From a virus: DNA of 42,630 nucleotides. Within the stretch, counting starts at the first letter, position 1; each line of letters starts with the position of its first letter. Below the pieces are notes generated by a model, which was given only the letters and a program-made list of their open reading frames with translations, searched no databases and was not told the origin of the DNA. Of the stretch, positions 1 through 42,630 are shown piece by piece. The position numbers and the translations under genes are program-made. The stretch covers positions 1-42,630 of the IMG/VR virus record IMGVR_UViG_3300015192_000003, one strand, 5' to 3'.

Positions 1-62
1 CCCCGGCGGTACTGCGGCCGTGGGGGCGGAGGGGGTCACCCCCCACCCCTGACGGCCGAGAA
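1..62. other. Candidate cos/packaging end (left edge)
   Basis: Noncoding, GC-rich sequence between the HNH gene end and the window edge. It holds a perfect inverted repeat, GGGGGT-C-ACCCCC at 31-43. Phages with the gene order HNH / cos / terminase package from such a site. Together with 42510-42630 this would form the joined cos region in a circular molecule. The exact cut cannot be seen in the sequence. Confidence 0.45.
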
Positions 63-419
63 CTAGTCGCCTGGTGAGATGCGCCAGCCGCCCGGCTGGG
101 TCGCTGCTGTGTGCTCGTCATGACACTGCTTGCACAGACCGCGGCCGTGGGCTGGGTCGTTGTCGTCCAGGCCGCGTGCAATGAGCTCACGCTTGTCGAG
201 CGGGTGGTGGTCAGCCACTGTCGAGCGAGCTGAGTGGCAAGCAACGCAGATCGGATCACGAGCGAGCACACCATGTCGGAAGCGGCGTCTGTGCTCGCGT
301 CCGTATCCTCGCTGTGCAGCTGTCCCTCGCGCCTGGTCTGCTGCCTTGGCGTGGGCTGGGCATCGGCCGCCGGCGCACAGTGTCGGGCACCCGGGCAGTG
401 AGCAGACACGCAGGCTCAT
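63..419 (-). CDS. HNH homing-type endonuclease (cos-proximal)
   Basis: 118 aa. The core reads CVAC (about residues 58-61), an ADHHPL block supplying the first HNH histidines (about 69-74), then LCKQCHDEHTA (about 94-104): two CxxC zinc knuckles around a beta-beta-alpha metal site. Phage HNH proteins of this size encoded beside cos, such as HK97 gp74, act with terminase to cut or stimulate cutting at cos. This gene is the last of the minus-strand early run and in a circular genome would lie about 180 bp upstream of the small terminase. That position fits a packaging role, although a free-standing nuclease role is not excluded. It starts 4 bp after the preceding stop. Confidence 0.85.
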   Translation of the reverse strand: MSLRVCSLPGCPTLCAGGRCPAHAKAADQARGTAAQRGYGREHRRRFRHGVLARDPICVACHSARSTVADHHPLDKRELIARGLDDNDPAHGRGLCKQCHDEHTAATQPGGWRISPGD

Positions 420-423
420 AGCC

Positions 424-804
424 TCAGCGCCGCGCCATCAGGTAGTCGACCAGCTCAGGGTTGTCGCGCAGTACCAGGACGATGGGTGACTCGAGCATGC
501 GGATGACTGACTCTTCCCGCTCATTCCTATCCGGCCCAAGGTAGCGCCAGATGGGGGCGCCCATGACTGTCTCGCATAGTGCGTGCATGACCTCGTGCCA
601 AAGGGTCAGGCGTTGGACGTCGCGGCTGCAAGTAGGGCTGATGTAGATCGTGGCCGTGTCGTGCTGGCAGTGTCCGTAGTCGCCCTTGCGTTGGGTCTTG
701 TGCTCGATGCGCATCCAGTCATCGGGGTCGACCGTCACGAGGTAGGTCACTGCGCCAACGAGCACCGTACTAGGGATCCCATCAGGGCGCTTGCTAGCGG
801 CCAC
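424..804 (-). CDS. Putative zinc metallopeptidase (HExxH)
   Basis: 126 aa from a GTG at 802-804 with a GAGGAG ribosome site 7 nt upstream. The centre has LWHEVMHALCE (about residues 68-78), the HExxH zinc-protease signature, preceded by a TIYISP strand as in ImmA/IrrE-like and SprT-like phage peptidases. Acidic or glutamate residues that could be the third ligand follow in NEREESVIR (about 94-102). The C-terminal part is short, so a full ImmA fold is uncertain. ImmA-type enzymes cleave repressors; that role here is inference only. It overlaps the preceding gene by 11 nt and sits 5 nt before the HNH gene. Confidence 0.6.
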   Translation of the reverse strand: MAASKRPDGIPSTVLVGAVTYLVTVDPDDWMRIEHKTQRKGDYGHCQHDTATIYISPTCSRDVQRLTLWHEVMHALCETVMGAPIWRYLGPDRNEREESVIRMLESPIVLVLRDNPELVDYLMARR

Positions 805-1003
805 AGATCTGCTCCTCGAGGTCGGCGATCCTCGCGAGGCAGACTGTGATCAGCTCGTCGAGGCGTTCGCGCCGGTCGGCGTCACCACATCGGGTGCACC
901 CGCAGATCATGTGGCGGTTGAGGCGGTGCCAGGCCAGGCGTTCCTGCTCGTGCAGGCGTGCGGCCCAGAGTGCGGGCCGGCGGTCTGTCAGCGTGGTGTC
1001 CAT
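794..1003 (-). CDS. Hypothetical small protein with CxC/C motif
   Basis: 69 aa, with a GGAGG ribosome site 5 nt before the ATG. It contains ICGCTRCGDADRRERLDEL, a CxCxxC cluster followed by an amphipathic helix, so a small metal-binding or DNA-binding protein is possible. No family is recognised. It is part of the early operon and its stop overlaps the metallopeptidase start. Confidence 0.65.
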   Translation of the reverse strand: MDTTLTDRRPALWAARLHEQERLAWHRLNRHMICGCTRCGDADRRERLDELITVCLARIADLEEQICGR

Positions 1004-1020
1004 GCTGACCTCCAGCTTTG

Positions 1021-1311
1021 CTACCGGCTGCCGCGCTTGGCTAGCCCGAAGTACTTGCGGTCCTGGGGTTGGCGGAAGTCGGCGACCTTGTCACCGAGGT
1101 ATGCGCGCAGCTTGGCGTTGTCCCAGCCCTGGAATGGCACGACCCTCAACGTGACGCCGCGGAAGACGTTCAGCTTCTGCTCGACCATGTAGGCGCCGAG
1201 GACCTTCTTGGCCGCGCTGTTCGCGGCGATGATGTCCTTGATCTTGTCGATGTCGACCTGGGTGACCTTGTATGTGCGCGCCGCCTTGATGGCATCAGCC
1301 TGAGACGTCAT
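1021..1311 (-). CDS. Hypothetical early protein
   Basis: 96 aa, lysine-rich (start MTSQADAIKAA). The ribosome site is GGAG, 4 nt before the ATG. The N-terminal half is predicted helical (QVDIDKIKDIIAANSAAKKVL) and the C-terminal half is basic. No recognisable domain. A 130-bp spacer without visible genes separates it from the HTH gene at 1442-1645; that spacer holds only an imperfect GGTCG/CGACC inverted repeat. Confidence 0.65.
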   Translation of the reverse strand: MTSQADAIKAARTYKVTQVDIDKIKDIIAANSAAKKVLGAYMVEQKLNVFRGVTLRVVPFQGWDNAKLRAYLGDKVADFRQPQDRKYFGLAKRGSR

Positions 1312-1441
1312 GGGGCTCCAGGGGGTGTGATGTGAAGAGGTGAACGTGTGGGGCCCGCCTGGTCGCGGTGACCGACCGCAGGCTCAGGGCCAGGTGTGTG
1401 GTGTCGTCCGGCGAGAAGGCGGGAGATTGGGGGGGAGTGGG

Positions 1442-1645
1442 TCAGGCGATACGCCGGGCTCCGCTGCCACGCTTGCGCGTATCGCGGGCGGCGACCAAGA
1501 CGTCACCGAGGCGGTACAACGGGCGGCCGTGCTCGTCCAGGCCGAATGGTGTCAGGTGTCCACGAGTGACCCACATGCTGATGGTGGATGTGCCGACCCC
1601 AACTGTGGTCGCGGCCTCTGTGGTGTTGATCAGGTCGTGCATCAT
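1442..1645 (-). CDS. MerR/excisionase-type HTH protein
   Basis: 67 aa starting at the ATG-ATG pair 1640-1645, chosen because GGGAGG lies 5 nt upstream; the reading frame is open further upstream but without a comparable site. The sequence NTTEAATTVGVGTSTISMWVTRGHL is a classic helix-turn-helix of the Xis/MerR-like group, followed by the wing LDEHGRPLYRLGDVLVAA. Such small proteins act as recombination directionality factors or Cro-like regulators. It is preceded by the duplicated hairpin element at 1664-1845, which probably controls it. Confidence 0.75.
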   Translation of the reverse strand: MMHDLINTTEAATTVGVGTSTISMWVTRGHLTPFGLDEHGRPLYRLGDVLVAARDTRKRGSGARRIA

Positions 1646-1665
1646 CGACGCCTCCCGACGTGACG

Positions 1666-1697
1666 AAACCCCGACCAGGTTTTCCCGGACGGGGTTT
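1666..1697 (-). terminator. Hairpin upstream of HTH gene (copy 1)
   Basis: Inverted repeat with arms AAACCCCGaCC and CGGaCGGGGTTT around a 9-nt AT-richer loop. It could terminate or attenuate transcription on the minus strand just before the HTH gene; there is no long T tract, so function is uncertain. Confidence 0.45.
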
Positions 1698-1761
1698 GGA
1701 TACAGCTCGCCTACTGCCACCAGTGTCACACCGTGGGCCGGTGTCTGTTCGCAACATAGGA

Positions 1762-1790
1762 AAACCCGGCCGGATCAGCCGGACGGGTTT
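1762..1790 (-). terminator. Hairpin with T-run (copy 2)
   Basis: Arms AAACCCGgCCGG and CCGGaCGGGTTT form a 12-bp stem with one mismatch and a 5-nt loop. On the minus strand the stem runs into TTTTCC, a reasonable intrinsic terminator for the zinc-ribbon gene upstream. Confidence 0.55.
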
Positions 1791-1864
1791 GGGTACAACT
1801 GCGGTGGTGGCATCAGTATCACACCGTTGTCCGACAGAGGTGTCGGCGGGGGGTGGCGCTCTGC

Positions 1865-2626
1865 TCAGGTCGCCTCACTATTGCCATTGGTGACGGCAAT
1901 TTCAGCCTCGTAGTCGGCCAGGGCCCAGTCGACCGCGATGCGGGTGAACATCGGAAGGTCCTCCTCACGAATGACCCGGCCGCAGTTCTCGCAGGTGATC
2001 TTGCCGACGTCTTTGGCGCGGGCCGGGCCGCTGTGGACGAGCATGGCGACGTCGCAGCTGGGGCATGGCATGGGCAGGCGTGGCTCCACCTTGCGGGTGA
2101 GTCCGTACTTGGCACGGTTGGTCTGGTGCGTGTCGTGGATGGCACCGGCGTGGTAGCCGACGTCAGGCCAGTCGCAGAGCTGGTCGAAGTGCGAGCTCAG
2201 GTAGGTGTAGGCGTGGCTTACGAGCAGCCCACCGGCAGCCATCGAAAAGCCGGTCTGCAATGACGAGCCGTGACCGACCTCGAACTTACCGGCTGTTGTC
2301 GAAATGTCGGGTGCGGGCCTGTCACCGAGGTGCGTACGGAGCCCCGCCTCGATGCGGTTGAGGACCCACGCGATCTCACGGCAGGCGTCTGAGGCGTCTT
2401 GGGCGGGGTGGCCGAAGGACTGCTGTGGTGCATGCCGGAGTTGGCCGGTCCGTCGCACTGGTGAGGGCAGGGCTGTCTTCAGGGTCACATAGTCCATGAC
2501 GATCCAGGAAAGCTCGCGGCGGAACCGGTTCCGACAGGGGTCACACATGATCTGTGTGGTCAGGCGCCGGTTCCCGTCAGCGTCGACGCAGTGGGGGTGT
2601 GAGCAGGGCGAGACGACGGTCGTCAC
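1865..2626 (-). CDS. Zinc-ribbon protein, early
   Basis: 253 aa from a GTG with CAGGAG 8 nt upstream. The N-terminus has cysteine/histidine pairs (SPCSHPHC, then IMCDPCRNRF) and the C-terminal third has MPCPSC...ITCENCG (about residues 189-223), a zinc ribbon. A helical middle domain (about 60-170) is unassigned. The architecture recurs in actinophage early regions without known biochemical function; a DNA-binding or regulatory role is inferred from the metal sites alone. Terminator-like hairpins follow. Confidence 0.75.
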   Translation of the reverse strand: MTTVVSPCSHPHCVDADGNRRLTTQIMCDPCRNRFRRELSWIVMDYVTLKTALPSPVRRTGQLRHAPQQSFGHPAQDASDACREIAWVLNRIEAGLRTHLGDRPAPDISTTAGKFEVGHGSSLQTGFSMAAGGLLVSHAYTYLSSHFDQLCDWPDVGYHAGAIHDTHQTNRAKYGLTRKVEPRLPMPCPSCDVAMLVHSGPARAKDVGKITCENCGRVIREEDLPMFTRIAVDWALADYEAEIAVTNGNSEAT

Positions 2627-2631
2627 CGGGG

Positions 2632-3069
2632 CTACTCCTGAGCCTTCATCACGGCACGGAGCTCGCCAACGGGTATCGAGGCCACGGCCTCAGCGTCGTA
2701 CTGGTCACATAGAACGACCACCCGGACCAGCGCGGCCAGGGCAATGTCGCGGGTATCCCGGGTTGCCGCCAGGTCCTCGCGGGCCTGGTCCCGGCCGGCT
2801 TTCCGCAACGCGCTGAGCCGTGTCAGCACCTTCAGCTGTTTCGTTAGTCGGCCTCCCTCACGGTTGGCGTCGACCAGGCTCCGCTCCAGCATCCGTCGGC
2901 CGGGAATGTCGCCGGCGCTGTGTGCCTGTAGGGCCTCGATGTCGACCGCTGCGCGGTACGCCTCTGCTGCGGAGACAGCCATCGGATCGGTAGCAATGGC
3001 GCTCGAGACTCGTGCGAGGGCGGCTTGGTATCCGGCCACGAATACTGGATCGTCGCTAGCAGCAATCAT
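2632..3069 (-). CDS. Hypothetical helical early protein
   Basis: 145 aa, nearly all predicted helix, with a charged middle (residues about 60-110, rich in R/K/E/D) that could form a coiled coil. No known domain is seen. It lies 5 nt upstream of the zinc-ribbon gene, so the two are probably co-translated. Confidence 0.7.
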   Translation of the reverse strand: MIAASDDPVFVAGYQAALARVSSAIATDPMAVSAAEAYRAAVDIEALQAHSAGDIPGRRMLERSLVDANREGGRLTKQLKVLTRLSALRKAGRDQAREDLAATRDTRDIALAALVRVVVLCDQYDAEAVASIPVGELRAVMKAQE

Positions 3070-3114
3070 TCAAGGTCACGCAGATCTCTCAATGGGGATA
3101 ACCATGATTATGAG

Positions 3115-3492
3115 TCACTCTGTCTCTTTGGACGACTCGTCGATCTCAGTGGCGATCTGAACCCACAGGGCGGCCTCGGCCTGGTCCTTCGCAGTCTTCG
3201 CCATCTCGCGGGCGTGGCTGGCCACGTGCTCCGAGTGGATCAGCTCGGCCGTGTGCGGCGCATGCCACTCGATCATCTGCGCCGACACAACGGCGGTCTT
3301 GTCCAAGCGGTCCCACAAAGCCGGTGCGGGCCCGAACCCCAGGATCGCTTTCCGGAGCTCCGCACCCTGCGGACTGTCAGCTTGGATAGCGGCCAGGACA
3401 GCGCGAGCCTCGGCCTGGTAGTCGTTGGCCGTGGGATCGAGGCTGTTGTGGATGATGTGGCCAAGGATCTCAGCAGCGTCAAAGTCATTCAT
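3115..3492 (-). CDS. Hypothetical early protein
   Basis: 125 aa, acidic and helical, rich in alanine and histidine (WHAPHTAELIHSEHVASHAREMAK). No family is recognised. It overlaps the previous gene by 8 nt (AATGAATGA), which argues that both are translated. A 45-bp spacer follows. Confidence 0.7.
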   Translation of the reverse strand: MNDFDAAEILGHIIHNSLDPTANDYQAEARAVLAAIQADSPQGAELRKAILGFGPAPALWDRLDKTAVVSAQMIEWHAPHTAELIHSEHVASHAREMAKTAKDQAEAALWVQIATEIDESSKETE

Positions 3493-3655
3493 TGTTCGCT
3501 ACGTCGAGCGACAGATCGGCAAGATCTCTGTGCATCTGCCGATGAACTTCGATGTCAGCGACTAGGCATCCACACCAGGTGCAGGTGACCACCGAGCCAT
3601 TGCCTCCGATCCGAAGGTCGGTGAACATCCCATCACGGTCAGCAGGCCCGGTCAT
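3485..3655 (-). CDS. Small protein with MTGPADR start motif and CxxC
   Basis: 56 aa. The ATG at 3653-3655 overlaps the preceding stop (ATGA), which fixes the start. It begins MTGPADRDGMFTDL, a peptide recurring in other early genes here (see the repeat entries), then has TCTWCGCLVADIEVHRQMH, a possible C2H2-like metal site. Function unknown. Confidence 0.65.
   Translation of the reverse strand: MTGPADRDGMFTDLRIGGNGSVVTCTWCGCLVADIEVHRQMHRDLADLSLDVANNE
3613..3655 (-). repeat. Early-gene start-associated repeat, copy 1
   Basis: On the minus strand this covers the ATG and first codons of the 3485-3655 gene, including CCTGCTGACCGTGAT (3632-3646). Positions 3613-3642 match 5304-5333 at 26 of 30 bases. 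Confidence 0.65.
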
Positions 3656-3894
3656 GTCTCGTCCCACCGGTTTGTGTTGGGGTTCCAGGTGAACACGCGG
3701 TCCCCTTCGGGGTTGTCGATGTGCTCACGGGGCATGAGCAGCGGTGTTGAGCAGTGGCTGCACCGGTGGTCTGGTGTCCTGCGGATGTGGTGTTTGCAGG
3801 CGGGGCACGTCGCGAGCTTGTGGGTGAGGTCCGGGCTTTTCAGTAGGTGCCAGGCGTATCTGAACCAGCTCACACGGTCAGCAGGGCCGGTCAT
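3652..3894 (-). CDS. Small zinc-ribbon protein with MTGPADR start
   Basis: 80 aa, with the start set by ATGA overlap with the upstream stop. The N-terminus is MTGPADRVSWFRYAWH, then ATCPACKHHIRR...HRCSHCSTPL: two CxxC knuckles forming a rubredoxin-like zinc ribbon (about residues 29-51). It ends with an aromatic tail, FTWNPNTNRWDET. Probably nucleic-acid or protein binding; no specific function can be named. It is coupled at both ends by 4-nt overlaps. Confidence 0.7.
   Translation of the reverse strand: MTGPADRVSWFRYAWHLLKSPDLTHKLATCPACKHHIRRTPDHRCSHCSTPLLMPREHIDNPEGDRVFTWNPNTNRWDET
3871..3894 (-). repeat. Early-gene start-associated repeat, copy 2
   Basis: CACACGGTCAGCAGGGCCGG-TCAT on the plus strand. 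On the minus strand this is the ATG plus the codons for MTGPADR of the 3652-3894 gene. Confidence 0.65.
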
Positions 3895-4148
3895 GGCGTC
3901 TCGCCATCCGCTCGACGGCCACACATCGCGGCCAACTCAGCCATCACCTGGCGGAAGATCGGCTCCTGCCAGGCCTCGAGCTCCTCGCTGGTGCAGTGGT
4001 CTAGGAACTCCACGAAGTCAGGTCGTGCCTTGAGCCACAGGTCTTCCAGCGCGTCCTCGCACGCTTCGCCCATGTGGGTGAACAGATCCTCTGCGGCATG
4101 CCGCACTGCCACTGGGATGACGGTGACTATCTCTTCACGGTCACTCAT
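3891..4148 (-). CDS. Hypothetical acidic early protein
   Basis: 85 aa starting MSDREEIVTV at the ATGA overlap with the PP-loop gene. Acidic and helical (EACEDALEDLWLKARPDFVEFLDHCTSEELEAW). The first residues, SDREE, come from a shortened version of the recurrent start motif (TTCACGGTCA at 4134-4143). No known domain. Confidence 0.65.
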   Translation of the reverse strand: MSDREEIVTVIPVAVRHAAEDLFTHMGEACEDALEDLWLKARPDFVEFLDHCTSEELEAWQEPIFRQVMAELAAMCGRRADGETP

Positions 4149-5086
4149 GCCGCACCGTCTTCCTTGAGGATGATGCTGTCGGTACGACACGCGAAGGGGG
4201 AGCACCCGGGCAAGTCGTCTTCCTCGTACATGCCCTCGAACGCGAGCGGGTCGTTGAGGTCCGCCAGTAGGTCGCCCTGGCGGGACTTCCACTCATGGCC
4301 GGTCACACGGTCGATGGGCGCGACGCCCAGTGGAACGCGGGAGCGGTGCAGGAACATCTGCCCACGCAGGCTCTTGCCTTCAGCGTTTGCCTTTGCAGTA
4401 CCTCCACGGATCGCGGCGTCGAATGCGACAGCGTCAGCGAAGTCAGCAGGAGCGGTGTCGCGGAGTTTCCGCCAGGCCGCATTGCCGTGGAACGGGCAGC
4501 CAACACACGCGCTCTTGGGCGTTTCTCCCCAGCCAAGTTCGGTGAGGTAGCGGATGCAGTCGACCCGGCTCATGCCCAGCTCGATGAGCGGGTAGCGGTT
4601 GCGGGAGTAGTTGACGTCCGATTCGTGCATCCGGTGGGCTTCGTCGGTGCTGATTCCGACCCACTGCTCGACGTAGACGCCCTTGGGGACGGGAGTGGGA
4701 TGCGGGCAACCAAGAAGCTTGCGGACTGCGGCCTTAATGGGCTTGATCTTGTACTCGCTTGTGCACTGGCGTCGGACCATACCCGGGGTGCCGTTCTTGT
4801 TCAGGACGTACATCGGCATCGACGCGAAGCGGTGTGCGGGGTCAAGGGCGTCATCCCTGATGTTCCCGCTGCTCACGCGCAGGATGGGGATGCCCGCATG
4901 CTGGGCGATCTCGGTGTCGATCCGGTCCAGGTGCGCGTAGACGGCCGCCGGTTCCCATCCTGTGTCGGAGAAGATCGCGGCGTCGATCGGTGGCAGCTTT
5001 CCGCGGGCGACCAACAGCAGGAGAGCGGTGGACTGCACACCAGCACCGAGGCTGAGGACACGCTTAGCGGGCTTGGTGTCACTCAC
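4145..5086 (-). CDS. PP-loop ATPase, PAPS reductase/DndC-like
   Basis: 313 aa from a GTG overlapping the previous stop (GTGA). The N-terminus has LSLGAGVQSTALLLL (about residues 11-25), a variant PP-loop (SGGxDS-type) ATP-pyrophosphatase motif, followed by IFSDTGWEP as in the PAPS reductase superfamily. QCTSEYKIKPI (about 106-116) and SACVGCPFHG (about 193-202) supply conserved cysteines, possibly for a metal or Fe-S site. The superfamily adenylates or reduces sulfur compounds, and members such as DndC take part in DNA sulfur modification. No dnd partners are visible, so the substrate is unknown. It could serve DNA modification, tRNA thiolation or sulfur scavenging. Confidence 0.75.
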   Translation of the reverse strand: MSDTKPAKRVLSLGAGVQSTALLLLVARGKLPPIDAAIFSDTGWEPAAVYAHLDRIDTEIAQHAGIPILRVSSGNIRDDALDPAHRFASMPMYVLNKNGTPGMVRRQCTSEYKIKPIKAAVRKLLGCPHPTPVPKGVYVEQWVGISTDEAHRMHESDVNYSRNRYPLIELGMSRVDCIRYLTELGWGETPKSACVGCPFHGNAAWRKLRDTAPADFADAVAFDAAIRGGTAKANAEGKSLRGQMFLHRSRVPLGVAPIDRVTGHEWKSRQGDLLADLNDPLAFEGMYEEDDLPGCSPFACRTDSIILKEDGAA

Positions 5087-5355
5087 GGCGTGTCCACTCG
5101 CTCAGCTACGACGTGACGCGTGTGACGCTCTGTGATCCGGTAGGTCACGGTGCCGATGTCGCCCATGGTGATGAGGTCGCCGTTGATGACCAGGGACTCG
5201 TAGTTATCTGCTTCGAGTAGTGCGGACGAGATCCAGATGATCGGGTCGGCGCGGTCGACGCGAACACGGTCACCGACGCGAGTGAACACCGCCTCACCTG
5301 GAGGAAGGTCGGTGAATATTGCTTCACGGTCAGGTGCCGTGGCGTTCTCATCCAT
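5083..5355 (-). CDS. Hypothetical early protein with repeated FTDL/FTRV start
   Basis: 90 aa, with GGGGAG 9 nt before the ATG. The N-terminus, ATAPDREAIFTDLPPGEAVFTRVGD, contains the recurrent early start peptide and a second in-protein echo (EAIFTDL / EAVFTRV). The rest looks like a beta-rich domain (VINGDLITMGDIGTVTYRI). Unknown function. Confidence 0.65.
   Translation of the reverse strand: MDENATAPDREAIFTDLPPGEAVFTRVGDRVRVDRADPIIWISSALLEADNYESLVINGDLITMGDIGTVTYRITERHTRHVVAERVDTP
5304..5333 (-). repeat. Early-gene start-associated repeat, copy 3
   Basis: 26 of 30 bases match 3613-3642. It encodes PDREAIFTDL in this gene where copy 1 encodes ADRDGMFTDL. Confidence 0.6.
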
Positions 5356-5369
5356 GGTTCCGATCTCCC

Positions 5370-5921
5370 CTATTTGGTCGGCGACGTGCCGTTGAGCTTG
5401 GGCGCATTCACCGGCAAGGGAGCGTCGGCATACAGGTAGTTCAGGTCGGTCTCGACCAGGACGTTCTCGGCGGTGAAGAAGAAGTTGCCGGTCTCGTTGG
5501 CGCCGTAGGATCCGTCGTCGCCCGGTGCGGGGTAGGTGACAGCCCCGCCTGAGGTGTCGCTGCGGCGGTCCACAGTGGTGCTGGTGGTCATCTGGGAGTC
5601 GGTGTTGGAGACCTTGCCCTTGATGACGTAGTAACCGACGATCTTGCCGAAGTTCATCAGGTAGACGTACCCGATCTTGGAAGGGCTGTTCAGCCGCAGG
5701 AGCCGGTCTCGCAAGTTCGCCCGCTCCAGCGAGGTGCGCAGCTGGGCTGAAGGATAGGGCACCGCAGCCTGCTGCTGGGCGAATGTATTCTCGGTGAGTT
5801 GCTGCCCGGTCTGCTGGGCAGTACTTTTCGGGTCGTCACAACTGGAAGCGGTCAGCAGGACGGTCAGGACGACAACCGGGCCGGCGAAGATGCTGATGAG
5901 TCGTCTCTGTTGCTGGTTCAT
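5370..5921 (-). CDS. Putative lipoprotein, early
   Basis: 183 aa; the ATG at 5919-5921 overlaps the previous stop (ATGA), setting the start. It has a basic N-terminus (NQQQRR), a hydrophobic segment (about residues 8-25) and LTASSCDD, a lipobox-like cleavage site, so it is likely exported and lipid-anchored. The mature part has a Q/T-rich linker and then a beta-rich domain (VYLMNFGKIVGYYVIKGKV). It is paired with the membrane protein encoded just upstream. Phage lipoprotein/membrane pairs can block superinfection; that role is inference. No known catalytic motif. Confidence 0.7.
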   Translation of the reverse strand: MNQQQRRLISIFAGPVVVLTVLLTASSCDDPKSTAQQTGQQLTENTFAQQQAAVPYPSAQLRTSLERANLRDRLLRLNSPSKIGYVYLMNFGKIVGYYVIKGKVSNTDSQMTTSTTVDRRSDTSGGAVTYPAPGDDGSYGANETGNFFFTAENVLVETDLNYLYADAPLPVNAPKLNGTSPTK

Positions 5922-6394
5922 TTCTGCTCCTTGGGCTTGCAATCGGTGGCAGGGTCGGCCTGGTCGATCTGTGCGGGCAGGTCTGACGCGCGGAACTGCT
6001 GCGCCGTGTACTTGCGAGCGTCTGCGTTGTAGAGCCCGACACTGTCCAGGCAGTGGTTGACCAGGCCTGCGTAGTTGACCGCGTAGGTCGAGTCGCCTGG
6101 GTTGGCCTTCTTGTCCACCAGCGCCTGGTCGAGCTTGGCATCGGACTGCTTGATGTCGGCGATCAGGTCCTCGAAGGTCTGCTGTGCCGCGATCCGGTTG
6201 TTCGCAGAGTTCTTCTGGACGATGGCTTCGCCCCGGCCGGCCACGTCCGAGGTTGCCACCCCGATGGCCCAGACGACGCCGCCGATGATCCCGCCCAGGA
6301 TGAGCAGGACGATGAGAACCAGGACGCCTCGGCTCATCCCTCCTCGGAGCACTCGGCTGGGATTGTCGCTGTCGTACCACGGCTCTTTGCTCAT
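5918..6394 (-). CDS. Single-pass membrane protein, early
   Basis: 158 aa starting MSKEPWYDSD, with GGGAG about 10 nt upstream. One strong transmembrane helix (VLVLIVLLILGGIIGGVVWA, about residues 24-43) is followed by a helical extracytoplasmic domain of about 110 aa with two cysteines. It overlaps the lipoprotein gene by 4 nt, so they are probably co-expressed and may form a complex. No recognised family. Confidence 0.7.
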   Translation of the reverse strand: MSKEPWYDSDNPSRVLRGGMSRGVLVLIVLLILGGIIGGVVWAIGVATSDVAGRGEAIVQKNSANNRIAAQQTFEDLIADIKQSDAKLDQALVDKKANPGDSTYAVNYAGLVNHCLDSVGLYNADARKYTAQQFRASDLPAQIDQADPATDCKPKEQK

Positions 6395-6398
6395 GCGT

Positions 6399-6461
6399 TC
6401 AGTCTCCCTTCCGGACGTGGAAGGGCGTGAGTACCCAATCACGGTCAGCAGCCCCGGTCAC
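6399..6461 (-). CDS. Possible 20-aa peptide with MTGAADR start
   Basis: GTG start 5 nt after the preceding stop, encoding (M)TGAADRDWVLTPFHVRKGD, then TGA. It carries the recurrent early start motif intact, yet its own ribosome site is weak (TGAG). It may be a translated leader, or a remnant of a deleted gene that kept its start. Confidence 0.35.
   Translation of the reverse strand: MTGAADRDWVLTPFHVRKGD
6438..6461 (-). repeat. Early-gene start-associated repeat, copy 4
   Basis: ATCACGGTCAGCAGCCCCGG-TCAC on the plus strand; matches copies 1 and 2 with few changes. It again places a start codon at its end, here GTG. Confidence 0.6.
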
Positions 6462-6466
6462 CTCAG

Positions 6467-6736
6467 TCACTGGGGTTCACCCCACTTACCACTCAGCCCG
6501 ATGACCGCTGTGTAGATGAGCGACCATGTGGTCTCAACGATGACCTGCGAACCGTCGTCCAACGTGGCCATGAGCTGAAAAGCCGGCTTACCTGCGGCGG
6601 TGCCGTTGGCTAAGCACCCGACACGCTTGATGTACCCATGCTTCAGTGTGGCGAGGTCGGTGAGGTGTTGGCTCCATTCGCCGTCTCGTATCTCAACGTC
6701 AACGGCGAGGCCGGTGAATCCTGGCAAGTCCATCAT
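6467..6736 (-). CDS. Hypothetical early protein
   Basis: 89 aa with GAGGAG upstream of the ATGATG start. Beta-rich with hydrophobic and aromatic strands (FQLMATLDDGSQVIVETTWSL). No domain is recognised and no signal peptide is seen. Confidence 0.65.
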   Translation of the reverse strand: MMDLPGFTGLAVDVEIRDGEWSQHLTDLATLKHGYIKRVGCLANGTAAGKPAFQLMATLDDGSQVIVETTWSLIYTAVIGLSGKWGEPQ

Positions 6737-6763
6737 GGCTTCTCCTCGATTGCGGTCAGTAGG

Positions 6764-7069
6764 TCACGGTTGCGGGCGGTACATGAGGGCTGCGCCCTTC
6801 ACTGGCTCGTGAGGATGCTGAACCTGCTCATTGGTCTTGACGTACCCCAAGGCCTCGGACGTCGCAGACGTGCCACCGCAGTGAACCGAGGCGCGGCAGA
6901 GCTGGTCCCAGTCCTCGCGGTACCACCACATACCTGACTTCGGGCCGTCGACACAGACCACCAGGTCGGCGCCGGGGCGGATTCGGTTGACGTGGGCCTG
7001 GGCGGCCGGCTGTTTGTCGGCGCGCGGGATCTTGTAGGCATCCTGAGGGGTCGATGTGGACGGGCTCAT
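6764..7069 (-). CDS. Hypothetical early protein
   Basis: 101 aa starting MSPSTSTPQDAYK at an ATGA overlap. The sequence VVCVDGPKSGMWWYREDWDQLCRAS is tryptophan-rich and resembles small actinophage proteins of unknown role. Between its stop and the next ATG lies a degenerate copy of the early start motif. Confidence 0.65.
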   Translation of the reverse strand: MSPSTSTPQDAYKIPRADKQPAAQAHVNRIRPGADLVVCVDGPKSGMWWYREDWDQLCRASVHCGGTSATSEALGYVKTNEQVQHPHEPVKGAALMYRPQP

Positions 7070-7248
7070 GACGCGCTCCGCTTTCCGGATTCCGGATAGC
7101 GGGCTGCACAGATGTGGCAGGGGTTGGTGAAGCTCCGGGCGTCGCACCAGGCGCACTGCAAGATGCGGGCGTCTGCGAGCTCGAGCTGGTGTAGCTGTGC
7201 CGGCAGGAAGGCCACGGTGTGGGTCTGTGCACTTGGGGTATCTGTCAT
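7066..7248 (-). CDS. Small zinc-finger protein
   Basis: 60 aa. ILQCAWCDARSFTNPCHICAARY (about residues 29-51) has two CxxC pairs 11 residues apart, a compact zinc ribbon. 4-nt overlaps at both ends place it in a coupled chain. Function unknown. Confidence 0.65.
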   Translation of the reverse strand: MTDTPSAQTHTVAFLPAQLHQLELADARILQCAWCDARSFTNPCHICAARYPESGKRSAS

Positions 7249-7463
7249 TGTGCGTCCCTGGGCTCGGGCAGGTTGGGATTCCAGAACCGCCGACCGGTTC
7301 GTTCAGCGCGCAGCTCGTCGATGGCCTGGCCGAGGTTCAGGACGTTCTCTTCGCGGAGGCTTTTGGCGATCGCGAGGCGACATGGTTGACATGCCCTCTC
7401 CAGTGCTCGGTTGTGGGCCCACCATCCCCGAGTGCTACCGCACTCCGATCTGTATGTCGTCAT
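7245..7463 (-). CDS. Small Cys-containing actinophage protein
   Basis: 72 aa. The N-terminus ECGSTRGWWAHNRALERACQPCRLA follows the pattern C-G-(x)n-H/R-(x)n-C-x-x-C seen in many short actinophage and actinobacterial proteins, which is a probable metal-binding knuckle. The C-terminal half is charged and helical. No function is assigned. Confidence 0.65.
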   Translation of the reverse strand: MTTYRSECGSTRGWWAHNRALERACQPCRLAIAKSLREENVLNLGQAIDELRAERTGRRFWNPNLPEPRDAQ

Positions 7464-7771
7464 CGGGTATCGCCGACCTGGACGGCGACTAGCGCCTTCC
7501 GGGTGGGGTGAAGTGGTCGCTTCTTGTTGCTCCCTGTCAGGCAGAGCTCATCTGGATCGACACCGCACGTCGGGCACGTCACTGAGTACCCAGGGGCGTC
7601 ACGGGTCGCAGGCCGGATGCGGAGCCGCTTCTGGAGCTCTGAGTCTTGATCGCAGGTCTCACATCCATATCGGCCGTACGCGATCGGGTAGATCGGGTCG
7701 CCAACATCGATGGGGGCCTTGCAGTAGTAGCAGGGTTCAGCCCGCCTGGCAGGCAGACGCTCGCTCACCAT
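7460..7771 (-). CDS. Zinc-ribbon protein
   Basis: 103 aa from the ATG at 7769-7771 with GGAG upstream; the start overlaps the Rep-like gene's stop. EPCYYCKAPI...YGCETC and then VTCPTCGVDPDELCLT...PLHPTRKAL give two metal-binding knuckles, the second with a basic patch common in phage proteins that touch nucleic acid. Function unknown. Confidence 0.65.
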   Translation of the reverse strand: MVSERLPARRAEPCYYCKAPIDVGDPIYPIAYGRYGCETCDQDSELQKRLRIRPATRDAPGYSVTCPTCGVDPDELCLTGSNKKRPLHPTRKALVAVQVGDTR

Positions 7772-8982
7772 GGTGCTTCTCCTGCCAAGGGGTGGCAGCG
7801 CGGGCAGCGTCCGGGCAGACCATCGACCTGGACGTGGCGGGTGACCTGGTCGCAGGCGCCGCACCACGGTGCCCGCTGCTCAGCCGCTGTGCCGGACTGG
7901 AATGCGTGCAGGCGAGGATGGTCTGCCTGGGGGTCGATGTCGCGCAGATACCAGGCCAGTACAGCGGCCGGCGTGCGGACGTGCTCCTGGGTCAGGGAGG
8001 TGAATCCTCGGGCCTGGTTGACCGAATCCATGTGCGTGATCACGTCGTACGCTGTCCAGCCCATACCCGGGCTGGTGGCGCATTTATGAACTACGGGGAT
8101 GATTTCGCTCAGCTTCGAGCCGCGTAGCCACCCCACAAGGGCCTGCAAATCTCGGGCGACCCCTACCGCCGGTTGAGAGCGGCGCTTTCGTCGTCTCTTG
8201 GGTCGTGGCGGCGAAGCCGTCTCCTTCGATTCGCCGCTTGCGGCGCGGTAGGTAAGACCTCGAGAACGACCAGCGACGCCCAAACGCGCTACACCTCTGG
8301 TAGGTACCTCATTGCGCCATTTGAGCACGAGGTTATCCACAACCCCGCTGGCTGTGAGGGCTGTTTCGGCGGACATGCCCCTCTGCCTGGAGGTCCTGTT
8401 CCTGCCAGGCCAGGTTTCGCTCTTCTTGAGCATCCGGCCGGGGATGACGACCACGCGCAGACCCAGCTTGTTTGCCACCCGGCGGCACCGGTCGACCGTG
8501 GACTTCCCGATCTCGGCAACCTTGGCCGCGGTGATTGGTCGCACGATGCAGCGGCGGCCGGTCCTGGGGTTGGCGTAGAGCGACTCCGCCTCGGCCCATC
8601 TGGTGAACGTCGCCCTGCTCACGCGCTCGGCTTCCAGGACGTCGGCGTGGACAGTCATCGCGGTCGGCACTACGAAGTTGAGCCAGTCCTCACGCCCATT
8701 CCAGGCCCGGATATGGGCGTATGCGCCTTCTGGTGCGTGGCTGTGCGTACCGCGGCTGCGGTTCTCCCAGCCAGTGTCATCGTGATGCCAACGGGGCCTG
8801 ATGCCAGGATCGAGGGATCCGAAATGTCGGACCAGATAAGCGGTCCCCGGGATGCACTCACGCTGACCGTAGAGCTCCCAGAGCGCTACCGGGGCCTCAT
8901 TCCCCGGGTTCGGGTCCCCCAGGAGCGGCCGGTCGAAAGCGCCACGGACGAGGCCGGGCTGCCGGGAGCTGATGGCGCTCAT
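7765..8982 (-). CDS. Winged-helix Rep-like protein
   Basis: 405 aa. The central segment ITAAKVAEIGKSTVDRCRRVANKLGLRVVVIPGRML (about residues 149-184) is a winged-helix DNA-binding unit. It is followed by a very basic stretch (PPRPKRRRKRRSQ, about 257-269), a helical domain, and a C-terminal zinc ribbon CGACDQV...GRCPRC (about 376-397). This combination matches replication-initiator-like proteins of actinobacterial plasmids and phages more than any regulator known to me. No catalytic primase or helicase motif is seen, so initiation by origin binding is inferred. It is the largest early gene and heads its operon with the 91-aa gene. Confidence 0.5.
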   Translation of the reverse strand: MSAISSRQPGLVRGAFDRPLLGDPNPGNEAPVALWELYGQRECIPGTAYLVRHFGSLDPGIRPRWHHDDTGWENRSRGTHSHAPEGAYAHIRAWNGREDWLNFVVPTAMTVHADVLEAERVSRATFTRWAEAESLYANPRTGRRCIVRPITAAKVAEIGKSTVDRCRRVANKLGLRVVVIPGRMLKKSETWPGRNRTSRQRGMSAETALTASGVVDNLVLKWRNEVPTRGVARLGVAGRSRGLTYRAASGESKETASPPRPKRRRKRRSQPAVGVARDLQALVGWLRGSKLSEIIPVVHKCATSPGMGWTAYDVITHMDSVNQARGFTSLTQEHVRTPAAVLAWYLRDIDPQADHPRLHAFQSGTAAEQRAPWCGACDQVTRHVQVDGLPGRCPRCHPLAGEAPW

Positions 8983-9254
8983 GGCCGGCCGCCGGCCGCG
9001 TCGACGTGGAGCAGCTCGCGGGCGAAGACCAGGTGCAGGCCGAGACCGCGGATCTCTGTGATGGCCTTGTCGAGGGCCGCGGCGCGTTCCTTGATCGGCT
9101 GTTCACGGACACGCCGTAGATCTGGGGGAGTCGCCTTGATTGCCGGGGTCGCGTGTGCGACATTTTGCTTGACCTCGACGGCGCTGTCAGCGCCGCTGGG
9201 GTCTGTCAGATAGGGGCTGTAGGTTTCTGATCGGGAAGCGGTTCTGGGGGGCAT
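8979..9254 (-). CDS. Hypothetical protein, first gene of Rep-like operon
   Basis: 91 aa from the ATG at 9252-9254, chosen because upstream in-frame codons cross the operator region. No ribosome site is visible. Low-complexity N-terminus and a helical C-terminus (PIKERAAALDKAITEIRGLGLHLVFARELL). It overlaps the Rep-like gene by 4 nt and so may control its translation. Confidence 0.55.
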   Translation of the reverse strand: MPPRTASRSETYSPYLTDPSGADSAVEVKQNVAHATPAIKATPPDLRRVREQPIKERAAALDKAITEIRGLGLHLVFARELLHVDAAGGRP

Positions 9255-9303
9255 GCTGGCACATGACTTTCCGGACCCGCGACCCAAAAATGCCTGCAAT
9301 AAG

Positions 9304-9345
9304 GTATGCGCCGGTCCCTGCGAAGGTGGCGCATACTGGGTATGC
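9304..9345. promoter_or_regulatory. Operator-like inverted repeat GTATGCGCC/GGCGCATAC
   Basis: Perfect 9-bp arms at 9304-9312 and 9328-9336, 24 bp apart centre to centre, with an extra TATGC half-site at 9341-9345. It lies 50-80 bp upstream of the 91-aa gene and overlaps weak promoter-like hexamers, fitting a dimeric repressor site. Confidence 0.6.
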
Positions 9346-9382
9346 AGGTGTTTCAGGGCCGCACAGCCCAAGTAGTTGGTCG

Positions 9383-9412
9383 GAGAGCCCGTGGCCTAGG
9401 TCGCGGGCTCTC
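9383..9412. terminator. GC-rich terminator hairpin
   Basis: Arms GAGAGCCCG and CGGGCTCTC with a 12-nt loop containing CCTAGG. Such stems without a T tract are common actinobacterial terminators and can act in both directions. On the minus strand it would end the HTH-basic-protein transcript. Confidence 0.65.
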
Positions 9413-9623
9413 TCGCCGTGCGGTCTCTGATACCGGCAGAAGCCAGCACCGTTGCTGCTTATGTAGCCCTCAACCGGAGGAGCATTTGCTAGGGCTGTCC
9501 CTAACCCCGGTCGGTCCCCCTTCTCCTCGCCCCGTCCCCTCCCGTTTTTGGAAGGGGAGATTCTCGCGGCGTCAGGTGGTTTCCAAGCACCCGACGCTGC
9601 CTGCTTTTAGGTAGCCGGGCCGC

Positions 9624-9878
9624 TCATGTTCGCTTCGCTCGGCGGCGTGCGTGGCGTCTGGCCTTGCTGCCGCGACGTCGGAAGGACTGATCACGCAGGT
9701 ACGGCACGTTGGTCGCCGGCTGCCGGTCGAGCCGCGGGATCAGGAAAAGCCGGCCCCGGGCTGTATAGCGGACGTGGCGCCGCTCAGCCCGGGACTGGCC
9801 GCTCTGGGAGCTGACCAGGACAGGCGTCAGCGTCGGCGCGGCGAGGACCCGGGCCGGGGTGCGGCCGTGGCTACTCAC
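9624..9878 (-). CDS. Arginine-rich small protein
   Basis: 84 aa from a GTG that overlaps the HTH gene's stop (GTGA), which is the main reason to accept it. Strongly basic, with RRRGSKARRHARRRAKR at the end, consistent with nucleic-acid binding. No fold is recognised; composition alone could mislead in GC-rich DNA. Confidence 0.5.
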   Translation of the reverse strand: MSSHGRTPARVLAAPTLTPVLVSSQSGQSRAERRHVRYTARGRLFLIPRLDRQPATNVPYLRDQSFRRRGSKARRHARRRAKRT

Positions 9879-10165
9879 GCCGACTTGAGCTTGTCGCCGA
9901 CGGCGGGATCCACCGGGATGCTCGTTTGTCCTTGCCCCGCATGACCTCTGCGGCGGTATCCGCCGACTTTTGTCGGAGTCGTGGACCGGAGGTGTCTTGC
10001 TCTAGCGAGCTTCTCAACGTCCGCCCGCACAAAAAGCCTTGAGCTGGTCTTGCCGGGCCCCTGATGTGCGGTGATGAGCTGCCCACTGGCCGCCCAGCGG
10101 TTGACGGTGACGCGCTTGACGCCGAGGATTTCGGCGGCCTCCAGAGAACCGACCATCTTGATCAT
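9875..10165 (-). CDS. HTH regulator, Cro/excisionase-like
   Basis: 96 aa; ATG at 10163-10165, 6 nt past a -10 box, so the mRNA is likely leaderless. SLEAAEILGVKRVTVNRWAASGQLI (about residues 7-31) is a MerR/Xis-type HTH with a following wing, RLFVRADVEKLARA. The C-terminal 40 aa are basic. As the first gene transcribed away from the repressor, it occupies the usual cro or xis position. An in-frame ATG at 10154-10156 is an alternative start. Confidence 0.75.
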   Translation of the reverse strand: MIKMVGSLEAAEILGVKRVTVNRWAASGQLITAHQGPGKTSSRLFVRADVEKLARARHLRSTTPTKVGGYRRRGHAGQGQTSIPVDPAVGDKLKSA

Positions 10166-10171
10166 TCGGCC

Positions 10172-10200
10172 AATATAGACGCCAGGGCAAACTTGCTCAA
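10172..10200 (-). promoter_or_regulatory. Leaderless early promoter
   Basis: Minus strand TTGAGC (10195-10200), 17-nt spacer, TATATT (10172-10177). Transcription should begin at or next to the ATG of the HTH gene. The -35 continues as TTGAGCAAGTTTGCCC, the operator-like motif shared with the opposing promoter. Confidence 0.75.
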
Positions 10201-10256
10201 CCCCAACACGACGGAACAAACTGACTGCTGCATGTCTCCCTTGCACAAGTTTGATC
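10185..10256. promoter_or_regulatory. Paired operator motif TTGnnCAAGTTTG
   Basis: TTGAGCAAGTTTGCCC on the minus strand (10185-10200) and TTGCACAAGTTTGATC on the plus strand (10241-10256) start at the -35 boxes of the two divergent promoters. A partial AACTTG occurs at 10265-10270. These are candidate binding sites for the XRE repressor encoded alongside. Confidence 0.6.
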
Positions 10257-10269
10257 ACTGCGCTAACTT
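10241..10269 (+). promoter_or_regulatory. Leaderless repressor/lysogeny promoter
   Basis: TTGCAC (10241-10246), 17-nt spacer, TAACTT (10264-10269), then 7 nt to the ATG at 10277. The mRNA should be leaderless. Since every following gene to 16040 is closely spaced, this promoter probably serves the whole plus-strand operon. Confidence 0.75.
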
Positions 10270-10276
10270 GGCGTCC

Positions 10277-10672
10277 ATGACCACCGGCACCGTGACAATC
10301 GCAGGGACTGTTCCCCAATGGACCACCAGGGACCGGCTGAGGAAGGCACGTGAGATCACGGGTCAGAGCCAGGCCGAGTTCGCCAAGGACTTGGGCGTAT
10401 CGCGGGGGACCGTCAAGAACTATGAGAGCGGAGCGATCAGCGCCTACAGGCGGCCCACTCTGCTGGCCTGGGCGATGCGTTCAGGCGTTCCATTGGAGTG
10501 GCTGCTCACTGGGCAGGAGTCGCCGTCGTCCTCGCCGTCTCCGTCGAAGTCGCTAGAGTCGACGACGCCGGCGGGTTCGGAAACTACTCGCTGGTATGCG
10601 GACAACGTAGTCCAGCTCTTCTCCGCGATTCGGGTGCAACCCTACGACGTCGCCGCTCTCAAGTCGGCGTGA
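10277..10672 (+). CDS. XRE-family immunity repressor
   Basis: 131 aa from the ATG at 10277, supported by the leaderless promoter. Residues about 15-75 (DRLRKAREITGQSQAEFAKDLGVSRGTVKNYESGAIS...) form a Cro/C1-type HTH with the conserved Q-S/T-x-x-F-A...SRGTVKNYE pattern. The following PLEWLLTG is typical of phage repressor HTHs. The C-terminus is a serine/proline linker and a short helical end, with no peptidase domain, so induction would not be by self-cleavage. It probably binds the paired motif in its own promoter region. Confidence 0.85.
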   Translation: MTTGTVTIAGTVPQWTTRDRLRKAREITGQSQAEFAKDLGVSRGTVKNYESGAISAYRRPTLLAWAMRSGVPLEWLLTGQESPSSSPSPSKSLESTTPAGSETTRWYADNVVQLFSAIRVQPYDVAALKSA

Positions 10673-10716
10673 TGAGCACGCATATGTCCCGGTTCGAGCC
10701 GGTCTGGGCTGTCTGA
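10672..10716 (+). CDS. 14-codon coupling mini-ORF
   Basis: ATG overlaps the repressor stop (TGATG at 10670-10674) and its TGA overlaps the recombinase ATG (TGATG at 10714-10718). It encodes MSTHMSRFEPVWAV. The double TGATG suggests it serves to pass ribosomes from repressor to recombinase; a function for the peptide itself is unknown. It spans GGTTCGAGCC, a tRNA T-arm-like string. Confidence 0.5.
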   Translation: MSTHMSRFEPVWAV

Positions 10717-11561
10717 TGGGACACCAAGCCGCCGCGCGGCACCTCTGGGCTGTCCACGATGCGCCCATGGATAACTTTGCAGGATTCGAGTCATGGCTTC
10801 GGGCCAACAGCTGCGGCAACCTCACAGTCAAGGACCGCTTCACCCACCTGGCGGACTTCGAGCGGTCCCACCCGAACTTCCCCCACGTCACCCCGGTTGA
10901 GATCGCGATGTGGATCGGCCGCCCCGGGTATGCGGCCTGGTCGAGGGCGACGTACTACGGGCACCTGCGCAGCTACTTCCGTTATGCCACCGAGTGCGGG
11001 CTCGTACCGCTCGACCCGATGCAGCAGATGCGCCGGCCGAAACCAGGCAAGACCGTGCCGCGGCCGTTGAGCCAGGCCCAGGTCACCGCGGTGCTGGCCG
11101 GCGCCACCCCGGACATCAGGGCCTGGCTCACTCTCGGGCTGTATGCCGGTCTGCGCGCGTACGAGATCGCCAAGATCCGCGGGGAAGACGTCGACCTCGA
11201 GCAGCTGTACGTGTTCGGCAAGGGCGAGCAGTCGGCATACGTGCCTTGCCACCGGCTGGTTTGGAAGCTGGCGGAGACCCGCCCGCGATACGGGTGGTGG
11301 TTCCCGACGCGCTCCGCTGCCGGGCATGTCACGTCGGCGGCCGTGTCGGGTAGGACGTCGAAGCTCTTCACGACCTATGGGATCGAAGGGTCTATCCACC
11401 GCTGCCGGCACACCTTCGCCACCCAGCTGCTGCGCGCCGGGGTGAATATCCGGATCGTGCAGACCCTGATGCGCCACGAGAGCCTCTCGTCGACACAGAT
11501 CTACACCGCAGTCGACGAGGTCGAGCGCCGTGACGCGATCGCCCTTCTGATGGCGGCGTGA
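10716..11561 (+). CDS. int: Tyrosine recombinase/integrase 1
   Basis: 281 aa from the TGATG-coupled ATG; an alternative ATG at 10767 lacks a ribosome site. The N-terminal SAM-like core-binding domain (about residues 20-110) is followed by the catalytic domain. It has GLRAYE with the first Arg (about 147), HRCRHTF with the HxxR box (about 228-231), LMRHESLSSTQIYT with the second His and the nucleophile Tyr (about 263). All key residues are present. It resembles XerC-like and phage/AICE integrases. Being in the repressor operon, it would be made in the lysogen, which is unusual for a pure integrase and would suit dimer resolution as well. Confidence 0.9.
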   Translation: MGHQAAARHLWAVHDAPMDNFAGFESWLRANSCGNLTVKDRFTHLADFERSHPNFPHVTPVEIAMWIGRPGYAAWSRATYYGHLRSYFRYATECGLVPLDPMQQMRRPKPGKTVPRPLSQAQVTAVLAGATPDIRAWLTLGLYAGLRAYEIAKIRGEDVDLEQLYVFGKGEQSAYVPCHRLVWKLAETRPRYGWWFPTRSAAGHVTSAAVSGRTSKLFTTYGIEGSIHRCRHTFATQLLRAGVNIRIVQTLMRHESLSSTQIYTAVDEVERRDAIALLMAA

Positions 11562-11938
11562 TGACCACCCACATTCCACTCGAGCATGGAGCCCACGTCA
11601 TGAATACGGACGACCCGACCTACCACGACTTCGCCCGCGATCTCCGAGCCCTCGCCGACACCTTCGACCGGCTCGCAGACCAACTCCCTATGTGCCGATA
11701 CCCCAAACAGGGCATCAAGATCCTGATGAGCATGGAATACCTCGGGCAGGTCACCCAAGCCGCGGAAGCCCTCGGCATCAAGGTCTGTGAGGAGGGTGGC
11801 CATACCGACGCGATGTGGGACCAGGGCCTGATCCACGTCAACTACAACCACATCAGCGCTGCGCACTGGTCCAAGTTCAAGGCAGAGCAGGCCCGGTTCA
11901 AGAAGATGCTCGAGGCAGAGTCTGTGGACGCGCCGTGA
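11561..11938 (+). CDS. Hypothetical lysogeny-operon protein
   Basis: 125 aa if started at the TGATG with the integrase; an internal ATG at 11600 with GGAG 8 nt upstream would give 112 aa. Helical and His-containing (NYNHISAAHWSKFKAEQARFKKMLEAE). No recognisable family. Confidence 0.65.
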   Translation: MTTHIPLEHGAHVMNTDDPTYHDFARDLRALADTFDRLADQLPMCRYPKQGIKILMSMEYLGQVTQAAEALGIKVCEEGGHTDAMWDQGLIHVNYNHISAAHWSKFKAEQARFKKMLEAESVDAP

Positions 11939-12138
11939 GCTCTGAACTGGACTTCACGGACACCTATGGGCGGGTTGTCCGCCCTTATGCCTGCCGTGTG
12001 TGTGGCTGCACCGAGTTCGACGGCTGCCCTGGTGTCCAGGGTGGGTGCTACTGGGTCGACACCGACGACTCCGGCGAGAACTTTGGCCCGCTGTGCTCGG
12101 AATGCGCTCCGGAGAGGCTGGAACCGTGTCAGTGCTAG
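11935..12138 (+). CDS. CCxC zinc-finger protein
   Basis: 67 aa from a GTG overlapping the previous stop (GTGA). ACRVCGCTEFDGCPG...GGCYWVD...PLCSECAPE has the spaced cysteines and the GGCxWV signature of a small zinc-finger domain frequent in phage proteins of unknown function. Likely structural metal binding, possibly DNA contact. Confidence 0.7.
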   Translation: MSSELDFTDTYGRVVRPYACRVCGCTEFDGCPGVQGGCYWVDTDDSGENFGPLCSECAPERLEPCQC

Positions 12139-12863
12139 AACCACCGATCGAAGAAGACCTTGGAGATGCCGCCCTCCTCGAGCAGACCCGTGCCCATAGC
12201 GTCTTCTGGGGTACGGCCTACGAGTTCGGCGATGAGATCCCACGCATGCCTGCCCGGATGGAGCGGCTACCTCGAGACCACGCAGGCCGGCCCGTCCCCT
12301 GGTTCGTCGCCTGGGTCGACGGCAAGCCCGACTTCCGGGTCATCGCGGCCGGCCGCTTCGCTGAGGCGATCAAAGGCGGCCTGTGCTGGGTTTGTGGGCA
12401 GCGCCTCGGGGCCTACGCCGCGTTCCTGATCGGACCGATGTGTGCGGTCAACCGCACCACCGCCGAACCTCCATGCCACCGCGACTGCGCGACCTGGTCA
12501 GCCCAGCTGTGCCCGTTCCTGGCGAACCCGGAACGTCGACGACGCGACTCCCGCCTCCCCAGCGGTGTGACTGACCCCTCCGGAGAGATGATCCGCCGCA
12601 ACCCCGGCGTGGCTCTGGTCTGGGTGACCCGCAGCTGGTCGCTGTTCAACGATGGGCAAGGCGGGTTGCTCATCAAGATTGGCGACCCGACCGAGACGGG
12701 CTGGTACGCCCATGGCCGGGAGGCGACCCGGGCCGAGGTGTGCGCTTCGATCGACTCCGGACTGCCGATCCTCACCGAGATGGCCGAGGCGGAAGGACCG
12801 GAAGCGGTCGTGCAGCTGGCCGCCCAGGCTCTCGCCGCTCATGCCCTTCTGCCCGCGTCATGA
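12126..12863 (+). CDS. Cys-rich actinophage protein of unknown function
   Basis: 245 aa from a GTG with GGAGAGG 8 nt upstream. The core reads LCWVCGQRLGAYAAFLIGPMCAVNRTTAEPPCHRDCATWSAQLCPFL (about residues 87-133). Its cysteines and histidines occur with this spacing in many hypothetical proteins of actinobacteria and their phages, often beside zinc-finger genes as here. Metal or nucleotide binding is plausible. No enzyme class can be named. Confidence 0.7.
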   Translation: MSVLEPPIEEDLGDAALLEQTRAHSVFWGTAYEFGDEIPRMPARMERLPRDHAGRPVPWFVAWVDGKPDFRVIAAGRFAEAIKGGLCWVCGQRLGAYAAFLIGPMCAVNRTTAEPPCHRDCATWSAQLCPFLANPERRRRDSRLPSGVTDPSGEMIRRNPGVALVWVTRSWSLFNDGQGGLLIKIGDPTETGWYAHGREATRAEVCASIDSGLPILTEMAEAEGPEAVVQLAAQALAAHALLPAS

Positions 12864-13045
12864 CCGGACCCGAGCACTACCTCGAAGCTGAGCGCCTCCT
12901 CGATTACGTCAACCAGCACAGCGACACCCTGACGGTGGCCGATGCCCAGAGCTTCGTAGCCGAGGCTCAGGTCCATGCCACGTTGGCTCTCACCACGAGC
13001 GAGGTCCAAGCAGAGGCTAGAGAAGTGGCGGCCTACCGGTCATGA
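12860..13045 (+). CDS. Hypothetical small helical protein
   Basis: 61 aa, start MTGPEHYLEAERLLDYV, ATGA-overlapped at both ends. All-helical, acidic. The N-terminal EAERLL...HSDTLTVADAQSFVAEAQVHATLAL pattern is common in short actinophage proteins without assigned role. Confidence 0.65.
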   Translation: MTGPEHYLEAERLLDYVNQHSDTLTVADAQSFVAEAQVHATLALTTSEVQAEAREVAAYRS

Positions 13046-13380
13046 GCGATAACGGCACTTCACGGACCAGCCCTTATGACAGCGATGAGTGGCGCGAGTA
13101 CTCCGTGCGCGTTGTAGAGGAGATGCTGCCCAAGCTCACGGACTCGAGATGCATGGCCATGCTGCTGTCCGGGACGGACCCGGACGTCAAGATGGCAGTC
13201 GAGCTCGGCTTCGCGCTGCTCCTGGACAAGCCGCTGATCCTGCTCGTGACCCCGAATACGGCTGTCCCTGAGCGTCTGCGCCGGGCAGCGGACGCGATCG
13301 TCGTGGGCGAGATCCAGCACCCCAACACCCAGAAGGAACTGGCCGCCGCGATCAAGCGGGTTGGGGTCGAGCCAGAGTGA
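13042..13380 (+). CDS. Nucleoside 2-deoxyribosyltransferase-like protein
   Basis: 112 aa. LLSGTDPDVKMAVELGFALLLDKPLILLVTPNTAVPERLRRAAD (about residues 33-77) matches the NDT-like Rossmann fold: an acidic turn, the E-x-G-x-A helix with the candidate catalytic Glu, and a D/G-K-P-x-I strand. True enzymes move deoxyribose between bases. Short phage versions may instead handle modified nucleotides or signalling molecules. The N-terminal D-W...Y segment could complete the pocket. Coupled by 4-nt overlaps. Confidence 0.6.
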   Translation: MSDNGTSRTSPYDSDEWREYSVRVVEEMLPKLTDSRCMAMLLSGTDPDVKMAVELGFALLLDKPLILLVTPNTAVPERLRRAADAIVVGEIQHPNTQKELAAAIKRVGVEPE

Positions 13381-13451
13381 CCGGCCTATACATCGCGATC
13401 AACGTCATCGCGCGAACCAACCATGAGGATCAGGAGACGAGTCCCACCTAG
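13377..13451 (+). CDS. Possible 24-aa peptide
   Basis: A GTG overlapping the previous stop (GTGA) opens (M)TGLYIAINVIARTNHEDQ and ends at TAG. The only support is the same overlap pattern used by its neighbours. Confidence 0.4.
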   Translation: MTGLYIAINVIARTNHEDQETSPT

Positions 13452-13525
13452 CTTTGGCGACCACCCGGCGCCGAGATCTGACCCAAGGCGCCGGGGGCCT
13501 AATCCGACTGAAGAGGAGTCGAACT

Positions 13526-13843
13526 GTGGAACAGAGTACGAGCCCCGCCCAACCGGGCACCGCACCGCTCGTGAGGCGTGTCCGAGCGATCGCCCAGCTG
13601 GCCATGCTGGAGTGTGCTGGCGGCCTCGGCTGCCTGGCCGTGATCGCGCCATTTCATTCGCTGGCGGGCGGCCGCCCTATCGCCCTGGTGCTGCTGGTCC
13701 TGGGCCTGCTGGCCGCCGCGTTCTGGTTGGCCACGCGGTCCTGTGCCGCGGCCGCCGATGAGCGGGACCACCTGGCCTACCTCGAGCGACGCCGCGCCTA
13801 CCTCGCGAGCGTTGAGCCCGCCACGACGGAGGTGCCGCGGTGA
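13526..13843 (+). CDS. Small membrane protein before the translocase
   Basis: 105 aa from a GTG with GAGGAG 7 nt upstream. Two hydrophobic helices (about residues 27-45 and 51-69) and a charged C-terminal cytoplasmic tail. Small membrane proteins are regularly encoded beside TraB-type translocases in actinobacterial conjugative elements (Spd-like), so a partner role is inferred. Confidence 0.65.
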   Translation: MEQSTSPAQPGTAPLVRRVRAIAQLAMLECAGGLGCLAVIAPFHSLAGGRPIALVLLVLGLLAAAFWLATRSCAAAADERDHLAYLERRRAYLASVEPATTEVPR

Positions 13844-13965
13844 AGGCTCTTGCCGCCTTCTGGGGGTGGATGTTCGCGAGTGACTGGGACTCCCAGAGCC
13901 TGCTCGGCCTCATAGACGCCAGCGATGACTTCGACGAGATGGACGAGCTGGAGGAGTCGAGATGA
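13840..13965 (+). CDS. Short acidic protein
   Basis: 41 aa, GTGA overlap with the previous gene and ATGA overlap with the translocase. Aromatic N-terminus (KALAAFWGWMFASDW) and a strongly acidic end (DDFDEMDELEESR). Too short to classify. The overlaps make translation likely. Confidence 0.6.
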   Translation: MKALAAFWGWMFASDWDSQSLLGLIDASDDFDEMDELEESR

Positions 13966-16040
13966 GCGAAGTCGTCAGGCTGGCCACCGCTCGACTCGCC
14001 CGGCGCGCCGATGCCGAGCCGCCACGGGTAGAAGTCGACGCCGTGGTGATGGATCTGCGGCCGCGGCCCAGCTCGCACCGCAAGGTCATCCCGGCCGTGC
14101 TGCGGGACCGTGAGAGCGCCTCAGCGGCTGCGAGGTGGACGGCTGTGCACTACGCGCACACCAGCGCCTTCCACACGCTGCGGCTGCCCCTGTACTGCGT
14201 CCGGCTGCTCCTGCTATCCCCGATCGGCGCCTTCAGGGTGATTCGTACGGTGAGCCGGTGGGTCGCAGACCTCGAGGGGCGCACTGTTCGGGCGGCCATG
14301 TCGGGGCTGATCGGGCTGAACCGCTCTGACGCCGCGGTGTTCGTGCGGCTGACCCAGCAGCGCCGGCAGACGTTCCGTGACCGTCTGCTCCTGGTCACCG
14401 TCGCCGCGTTCGTGCTGCTCTTCGCCGGGGCCCGCGCGGCCAAGGAGATGACCGGGCCGGCCCTGCTCGGGGCCGCGGCCCTGGCAGTGCTGGTCCTCGG
14501 CCTGGTCGGGCGCCGGGCCGACCGGCCGCTGACCTCCCGTGCGGTCGACAGCGAGGCAGTGCCCCGCCTGACCGCAGACCTGATCCTGACCGCGATGGGC
14601 TCGTTGGGTATCGGCGAGCTCAACAAGGCGATCGCGCGCGACCCGGCCCAGGCGCTGCGGTTCCCTGCGCCGATCTGCCGGGACGGGCCTGGCTTCCGGG
14701 CAGAGATCGACCTGCCGCCCGGTGTGACAGCGGGGGATGTGATCGAGCGCAGGGACCGGCTCGCCTCCGGGCTGCGCCGGCCGCTCGGCTGCGTCTGGCC
14801 TGAGGTCGACAGCGACGCCCACGCCGGCCGGCTCATCCTCTGGGTCGGCGACAAGTCCCTCTCGAGCTCCAAGCCGGTCGCGTGGCCACTGACCAAGGCC
14901 GGCCGGGTCAACCTCTTCACCCCGTTCGTCATCGGCACCGACCAGCGCGGCCGGCCGGTCGAAGTGACCCTGCTCTTCGCCTCAGGGGTGATCGGCGCCA
15001 TACCAAGGATGGGCAAGAGCTTCGCCTTGCGGCTGCTGCTCCTGGCCGCGGCACTGGATCCTCGAGCCGAGATCCACGTGTTCAACCTCAAGGGCGGCGC
15101 CGACCATGACCCGATGGAGAGCGTCGCGCACCGCTACCGAACCGGCGACGACCCGGAGGACATCGAGTACATGGTTCGCGACCTGAGGGCCGTCCACGCC
15201 GACATGCGGGTCAGGTACAAGACCGTTCGCGACCTGCCCAAGGATGTGTGTCCGGAGTCCAAGGTCACCGATGAGCTGGCGTCGCAGCGGAGCCTAGGTC
15301 TGCACCCGGTGCTCGTCGCCCTCGACGAGTGCCAGATCGCGTTCGAGCACGACGTCCATGGCGCCGAGCTGATCTCTCTGGTGACCGACCTGGTGAAGCG
15401 CGGCCCGGCCGTGGGCATCATGCTCTGGGCGGCGACCCAGCGCCCAGACGCCAAGAGCCTGCCGTCCAGCATCGCCAGCAATGCCGTCCTGCGGCTGTGC
15501 CTGAAGGTCCAGGGCCAGGTCGAGAACGACATGGTGCTCGGCACCTCGTCCTACAAGAACGGGATCCGGGCCACGATGTTCTCCAGGAAGGACCGAGGGA
15601 TCGCGCTGCTGTCTGGTGAGGGCGATGACCCGCTGATCGTGCGCCTGGCCTACGTGGACACCCCGACCGCTGCCGTCGTCGCGGCTCGAGCTCGGACCGC
15701 CCGCCTCAGTGCCAAGCTGCTGACCGGCCACGCCGCCGGGCATGACCCTGACCCGGACACGGACAAGGCGTCGGTGCTGGACCACCTGGCCGCCGTCTGG
15801 GTCACTGGCGAGGACAAGGCCTGGTGTGACGACCTCGCTGAGCGTCTCGCCGCGGCCTACCCGCACAGCTACGGGGGATGGACCGGCGAGCAGGTCACCG
15901 CAGCCGTCAAGCCTCACGGGCTGCGAGCCATCCAGATCAAGCGGCCCCTGGACGGCATCCCGGTCAACCGGCGTGGCCTGTCCCGCAGCGACCTCACGGT
16001 CGCGCTGGCGGACCGCGACGACATACCGGAGGCCTTCTAG
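13962..16040 (+). CDS. tra: FtsK/SpoIIIE-family DNA translocase (TraB/TraSA-like)
   Basis: 692 aa. Two transmembrane helices lie at about residues 138-190 (RLLLVTVAAFVLLFAGA; LLGAAALAVLVLGLVG). A Walker A-like GAIPRMGKS is at about 344-352 and Walker B VLVALDEC at about 449-456, followed by the ATQRPDAKSLPSSI sensor region typical of FtsK/SpoIIIE motors. The last 80 residues (ERLAAAYPHSYGGWTGEQVTAAV...) look like a winged helix, as in the gamma domain of FtsK and the site-reading end of TraB. Actinobacterial conjugative plasmids and AICEs use one such protein to move double-stranded DNA between hyphae. Size and layout fit TraSA/TraB better than chromosomal FtsK. A repeated 7-mer follows immediately downstream. 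Confidence 0.9.
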   Translation: MSEVVRLATARLARRADAEPPRVEVDAVVMDLRPRPSSHRKVIPAVLRDRESASAAARWTAVHYAHTSAFHTLRLPLYCVRLLLLSPIGAFRVIRTVSRWVADLEGRTVRAAMSGLIGLNRSDAAVFVRLTQQRRQTFRDRLLLVTVAAFVLLFAGARAAKEMTGPALLGAAALAVLVLGLVGRRADRPLTSRAVDSEAVPRLTADLILTAMGSLGIGELNKAIARDPAQALRFPAPICRDGPGFRAEIDLPPGVTAGDVIERRDRLASGLRRPLGCVWPEVDSDAHAGRLILWVGDKSLSSSKPVAWPLTKAGRVNLFTPFVIGTDQRGRPVEVTLLFASGVIGAIPRMGKSFALRLLLLAAALDPRAEIHVFNLKGGADHDPMESVAHRYRTGDDPEDIEYMVRDLRAVHADMRVRYKTVRDLPKDVCPESKVTDELASQRSLGLHPVLVALDECQIAFEHDVHGAELISLVTDLVKRGPAVGIMLWAATQRPDAKSLPSSIASNAVLRLCLKVQGQVENDMVLGTSSYKNGIRATMFSRKDRGIALLSGEGDDPLIVRLAYVDTPTAAVVAARARTARLSAKLLTGHAAGHDPDPDTDKASVLDHLAAVWVTGEDKAWCDDLAERLAAAYPHSYGGWTGEQVTAAVKPHGLRAIQIKRPLDGIPVNRRGLSRSDLTVALADRDDIPEAF

Positions 16041-16067
16041 ACGACGACCTCGAGACCAAGGAGCCCC

Positions 16068-16224
16068 TGCTACCGGTAGCACCTTCCCCTGCTACCGGTA
16101 GCAGGGCTGCTACCTGCCCTGCTACCCATCTGACCTGCGCGGTAGCAGGGGTAGCACCTGATCGAGGACCCCCTTCAAACGCCGGATTCGGGCGGAATCA
16201 CGGGGTCCCAGCTCGGCTGCTACC
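16068..16224. repeat. Cluster of nine GGTAGCA/TGCTACC sites
   Basis: Sites: 16068 (TGCTACC), 16075 (GGTAGCA), 16090 (TGCTACC), 16097 (GGTAGCA), 16108, 16120 (both TGCTACC), 16141, 16150 (both GGTAGCA), 16218 (TGCTACC). The first four form two perfect palindromes TGCTACCGGTAGCA. The cluster directly follows the translocase gene, where conjugative elements often carry the clt sites read by TraB. Arm sites for the adjacent recombinase or replication iterons are alternatives. Confidence 0.8.
16166..16208. repeat. Nested inverted repeat
   Basis: Outer arms GGACCCC (16166-16172) and GGGGTCC (16202-16208) enclose an inner stem GATTC (16185-16189) / GAATC (16195-16199). It sits between convergent genes and may be a bidirectional terminator or part of an origin/transfer site. 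Confidence 0.6.
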
Positions 16225-17035
16225 TGACTACCGCGGCGGCGATCTTGACCGAGATGTCGCTGGACGGGTCGGCGTATATCGCTGTCGTCACGGGGCTGGC
16301 GTGGCCCATCATCCGGCCGACTGCCAGGAGGTCTCCGGTCGCTTGGTAGGCCATGGTCCCGTACCGGTGGCGGAGCGCGTGCGAGGTTCCGCTGATCCCG
16401 GCCCGATCGAACGCCCTGTTGACCCGACGTTGCAGCGTGGCCGCGGTGTAGGGCTTGTGGCCGGCTGACACGACGTTGCCGCCGGTGTCAGGCAGCAGCT
16501 GGTCGATCAGGACGGGGGAGATCGCGATGAGCCTCTCCTTGCCGCCCGCGTGGCCCTTGCCGTGCAGGACCCGCAGTGTCCTGGCCTCGACGTCGATCTC
16601 AGGCCAGTTCAGGGCCGCAGCCTCGTGGATGCGGCACCCGGCGTATGCACCCAGGCATACGGCACGGCGAAGGTCGGGCTCGAAGGTGCTCAGGGCCTTC
16701 TCCAGGTCGTGCTTGGCCATCGGGTGCGGCAGGCCGGTCGGGACGTGCGGGGGGTCGATGCGCAGGGTCGGGTCGTCGGTGCGGTGTTCCCAGCGCCGGC
16801 ACCATTTGAGGAAGGACCGGATGCCGGCGAGGTCGCTGGCACGGCTGGAGGGGGCTAGGCCGGTGCGGGCAGCCCACCAGGTCTCGACGTCCTCGCGGGT
16901 CGCTGTGCCGGCGTTGCCGATCGAGCGGAGCGTGGCCACCCGACGGGCGATGGTATTCGGCGGGACGTGCTCGTTGCGGCACCACTCGATCCAGGCGATT
17001 GAGAGAGGGTCTGTCAGGGGGATGGGGTGACTCAT
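16220..17035 (-). CDS. int: Tyrosine recombinase/integrase 2
   Basis: 271 aa, with AAGGAAG 9 nt before the ATG. Core-binding domain about residues 10-100; catalytic residues in GCRIHEAA (first Arg, about 133), GKGHAGGKER (beta hairpin with Lys), HALRHRYGT (HxxR box, about 216-219), MMGHASPVTTAIYA (second His and nucleophile Tyr, about 250). All are present. It is XerD-like in size and lacks an arm-binding N-terminus. It has its own transcription unit, with a strong terminator behind the upstream methyltransferase. Which of the two recombinases integrates the element cannot be decided from sequence. Its 3-prime end runs into the GGTAGCA cluster. Confidence 0.9.
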   Translation of the reverse strand: MSHPIPLTDPLSIAWIEWCRNEHVPPNTIARRVATLRSIGNAGTATREDVETWWAARTGLAPSSRASDLAGIRSFLKWCRRWEHRTDDPTLRIDPPHVPTGLPHPMAKHDLEKALSTFEPDLRRAVCLGAYAGCRIHEAAALNWPEIDVEARTLRVLHGKGHAGGKERLIAISPVLIDQLLPDTGGNVVSAGHKPYTAATLQRRVNRAFDRAGISGTSHALRHRYGTMAYQATGDLLAVGRMMGHASPVTTAIYADPSSDISVKIAAAVVR

Positions 17036-17066
17036 GGTGCTCGGCTTCCTTGGGGCATGGGAAAGA

Positions 17067-17088
17067 CCACGAGCGGGGGTGCTCGTGG
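17067..17088 (-). terminator. Hairpin upstream of integrase 2
   Basis: CCACGAGC/GCTCGTGG, 8-bp stem with a 6-nt loop. On the minus strand it runs into TCTTTC. It may be a second terminator or an attenuator in the recombinase leader. Confidence 0.5.
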
Positions 17089-17124
17089 CCCGGGCTGAAT
17101 CAGGGGGTGCACGTTGATTCGTTA

Positions 17125-17139
17125 ATCACGGTCAGCAGG
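17125..17139 (-). repeat. Isolated copy of early start-associated repeat
   Basis: ATCACGGTCAGCAGG, identical over 15 bases to copy 1, but here in the noncoding leader of integrase 2; the coding reading would stop right after PADRD. This supports a DNA- or RNA-level role for the motif. Confidence 0.55.
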
Positions 17140-17147
17140 CTGAGCAC

Positions 17148-17179
17148 AAAAACGCCCCACCTGTAGACCAGGTGGGGCG
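17148..17179 (-). terminator. Intrinsic terminator after methyltransferase gene
   Basis: On the minus strand a perfect 11-bp stem (CGCCCCACCTG / CAGGTGGGGCG) with a 5-nt loop is followed by TTTTTG. A textbook intrinsic terminator ending the methyltransferase transcript. Confidence 0.85.
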
Positions 17180-17210
17180 CGTCGTCCGGAGCGGACTGAT
17201 AGCAGGCTAC

Positions 17211-18140
17211 TCAGGCGAGGGCCTGCTGATCGGTAGCAAGGAAGGACTCCCATGCGCGAGTTACGCCGCCGGAACCTGGGAAGAGATCTTCGAGCTGATC
17301 GCCGGCTTGGGCGCCGAGGAGGTCGAACATCCACCGGCAGAACACGGCCGGCTTGGAGCCGATGACCCGGAGTGGGTCAGTGCGCCGTGGCCGGGAGTGG
17401 AACACCAGTGAGTCGAGGCGTCGCGCGGCCGCACTTCGCGACGCGTCGTGGGAGTACTCCTGCGACGCGTCGGGCTGTCCGGGACGCGATGCGTCGTACG
17501 GACCAGGTGGTGACGCGTCGTTGTCGGATCCGGCGGACGCGTCGCTTACCACCGCGGCGCTACGCGATAACCCGTAGCTCTCGGCCGCAGACGACGCGTT
17601 CGCGATCGCACCGCGTGTCTCCTCGCTGCAGGCGCGACGCGTCGCGGGGCGATCGCCGTTCGATGCGTCGACTGCTCGAGGGACGACGGCTCGGCCACCG
17701 AAGTAGATGACCGGCTCCCAGGCGTTCAGCGGCCGTGCGCTACGGGTCGGCCGCTCGCCGCGGTGCCAAGCCGCGACACGGACACCGGCCGGGCAAAGCC
17801 CGAGAACCACGGGCAGCGCTTCGGCCGAGGTCGACAGCGCCCATCCGTCGTACGTCGACAAGCGACGGATCAGCTCGCCGTGGTCGACCTCGCCGCCGAA
17901 GTCCGGGTGATCGCTGTAGTAGCGAGCTGACAGGCCCGGATAGGGCGGGTCAGCGTACGCCAGGCGTAGCGGTACGCCGGCGCTACGCGACGCCTGGCCC
18001 ACGGCCCTGGTGAAGCGCCACCGAGCCTGCCGGCAACGGACCGAGCAGCACACCGAGTCGCTTCGCGCGGCCTCTGGGATGGACTCTGAGCACCAGGCGC
18101 ACGCGTCGCGCTGGCCGGCGAACACGACGGCTGTAGTCAT
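17211..18140 (-). CDS. DNA methyltransferase (beta-class order) with zinc knuckle
   Basis: 309 aa. The N-terminus CAWCSESIP...CCSVRCRQARWRF is an FCS-like zinc finger (about residues 14-42). LAYADPPYPG (about 60-69) is catalytic motif IV (DPPY) and LEDLFPGSGGVTRAWE (about 285-300) is the AdoMet-binding motif I, giving the IV-to-I order of beta-class amino-methyltransferases (N6-adenine or N4-cytosine). The region where a target-recognition domain would sit is instead a low-complexity linker (about 158-245) of repeated DAS octapeptides, encoded by GACGCGTC arrays. No restriction partner is seen; a protective or regulatory orphan role is likely. An AT-rich palindrome lies 52 bp upstream. Confidence 0.8.
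   Translation of the reverse strand: MTTAVVFAGQRDACAWCSESIPEAARSDSVCCSVRCRQARWRFTRAVGQASRSAGVPLRLAYADPPYPGLSARYYSDHPDFGGEVDHGELIRRLSTYDGWALSTSAEALPVVLGLCPAGVRVAAWHRGERPTRSARPLNAWEPVIYFGGRAVVPRAVDASNGDRPATRRACSEETRGAIANASSAAESYGLSRSAAVVSDASAGSDNDASPPGPYDASRPGQPDASQEYSHDASRSAAARRLDSLVFHSRPRRTDPLRVIGSKPAVFCRWMFDLLGAQAGDQLEDLFPGSGGVTRAWESFLATDQQALA
17440..17669. repeat. 24-bp periodic GACGCGTC array inside the methyltransferase gene
   Basis: GACGCGTC (or GATGCGTC at 17488) starts at 17440, 17464, 17488, 17512 and 17536, exactly 24 bp apart. Further copies are at 17593 (GACGCGTT), 17636 and 17662 (GATGCGTC). Most encode Asp-Ala-Ser, but the copy at 17636 is read in another frame (Ala-Thr-Arg-Arg). 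Confidence 0.85.
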
Positions 18141-18191
18141 GTCCTCATGGTCTCTTCGTGGTGCGATGTGTCTCGTTCGACGCGCCGACGG

Positions 18192-18216
18192 CTACAAATA
18201 TTTGTAGGACTTGTAG
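18192..18216. promoter_or_regulatory. AT-rich palindrome CTACAAATATTTGTAG
   Basis: Perfect 16-bp palindrome (18192-18207) followed by a half-site CTTGTAG (18210-18216) in the leader of the methyltransferase gene. AT-rich in a GC-rich genome; a likely operator or promoter element. Confidence 0.6.
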
Positions 18217-18282
18217 TGGACAGGAAGCGTCGATCCAACGTGTGTTCCTTGAATCTTCGGTATCGGTCACCTGGCTAGGCAC

Positions 18283-18322
18283 GAAACGCCCCCTCCCCGT
18301 GTCCAGGGAGGGGAAGGGGCGT
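18283..18322 (-). terminator. Late operon terminator
   Basis: Arms ACGCCCCcTCCCC and GGGGAaGGGGCGT (13 bp, one mismatch). On the minus strand the stem is followed by TTTCG. It lies directly behind the last lysis gene and closes the late transcript. Confidence 0.8.
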
Positions 18323-18328
18323 CTCGGG

Positions 18329-18697
18329 TCAGGTGGACGAGGCGACGCCGAGCCGGGGGGCAAGCCCCACCAACGGCTGGGTCGTCTGGCGGTTGAAGGC
18401 ACCCATGAGCACACTGACGAACGCGATCAGCGCTGCCGTGGTATCTGGCGACAGGTGGAATCCGAAACCGATCGCGAGGGCAATGACTGCCTTCGTGAGT
18501 CCGACCACCACGCCGAGCAGTGTGTCTTTGGTCACCCGGGCCGTATAGAGGCTGAAGACGGCCACGACCGCGGCCATGACCAGGGCGGTCTGCTCGCTGG
18601 ACCAGTGGAGGAAGAGCAGGACCGCAAGGGCCAGACTCGACTCGATCAGCGCGACCCAGACAGCTGGCTCGCGTCCGAAGATGGCTTTCGTGTTCAT
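18329..18697 (-). CDS. Holin-like membrane protein
   Basis: 122 aa starting MNTKAIFGREP at an ATGA overlap with the lysozyme gene. Three hydrophobic segments (about residues 12-31, 36-54, 63-80) plus a fourth weaker one (about 86-100), with a short charged tail. Size, topology and position right after two cell-wall hydrolase genes fit a holin, which would form the membrane lesion that releases the endolysins. Confidence 0.75.
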   Translation of the reverse strand: MNTKAIFGREPAVWVALIESSLALAVLLFLHWSSEQTALVMAAVVAVFSLYTARVTKDTLLGVVVGLTKAVIALAIGFGFHLSPDTTAALIAFVSVLMGAFNRQTTQPLVGLAPRLGVASST

Positions 18698-19452
18698 GAT
18701 TGCTCTCCTGCTCTCTTGATCTTGGCCACGTAGGCCTGGACATCTCTTCCGCGATACCACTGGGGCCGGCCCGCATTAACCCACGCCCAGGCGCCGGAGA
18801 CGCCAAGGTTGTATGCAGCGATCGCTGGGTCGACGTCGTACCGGAACTCGACCAGGTGGTCATCGACGAAGGCCACCATCCATGGGATAGCGATCGCTGG
18901 GTCCAGGCGCGCGGCGGCACTCATGGATGGGTGCGCCGGGCCGTTGATCTGGGCGATTCCCAGGTCCTGGGGTGTATCAACTCCGACGGCGCCAAGGTCG
19001 AACCCGGACTCGATGCTGATAGTTCCGATTGCGATCGTGCGCAGTAGGACAGCATGCGGGGTGTCGAGGTGGACTGCTGCCTCGGTCACCAGGGGCTCGA
19101 AGATCGACCGGCAGGTCGCCGGGCCGATCGCCCCGTCCATAGCTAGGCCGTGTGCCTTCTGGTAGGCACGAATAGCCAGACTGGTGGCTGTCCCCAGGAT
19201 CCCGTCGGGGACAGCGTGGAAGTAGGGCTGTAGAGCCATGACGGCACGGTGGACCGCGTAGTCGTTGATGTCGCAACTGGTCCCGAGCCGTACTGCCAGG
19301 GCGCCAACCAGTCCGGGCATCTTCACAGCCGAGATGGTGGGTGCCCGGTAGTAGTTGCCGGGCCTGGTGCCGGCGACGTTCAGGGTGCCGCCGAGCCCGC
19401 TGGACGGCCATGCGCCGCGGCCGACTGCGGGGTAGGCCAGGGTGAGGGTCAC
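18694..19452 (-). CDS. Endolysin, lysozyme/transglycosylase-like with PG-binding domain
   Basis: 252 aa from a GTG. The middle carries a peptidoglycan-binding repeat (about residues 64-115: HRAVMALQPYF..PDGILGTATSLAIRAYQKAHGL..DGAIGPAT). The C-terminal part (about 125-245) has ISIESGFDLGAVGVDTPQDLGIAQINGPAH, an SLT/goose-lysozyme-like active site with a candidate catalytic Glu in IESGF, and later AAYNLG. It should cleave the glycan strand. It acts with the M15 peptidase two genes upstream. Confidence 0.8.
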   Translation of the reverse strand: MTLTLAYPAVGRGAWPSSGLGGTLNVAGTRPGNYYRAPTISAVKMPGLVGALAVRLGTSCDINDYAVHRAVMALQPYFHAVPDGILGTATSLAIRAYQKAHGLAMDGAIGPATCRSIFEPLVTEAAVHLDTPHAVLLRTIAIGTISIESGFDLGAVGVDTPQDLGIAQINGPAHPSMSAAARLDPAIAIPWMVAFVDDHLVEFRYDVDPAIAAYNLGVSGAWAWVNAGRPQWYRGRDVQAYVAKIKRAGEQS

Positions 19453-19589
19453 GGCTTGGCCTCCACGACTGCGCCGACGAACACGGTCGTGTCGATCGCG
19501 TCGAAGGGGTGGGGGTCTGCGTGCATGTCGTCGGGGTGGATCTGGCTATCAGCCCACGTCGGGGGGGCGATGCGTTCATCGAGGGTCAT
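19449..19589 (-). CDS. Small lysis-cassette protein, unknown
   Basis: 46 aa, ATGA overlap with the upstream endolysin and GTGA overlap with the next. Starts MTLDERIAPPTWADSQ, acidic, no membrane segment. Its place between two hydrolases suggests only co-expression. Confidence 0.55.
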   Translation of the reverse strand: MTLDERIAPPTWADSQIHPDDMHADPHPFDAIDTTVFVGAVVEAKP

Positions 19590-20173
19590 GAGGCGTAAAC
19601 CCAGCACATCGGGCGGCCGAGGGTGCCGCCGTTGTTGTGCCCGCCGACGTCTCTGCGGTCGACGTGCCGGACCATGCTGGTCCGTCCGGAGCGGCCGATA
19701 CCTGCGAAGGCATGGAGCCCGATGACTGCAGAGTTGGACAGCGCATAGCTGACGTCGGCGGCTGTGCCGTAGACGTGCTGGCTGTTGCTGACGCCACGGA
19801 CCTCCCGGTTCCTGCCGGGGCATCGGTAGCCGGACACGATGGAAACCGAGCCAACCCGGGCCCGGTACTTCTCCAGGCCTTGCAGAAGCTCGCGTCGGAC
19901 CAGGATTCGCCGGCAGTTGGAGTACCGGCCGCCGCAGGTGCAGCGGAACTCCACCCAGAAGAAGTGGGCTGATGCCTTGCCGCCGGCAGCGCGTGAGCGA
20001 GCTAGGGCCGCAGACGTCACGGGCCCGCAGACTCCGTCAACGGCCAGCCATCGGCCGAGGTTGTAACCGCCCTGGAACGCGGCGATGGCCTGCCGGAACT
20101 CGGCGCTCGAGCGGATCCGGAAGCCGAAGCTTCTCAGGACGGCTGTGGCCTGGCCGTACGAGTAGCCGCTCAT
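19586..20173 (-). CDS. Endolysin, M15 peptidase with PG-binding domain
   Basis: 195 aa. The N-terminal peptidoglycan-binding domain (about residues 7-60: AVLRSFGF...AIAAFQGGYNLG..LAVDGVCGPVTSAAL) is followed by a zinc D-Ala-D-Ala-type peptidase (about 85-190). Motifs: VSGYRCPGRN, SQHVYGTAADV (SxHxxGxAxD, zinc ligands) and a late MVRHVDR His. It should cut peptide cross-links. Confidence 0.85.
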   Translation of the reverse strand: MSGYSYGQATAVLRSFGFRIRSSAEFRQAIAAFQGGYNLGRWLAVDGVCGPVTSAALARSRAAGGKASAHFFWVEFRCTCGGRYSNCRRILVRRELLQGLEKYRARVGSVSIVSGYRCPGRNREVRGVSNSQHVYGTAADVSYALSNSAVIGLHAFAGIGRSGRTSMVRHVDRRDVGGHNNGGTLGRPMCWVYAS

Positions 20174-20340
20174 ACCGGCGGCTCGCTGGTGTCGGCCTCG
20201 ACGTCGGGGATCTCGACGTCGGTCTGCGGGGTCGGGTCACCGGATACGTCGGCGTCTTCATGCTGGGGCTCGGGGCCGTCGTCGGGGTGGTCGACTGCTG
20301 GCAGTGCCTCTGCGGGTGGTTCGGGCGTGATTTCGCCCAT
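20170..20340 (-). CDS. Acidic proline-rich small protein
   Basis: 56 aa starting MGEITPEPPA with GGAGG 7 nt upstream. Almost entirely D/E/P; disordered. ATGA overlap with the M15 endolysin gene. Possible structural or chaperone-like linker; unknown. Confidence 0.6.
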   Translation of the reverse strand: MGEITPEPPAEALPAVDHPDDGPEPQHEDADVSGDPTPQTDVEIPDVEADTSEPPV

Positions 20341-20372
20341 GGCGGTGCCTCCTTCGATGGTTGGACATGGCA

Positions 20373-20406
20373 CCGCCACCTGGCGAGGTTCTGGACCAGG
20401 TGGCGG
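20373..20406. other. Intergenic hairpin in the lysis region
   Basis: Perfect 11-bp arms CCGCCACCTGG / CCAGGTGGCGG with a 12-nt loop and no T tract. It lies just before the acidic-protein gene and may process or stabilise the lysis mRNA. Confidence 0.5.
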
Positions 20407-20409
20407 CGG

Positions 20410-20505
20410 TCAGTGGACGATCTGCCGGAGGATGGCGGCGGCGATCATGGCGCCGGCTAGGACGCTCAAGGCGAAGGTGGTGGCGAGTACCCGGTCCGGG
20501 CTCAT
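20410..20505 (-). CDS. 31-aa membrane peptide
   Basis: MSPDRVLATTFALSVLAGAMIAAAILRQIVH: one transmembrane helix. ATGA overlap with the coiled-coil gene fixes the start. A very small holin or antiholin is possible. Confidence 0.55.
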   Translation of the reverse strand: MSPDRVLATTFALSVLAGAMIAAAILRQIVH

Positions 20506-21188
20506 TTCGGCTTGGTCAGCATGTAGGTGATTCCGATGCCGACAATGGTCAAGATCAGGCCGTTGAACCCGACGAAGGCCGCAATGGCTACCCCAGTCCA
20601 CAGCCCCATGTTGCTGCTGCTGGCCTGCTTCGCCGCGACGATCTCCTGGCCGCCCTGCTTGATGTTCTCGATCTTCTCCACCCTGGTCTGCAGCGCGTTC
20701 AGGAGAGTGACGACGTTCGCATTGGCCTGGTTGGTCGTGCTGTTCTGCTGCTTGAGCTGTTCAGCAGTAGAGAGTTCAGTTTTCGTATTGGCCCGATCGC
20801 TCGCCTCAGTATCAGCAACTCGAGCCTTTTCAGCTGCCGCCAGAGCAGCATCCAGAGCACGCCTGTCATCTTCCTTACGCTCCTTGCGTTGGTCCTCGAT
20901 CAAGTTCCCGATCCGCTGCTCGGACTTGAACCGCTCGTGGATGACGGCCAGCTGCGCGTTGATCAGCCGGCGGTCGGCTTTACGCGCCCCACGCATCTGA
21001 CCTCTGAGCTCATCGGTATCCCGGCGTTGGGCATCCCGACGAATCGTCACCATGTCGTGGAACTCCTGGCGGAGCCGAACATCTGACTCTTCCAGGGACC
21101 GGACCTCGCGCTGCAACGCTTCAGTGGTCAGGACTGTTGGGTCAGGCATTGGCTTGATGTCGGGTCCTGTTTCCATCGGGTCGGGCAT
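20502..21188 (-). CDS. Coiled-coil protein with C-terminal membrane segment
   Basis: 228 aa, with GGGAGGAGG 7 nt before the ATG. Long charged helices (about residues 22-185, with heptad-like EALQREVRSLEE, DQRKERKEDDRRALDAALAAAEKA) and a C-terminal helix pair (GVAIAAFVGFNGLILTIVGIGITYML, about 198-223). It could belong to the lysis cassette (membrane-linked effector) or be a tail-associated trimer. The region 21189-21297 behind the spike gene shows AT-richer GTTTG repeats but no clear promoter. Confidence 0.65.
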   Translation of the reverse strand: MPDPMETGPDIKPMPDPTVLTTEALQREVRSLEESDVRLRQEFHDMVTIRRDAQRRDTDELRGQMRGARKADRRLINAQLAVIHERFKSEQRIGNLIEDQRKERKEDDRRALDAALAAAEKARVADTEASDRANTKTELSTAEQLKQQNSTTNQANANVVTLLNALQTRVEKIENIKQGGQEIVAAKQASSSNMGLWTGVAIAAFVGFNGLILTIVGIGITYMLTKPK

Positions 21189-21297
21189 CGGGGGACCTCC
21201 TCCCAGGGGGTTGAGTTTGCAAGAGTTTGAGGGGTTTTGCTACGGCAGCAAACGCGTCAAACTAGGGCGCGCATATCCCGGGACATATCTGACGGGG

Positions 21298-23421
21298 TTA
21301 CCAGGATGTGATGGCCGAGCGTTTCCAGCCGGTGGAGGTCTTGGCGTAGACGTAGTTGTCGTCGCTGACGATGTCGCCCACGGACCCTGACGAGTCCGCG
21401 CCGCTGGTCGGGGTACGGGGTGCCACGTTGAGCCGACCGAGCACCTTGACCGTGTGCAGCGCCGTACCAAGGGCGAACTGGTCGGTGACCGCGCTCGAGG
21501 CCCCGGTCCCTGCGGAGTCCACGCCGATTGCTACCGCGCCAGCGGCTGATGCGGACGTGGAAGCACCCACAGCGGTTGCCCGCCCTGTAGCCGTGCCACC
21601 CGCGAGGGCTTGGAATCCGACCGACGTGTTCGCCCCCCCCTGCGTCGCGGACGGCAGGCCGGTGTTGTACCCGAGGTAGGTGTTGCTCGACCCGCTGGTG
21701 AGGGTGTTCGCGGACGTTGCGGTAACGCCTGCGCCGCAACCGAGGGCGGTGTTCTGGGTGCCTGTGGCTCCAGTGTTGCCTGACATGGCGTTCTGTCCGA
21801 CTGCGGTGTTCTTGTCGCCCGTGAACCAGTAGAGCGCCGACGCGCCGACCGCTGTGCCACTTACGCCGCCCGCGTTGGTACGCAGGGCCGATGCGCCTAT
21901 AGCGGTGTTGTTCGTGCCGCTCGTGGTCGTTGCTGCTGCGCCGCTGCCGATCGCGGTGTTGCTGTTGCCAGTACTGCTTCCCAGGGCGTTGGCCCCGACT
22001 GCGGTCACGTCGTTGGCGACGATGGTGTTCTGTGCGGCGATGTTCCCGACCGCCGTGTTCCCGCTGCCCGTGGTGTTTTTTGCCAGGGCGGAGCCACCGA
22101 CACCGACGTTGTTGTTCCCTGTCGTGTTCAGGGCGATGGCGTTGTTGCCGAGAGCGGTGTTGGCCCCTGCCGCCTGGTAGGGAAGCGCACCATCACCGAA
22201 GGAGGTCCACTGCACGTTGCGGCCATACGTCTTGATGTGGCCGACGAACTTCGTGTGCTTGCCGGGCAGGAACGGGTTGGGGTTGGACGACTCAAAATCG
22301 CAGGAGATGAGCGTGATGTTGTCGGGGATACCCGCACCTGCGAGGTCGGTGTAGATCGGCTGCGTCGCGGCAGTCTGTGCTGCGCCGATGATGTTGCACT
22401 GCGGGCGGATGTAAACGATCAGGTTCAGGTTCCCAGGCACAGGGATTGTGGCCCCTGAGTTGTGGACGAACCCGCCAGCCGTTCCTGCCTTCTCAAGGAG
22501 GCTGAACGGGTTGGTCCAGACGATGTTGCCGTAGGAGTAGTTGTTGCCGTCCCCGACCGTGCAGTAGCCGCCGCCCTTGTAGGACCGTGCGCCGATGATC
22601 TGGCCGTACTGAGGGTTGACGATGTAGTAGGCGTAGTGGTTACCGTCGTGGCCGTAGACGGTGACGTTCTCCCACTGGAAGTCTGTGACACCCATGTCGT
22701 GGCCGGTGCCGTAGGTCTGCGTGGGGGTGGCGTTGATGCCGTGGCCGGTAGTGGCCAGACCATCCGCGAACAGGATGCCCAGGCGGAACAGGTTGACCGC
22801 AATCGAGGTGCCCGAGATGAGGATGCCGTCCTGCGCTGCAACGGTCTGCTTCAGGACGGTGCCCGAGAGGTACGGGGCCATTGGGAACATGGGGCTTCCG
22901 CCCGCAGTCTGTGACCCGTAGGTGGCCACCACAGAGTCACCTTCGATGGTGATGTGGTTGGTGACGACCAGGGGGACGTTCAGGAAGTAGGTGCCTGAGG
23001 GGATATAGAGCCGCCCACCAACAGGGCAGGCGTTAATCGCTGTTTGGAGGTTCGCGGTGTCCGTCGCGGCTACACCCGTCGCAGCGGCTGCGATAACTGA
23101 AGGCCGCTCATATGTGGAAGATAGTCCCCACTGGGTGGGGTCGTACGTGGCCCCGGATGTGCCTGCCGTGATGCGGGATACGACGTCGTTGTTCGGGCTG
23201 ACGACCTGCTGCCCAGTGGCGTACGTCGTGAGTGCTTTCCACTTCATCCGGCCGTCGATCAGCCCCGCGACCTCGCCCGCGGAAACCGGCCAGCCGGCGT
23301 CGACCAGCGGCGGCCCAGCTGGCGCTGCGGCGGTAACCCAGCCGAGGGTGTCCCAACCGCCGTAGAACGCCGAGTCGGCGACTGTGACGACGCCGGTGAC
23401 GTTGGGGTGCGACATCCACAT
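21298..23421 (-). CDS. Tail spike: beta-helix plus YadA-like repeat stalk
   Basis: 707 aa from the ATG with GAGGAG 5 nt upstream. Residues about 30-110 are a short attachment domain. About 110-400 form a pectate-lyase-type right-handed beta-helix (INACPVGGRLYIPSGTYFLNVPLVVTNHITIEGD). About 425-640 consist of some 14 repeats around NTAVGxxA, NTAIGSGA, GTAVGASA and similar, the left-handed beta-roll signature of YadA-like trimeric adhesins. It likely binds or cleaves a host surface glycan. The adhesin-type repeat is an unusual addition in a siphovirus spike. Confidence 0.8.
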   Translation of the reverse strand: MWMSHPNVTGVVTVADSAFYGGWDTLGWVTAAAPAGPPLVDAGWPVSAGEVAGLIDGRMKWKALTTYATGQQVVSPNNDVVSRITAGTSGATYDPTQWGLSSTYERPSVIAAAATGVAATDTANLQTAINACPVGGRLYIPSGTYFLNVPLVVTNHITIEGDSVVATYGSQTAGGSPMFPMAPYLSGTVLKQTVAAQDGILISGTSIAVNLFRLGILFADGLATTGHGINATPTQTYGTGHDMGVTDFQWENVTVYGHDGNHYAYYIVNPQYGQIIGARSYKGGGYCTVGDGNNYSYGNIVWTNPFSLLEKAGTAGGFVHNSGATIPVPGNLNLIVYIRPQCNIIGAAQTAATQPIYTDLAGAGIPDNITLISCDFESSNPNPFLPGKHTKFVGHIKTYGRNVQWTSFGDGALPYQAAGANTALGNNAIALNTTGNNNVGVGGSALAKNTTGSGNTAVGNIAAQNTIVANDVTAVGANALGSSTGNSNTAIGSGAAATTTSGTNNTAIGASALRTNAGGVSGTAVGASALYWFTGDKNTAVGQNAMSGNTGATGTQNTALGCGAGVTATSANTLTSGSSNTYLGYNTGLPSATQGGANTSVGFQALAGGTATGRATAVGASTSASAAGAVAIGVDSAGTGASSAVTDQFALGTALHTVKVLGRLNVAPRTPTSGADSSGSVGDIVSDDNYVYAKTSTGWKRSAITSW

Positions 23422-23477
23422 GGGGGCTCCTCGGGTTCAGTGCTGGGTGTTGGCTGGGGGGGTTAGGCGCACACAAG

Positions 23478-24869
23478 TCAGGCGGTGATACCCGAAGCCT
23501 TCAAAGCTGCCAGGATCGCATCAATGGCCGCCTTCGTGCCGACCGTGTCCGACGTCGGCGCAGCAATCGCGCCCGAGCCGAAACCCCGGTTCCCGCTGAC
23601 ATTGCGCGTACTCGCTTGATCTGTGAGCCCCGCGCTGTAGGTGCCGCAAGCCCTGGCGTCGTTGTTCAGGATCGACACATAGGTCAGGGTCGCCGCGTCC
23701 GTCGCGATCCCGTACAGGGTCGACGAGGACGTGTCGTTACCGACCACGTTCGACGCGATCACGAACCGGGCCCCGGTGCCGTTGAGGTGGATCCCGTAGC
23801 CCGCGTTGTCCAGGACCCGGACCCCGAAGATCAGCCAGTCATTCATGGTCGTAGCCGTGCCCATGACACCTTGGCCGGTGTTGCGCAGGACCGCCCCGCC
23901 GCGGATCGTCAGGTGGTTGATGATCCCGTCCATCTCATACCCGGCCCCACCGTTGTCGGAGACCTGGCAGTCGGTGAACGTGCAGTGGTAGGCGTTGATC
24001 AGGTCCACCCCGGCGTTGGGGTTCCCGCTGAAATTGCACGCGGTGAACACGACGCCTTGCTGGCGACCGGTAGGGGTCGGCGACAGGAGCACACTCAGCC
24101 CGCCACCGGTGTTGGCGGTAGCGGTGACGCCCACAAACGTCAGGTCGTCGATGACGTCGGGCGCACCATTGGGTTCGATGTCGATGCCCACCTGCGGGGC
24201 GGTCCCCGACGTGCTCGAGTACGTCCCGCCGATGACCCGCAGAGTCCTACACGACTCCACCGACAACCCATTGCGGTGGTTGAACTTCGCGGTCACGTTG
24301 TCCAGGGTGATCCGCTGGGAGCACGACCCGGCGTTGTCACCGGCGATCTCGATCCCGTCGCCCTTGTTGCTGTTCAGGGTGCAGTTGCGGATGATCACGT
24401 CGGTGGCGGTGACCATCTGGATCGCGTGCTTCCACTCGGTCGCCGGGGCGAATGCGGCTTTGTTCCCGTCGACGACCAGGTCCTGGATGATGATGTTGCT
24501 GACGTCGTTGAGGCCGATGGTGGGCAGGTAGATAGAGCTGGTGATCCCGCACTTGATCGTCGCCCCGTTGCCCAGCAGCCGGGTTCCAGTAGGGATCACG
24601 ATGCGGATGGTGGTGAACACCACCGACTTCGGGGCCAAGATGACGGGCACCCCGGCAGTGGCAGCGGCCACCAGGAGGGCGTTCAGCGCCATGCCGTCGT
24701 CGGCGGTACCGTTGCCGGCCACACCGTGGGCGGAGGCGAACATCCCAACCCCCGAGCTGCCCAATGACTGCGCTGCGATCTTGGCGTCCACCCCGGCGTC
24801 GATGTGGGTTTGGACCAGGGGCGCCAGCGTGTCCGTTGCCGGGTCGTACCCAACCAGCCTGTCAGCCAT
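23478..24869 (-). CDS. Tail spike with right-handed beta-helix
   Basis: 463 aa; TGATG overlap with the upstream tail gene sets the start. Residues about 50-420 carry pectate-lyase-type parallel beta-helix coils (ADGMALNALLVAA..., IIIQDLVVDGN, VIIRNCTLNSNKGDGIEI, GVDLINAYHCTFTDCQVSDN). The end is a short helical tail. Presumably a depolymerase or receptor-binding protein. A possible active site cannot be placed by eye. Confidence 0.8.
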   Translation of the reverse strand: MADRLVGYDPATDTLAPLVQTHIDAGVDAKIAAQSLGSSGVGMFASAHGVAGNGTADDGMALNALLVAAATAGVPVILAPKSVVFTTIRIVIPTGTRLLGNGATIKCGITSSIYLPTIGLNDVSNIIIQDLVVDGNKAAFAPATEWKHAIQMVTATDVIIRNCTLNSNKGDGIEIAGDNAGSCSQRITLDNVTAKFNHRNGLSVESCRTLRVIGGTYSSTSGTAPQVGIDIEPNGAPDVIDDLTFVGVTATANTGGGLSVLLSPTPTGRQQGVVFTACNFSGNPNAGVDLINAYHCTFTDCQVSDNGGAGYEMDGIINHLTIRGGAVLRNTGQGVMGTATTMNDWLIFGVRVLDNAGYGIHLNGTGARFVIASNVVGNDTSSSTLYGIATDAATLTYVSILNNDARACGTYSAGLTDQASTRNVSGNRGFGSGAIAAPTSDTVGTKAAIDAILAALKASGITA

Positions 24870-25321
24870 CAGTCCACCAGCCAGGAACCGTTGACTGCGA
24901 TGCTCATACCCGCGGACGGCGCACCTGTGTAGTACGAGGCGCCTGGGATCTGGATGGCGCCCGAAGTGCCGATCAGGATCTGGGTCACGCATGTGGTGGA
25001 TGACCCGATACTCATTCCCAGCCAGGTCGCGGTAAGAGGCGGTGTAGGGGCCGTCGTCATGATGCTGGTGAGCAGGCCCGTGGTCCAGGTGACCATCCCG
25101 CGGACGTGGCAGCGGTTCCCAACCTTGCGGTACTGCAACGGGTACCCCGCCGTCGCCGTGAACGTGCCCGCGACACCTCCCGCATTCAACGTGAGCGCCG
25201 ACCAGGCCCCACCCTTGATCAGGTTGTCGATGTCCGTGGCGAGGTTCAGCAGGTCCGCGGGGACGTTCGGCGCAGCTGTCAGCGCGGGGTAACGCAACCC
25301 GAAACTGGGCGTCGTTGGCAT
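24869..25321 (-). CDS. Minor tail protein
   Basis: 150 aa. The N-terminus PTTPSFGLRYPALTAAPNVPADLLNLATDIDNLI is a recurrent opening of actinophage minor tail proteins. The remainder is a beta-sandwich-like domain (VGNRCHVRGMVTWTTG). It is encoded between baseplate and spike genes and may connect them. Confidence 0.75.
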   Translation of the reverse strand: MPTTPSFGLRYPALTAAPNVPADLLNLATDIDNLIKGGAWSALTLNAGGVAGTFTATAGYPLQYRKVGNRCHVRGMVTWTTGLLTSIMTTAPTPPLTATWLGMSIGSSTTCVTQILIGTSGAIQIPGASYYTGAPSAGMSIAVNGSWLVD

Positions 25322-25330
25322 CGAGTCTCC

Positions 25331-25621
25331 TTAGATTGTTGCTGGTGGTCTGCCGATGACCCGGCAGAGGATGACCACTGACGGCGGCTGAACGTTGAGC
25401 AGGACCACATCTCCGGGGGCGGGCAGGTACGACGCCGCGTACGCGGCCGGGACCTCGATGCCGCGCCACAACACGGTGACCAGTGCGTTCCCATCCACCG
25501 CAGCGCCCGCGGTAACCGCGGTCACTTCTGCCGGCTCGAGCCACGACGTGGGCCGGGACCCGGTAGCACGACCTGAGAGTTCCCCGGCGAGTTTCCTGGC
25601 CGCGGGTGTTATCGCGCTCAT
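25331..25621 (-). CDS. Small tail/baseplate protein
   Basis: 96 aa starting MSAITPAARKLAG at the ATGA overlap with the upstream tail gene. The C-terminal half looks like an OB-fold (VTVLWRGIEVPAAYAASYLPAPGDVVLLNVQPPSVVILCRVIG), as in small tail hub accessory proteins. Exact role unknown. Confidence 0.65.
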   Translation of the reverse strand: MSAITPAARKLAGELSGRATGSRPTSWLEPAEVTAVTAGAAVDGNALVTVLWRGIEVPAAYAASYLPAPGDVVLLNVQPPSVVILCRVIGRPPATI

Positions 25622-26718
25622 CCGGGGACGTCCCCTTCGGGGCGGGTGGATCGGGTGGTGATCTTCTGCGATGTGCCCGTGTCGAGGGGGATCGTGACGG
25701 TGTCGACCAGGTGCATCTCGGTGCGCCCACCGGGGAACACGACGCCGATCACGTCGCCCGGGTCCAGGGCTGGGTTCACCGCCGACTCCAGGCTGAGCTG
25801 AGCGTTCAAACCTGTGACCCGCCCCAGGATCGCTCTGGCCGCGGCCAACGCCTGAGCGGCCGTGGTCAGCAGCGGGGAACTGTAGGGGTAGGGGACCTGC
25901 CCGAACGGCCCGCCGACGAACGTTGGGGATGCGGGGTCGGTGTCGTAGGCGATCTGAGGGGCCCATGGGGGGGATCCGTCCGTGGCCTCTGGGGTGGCCA
26001 CCACCACGTTGAAGGTCCGGGCCCGGTCACGGGCACGGTTCGCGGACACCATCACCCCTGTCGGGCCGGCGTCCACGGTCCACGCCGAGGTCGCGGTCAG
26101 CCTCGGTAGATCCCGGGCCAGTAGTGACCCGTCCCGGGTGAAGAACGCCTCAGCGCCCGCAGATTTCATCAGCTCGGTGGCGGCGTCGGCCCGTTCTCCG
26201 ACCCAGACCTGCAACCGGGTCGCCGCCGCAGAGGTGGCCGTGTTGGTGTAGGCCGTGGGGACGGCCGCCCGGATCAAGCGGATCGCCTCAGTGACCGCGT
26301 TGCCGTTGGTGGTAGTCGGGGCTAGGAACCGTGCTCGTTGCACCCGTGCCCAACGGTCTGGGCACGTCAACGCGATCGTGCCGTCCACGTCGTAGGACTG
26401 TGACTGTGAGTCGATGCCGAACACACCCAGCGGGACCCACTCGATCAGGCCGTCGATGAACCGGACCCCGCGGTAGGGCACCACCTCGGTCCCGGTGGGG
26501 GCCAGCAGGTCCCACAGGACATCCGATTGGTCTCTGGCCGCGGTGAGCTGCAGCGTTCCTCGTACCCCGTTGTTCGTGCCGTCGAGGACGACCTCGCCGC
26601 CGCTGTAGGCAAGGTCGGGGATGACCTGCCCCAGGCCGTCACGCCACACCTCGACCCGGGTCATCGCCGTGTGTCCCTCACGCAGGGCGGCAAGAAATTT
26701 TGGGGTGACGGGGTACAC
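25618..26718 (-). CDS. Minor tail protein, DUF5047-like
   Basis: 366 aa. The N-terminus MYPVTPKFLAALREGHTAMTRVEVWRDG and the body with DVDGTIALTCPDRWARVQRARFL resemble DUF5047 minor tail proteins of actinophages, which form part of the tail tip/hub. The second half contains SLLARDLPRLTATSAWTVDAG. Located right after the distal-tail-like gene. Confidence 0.8.
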   Translation of the reverse strand: MYPVTPKFLAALREGHTAMTRVEVWRDGLGQVIPDLAYSGGEVVLDGTNNGVRGTLQLTAARDQSDVLWDLLAPTGTEVVPYRGVRFIDGLIEWVPLGVFGIDSQSQSYDVDGTIALTCPDRWARVQRARFLAPTTTNGNAVTEAIRLIRAAVPTAYTNTATSAAATRLQVWVGERADAATELMKSAGAEAFFTRDGSLLARDLPRLTATSAWTVDAGPTGVMVSANRARDRARTFNVVVATPEATDGSPPWAPQIAYDTDPASPTFVGGPFGQVPYPYSSPLLTTAAQALAAARAILGRVTGLNAQLSLESAVNPALDPGDVIGVVFPGGRTEMHLVDTVTIPLDTGTSQKITTRSTRPEGDVPG

Positions 26719-26768
26719 GGCGGCCCCCGCTCGTTGGTGTCGACGTGCGGGATGGTCGGTGCGGTCCG

Positions 26769-27659
26769 TCAGGGGACTTGGTACAGGTGTGACCCGGCAG
26801 GTTCCTCAACGAACCCGGCAGCGGTCCCGTCATACAGCCCGCTGGAGACGAATACCTCGGGGCTGGTCGGCGCGAGCAGGTCCAGGTACCGCAGGCGCAT
26901 GTCCAGGACCTGCTGGTATGCCGCAGCTTCAGCGATGACGTCTGCGTAGGTGCGTTGCGCCTGACTGCCACCCACCGGCCTGCCGACCACGAGGTATGGC
27001 ACGGTGTGCAGCCGGTACGGGTCGTTGCCGGTTTGGACTTCCCGGGACTCGCCCAGGTCCCCGAAGCTCACGTATTCGTTGCTGAGGCCCCAGCCCAAGT
27101 CCGTGGGGACGTTGAGCAGTAGCGTCGCCGCATCAGAGGTCAGTGCCTGGAACGCCCCGAGTTCGCTGATGGTTTGGGTGCGGATCTGCAGCGATGCCTG
27201 CGCGGCTTTGCGACGGCCGTCCGTGACGACCAGCGGCGTCTCCCGGCCGTAAGGCTCGAACACGCCCCGGTTCACAGGCCGGGTCCGGTCACCGAGGTTC
27301 GTGACCTTCGCGAGCATCATCGACAATGCTGGGATACCGGGATGGACAAGCCACACATCAGGCACCGGCAGGGTTTCGGTGTCCGTCAGTGTGGCGACGA
27401 TCGTGCCCGGGTTGGTGTACGTCACCACTGCGGTGTAGGTCACGGCCGCCCCGTACGGCGCCTCATAGTCGTACCCCACCCAGGTGAGGAACCCGAGCAT
27501 CAGCGCGGGGTCGGCCAACCGGACGACCTGCGTGCGACCATCCGGATCGAGACGGACAATGAACGCCGACACCCCTGCGCCGGCAGTGACGCTAACGTCC
27601 AGGCGCATCCGAGGCGGGAAGTTCGCCGGCTCCGCTGTGGCCGTAAACGTCGCGGCCAT
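26769..27659 (-). CDS. Minor tail protein (distal-tail-like)
   Basis: 296 aa; TGATG overlap with the tape-measure gene. All-beta. The N-terminal immunoglobulin-like half (YTAVVTYTNPGTIVATLTDTETL) and the second half (RRKAAQASLQIRTQTISELGAFQAL) are typical of the gene following tape measure in actinophages, which usually encodes the Dit or first hub ring. Confidence 0.75.
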   Translation of the reverse strand: MAATFTATAEPANFPPRMRLDVSVTAGAGVSAFIVRLDPDGRTQVVRLADPALMLGFLTWVGYDYEAPYGAAVTYTAVVTYTNPGTIVATLTDTETLPVPDVWLVHPGIPALSMMLAKVTNLGDRTRPVNRGVFEPYGRETPLVVTDGRRKAAQASLQIRTQTISELGAFQALTSDAATLLLNVPTDLGWGLSNEYVSFGDLGESREVQTGNDPYRLHTVPYLVVGRPVGGSQAQRTYADVIAEAAAYQQVLDMRLRYLDLLAPTSPEVFVSSGLYDGTAAGFVEEPAGSHLYQVP

Positions 27660-30600
27660 CAGCCGCCACCTCCATAGACCAGAGCGTCAACCAGGGATTG
27701 GGTATGCCCATCGACGGTGGTGCTGATGAGGGTGGTCAGCTCCTTGTCGCCGATCTTCACGACGATGGACTGGATCCGGGCAGGTGCTGGGCGGGCGCCG
27801 TAGGTGGACGCAGCAACACCCGTGGGCAGCGCCCATGCGGGCTGGGCTGGAACAGCGCTATACCGGGCATTCACTGCGTCCTGTGCGGTGGTCAGCGCCT
27901 TCTGGTTCTTCACAGACCGGGCCATGTCAGCGGACAGCGCGCGGGCGGTCCCGGCGTTCTTCACCGCGCCCTCAGCCAAGGCGTACGCCTGCGCGTCGCC
28001 GGCCATGAGCAGCTGGTCAGCGAGGACGCGGTAGCCGTGGCGGCCCAGCCAGCCGATGTTGAACAGGAACCGTTCCGTCTGACGGTTGGCCTTGCCCGCA
28101 CTGGCGTGGAACTGGGTGACGAACGGTTGAGGCTTCCCTGAGCGAGCGGCTTCGATGCCTCGCAGGGTACGGGTCGCAGTTGATAGTGAGGCCCGGGCTG
28201 TGGCTAGCCGTTCCTCATCGATGCGGATCTGCGCGGCCGTGTGCCCCTTGGTGCGCCGCAACGTGTAGAGGTTGTTCTCCGCGACATGCAGGGCTGTGGT
28301 GGCCTTCTGCTGCCGGATCAGCGCCGCGGAGAGGGCGCCCTTGCTGGGGATCGTGGGGTTGCTCATCCCGGAGCTCATCGCCGAGAAGTCAGCCGAGACG
28401 AACCCGCCAGACGCGAAATTCTGTACGAGGCCGCCACCGGCGAGGTGGTGGTTCGGGATGACCCGCTCCCCACCCCTGAAGTCGAGCAGCTCCTTGCCGT
28501 GTTCCCCGACCCACGCCAGCCCAGGCGCAGCACTGTCCGTGCCGTTGGCGTACCCGCCTGCCCGGTTGAAAGCCGCCGCCAGGGACCCGTAGCTCGACAG
28601 CGCGTACCGGATCGCCGCCACAATGTTCGACAACGGGTCCGTGATACTGCTGCTCAGACCGGGCATCCGGTAGTGGTTGAAGGTTCCAGGGATGGTCTGC
28701 ATGAGGCCCTGAGACGGGTGCCCCGCCCTAGCGTTCGAGTCAGTCATGTTGATCGCGTTCGGGTTCCCGCCGCTCTCCTGGTTCATGCGCCGCAGCAGGG
28801 TCTGAGCCAGGCTCGCCGGCTGCCCTGTCAACCCGAGGGCTTGGAGGACAACCGGGAGCCACCGCTGAACCCCAGCACCCGCCATACCCCCGCCACCGCC
28901 ACCCATGTCAGGGACACGGATCGTCAACGCGGCACGGATCGCGTCCAGCGACGGCAGCTTGATGTTGATGGTGCTACCGACCTGCCCCCCACCAGCGAAA
29001 CCCTGGGCGCCACTGTTGATCGCGTCCAACAGGGGGCGGTGCTTCGCCGTCTGGCTGGCATTGATCACATACTCGCCGTTTGAAAGCATCGCTGGGATGC
29101 TGTCCGAGGTCCCCGACCCCGGGCCGCTGATGTGACCACCGGTAGCAGGGAACACCGCAGACTTGGGGGGCGTGACCTTCCCCGGAAAACCAGCACTCGC
29201 GAACGAGAACCCCGCCTTGACCACGATCGTCTTACCGTGCAGGACATCGATCTGCTTCTGGAAACCGGCGATAATCGCCCGCCCAGCCTTCGAGTTGGCC
29301 GTGATCCCCGGTACCTTGCCCTGCTTCACGGAGTCAATCTTCTTCTGCAACACAACGATCTTCGCATCAGCTGCAGCCTTGTCGATTTGCAGCTGCGTCA
29401 AATGCTGCTTGGGGATCTTCAGGATCGAGTCTGCGTAGGCCCGGGCCCGACCGATGTTGTTGTCGAACTGCAGGTAGGTCTTGATCAGCGACCCGCGTGA
29501 GCTCACCAGCGAGGCCCGCATCTTCGCCTCGGAGCCGGTCTCCTTGTAGATCGAGTCCGCAAGACTCAGAGCCTTACTCGCCACAGCGTCCAACGCCGCG
29601 GCGTTCTCCCTGCCCTTAACCGAGTTGTTAGACAGGCCTTTGCCGTTCTTGTGCAGGGCGGCTGTGGCGTCGACCTGTGCCTGGATCAGATCCCTGGTCG
29701 CCGAGCGGGTCGACAACACCACAAGGCCCGCGTCCTGCAGGGACTGGACCTCAGCATCGAGAGCCTTCTTGGCATCCCCCGCGGCGGCAGCCAGTTTCCG
29801 TTGCGCAGCAGTGAGACCATCCGCGCCTTTGGCTGCCGAGCCAGTGGCTTGTCCTGCAAGATCGGCGGCGTTCGCGGCCCCTGCTAGTGCTTCGTCGTAG
29901 CCAGGCATCAGATCACGCAGCCTGTTGACTGCGTCGCCGCTTAGCCCCAGCTTCTTGGCCATCGCATCAAACTGCTTCTTGGCCAGGTCCGCATGTCCGG
30001 AGGTCACCAAGGTGCCAAGAGCCGTACCGATGTTGTTGAACACGGCTGCGGACTGCGTCCCGCCGTTGATCCGCCCAAACAACCCGTCAACGGAATCACT
30101 GAACGAGTCGATGCCGTCCTTGTTAGTCAGCCGTTTGAACGCTGCCGCGAGGTCGTCGACGGGCCGGTTCGCTGAACCAAGGAAACTCCCCGTGTCCATC
30201 CCCTTGAAAAGGGCATCGACGTTCCCTGCGGCGTCACCGGTTTTGAGCAGGGCTGCAGTAGTCGCCTCGATGCCCGGAACTGCACGGGTGTTAGCGGTGT
30301 CGAAAGCGGATGCGGCAGCGGCAGCCGCGGCTAGAACGGTCGCTATCCCCGCGGCTTTGCCCAAGCCCTTGAGCGCGGCACCGGTCCTGCCAGATGTGAT
30401 GTGCAGCGCTTCCAGCGCCTTCCGGGTCTCGATGATCTTCGGCACAACAGTCAGGAACCCGCCCACCAGAAGGAGCCCTGCAGAGGTCACCGCGGCAAAA
30501 CCCACAGCGCTCTTCTGTACTGGATCTGGGAGGTTCCCGAACGCGTTAACGGCCTTCGTGGCGCCCTGGACCAGCCCGCGAAGCACGTCATTACCCGCGG

Positions 30601-31672
30601 ATCCAGACTGGATCAGTGCAGTGTCGATGGAGCCCTTCAAGCCCTCGAAGTCACCGCTCAGGTTGTTGAGCATGGTTGCGGCCATCCGGGAAGCTGCTCC
30701 CTGGTCGTTCACGGCAGAGGTGTAGTCCCTGACCCCTGCAGCGCCCTTTTCGTAGAGGATGCTCGCTGCACGCGTCGCATCAGACCCGAAGATTGTGTTG
30801 AGGGTCGATGCGCGCTGCTTCTCTGTCAGCCCGCCGAGTCCGGTCTTGAGCTGCTCAGCGACGGACGCCATACCGACGAACTTGCCCTGCGCGTCGTAGG
30901 CGCTGAACCCGATGCTGTCCATCGCTGTTTGGGCCGCGTCAGAGCTAGGGACCAGACGCATCAGCATCGTCTTCAGGCTCGTCCCAGCGTCCGATCCAAC
31001 TAGCGCCGAGTCGGCGAACATCGAAAGGGTGCCGACTGTGTCCTCGAGGTGTAGGCCGGTCTGGGCTGCGACGAGACCGCCTTGCTTCAGCGCATCGCCC
31101 AAGCTCCCAACGTCGGCCGCGCTCTTGTTTGCTCCCGCTGCGAGCACATCCGCGATATGGGAGACATCCTTGCCACCAAGTTTGAAGATGTTCATCGACT
31201 GGGCGGCGATGGTTGCCGCGTTGGCCAGGTCAAGCCCGCCAGCTGAGGCGAGGTTCAGAGATCCGGTCAGCGCACCCCCGAGGATGTCGGAAGTCTTGAC
31301 ACCGGCCTTGGCCAGTTCGCCCTCGGCTTTGGCTGCCTCGGAGGCTGAGAACACGGTGTCGGCGCCAGCCTTGATCGCAGCCTTGGCGAGCTTCTCCATC
31401 TGGGTCGCGCTGGCGTTGGAAACGGCTTTGACGTTGCCCATTTGCTTGTCGAAGTCCGCGAACGCCTTGACTGCCAGGACCACTCCGGCTGCGATGACAC
31501 CGCCGGTGAGCAGCATTCCCTTGCCGACCTTGTCCCAGCTCTGCCTGTGCTGGGTTGCCGATTTCTCGGCGGATTTGGCCAGGTCAGTCGTAGCGAGCTT
31601 GGCCTTCTCCATTCCCGCAAGGAAACCCGTGACAGTGGCATTGAGGAAGACGCTCACGCTGCGATCTGACAT
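27659..31672 (-). CDS. Tape measure protein with SLT domain
   Basis: 1337 aa starting MSDRSVSVFLNATVTGF, with GGGAGG 5 nt upstream. The N-terminal phage-tail tape-measure region has long helices (KLAKAAIKAGADTVFSASEAAKAEGELAKAG). Hydrophobic patches occur at about residues 40-60 and 440-470. A soluble lytic transglycosylase-like domain lies at about 930-1020 (LLRRMNQESGGNPNAINMTD...GLMQTIPGTF, catalytic Glu in QESGG). It sets tail length, about 200 nm if 1.5 A per residue holds, and helps DNA cross the cell wall. Confidence 0.92.
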   Translation of the reverse strand: MSDRSVSVFLNATVTGFLAGMEKAKLATTDLAKSAEKSATQHRQSWDKVGKGMLLTGGVIAAGVVLAVKAFADFDKQMGNVKAVSNASATQMEKLAKAAIKAGADTVFSASEAAKAEGELAKAGVKTSDILGGALTGSLNLASAGGLDLANAATIAAQSMNIFKLGGKDVSHIADVLAAGANKSAADVGSLGDALKQGGLVAAQTGLHLEDTVGTLSMFADSALVGSDAGTSLKTMLMRLVPSSDAAQTAMDSIGFSAYDAQGKFVGMASVAEQLKTGLGGLTEKQRASTLNTIFGSDATRAASILYEKGAAGVRDYTSAVNDQGAASRMAATMLNNLSGDFEGLKGSIDTALIQSGSAGNDVLRGLVQGATKAVNAFGNLPDPVQKSAVGFAAVTSAGLLLVGGFLTVVPKIIETRKALEALHITSGRTGAALKGLGKAAGIATVLAAAAAAASAFDTANTRAVPGIEATTAALLKTGDAAGNVDALFKGMDTGSFLGSANRPVDDLAAAFKRLTNKDGIDSFSDSVDGLFGRINGGTQSAAVFNNIGTALGTLVTSGHADLAKKQFDAMAKKLGLSGDAVNRLRDLMPGYDEALAGAANAADLAGQATGSAAKGADGLTAAQRKLAAAAGDAKKALDAEVQSLQDAGLVVLSTRSATRDLIQAQVDATAALHKNGKGLSNNSVKGRENAAALDAVASKALSLADSIYKETGSEAKMRASLVSSRGSLIKTYLQFDNNIGRARAYADSILKIPKQHLTQLQIDKAAADAKIVVLQKKIDSVKQGKVPGITANSKAGRAIIAGFQKQIDVLHGKTIVVKAGFSFASAGFPGKVTPPKSAVFPATGGHISGPGSGTSDSIPAMLSNGEYVINASQTAKHRPLLDAINSGAQGFAGGGQVGSTINIKLPSLDAIRAALTIRVPDMGGGGGGMAGAGVQRWLPVVLQALGLTGQPASLAQTLLRRMNQESGGNPNAINMTDSNARAGHPSQGLMQTIPGTFNHYRMPGLSSSITDPLSNIVAAIRYALSSYGSLAAAFNRAGGYANGTDSAAPGLAWVGEHGKELLDFRGGERVIPNHHLAGGGLVQNFASGGFVSADFSAMSSGMSNPTIPSKGALSAALIRQQKATTALHVAENNLYTLRRTKGHTAAQIRIDEERLATARASLSTATRTLRGIEAARSGKPQPFVTQFHASAGKANRQTERFLFNIGWLGRHGYRVLADQLLMAGDAQAYALAEGAVKNAGTARALSADMARSVKNQKALTTAQDAVNARYSAVPAQPAWALPTGVAASTYGARPAPARIQSIVVKIGDKELTTLISTTVDGHTQSLVDALVYGGGG

Positions 31673-31693
31673 GCGGGCCTCCCGTATCGGCTT

Positions 31694-31699
31694 TATGGT
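31694..31699 (+). promoter_or_regulatory. -10 box for moron gene
   Basis: TATGGT with 6 nt to the ATG at 31706, consistent with leaderless transcription. A fitting -35 at 17 nt is not obvious. Confidence 0.4.
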
Positions 31700-31705
31700 T
31701 CGGGC

Positions 31706-31888
31706 ATGAGTAAGCCGCGAACGAGTGCGAAGGACCGCGAGAGCCAAGGGGTTAGGACCGGCATCCTCGGTCTGATGCTCGCCGGCGTGGGCGTGTTCGA
31801 GAACGTGCCCCGCATGGCCCTACTGGGGCTCCTAGTCGCTGTCATTGGCGGGATCATGTGGGGTGCGGGGATGGCTCGGAGCGATTAG
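31706..31888 (+). CDS. Moron-like small membrane protein (antisense to late operon)
   Basis: 60 aa on the plus strand, placed exactly between the chaperone extension and the tape measure. Two hydrophobic segments (about residues 19-31 and 37-54). It overlaps the chaperone stop by only 4 nt, so the position is a true gene slot rather than a shadow. Morons are expressed from prophages and often protect against superinfection; that function here is inference. Confidence 0.6.
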   Translation: MSKPRTSAKDRESQGVRTGILGLMLAGVGVFENVPRMALLGLLVAVIGGIMWGAGMARSD

Positions 31889-32217
31889 TCCCGCAGCCTG
31901 ACTCGGTACATCGGCCCTGGCTGGTCCTTGCCGGTCTTGGCCGCAAGCGCGTAGCAGGCTGCGCATGAGCCCAGGACGTCGACGGTGTACGCCTCGGCAT
32001 TCTTGGGGTCCATCGCCTCACTCCAGGGGCGCCCACAGTCGTGGTGAATGTCGGCCTCGACCCGGGCAAGAGCGATCGCGTATCCGCGATCGTCTTCAAG
32101 CCAGAGCGGTTCGCCCGGTTCGACTATTCGGCCGAGGAAGACGGAGCGGGGGACGCCCCACGCCCGCGCGGTCTCGACTTCTTCGCGGTGACTATCTGAG
32201 CGTCGAAGGAGGGCTGT
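31885..32217 (-). CDS. Tail assembly chaperone, frameshift extension (gpT-like)
   Basis: The minus-one frame from the slip site runs 110 codons: TALLRRSDSHREEVETARAWG..., then PRSVFLGRIVEPGEPLWLED, DIHHDCGRPWSEAMDP, SCAACYAL, ending at TAA 31885-31887. EVETARAWGVPRSVF and the CxxC/H-x-C-G-R-P-W block are the hallmark of actinophage tail chaperone extensions. It has no start of its own. Fused to the first 160 residues of the upstream protein it gives about 270 aa. It chaperones tape measure and tail tube assembly. Confidence 0.85.
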   Translation of the reverse strand, partial: TALLRRSDSHREEVETARAWGVPRSVFLGRIVEPGEPLWLEDDRGYAIALARVEADIHHDCGRPWSEAMDPKNAEAYTVDVLGSCAACYALAAKTGKDQPGPMYRVRLRD

Positions 32218-32696
32218 AAAAAAGGGATGTCGACGCCGCGCACATTCGCGGAGTAGGCGGCCCCGAAGACCGTGTTGCGTTGGCTGAGCGTGAACCCGTC
32301 AAGGAGCGTGGCTGCCTGTTCGACGGTCATTGTCGGCTCGACTGCGGCCGCGGCGAGCAGCGCTGTGGGGAACGATGTCGGATCGAAGGACTCGTCATCG
32401 TCCTTGCCCTCGCGCGGGGGGTGTGCGGCGAGCAGGTCAGACCATGCTTTGTCGCCGATGCTCTTGAACCGGAACGTCGCGGACGCTGCCCGCATCTCCG
32501 CCTCGAGCTCGGCCTTGCTGGCTCGCAGCTTGGTGCGAGGGTCGGGGTCGGACATGCTTGAGGGTTCCCACCCCTCGTACTGATCCAGGTCGTCATTGAC
32601 CAGGTCGAGGTCGCCGAGGAGGTCGCCGCGGAGGCAGACCCGTACGGAGGCGGTGGCTGGTTTTACTTTGGCTAGGAGGTCTTCGATGGCGCTCAT
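32124..32696 (-). CDS. Tail assembly chaperone (gpG-like)
   Basis: 190 aa starting MSAIEDLLAKVKPATASVRVCLRGDLLGDLDLV, the usual opening of actinophage tail chaperones. Residues about 100-160 contain SDLLAAHPP and FPTALLAAAAVEPTMT...ADLL-type segments. The slippery site lies at codons 158-160. After it the zero frame continues only 30 residues of S/P/R-rich tail. Confidence 0.88.
   Translation of the reverse strand: MSAIEDLLAKVKPATASVRVCLRGDLLGDLDLVNDDLDQYEGWEPSSMSDPDPRTKLRASKAELEAEMRAASATFRFKSIGDKAWSDLLAAHPPREGKDDDESFDPTSFPTALLAAAAVEPTMTVEQAATLLDGFTLSQRNTVFGAAYSANVRGVDIPFLQPSFDAQIVTAKKSRPRGRGASPAPSSSAE
32217..32223 (-). other. Minus-one slippery heptamer U_UUU_UUA
   Basis: On the minus strand the zero-frame codons CCT-TTT-TTA contain T_TTT_TTA in the canonical X_XXY_YYZ phase. 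Slipping back one base leads into the open gpT-like frame, which has no stop until 31885. Confidence 0.85.
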
Positions 32697-32784
32697 GCTG
32701 TGTCCCGTCTTTGAGTCCCGGTGGAGGCGTGAAGGGGCGCAGCCCGGGACAAGCTGCGCCCCCCGAATAAGGGGTGGAGCAGGG

Positions 32785-33255
32785 TCAGGCCATGACCGCC
32801 GCTGTGTTTGGGTCGCTGGTCGTCCCGAGTGGGATCTCGACGGTCTGGACGGTGTTCGGGCCGTAGCCGCGGACGCCCTCTTTGCATTCGCTCGGGTAGA
32901 CCTCACACTTGTCGCCGACTGTGTTGGCCGTTGCGGCGTCGACGGTTCGGCGAACGATGAGGTATCCGGTGGCCCGGAAGACGAGAGTCGTCAGGGCCGT
33001 GTCTGCGGCGTCTTGCCGTTTGATTTTCACCGAGTTGTCGAACCCACGTCGGCCAGCTCGGCTGGTGTCGTAGGTCGAGGACAGCGCGGACGTGTCGACG
33101 TCCGCGGTCTTGGGGCTTACCTGCAGCCCGTCGGGGGTCATCACGGTGTCGAGCCTGAGCCCGGCGTTCGCTTCGGCCACCGTGGGCGCGGCGATGTTGG
33201 CCACCGTCGGCGCCCAGGTAACCCGGATTTTTCCATCTGAGACGAGGTCGGCCAT
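32785..33255 (-). CDS. Major tail (tube) protein
   Basis: 156 aa. MADLVSDGKIRVTWAPTVANIAAPTVAEANAG is a standard actinophage tube protein start (start-code plus APT repeats), followed by the ALSSTYDTSRAGRRGFDNSVKIKRQ segment and a beta-rich end. It lies just before the chaperone genes, as expected. It polymerises into the tail tube. Confidence 0.88.
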   Translation of the reverse strand: MADLVSDGKIRVTWAPTVANIAAPTVAEANAGLRLDTVMTPDGLQVSPKTADVDTSALSSTYDTSRAGRRGFDNSVKIKRQDAADTALTTLVFRATGYLIVRRTVDAATANTVGDKCEVYPSECKEGVRGYGPNTVQTVEIPLGTTSDPNTAAVMA

Positions 33256-33256
33256 G

Positions 33257-33634
33257 TCAGTTCTCTCCTTCGGGGGTGCCGGCTGTGCCAGCGGGGTTGA
33301 CGATCTGGTTCAGCCGGGCCACGAGCGTGGACCGGGGGCTTTCGTGGGACTGCTCGGCGGCCAGCGCCGCGGCTGCGGCCGCGGGTTCGCCGGCGACCTC
33401 ATCGAGTACCTGGTCGACGTTCGGGCGCTTCGCTGCTGAGACGGCCTTGATGACGGCCTGGACGTGGGCGGCGGCGGCTTCTTCGGCCTGGATCCGCTCG
33501 ACGTCGGCGGTCTCGAGGCTGCGGGACTCGGTGATCGGTTCCCAGCCGCGTGCTGCCCATGCGCCGAGTGCGTCGGTGGGTAGCTCTGCTTCGGTGCCGA
33601 GCTCGGGGTGCCGGCAGCGGGTCAGGCCGGGCAT
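33257..33634 (-). CDS. Tail/head-associated protein, unknown
   Basis: 125 aa. Begins with MPGLTRCRHPELGTEAELPTDAL..WAARGWEPI, a short domain seen at the start of many actinophage structural accessory proteins, then an alanine-rich helix. One base separates it from the tail tube gene. Role uncertain. Confidence 0.7.
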   Translation of the reverse strand: MPGLTRCRHPELGTEAELPTDALGAWAARGWEPITESRSLETADVERIQAEEAAAAHVQAVIKAVSAAKRPNVDQVLDEVAGEPAAAAAALAAEQSHESPRSTLVARLNQIVNPAGTAGTPEGEN

Positions 33635-33957
33635 CAGGCGCGCACCAGTGCGACGGTGACCGTGGTCACGGCTGAGTAGGTCCAGGACACGAGCCCGGTG
33701 GCCGGGTCTGCGAGGCCGGAGGGGAGGTCAATGCTGACCTCACCTGCGGCCGGGACTGCGATGACCGGGTCGGGGTTCGCCTGCCCCCACGTGGAGCCGG
33801 GGACGAGGATGGTGACGTTGATCGAGGCGCCGCTACCGTTCTTCACTCGGAGGAACACCCGGTCGTCGGGGTTGCACGAGTCACCACCTGCGGAGGCGGC
33901 GGCATATGTGACCGTCGTCCCCGTAACGGCGATCTGCTGGGGGGCCAAAAAAGCCAT
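33634..33957 (-). CDS. Beta-sandwich structural protein
   Basis: 107 aa, AGAGG upstream. All-beta with TGTTVTYAAASAGGDSCNPDDRVFLRVKNGSGASINVTI and VSWTYSAVTTVTVALVRA strands, like small decoration or tail accessory proteins of phages. Whether it sits on head or tail is not clear from position (between tail terminator and tail tube). Confidence 0.7.
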   Translation of the reverse strand: MAFLAPQQIAVTGTTVTYAAASAGGDSCNPDDRVFLRVKNGSGASINVTILVPGSTWGQANPDPVIAVPAAGEVSIDLPSGLADPATGLVSWTYSAVTTVTVALVRA

Positions 33958-34008
33958 GGGTCTGCCTCTCGGTGGGGTTGGCTGGGAAGTGCTTGGGAGG
34001 ATCGGGGC

Positions 34009-34215
34009 ATGACATCGGAGAGCAGGGGCGGGTTCGTTTCAGGGCCCGGCGCGGAAATAAGGATTGAGAGGGTCGGCCGGTGCGTTCACGGCCACTGGCT
34101 CTATCGCTTCAATGCCGGCCCGCTTGAGCACGTCATCTCAGCGGAGGAGATCAAAGCCGGTGATCTTCGCCAGGCTCGGTGCGGGGAGACCCGAGTATCA
34201 GGCGGGGACGCTTGA
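34009..34215 (+). CDS. Moron-like small protein (antisense to late operon)
   Basis: 68 aa on the plus strand with GGGAGG 8 nt before the ATG, filling the only 240-bp hole between late genes. Sequence RCVHGHWLYRFNAGPLEHVISAEEIKAGDLRQARCG; no domain. It overlaps the end of the tail terminator gene by 18 bp. The ribosome site and location support a real accessory gene. Confidence 0.6.
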   Translation: MTSESRGGFVSGPGAEIRIERVGRCVHGHWLYRFNAGPLEHVISAEEIKAGDLRQARCGETRVSGGDA

Positions 34216-34617
34216 GCAGAGCCATCGGATGACGGCGTAGAGCACGGGCGGCTGGACGTCCTGGTCTGCCTGGATGGGTAGGGGGCCACCGTCCATCCGG
34301 ATCGGCACTGATACGCGTCCGGTCACGGCTGGGATGACGTCGAGGACGGCTTCACGGACGCGGCGGGAGACGATCCGCACGGAGCCGATGCTGTCTCCTA
34401 CGACGGTGGTGGTGACGATCTCTTCCCACCACCCGGAGCGGCCCGAGAGGGTGTCTCGCGCCGCGCTGGGAACGGGTGAGGACCAGATGACGACGTAGGG
34501 GCGGGACGGGAGTTTCCCGGTGGCGGGATCGGTGGGCACTTTGCCGTCGTAAACCTTCAGGTTGGGGTCGGCGGTGATGAGCGCCACGACTGCCTCGGCG
34601 GCATCGACGTTCGTCAC
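34198..34617 (-). CDS. Tail terminator
   Basis: 139 aa from a GTG (GTGA overlap). LKVYDGKVP..RPYVVIWSSP and RDTLSGRSGWWEEIVTTTVVGDSIGSVRIVSRRVREAVLD follow the pattern of actinophage tail terminator proteins (gpU-like fold). Located between HK97-gp10-like and tail tube region as expected. Confidence 0.8.
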   Translation of the reverse strand: MTNVDAAEAVVALITADPNLKVYDGKVPTDPATGKLPSRPYVVIWSSPVPSAARDTLSGRSGWWEEIVTTTVVGDSIGSVRIVSRRVREAVLDVIPAVTGRVSVPIRMDGGPLPIQADQDVQPPVLYAVIRWLCSSVPA

Positions 34618-34982
34618 AGGATGCTCTTGGCAGCCAGTGCCTCGAGTAGGCCTGTGACGATCGGGGCTTCACGGTGCAGCGCTGCGGTGTGGTCCCAGCT
34701 CGGGGGCTGGGTGCTTGTGCCGTAGGCAGCGATGAATGCCAGGGAGCCGGCGGCTTTGCCTTGGACCGGCCCGATCTCAGAGGAGAGGCCTGTGATGTCG
34801 TAGCTGATTGCTGGGGCGACCTTCTTGAAGTGCGGCGACCGGGCGATCTCGGCCGCCATGTCTTCCTTGATCTTGATGCTGGCGACCTCGAGGATCTTGC
34901 GGGCGCCGGTCACCGTCGCGGCGTTGCCCCGGCCTAGGTCGAAGGCGAGCTTGTTGAGCTGTGAGACGTCGATGTCAACCAT
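34614..34982 (-). CDS. HK97 gp10-like head-tail joining protein
   Basis: 122 aa starting MVDIDVSQLNKLAFDLG with GGGAGG 5 nt upstream. Amphipathic N-terminal helix, then ARKILEVASIKIKEDMAAEIARSPHFKKVAPAISYDI and a C-terminal A/H/E helix, typical of the HK97 gp10 family at the tail completion interface. Confidence 0.82.
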   Translation of the reverse strand: MVDIDVSQLNKLAFDLGRGNAATVTGARKILEVASIKIKEDMAAEIARSPHFKKVAPAISYDITGLSSEIGPVQGKAAGSLAFIAAYGTSTQPPSWDHTAALHREAPIVTGLLEALAAKSIL

Positions 34983-35379
34983 CGAAACCTCCCTCGATGC
35001 ACGGCAGCCGGCGCATGGTGGCATGGGACTTGTGGATCGAGACGCTGGTGCGGAATCTGCGACCGACAAGGTCGGGGTCTAGGGCTGATGCGTCGATGGT
35101 GGCGACGTCACCGGTGCGGAGCCCGACAACGGACATGGGGACCTGGAGCTCGACCAGGTGCTGGGGGACGACGGTCTCGCCGGCGATCGGGAGCTGGGTG
35201 CGTGGAGCCCTGTTCTGGACCCGGCACTTGCCCGCGTAGACCGTCGATGTGTTCTTCACGTCGACGCCGGTGTTCGGGTTCGTGCTTGTCGTCCCATCCC
35301 AGCGGGTGATGGTGCAGACATCGACCATCTGGGCTTCAGCAAGGGCACGGCCGGCCAGGACCGCGGACTCGGCACTCAT
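34975..35379 (-). CDS. Head-tail stopper, DUF6093-like
   Basis: 134 aa. AEAQMVDVCTITRWDGTTSTNPNTGVDVKNTSTVYAGKCRVQ and ELQVPMSVVGLRTGDVATIDASALDPDLVGRRFRT match actinophage stopper proteins (DUF6093 type). They cap the connector after DNA filling. ATGA overlap with the upstream adaptor gene. Confidence 0.8.
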   Translation of the reverse strand: MSAESAVLAGRALAEAQMVDVCTITRWDGTTSTNPNTGVDVKNTSTVYAGKCRVQNRAPRTQLPIAGETVVPQHLVELQVPMSVVGLRTGDVATIDASALDPDLVGRRFRTSVSIHKSHATMRRLPCIEGGFDG

Positions 35380-35756
35380 AACAGTTCGCCGTTGGCCAGC
35401 AGACGCACCCCGCGCACGCGGGGGATGATGACCCCCGTGATCAGGCGCAACTCGTCATCGGAGACGTACAGGGCACCGGAGGCGATCGCCACGTCCCGTT
35501 TGTAGCGGTAGTCGTCGATCGATTCTTCACCCTTGCCGTCGGGGTTCTTCAGGACGCGCAGGACCATGCTCGCCACGACCCAGGAGAGTGACTGTTGGGT
35601 CACGATCCCGGCGATCACGTCCGCGGCCAGGTTCGGCCGGCGCACAGTCAGGATGCTTAGCGCGTCAGCGATGAACGACCCCGCCACCACGGATTCGGAT
35701 GCGGACAGTGGCCGCCAGCGGGCCTCGAGGTCAGATACGAGCACCGAAAGTGCCAC
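35376..35756 (-). CDS. Head-tail adaptor, Gp19/Gp15/Gp42-like
   Basis: 126 aa from a GTG with AGGAGG 9 nt upstream. ALSVLVSDLEARWRPLSASE opens a helical bundle. The end LYVSDDELRLITG and the motif with R/L pattern follow the Gp19/Gp15/Gp42 head-tail connector family. It binds the portal ring. Confidence 0.78.
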   Translation of the reverse strand: MALSVLVSDLEARWRPLSASESVVAGSFIADALSILTVRRPNLAADVIAGIVTQQSLSWVVASMVLRVLKNPDGKGEESIDDYRYKRDVAIASGALYVSDDELRLITGVIIPRVRGVRLLANGELL

Positions 35757-35772
35757 TGGCGACCACCTCCTG

Positions 35773-36105
35773 TCAGCGGTAGAACTGCGGAGTAGGAGTC
35801 GCCGCCGACTGGATCTCGGCGGGGCCGCGGTGGTTCTCCACATTCACGAAGCTGGCGTTGGCGGCCGGGGCCGTGGCGTTCGCCCCCGTGACTGCGGTGC
35901 GAACGACGTAGGTCACCCCGGCGTCAGTGACGGACTTGCCAACCGCGTACGCGGTCAGGGTCACGTATGCGGTCACGGCAGTTCCGTCTCTGCCGTTGGC
36001 TAGGAGGTACGGGGACCGGTCAGCGTCCGAGGACCAGCCCAGGAAGCCGTTCGTTGCGGCAGCACCTGAGGATTCCGAGACAACCCCGGCCACCTGCGTT
36101 CCCAT
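35773..36105 (-). CDS. Structural protein with carbohydrate-binding-like repeat
   Basis: 110 aa (TAATG overlap). VTLTAYAVGKSVTDAGVTYVVRTAVTGANATAPAANASFVNV resembles the Y-x-x-G-x-x-V-x-x-x-G-x-x-Y pattern of CBM5/12-like modules used on phage capsids and tails. Likely decorates the capsid or connector; not certain. Confidence 0.6.
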   Translation of the reverse strand: MGTQVAGVVSESSGAAATNGFLGWSSDADRSPYLLANGRDGTAVTAYVTLTAYAVGKSVTDAGVTYVVRTAVTGANATAPAANASFVNVENHRGPAEIQSAATPTPQFYR

Positions 36106-36332
36106 TAGGAACCATCCACTTTGGTGGGCGGCTTCTCATCCGGTGCGTCGGTCTCAGGCGTGGGCAGGTCGCCGGCCTTGCCTGGGAGGGTGTAGTTCTC
36201 CAGCGGTGTCGGATCGGTGCGGATGCCACTGAATCCCTTCGCGGTCTCCTCGTCGACGTTGGCCTGAACCTCAGCCTCGCCACTGTTCTTTGCCTTGCTC
36301 GTCTCACCACTGTCTGTGGACTTGCTTGCCAT
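36105..36332 (-). CDS. Hypothetical disordered head-region protein
   Basis: 75 aa starting MASKSTDSGETSK with GGGAG 7 nt upstream; it overlaps the previous gene by 29 nt. Polar, proline-rich (DPTPLENYTLPGKAGDLPTPETDAPDEKPP), disordered. Such short proteins between capsid and connector genes are common; function unknown. Confidence 0.65.
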   Translation of the reverse strand: MASKSTDSGETSKAKNSGEAEVQANVDEETAKGFSGIRTDPTPLENYTLPGKAGDLPTPETDAPDEKPPTKVDGS

Positions 36333-36543
36333 GGCTGTTCTCCCATTCGATGATGTCGGCGTCTGTGCCATTGGGGTACGCGTACAGGGCGTACGGGGCC
36401 AGCAACGGCGCCCACGCGGCCTTGACCGCAGCGGTTGCGGCCTCGTCCCGGGCGTAGGGTGACGTGCCGTAGTCGGAGCGTTTGTTGCCCCATCGTTCGG
36501 CCCAGTCCGGGGCGGGCCGAACCCAACGACGGGGGCGCCTCAT
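36304..36543 (-). CDS. Hypothetical head-region protein
   Basis: 79 aa, starts 1 nt after the capsid stop. Trp/Arg-rich N-terminus (RRPRRWVRPAPDWAERWG) and an alanine-rich middle. May be a small capsid accessory. No domain recognised. Confidence 0.6.
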   Translation of the reverse strand: MRRPRRWVRPAPDWAERWGNKRSDYGTSPYARDEAATAAVKAAWAPLLAPYALYAYPNGTDADIIEWENSHGKQVHRQW

Positions 36544-36544
36544 G

Positions 36545-37495
36545 TCAGACGGCTTGCTTGATCACGGCGAAGGGGTACCTGGATCCGGCCACCGGGTTGT
36601 CGTAGTTGATGGTGTTCGCCGTCTGGAAGGCGCAGCGGCATACGACGCGCAGCGCGACCATGTCCTGCTGGGCCAGGGCGTACTGCGGGGTGACGCCATC
36701 GGCGCCGTAGATCGTGGCCTCTGTCAGGACTTTGTAGGTGATGTCCTGACGGATGCCCATGATCGCCTGGGTGTAGTCGCCGACGACGGCCTCGGCGGCT
36801 CCCGTGGCCGGGGCCGGCCACAGTCCACGCATGGGGTAGAGGACAGGGACGCCGTAGACGCTGGTGGGGCTGACCTCAGCGAGCAGGACACCGTAGGCGT
36901 CACGAGTGCTCCGCAGCTTGCCTTTGTAGGCGACGTTGGCCACGACTCCGTCGACTGAGAAACCGTCAGTCTCGACCAGTCCGAACGCATCCGCGAAGTC
37001 GCCTGACAGTCCGGCTTTGTCGGTGCGTGGCGTGCCGATGCTGCGGTTGACGACGTTGCCGGCGGCCGTGGCGTCGGTGACGATCGCGCCACCCCAGGAT
37101 GCGGGCTTGTTCGTCCCGAAGAACACCGCTGCGTCGCAGGCCCGTGCGATGGCATCGACGATCAGGGGCTTGATGGAACCCCACACGTCGTAGCTTGCGT
37201 CGTTCAGGACCGCCTCAGGGATCGGGACGATCGCCGCGAGCTCTTCGACGTTGAGGTACTTGTTGGCCCAGTCGACCTGGGTGGTCTGCTTGACCCCGGT
37301 GTCGCCGTTGACGAAGTAGGCCAGAGGCAGCGCTGACAGGACCGGCATACGGGTTTGGTTGGTGCTCATCCGGACCTGCTTGAACATGGACATGCACGCG
37401 GACTGGTTGACCAGGGCGGTGAGGATGTCGTTTGAGACGACTTCGGGGATGAGCGACTGTGCGCTCGTGCGACTGACGATGTTGTTGTACGGCAT
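36545..37495 (-). CDS. Major capsid protein, HK97 fold
   Basis: 316 aa, with AGGAGG 5 nt before the ATG. MPYNNIVSRTSAQSLIPEVVSNDILTALVNQSA is the N-arm. KYLNVEELAAIVPIPEAVLNDASYDVWGSIKPLI is the spine helix and P-domain pattern, AVFFGTNKPASWGG the typical MCP insertion, and the C-terminal strand ends ...SRYPFAVIKQAV. It assembles the icosahedral shell with the scaffold encoded before it. Confidence 0.93.
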   Translation of the reverse strand: MPYNNIVSRTSAQSLIPEVVSNDILTALVNQSACMSMFKQVRMSTNQTRMPVLSALPLAYFVNGDTGVKQTTQVDWANKYLNVEELAAIVPIPEAVLNDASYDVWGSIKPLIVDAIARACDAAVFFGTNKPASWGGAIVTDATAAGNVVNRSIGTPRTDKAGLSGDFADAFGLVETDGFSVDGVVANVAYKGKLRSTRDAYGVLLAEVSPTSVYGVPVLYPMRGLWPAPATGAAEAVVGDYTQAIMGIRQDITYKVLTEATIYGADGVTPQYALAQQDMVALRVVCRCAFQTANTINYDNPVAGSRYPFAVIKQAV

Positions 37496-37497
37496 GT

Positions 37498-37512
37498 TGA
37501 CCTCCTAGGTCA
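37498..37512 (-). other. Ribosome-site hairpin before the capsid gene
   Basis: TGACCT-AGG-AGGTCA on the minus strand: the capsid gene's AGGAGGT lies inside a 6-bp stem with a 3-nt loop. It may limit initiation until ribosomes or a factor open it. Confidence 0.4.
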
Positions 37513-37557
37513 TTGGGGTTTTGCAGCGAGGCCAGCCATGCCGACTGGTGCTGCGGT

Positions 37558-38097
37558 TTACGCCCAGCCGGTGGCTCGACGGAGAATGTCGTTCATGTCC
37601 TTCGCCGGCGTGGCCGATGTGCGGGCACCACCGTCAAAGGACGGCGGACCTCCCTCAGGGGTTGGGACGAGGCGCTCGACTGCGGCTTTGATGGCTTTGG
37701 AGTCGGGCTCACCGTCGTCGCCGACGAAGCGGCCTAGGTCGACCCACTCGAGCGCGGAAGCCGTGTCGAAGTCGGGGTTGCGACGACCAGCAACGGCGTC
37801 GAACTCGGTGCGGGCCAGCCGCTTGCCGAACTCACCCACAGCCTCGGTGCGACCAGCGGCTTTGGCTTCAGCTACGGCCTTGTCGGCGTCGGTCATCGAG
37901 GACTGACGGACCTGCTGGAGCTCCTTTTCGAGAGCTTTGAATCTGCGGTCGGACTCCTTGCGGGCAGCACGCTCGGTGTCGAGGGCCTTCTTGCCTGCGT
38001 CGCCGAGGTCGTCGGTGGTGGAGTGGCCTTGGTTCTGTTGCTGGTCGGTGTTTGTGTCTTGCTGGTCGTCCGGGTCGGTGTTGGTGTCATCAGCCAT
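37558..38097 (-). CDS. Scaffolding protein
   Basis: 179 aa. Very polar N-terminus (DDTNTDPDDQQDTNTDQQQNQ), then a charged coiled coil (ALDTERAARKESDRRFKALEKELQQVRQSSM, about residues 38-68) and a C-terminal basic helix ending DMNDILRRATGWA, where capsid-binding residues usually lie. Position between MuF-like and capsid genes is standard. Confidence 0.88.
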   Translation of the reverse strand: MADDTNTDPDDQQDTNTDQQQNQGHSTTDDLGDAGKKALDTERAARKESDRRFKALEKELQQVRQSSMTDADKAVAEAKAAGRTEAVGEFGKRLARTEFDAVAGRRNPDFDTASALEWVDLGRFVGDDGEPDSKAIKAAVERLVPTPEGGPPSFDGGARTSATPAKDMNDILRRATGWA

Positions 38098-38147
38098 CGC
38101 GGCCGTCTCCTTTTTTCGTCCACTGGCCGTCGCGGCTGGTGGGGGGC

Positions 38148-39023
38148 TTAGAGCAGGTAGCCGTGCTGCTGGAGCAGGTTCAGGGCTTCCGTGCGGTCAG
38201 AGGCGATCCGGTAGATGCCGTCTGGGGTGAGTCGTTGCCGTCCGGGGCCAAGCCGCTGACGAGCGAGGCCGCTGGTGGTGGTGCCTTCGGAGGTCGTCAT
38301 CCCCTGCGCGCCGCGCTTGGCGTTGACGACCTGGCCGAGGTCCGCTCCGTCGGTCAGGGCCTTGCGTTCGGCAGCATTCAGGCCGGTGATCTGGTCAAGG
38401 GGCGGGGCCGCAGTCAACCCTTTGGCTGATCCCTCACCGCAAGGCACGTTCTGGCAGTCACAGCGCGGGTGGCGTTGAAACCCTTGGTTGTAGCGATACC
38501 AGCGCCCTGCCAGGACTGCGCAGCGGCTGCATGAAACGCCGTAGACCATGCGGATGTACCCGATACCTGGACGCGCAGCAATCGCGACCCCAGCGGCACC
38601 ACGTGAGGCGTCAGCGACTTGTGTGTGTATCGCCATGTCGAGCCATTTGCCGCCGGTCTGCAGTGCCGCTTGAGGTTCCAGCGTTTGGGCTGCGCTCTTG
38701 GCGGTTGTCACGGCGCCGTATAGGAGTGAGACCAATGGCCTGCCGTCAGCGGCGATGCCGGCAAAGGCTTGGGGGTCAACCTCGGCTAGGGGGTTGATGG
38801 ACTGGCCGAGCTCGGTCAGGGTCGCCGGAACATATGCTGCGCCGTTGCGTGCCGCGCCGAGCTGGGCCGAAGCTGTCAGCAGAGTGATCCGAGGGCCGAT
38901 CTTCGCCCAGGAGGTGTCGAAGTCGGGGCCCATCGCCGCCCACTCGCGACGAGTCAGGCCAAGGATCGCAACGATGAGACGTTGCTGAGCTCGGTACTGG
39001 TCAAGGGCCGCCGACGGGAGCAC
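38148..39023 (-). CDS. MuF-like minor head protein
   Basis: 291 aa from a GTG overlapping the portal end by 23 nt. The middle helical region is followed by the signature YGVSCSRCAVLAGRWYRYNQGFQRHPRCDCQNVP (about residues 162-195) of actinophage MuF/VIP2-type head morphogenesis proteins. It is thought to be carried in the capsid or at the portal. No toxin domain can be seen at the end. Confidence 0.82.
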   Translation of the reverse strand: MLPSAALDQYRAQQRLIVAILGLTRREWAAMGPDFDTSWAKIGPRITLLTASAQLGAARNGAAYVPATLTELGQSINPLAEVDPQAFAGIAADGRPLVSLLYGAVTTAKSAAQTLEPQAALQTGGKWLDMAIHTQVADASRGAAGVAIAARPGIGYIRMVYGVSCSRCAVLAGRWYRYNQGFQRHPRCDCQNVPCGEGSAKGLTAAPPLDQITGLNAAERKALTDGADLGQVVNAKRGAQGMTTSEGTTTSGLARQRLGPGRQRLTPDGIYRIASDRTEALNLLQQHGYLL

Positions 39024-40404
39024 CTTGGCCGCCGTTCATCAGCCCGCGGGCGGCGGCAAGGACCGGGTCGGTCTCAGCTGCCTGACCGTCCTGTTCTTCC
39101 ATCCGGCCGATCGCGGTCGCCGAGTAGCCCAGGTCTTCCCGGGCTTGCCGCAACGGGATCAGCCCCGCGCCATACTTCTTCACCACTGAATCGGTGCGTT
39201 CACCCTCAGTGCGAAATTCCGGGTCACGCCAGATCGTCTCCAAGGACTCATCACCAACATCTGGCAGTCCAGCGGCTTTGCGCGCCAAACGAACTGACTC
39301 CTCGGCCGGGTCGTCGGTCGTGCGCATGCGCTGACGGGTCTTGGAGATCAGGCCGCTTTCAGAGGCTTTGAGCGTCTCGCCGTTGACGTTGTTCAGCTCA
39401 CCGAGCAGGTACTGGGCGGGGGTCCGGGTGCGGGATGCGATGTCCTTGACGTCCTCGCGCTTTGCGGCCGAGTACGGGTCCAGGGGCGCGGCGTCCCACT
39501 GTCCGAACGTCGTCTCTTCGACGTCTGTGGTCACCATCCGGTTACGGCCCACATCGATCGGCGGCAGTGGCTGACCGTGCTCGTCTTCCTCGGGCCAGGC
39601 GGTGGCCCACTTCTGCGGGAACGCTCCGTAGTCCTGGGTGATCAGCCGGTCGGCGAGGGTCTTGTTGATCCGGTCCTGAATGTCCGTCACATCGGCGAGC
39701 TCGGACACGCCACCGGTCAGCAGGCGCGGGTTGTTCGGCCATTCGATCAGCGGCACGACATCGAGGGGGTTCCGGGCCGGCCATGACTCCTTACCAACGA
39801 TGCGCTGTTCCCAGATCAGCGCCTCGGCCGGCTGGCCATCGCGCTTTTGAGCCTTCTGCTTGTAAAGGAAGCCGCCCTGCCAAAGCGAGCTGTGAAGCTC
39901 ACCGGTCCACTCGTCGTCCCAGACCTTCAGGCCGGCCTTGCGAACTCGCCGGTTACTGCCCGGCTCGTAGGCCACGACGGTCTGTGAGGGGTGCTCCACC
40001 CACATGAACGGTGTGGACGGGTCACCAGGGTTCGGCGCCACGAGCATGTACGACTTCCCACAGATGAGCGCCTCGAGGATGCCTTGGTCGGAGTCGGAGT
40101 CCAGGTTGTTGGCCTGCCAGATCCGCCACGTGTCCTCATCCGCCCCCTCAGCATCTGCACCAAGACGGAACCCTTCAATCTGCATTCGCTCAGCGGTGGC
40201 ATCGCAGACCAGCCCCATGTAGTTGCTGCGGGTCATCAGCAGGATCCGCCGGAACTCTTGACGAGCCTGCGGTGCCAGCCATGGCAGCGGGTGGTCGCCG
40301 CGGTAGTACGCGTCGAAGAACTCGCACTCCTCCTGCTGTACCTCGAGGCGTTTGTGCAGCTTCGCCACCCACCACTGCGGGGACAACGGCGTCAGTTCAG
40401 GCAC
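39001..40404 (-). CDS. Portal protein, SPP1 gp6-like
   Basis: 467 aa from a GTG with a GGGGG ribosome site (start chosen there over a more distant ATG that would overlap the terminase gene). PWLAPQARQEFRRILLMTRSNYMGLVCDATAERMQIEGF, a GKSYMLVAPNPG segment, SELADVTDIQDRINKTLADRLITQDYGAFPQKW (stem/crown helices) and the clip region fit SPP1-type portals. It forms the 12-mer ring for DNA entry. Confidence 0.92.
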   Translation of the reverse strand: MPELTPLSPQWWVAKLHKRLEVQQEECEFFDAYYRGDHPLPWLAPQARQEFRRILLMTRSNYMGLVCDATAERMQIEGFRLGADAEGADEDTWRIWQANNLDSDSDQGILEALICGKSYMLVAPNPGDPSTPFMWVEHPSQTVVAYEPGSNRRVRKAGLKVWDDEWTGELHSSLWQGGFLYKQKAQKRDGQPAEALIWEQRIVGKESWPARNPLDVVPLIEWPNNPRLLTGGVSELADVTDIQDRINKTLADRLITQDYGAFPQKWATAWPEEDEHGQPLPPIDVGRNRMVTTDVEETTFGQWDAAPLDPYSAAKREDVKDIASRTRTPAQYLLGELNNVNGETLKASESGLISKTRQRMRTTDDPAEESVRLARKAAGLPDVGDESLETIWRDPEFRTEGERTDSVVKKYGAGLIPLRQAREDLGYSATAIGRMEEQDGQAAETDPVLAAARGLMNGGQGAPVGGP

Positions 40405-40421
40405 CCGGAGCCCCCTTTCCG

Positions 40422-41018
40422 TCAGTATGTGGAGACCCTTCCGCGGGCGCGGGTCAGGTTGTGTTTCGCGACGCCCCACCCGTCAGCTCGAGCATCGGCG
40501 GTAGCCTCATGGCAGATGACAGAGGTCGCGGCGCCGTCGATCTTGCGGTGGTAGGCGCCGGCCGGTTTGGTCAAGACGTAACGGTCAGCGCCGACGGCTT
40601 TCTTACGGGCGTTGGCGATGTGCAGGGCCGTGGTGGGGCAGTCATCGTGGGTGAGCGCACCGGTGGTGAGATCGGTGACGAATCGCTGGCAGGCGGCGTG
40701 CATCTGCGCGGTCCGGTAGGTCGCCCATGGGATGACGACCGTCTCCCCGAACCTCAGGGCCCAGGCCTCGATCTCGGACTGCCACCACGGCGGGTCGAAG
40801 TAGCCCCGGGCGACGCGGTAGGTCGCGAACGTCTCGGCCAGCGCGGCGTCGACCTCGAGGCGGGGGATTCGCCCGCCCCACTCGGCCGGGTTCCAGATCG
40901 TTGGCCGCTTGTCGGGTCCGTAGGTCGGTGTGAACTGGTGCCCTTCTCGGGTCTCTGCTCGCAGGTAGGTGAAGTCGTCGCTGTCGGAGCCGTCGAATCC
41001 TAGGCAGACGTCTTGCAT
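40422..41018 (-). CDS. terL: Terminase large subunit, nuclease domain (separate gene)
   Basis: 198 aa starting MQDVCLGFDGSDSDDF; ATG at 41016-41018 with GGGAG 5 nt upstream, overlapping the ATPase gene by 19 nt in another frame. All three expected RNase H-fold acids are present: FDGSDSDD (about 8), GYFDPPWW (about 75), LTHDDCPT (about 147). It cuts concatemeric DNA at packaging. In most phages this domain is fused to the ATPase. Confidence 0.85.
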   Translation of the reverse strand: MQDVCLGFDGSDSDDFTYLRAETREGHQFTPTYGPDKRPTIWNPAEWGGRIPRLEVDAALAETFATYRVARGYFDPPWWQSEIEAWALRFGETVVIPWATYRTAQMHAACQRFVTDLTTGALTHDDCPTTALHIANARKKAVGADRYVLTKPAGAYHRKIDGAATSVICHEATADARADGWGVAKHNLTRARGRVSTY

Positions 41019-42061
41019 GACGTCTCCCACAGGCCCTCAGGCAGCCATGCGCCCAGGCCCTGGACCAGGCGCCCGCCGAAGAACCGCTCGGCCTGGGTGG
41101 GGTCCTTCTCGAGTAGTTCGAGGGCCTCGGCTTCGATGCTGTCGAGGTCGATGTGGCCACAGCCCGCGTAGACGTACTGCAAGATCTTGCGGCGCTCGCG
41201 TTTGTTCTTGAACGACAGAGCAGCCGGTGGTTGCCGGAAGAACTTGAAGATGTCCGGGGCCGGGGACTCGAATGTGCTCTGCGCGACGCTGTTCTCGCCC
41301 GGGTCCCACGTGTTCGTGGTCTCCATCGTTCGGCCGCCCATGCCGGCCGCGCCGCGGCGTTGGGTTTCGGCGAGCTTGCGCATCTTGTTCGATGTCAGGT
41401 ACAGCCCGGTCTCGTCCTGGAGTCCGAAGCTGATGGGGTTGCCCAGGCGGGCCGGAGCTGATGAGGTCACGGCGTCGATCCGGTCCATGTCCGGGTCGTC
41501 GCTGGCGCCGACGATGCGGATGAAGGACTCACGGACCTTCAGGAGGTGCTTCAGCGGTCCCATGTGGATCATCGCGGTTAGCGGCCGGTAGACGTTGTCG
41601 ACCTGGTCCTGGGACGTGGCTGTGAGCTGGATCAGCGGAGATGGATGCCGTAGACCCTTGGGCTCGCCTGGCTCATAGGCGAAGGTCCAGCCACAGGGGC
41701 AGCCTGAGTCGGCACAGTCATATACCTCGCCGCGTTTGGCCCATCCGCCGAACAGGCACGGGCCCACGGCCTCGTTCGCCACGATCGCTGCCGACCAGGG
41801 CCCTTTGCCGGTCTTCTGGGGGCCGACGATCTGGCTGCGGCGGTAGGTGAACGCCTGATTCAGCAGCGGCCGCTGCGGGATCCACTTCGCATCTTCACGG
41901 ATCCGGTAGTGGTTCGCCGCGCACCAGAACTGCCAGTCGTACTCCTTGAACGGCTCGCCTCGAGCGAAGAGATCGGGTACGCGGCAGTGCTGCTCGATCC
42001 AGCCATCGACCAGGTCGCCGAGGGTCGGGAAGTCGACGACGAAGTCATTGCCCATCGCCAA
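41000..42061 (-). CDS. terL: Terminase large subunit, ATPase domain (separate gene)
   Basis: 353 aa. Walker A SQIVGPQKTGKGPWSAA (about residues 76-92), Walker B ISFGLQDETGLY (about 213-224), and a C-terminal end FFGGRLVQGLGAWLPEGLW where fused terminases would go on to the nuclease. It stops at TAG 41000-41002, so the motor lacks the nuclease unless the ribosome shifts frame. It overlaps the small subunit gene by 17 nt. It powers DNA packaging. Confidence 0.9.
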   Translation of the reverse strand: MAMGNDFVVDFPTLGDLVDGWIEQHCRVPDLFARGEPFKEYDWQFWCAANHYRIREDAKWIPQRPLLNQAFTYRRSQIVGPQKTGKGPWSAAIVANEAVGPCLFGGWAKRGEVYDCADSGCPCGWTFAYEPGEPKGLRHPSPLIQLTATSQDQVDNVYRPLTAMIHMGPLKHLLKVRESFIRIVGASDDPDMDRIDAVTSSAPARLGNPISFGLQDETGLYLTSNKMRKLAETQRRGAAGMGGRTMETTNTWDPGENSVAQSTFESPAPDIFKFFRQPPAALSFKNKRERRKILQYVYAGCGHIDLDSIEAEALELLEKDPTQAERFFGGRLVQGLGAWLPEGLWETSCKTSA

Positions 42062-42509
42062 CAGCCCGAAGGCGGCGGGCGCGCGGCGCTGCAGCCTTCT
42101 TGGCCACCGGTGCCTTCTCAGTCACCTCGTCGACGGCGACGACCCAGCCCAGCTCGGCCAGGCCCGCGGTCGTCATCCCGACCTGGTCACCGAAGCGGTG
42201 CAGCTGGCCCATTAGCGACGCTGATGCGTCCTTGAGCTCGCACCGGTATGCCACCCGGACCCACAGCGCGACCGTGTAGCCGCGCCACTGCTCCGATGGC
42301 ATCGACCAGGCACATGCCTGCGGTGTCCGCCATGCCCGGGTCCATAGCGCGAGCTCACGCTTGGCTGGCCTGGGGAGTGGGAAGTCAGGGATATCGCCGG
42401 CGTATCCCTGCGCCGGCAGCGCGGTCAGTTTGAAGCCGCGGCGGTCGGAGCGAGCAGAGTCCTGGGTCGGTTTGGGGCCGGATCGGTTGCGTGCTCCACC
42501 ACTGGCCAT
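42045..42509 (-). CDS. terS: Terminase small subunit
   Basis: 154 aa, with GGAGG 8 nt before the ATG. MASGGARNRSGPKPTQDSARSDRRGFKLTALPAQGYAGDIPDFPLP and WTRAWRTPQACAWSM...WRGYTVALWVR are standard for actinophage small terminases. The C-terminus is basic and alanine-rich. It recognises the packaging site, which should lie in the adjoining noncoding edge. First gene of the late operon. Confidence 0.9.
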   Translation of the reverse strand: MASGGARNRSGPKPTQDSARSDRRGFKLTALPAQGYAGDIPDFPLPRPAKRELALWTRAWRTPQACAWSMPSEQWRGYTVALWVRVAYRCELKDASASLMGQLHRFGDQVGMTTAGLAELGWVVAVDEVTEKAPVAKKAAAPRARRLRAVGDGQ

Positions 42510-42630
42510 CGGTCATTCCTCCATCAACCGCGTCGCGCGGCGTCGGGTGAGGTCAGCCTCGCGCTGAGCCTCGGGTTACGTCTGGGGGGTGGTTCGCAAA
42601 TGTTTGAACCCTCCGCACCACCGAGCCACC
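42510..42630. other. Candidate cos/packaging region (right edge)
   Basis: 121 bp with no start-bearing gene. It contains the inverted repeat TCAGC (42553-42557) / GCTGA (42563-42567) and repeated GAGGCT words on the minus strand. Joined to 1-62 it would form the HNH-to-terminase space where cos lies in related phages. Confidence 0.45.

What the first reader, a model, noticed from the sequence alone, without database searches (positions are those of the whole stretch)
10277..16040. Conjugation-type FtsK/TraB translocase carried in the repressor operon of a tailed phage
Seen: a 692-aa protein with two membrane helices, Walker A-like GAIPRMGKS, Walker B ALDEC and a C-terminal winged helix lies at the end of a plus-strand operon that begins with an XRE repressor, with nearly every junction an ATGA/GTGA/TGATG overlap. 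Known: actinobacterial AICEs and conjugative plasmids move double-stranded DNA with one protein of this design and typically pair it with a tyrosine integrase, an XRE- or GntR-type regulator and small membrane proteins. Inference: the element may be a phage-plasmid/AICE hybrid that spreads both by virions and by cell-to-cell transfer, expressing the motor in the lysogen.
Basis: partly seen in the sequence, partly recalled or inferred. Interest (0 to 1): 0.87.

Follow-up and report, generated by a model that had tools for sequence, protein, structure and literature searches.

The report
Phage carrying AICE conjugation module
A complete soil bacteriophage genome carries, in the operon of its dormancy repressor, the single-protein DNA-transfer motor of actinobacterial conjugative elements together with the matching repeated DNA 'address tag', so its dormant form may be able to move directly from cell to cell as well as by virus particles.

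Summary
The 692-aa protein (13962-16040) is real. It is the Tra protein of actinomycete integrative conjugative elements (AICEs), not a chromosomal FtsK: it falls inside an AICE-Tra clade (67% identical over the motor), has two membrane helices, an FtsK-fold motor and a C-terminal winged helix, and closes a ten-gene operon headed by a repressor 36% identical to a Gordonia phage immunity repressor. The rest of the window is a complete siphophage genome. GCTA-core arrays follow tra in about 90% of 82 AICE loci, and their flanking bases covary with the winged helix rather than the motor. A sister phage (97.8% identical virion genes) has exchanged the whole cassette, yet again carries repressor, integrase, tra (44% aa) and its own GCTACC array. 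About 20 further phage records, including two circular plasmids of isolates, carry tra; phage copies are not one clade. Conjugation itself is inferred. Streptomyces plasmid-phages are a precedent: new variant of a known kind.

The parts
10277..10672 (+). XRE-type immunity repressor, first gene of the operon
   Evidence: HTH_19 2.3e-9, phrog_2328 repressor 1.3e-21, 36% to Nyceirae immunity repressor
10716..11561 (+). Tyrosine recombinase 1 (XerC-like, R..HxxR..Y present), second gene
   Evidence: PF00589 4.4e-20; 30% to Nyceirae integrase, 28% to a ChuckDuck integrase
11558..11938 (+). Small protein, no family
   Evidence: ORF with 4-nt overlap
11935..12138 (+). Small Cys-rich (zinc-binding-like) protein
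   Evidence: ORF with 4-nt overlap
12126..12863 (+). Unknown protein, about 245 aa, start uncertain
   Evidence: ORF; no PHROG match
12860..13045 (+). Small phage protein of phrog_16141
   Evidence: similar ORF near tra in G004
13042..13380 (+). Nucleoside deoxyribosyltransferase-like protein
   Evidence: PF05014 sub-threshold, phrog_18163 4.5e-22
13454..13843 (+). Small protein with two hydrophobic helices, possible Spd analogue (position only)
   Evidence: ORF; no family match
13840..13965 (+). 41-aa ORF overlapping tra start
13962..16040 (+). AICE-type Tra: membrane-anchored FtsK/SpoIIIE-fold dsDNA motor with C-terminal winged helix
16067..16224 (.). clt-like array: nine [CG]TGCTACC sites (+: 16067, 16089, 16107, 16119, 16217; -: 16075, 16097, 16141, 16150)
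16220..17035 (-). Tyrosine recombinase 2, convergent with tra, shared at 95.7% DNA identity with sister phage G028
   Evidence: PF00589 1.2e-16
17152..17180 (-). Terminator-like hairpin closing the late minus-strand genes
   Evidence: pattern match only

Best explanation
The window is a complete temperate actinobacterial siphophage whose lysogeny operon has taken up the transfer unit of an AICE: the Tra motor plus its cis-acting recognition array (clt) just behind the gene. Proposed working: the repressor operon makes Tra in the lysogen; Tra inserts in the membrane as a hexamer; its winged helix docks on the [CG]TGCTACC repeats of the excised or circular prophage; the motor pumps the double-stranded phage genome into a neighbouring cell, where a tyrosine recombinase re-integrates it. 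The phage thus has two routes of spread, virions and contact transfer. Shown here: family, fold, membrane anchor, operon, array, covariation of array with winged helix, retention of tra plus array in a sister phage with an exchanged cassette. Inferred: DNA binding, hexamer, expression in the lysogen, pumping, cell-to-cell transfer.
For: Tra lies inside an AICE Tra clade, 99/95 support; 80 of 82 loci examined have AICE Prim-Pol/integrase and none has terminase or capsid genes within 10 kb. FtsK-dsDNA motor fold, Foldseek 2e-14, winged helix. Array: nine TGCTACC in 16068-16224, 17 in the whole window against 2.5 expected; no shuffle reaches it; densest GCTA window of the genome. Positive control pSVH1 TRS recovered at the same position. 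Same kind of array 3' of tra in 84% of 82 AICE and 52% of 21 phage copies (p<=0.05) against about 5% of control stretches. Motif flanks covary with the winged helix, partial r 0.66, 0/2000 permutations, not with the motor. Sister phage G028 has another tra and its own GCTACC array. In pWTY27 the analogous 3' repeat region is required for transfer and bound by TraA (PMC3583192).
Against: No transfer, binding or expression data. No DUF2637/Spd partner in the window, though 14 of 19 other phage records and G028 have one. The array lies next to integrase 2, so an att role is not fully excluded for the window alone. Host unknown; TraB-type conjugation is proven mainly in mycelial actinobacteria. 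Covariation test is not corrected for phylogeny. In the close terminase-sister set only 1 of 39 searched records has tra, so it is not essential.
Confidence: 0.66

Rival explanations
1. Segregation or dimer resolution: the motor works like FtsK with the XerC-like recombinase of its operon, resolving or partitioning multimers of an extrachromosomal prophage inside the cell, the array being its loading or orienting sequence.
For: A XerC-like recombinase lies in the same operon (TIGR02224 7e-29), also in pPaSha2 and G028. FtsK-type fold.
Against: Phylogeny is AICE Tra, not FtsK. The array sits as a compact cluster 3' of tra like a clt, not skewed along the genome like KOPS. AICE relatives share motor and array without a recombinase next to tra.
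Confidence: 0.14
2. The repeats are attP arm sites of integrase 2 or a bidirectional terminator, and tra is only a passenger gene gained by chance.
For: Array lies between tra and the convergent integrase gene and contains perfect inverted repeats.
Against: AICE relatives have the array 3' of tra with the integrase kilobases away. Motif covaries with the Tra winged helix. No terminator-like T run found there. G028 keeps integrase 2 at 95.7% but its array lies at the end of tra, before a DUF2637 gene about 1 kb away from integrase 2, and has a different motif variant.
Confidence: 0.1
3. Tra in the lysogen serves against competitors: it blocks or hijacks incoming AICEs and plasmids, or acts in superinfection exclusion, rather than moving the phage.
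For: Expression with the repressor operon would fit a prophage-borne exclusion gene; Tra and its array resemble those of AICEs.
Against: A cis array on the phage's own genome is not needed for exclusion; array and winged helix appear coadapted.
Confidence: 0.06
4. Assembly chimera of a phage and an AICE.
For: Metagenome-derived viral record with a GC step in tra (72.5% in 14-15 kb against 63-68% around).
Against: A 4-nt overlap joins tra to the operon; an independently assembled sister record carries a different tra at the same locus; circular plasmids of cultured Pseudonocardia show the same architecture.
Confidence: 0.02

Closest known systems
AICE Tra proteins (FtsK/SpoIIIE-type ICEs of Actinobacteria; PMC3218068)
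   Same: Full-length homology up to 55%, motor 67%; membrane anchor, winged helix, GCTA-core array 3' of the gene
   Different: Sits in a phage immunity operon with virion genes; no Prim-Pol or DUF2637 in the window
TraB of pSVH1 with TRS/clt; TraA of pWTY27 with clt
   Same: Same anatomy: 7-8-bp repeats directly 3' of tra; 32% identity over the motor to pSVH1 TraB
   Different: Different repeat sequence (TGCTACC against GACCCGGA and TGACACC); small plasmids without virion genes
Streptomyces plasmid-phages pZL12 and pFP4 (cited in PMC3583192 and PMC4170104)
   Same: Reported to conjugate as episomes and also to form phage particles
   Different: Primary papers not held and sequences not compared here; not among the matches of the window Tra
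Pseudonocardia alni plasmid pPaSha2 (CP052773.1)
   Same: Phage head and tail genes plus XRE, recombinase, small genes, membrane protein, tra on one strand; tra 44%
   Different: Circular plasmid; unrelated virion genes for the most part; DUF2637 present; no significant array right behind tra
Gordonia phage Nyceirae and Arthrobacter phage ChuckDuck
   Same: Related terminase or portal (about 63-65%), integrase(s) and repressor in the same slot between lysis and early genes
   Different: No tra

Membership tests
AICE/TraB-type transfer protein | Sequence clusters with AICE Tra, apart from chromosomal FtsK and EccC | tested here: met
   Tree 99/95 within AICE Tra
AICE/TraB-type transfer protein | N-terminal membrane helices, RecA-like FtsK motor, C-terminal winged helix | tested here: met
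AICE/TraB-type transfer protein | clt locus of 7-8-bp repeats next to tra | tested here: met
AICE/TraB-type transfer protein | Binds clt and moves dsDNA to a recipient | not testable with these tools
   needs EMSA and mating assays
AICE (whole element) | Integrase plus Tra plus Rep (RepSA, RepAM or Prim-Pol), as in PMC3218068 | tested here: not met
   Integrase and Tra present; no Prim-Pol in the window, no Rep family among ORFs scanned; RepSA and RepAM not searched by a dedicated model
Tailed temperate phage | Terminase, portal, capsid, tail genes, repressor and integrase | tested here: met
Phage-plasmid | Maintained as an autonomous episome with plasmid replication or partition | tested here: inconclusive
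   No rep or par family recognised in the window; two integrases point to integration; relatives W01 and W02 are circular plasmids
Chromosomal FtsK | Clusters with host FtsK | tested here: not met

The most novel reading that the evidence does not exclude
Temperate actinobacterial siphophages repeatedly acquire, and exchange as one cassette with their immunity and integration genes, a complete tra-clt unit from AICEs, so that the prophage spreads by contact transfer under repressor control while keeping a virion route. The GCTA-core repeats behind tra are the so far undescribed clt of this AICE family, read by the Tra winged helix with a decodable specificity.
Probability: 0.5. Interest if true: 0.86.

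Novelty: new variant of a known kind. Interest (0 to 1): 0.74.

Why it matters
It would give a defined, cassette-like case of one genome with two transmission modes, in temperate siphophages rather than in the few Streptomyces plasmid-phages reported. It also makes an open question testable: what AICE Tra proteins recognise. [quoted passage not shown] The GCTA-core arrays behind tra in about 90% of 82 AICE loci, and their covariation with the winged helix, are a concrete prediction.

Tried and rejected
tblastn of the window Tra against 50,697 phage records gave no match, and a divergent relative's Tra found only remote FtsK-like proteins, mainly of Bacillus and Mycobacterium phages, so sequenced phage isolates do not help. 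A single-protein scan of viral contigs found nothing; the profile found 22 loci. Genome-wide 8-mer enrichment gave no signal and did not recover the pSVH1 control either; only the local cluster scan did. With one mismatch allowed, the repeat test loses power (L013, L018, L021, L024 not significant). DUF2637 looked like a fixed partner but is missing in the window. 'Two integrases are unusual' was dropped: ChuckDuck also has two. A sigma-70-like promoter before the XRE gene was not found by the scan; only one weak minus-strand site. Literature searches for a phage with an AICE Tra found none in the held library; the pZL12 paper is not held.

Full report
What the window is. The 42,630-base record is a viral contig. 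It holds the late genes of a siphophage on the minus strand (terminase 41000-42061, portal, protease, scaffold, HK97-type capsid, tail tube, 1362-aa tape measure, endolysin), an early minus-strand block (about 0.4-10.3 kb), and between them one plus-strand operon, 10277-16040. Terminase and portal are closest to Arthrobacter, Gordonia and Streptomyces phages. In sister record G028 the two ends of the window are contiguous, so the genome appears complete.

The observation. The operon is XRE repressor, tyrosine recombinase, seven small or unknown genes, then the 692-aa motor, with 4-nt overlaps at most junctions. The XRE protein is 36% identical to the annotated immunity repressor of Gordonia phage Nyceirae, which has integrase and repressor in the same slot but no motor.

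What the motor is. The best 80 of 456 genome relatives are 47-55% identical. In 80 of 82 loci examined (these 80 and two from plasmid records) AICE-type Prim-Pol and/or integrase genes lie nearby, and terminase or capsid genes never do within 10 kb. In a tree with chromosomal FtsK, EccC and plasmid TraB the window protein is inside the AICE Tra clade (99/95). AlphaFold gives an FtsK-type motor and a C-terminal winged helix; Foldseek's best matches are FtsK motor domains, including complexes with dsDNA, at 2e-14. The Walker A variant GAIPRMGKS is the family consensus (GAxPRMGK[ST]), so it is not a sign of decay.

The array. Looking for the cis site that such proteins need, a local scan for clustered 8-mers found CTGCTACC directly 3' of the gene, and recovered the GACCCGGA cluster 3' of traB in pSVH1 as a positive control. 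Nine [CG]TGCTACC sites lie in 16067-16224; none of 2000 shuffles gave as many copies of one 8-mer. Position and form match the pWTY27 clt, which is 16 bp of traA plus 159 bp 3' of it, bound by TraA and needed for transfer (PMC3583192). The same kind of array follows tra across the AICE relatives: a repeated 8-mer at p<=0.05 in 84% of 82 against about 6% of control stretches, and in 74 of 82 the tra 3' end is the densest GCTA window of the whole locus. The variable bases around GCTA follow the winged helix (r 0.75; 0.66 with motor divergence removed) and not the motor (-0.20), and the most informative residues are mainly in the winged helix, 641-644, 655 and 667. These figures are not corrected for shared ancestry.

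Phages with the same gene. Twenty-two viral contigs encode the protein. Of 20 searched, 17 carry terminase and/or capsid genes, with DUF2637 usually just upstream of tra. Two complete circular plasmids of cultured Pseudonocardia are phage-like with the same Tra; pPaSha2 has the same order as the window: XRE, recombinase, small genes, membrane protein, tra. The phage copies are not one clade (AU p 8e-67, at least five changes between phage and AICE), and their virion genes mostly do not match the window's: the gene appears to have been taken up repeatedly. About half of the phage copies have a significant array directly behind tra.

The sister phage. G028 is 97.8% identical over 13.8 kb of virion genes and 95.7% over integrase 2, but the stretch equivalent to 9430-16220 is replaced. 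The replacement has another XRE protein (35%), another recombinase (29%), another tra (44% aa), a DUF2637 protein, and eight GCTACC sites, seven of them GCGCTACC, at the end of its tra. It is the only one of 39 records searched (mostly relatives by terminase) that has tra. Retention of tra plus array through exchange of the whole cassette argues for a function, and against a chimera.

Mechanism. The best-supported reading is transfer of the dsDNA prophage by Tra acting on its clt, expressed from the lysogeny operon, with virions as the second route. Steps shown: protein family, fold, anchor, operon, array, covariation. Steps inferred: binding, expression in the lysogen, pumping, entry into a recipient. 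Segregation with the XerC-like recombinase is the main rival.

Place among known things. Streptomyces plasmid-phages reported to conjugate and to form virions are a precedent (PMC4170104; pZL12 in PMC3583192), so the dual life style is not new as a kind. New here, as far as the held library shows, are the AICE-derived tra-clt unit in the immunity operon of temperate siphophages, its cassette exchange between sisters, its repeated acquisition, and the GCTA-core arrays as candidate clt of this AICE family; no clt motif had been described for AICE pSAM2 (PMC9513070). The window itself is not filed as an AICE, because no replication gene of that kind was found, nor as a proven phage-plasmid.

Noticed in passing
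L031-L110 (80 genome loci), 300 bp 3' of tra: AICE-wide GCTA-core inverted and direct repeat arrays directly behind tra, with sub-types (CCGCTAGC, CCGCTAGA/G, [CG]TGCTACC, CCGCTAAC) that follow winged-helix sub-types: a candidate general clt of this AICE family.
   Followed up: partly
G028 contig ends (L241 start and L243 end): Both contig ends carry a nearly identical stretch of about 110 bp that includes the 3' end of the integrase 2 gene: att-like duplication or tandem prophages, unresolved.
   Followed up: no
L003, L011 (G003), L009 (G001), L021, L027: A small membrane protein with a CxxCxGxG-type zinc motif lies just downstream of tra in several phage copies; absent in the window.
   Followed up: no
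window 10185-10270: CAAACTTG/CAAGTTTG inverted repeats between the divergent XRE gene and the minus-strand HTH gene: likely repressor operators, with the XRE start codon possibly leaderless.
   Followed up: no
window 4145-5086 (-): Phosphoadenosine phosphosulfate reductase-like protein (phrog_424, 9e-49) in the early region.
   Followed up: no
window 17438-17640: Cluster of ACGCGTCG-type repeats inside the minus-strand ORF 17211-18140.
   Followed up: no
NZ_CP053567.1 (L005): 27-kb Pseudonocardia plasmid combining phage head and tail genes, Prim-Pol and a primase-family replication gene, integrase, DUF2637 and Tra: a fuller phage/AICE hybrid than the window.
   Followed up: partly
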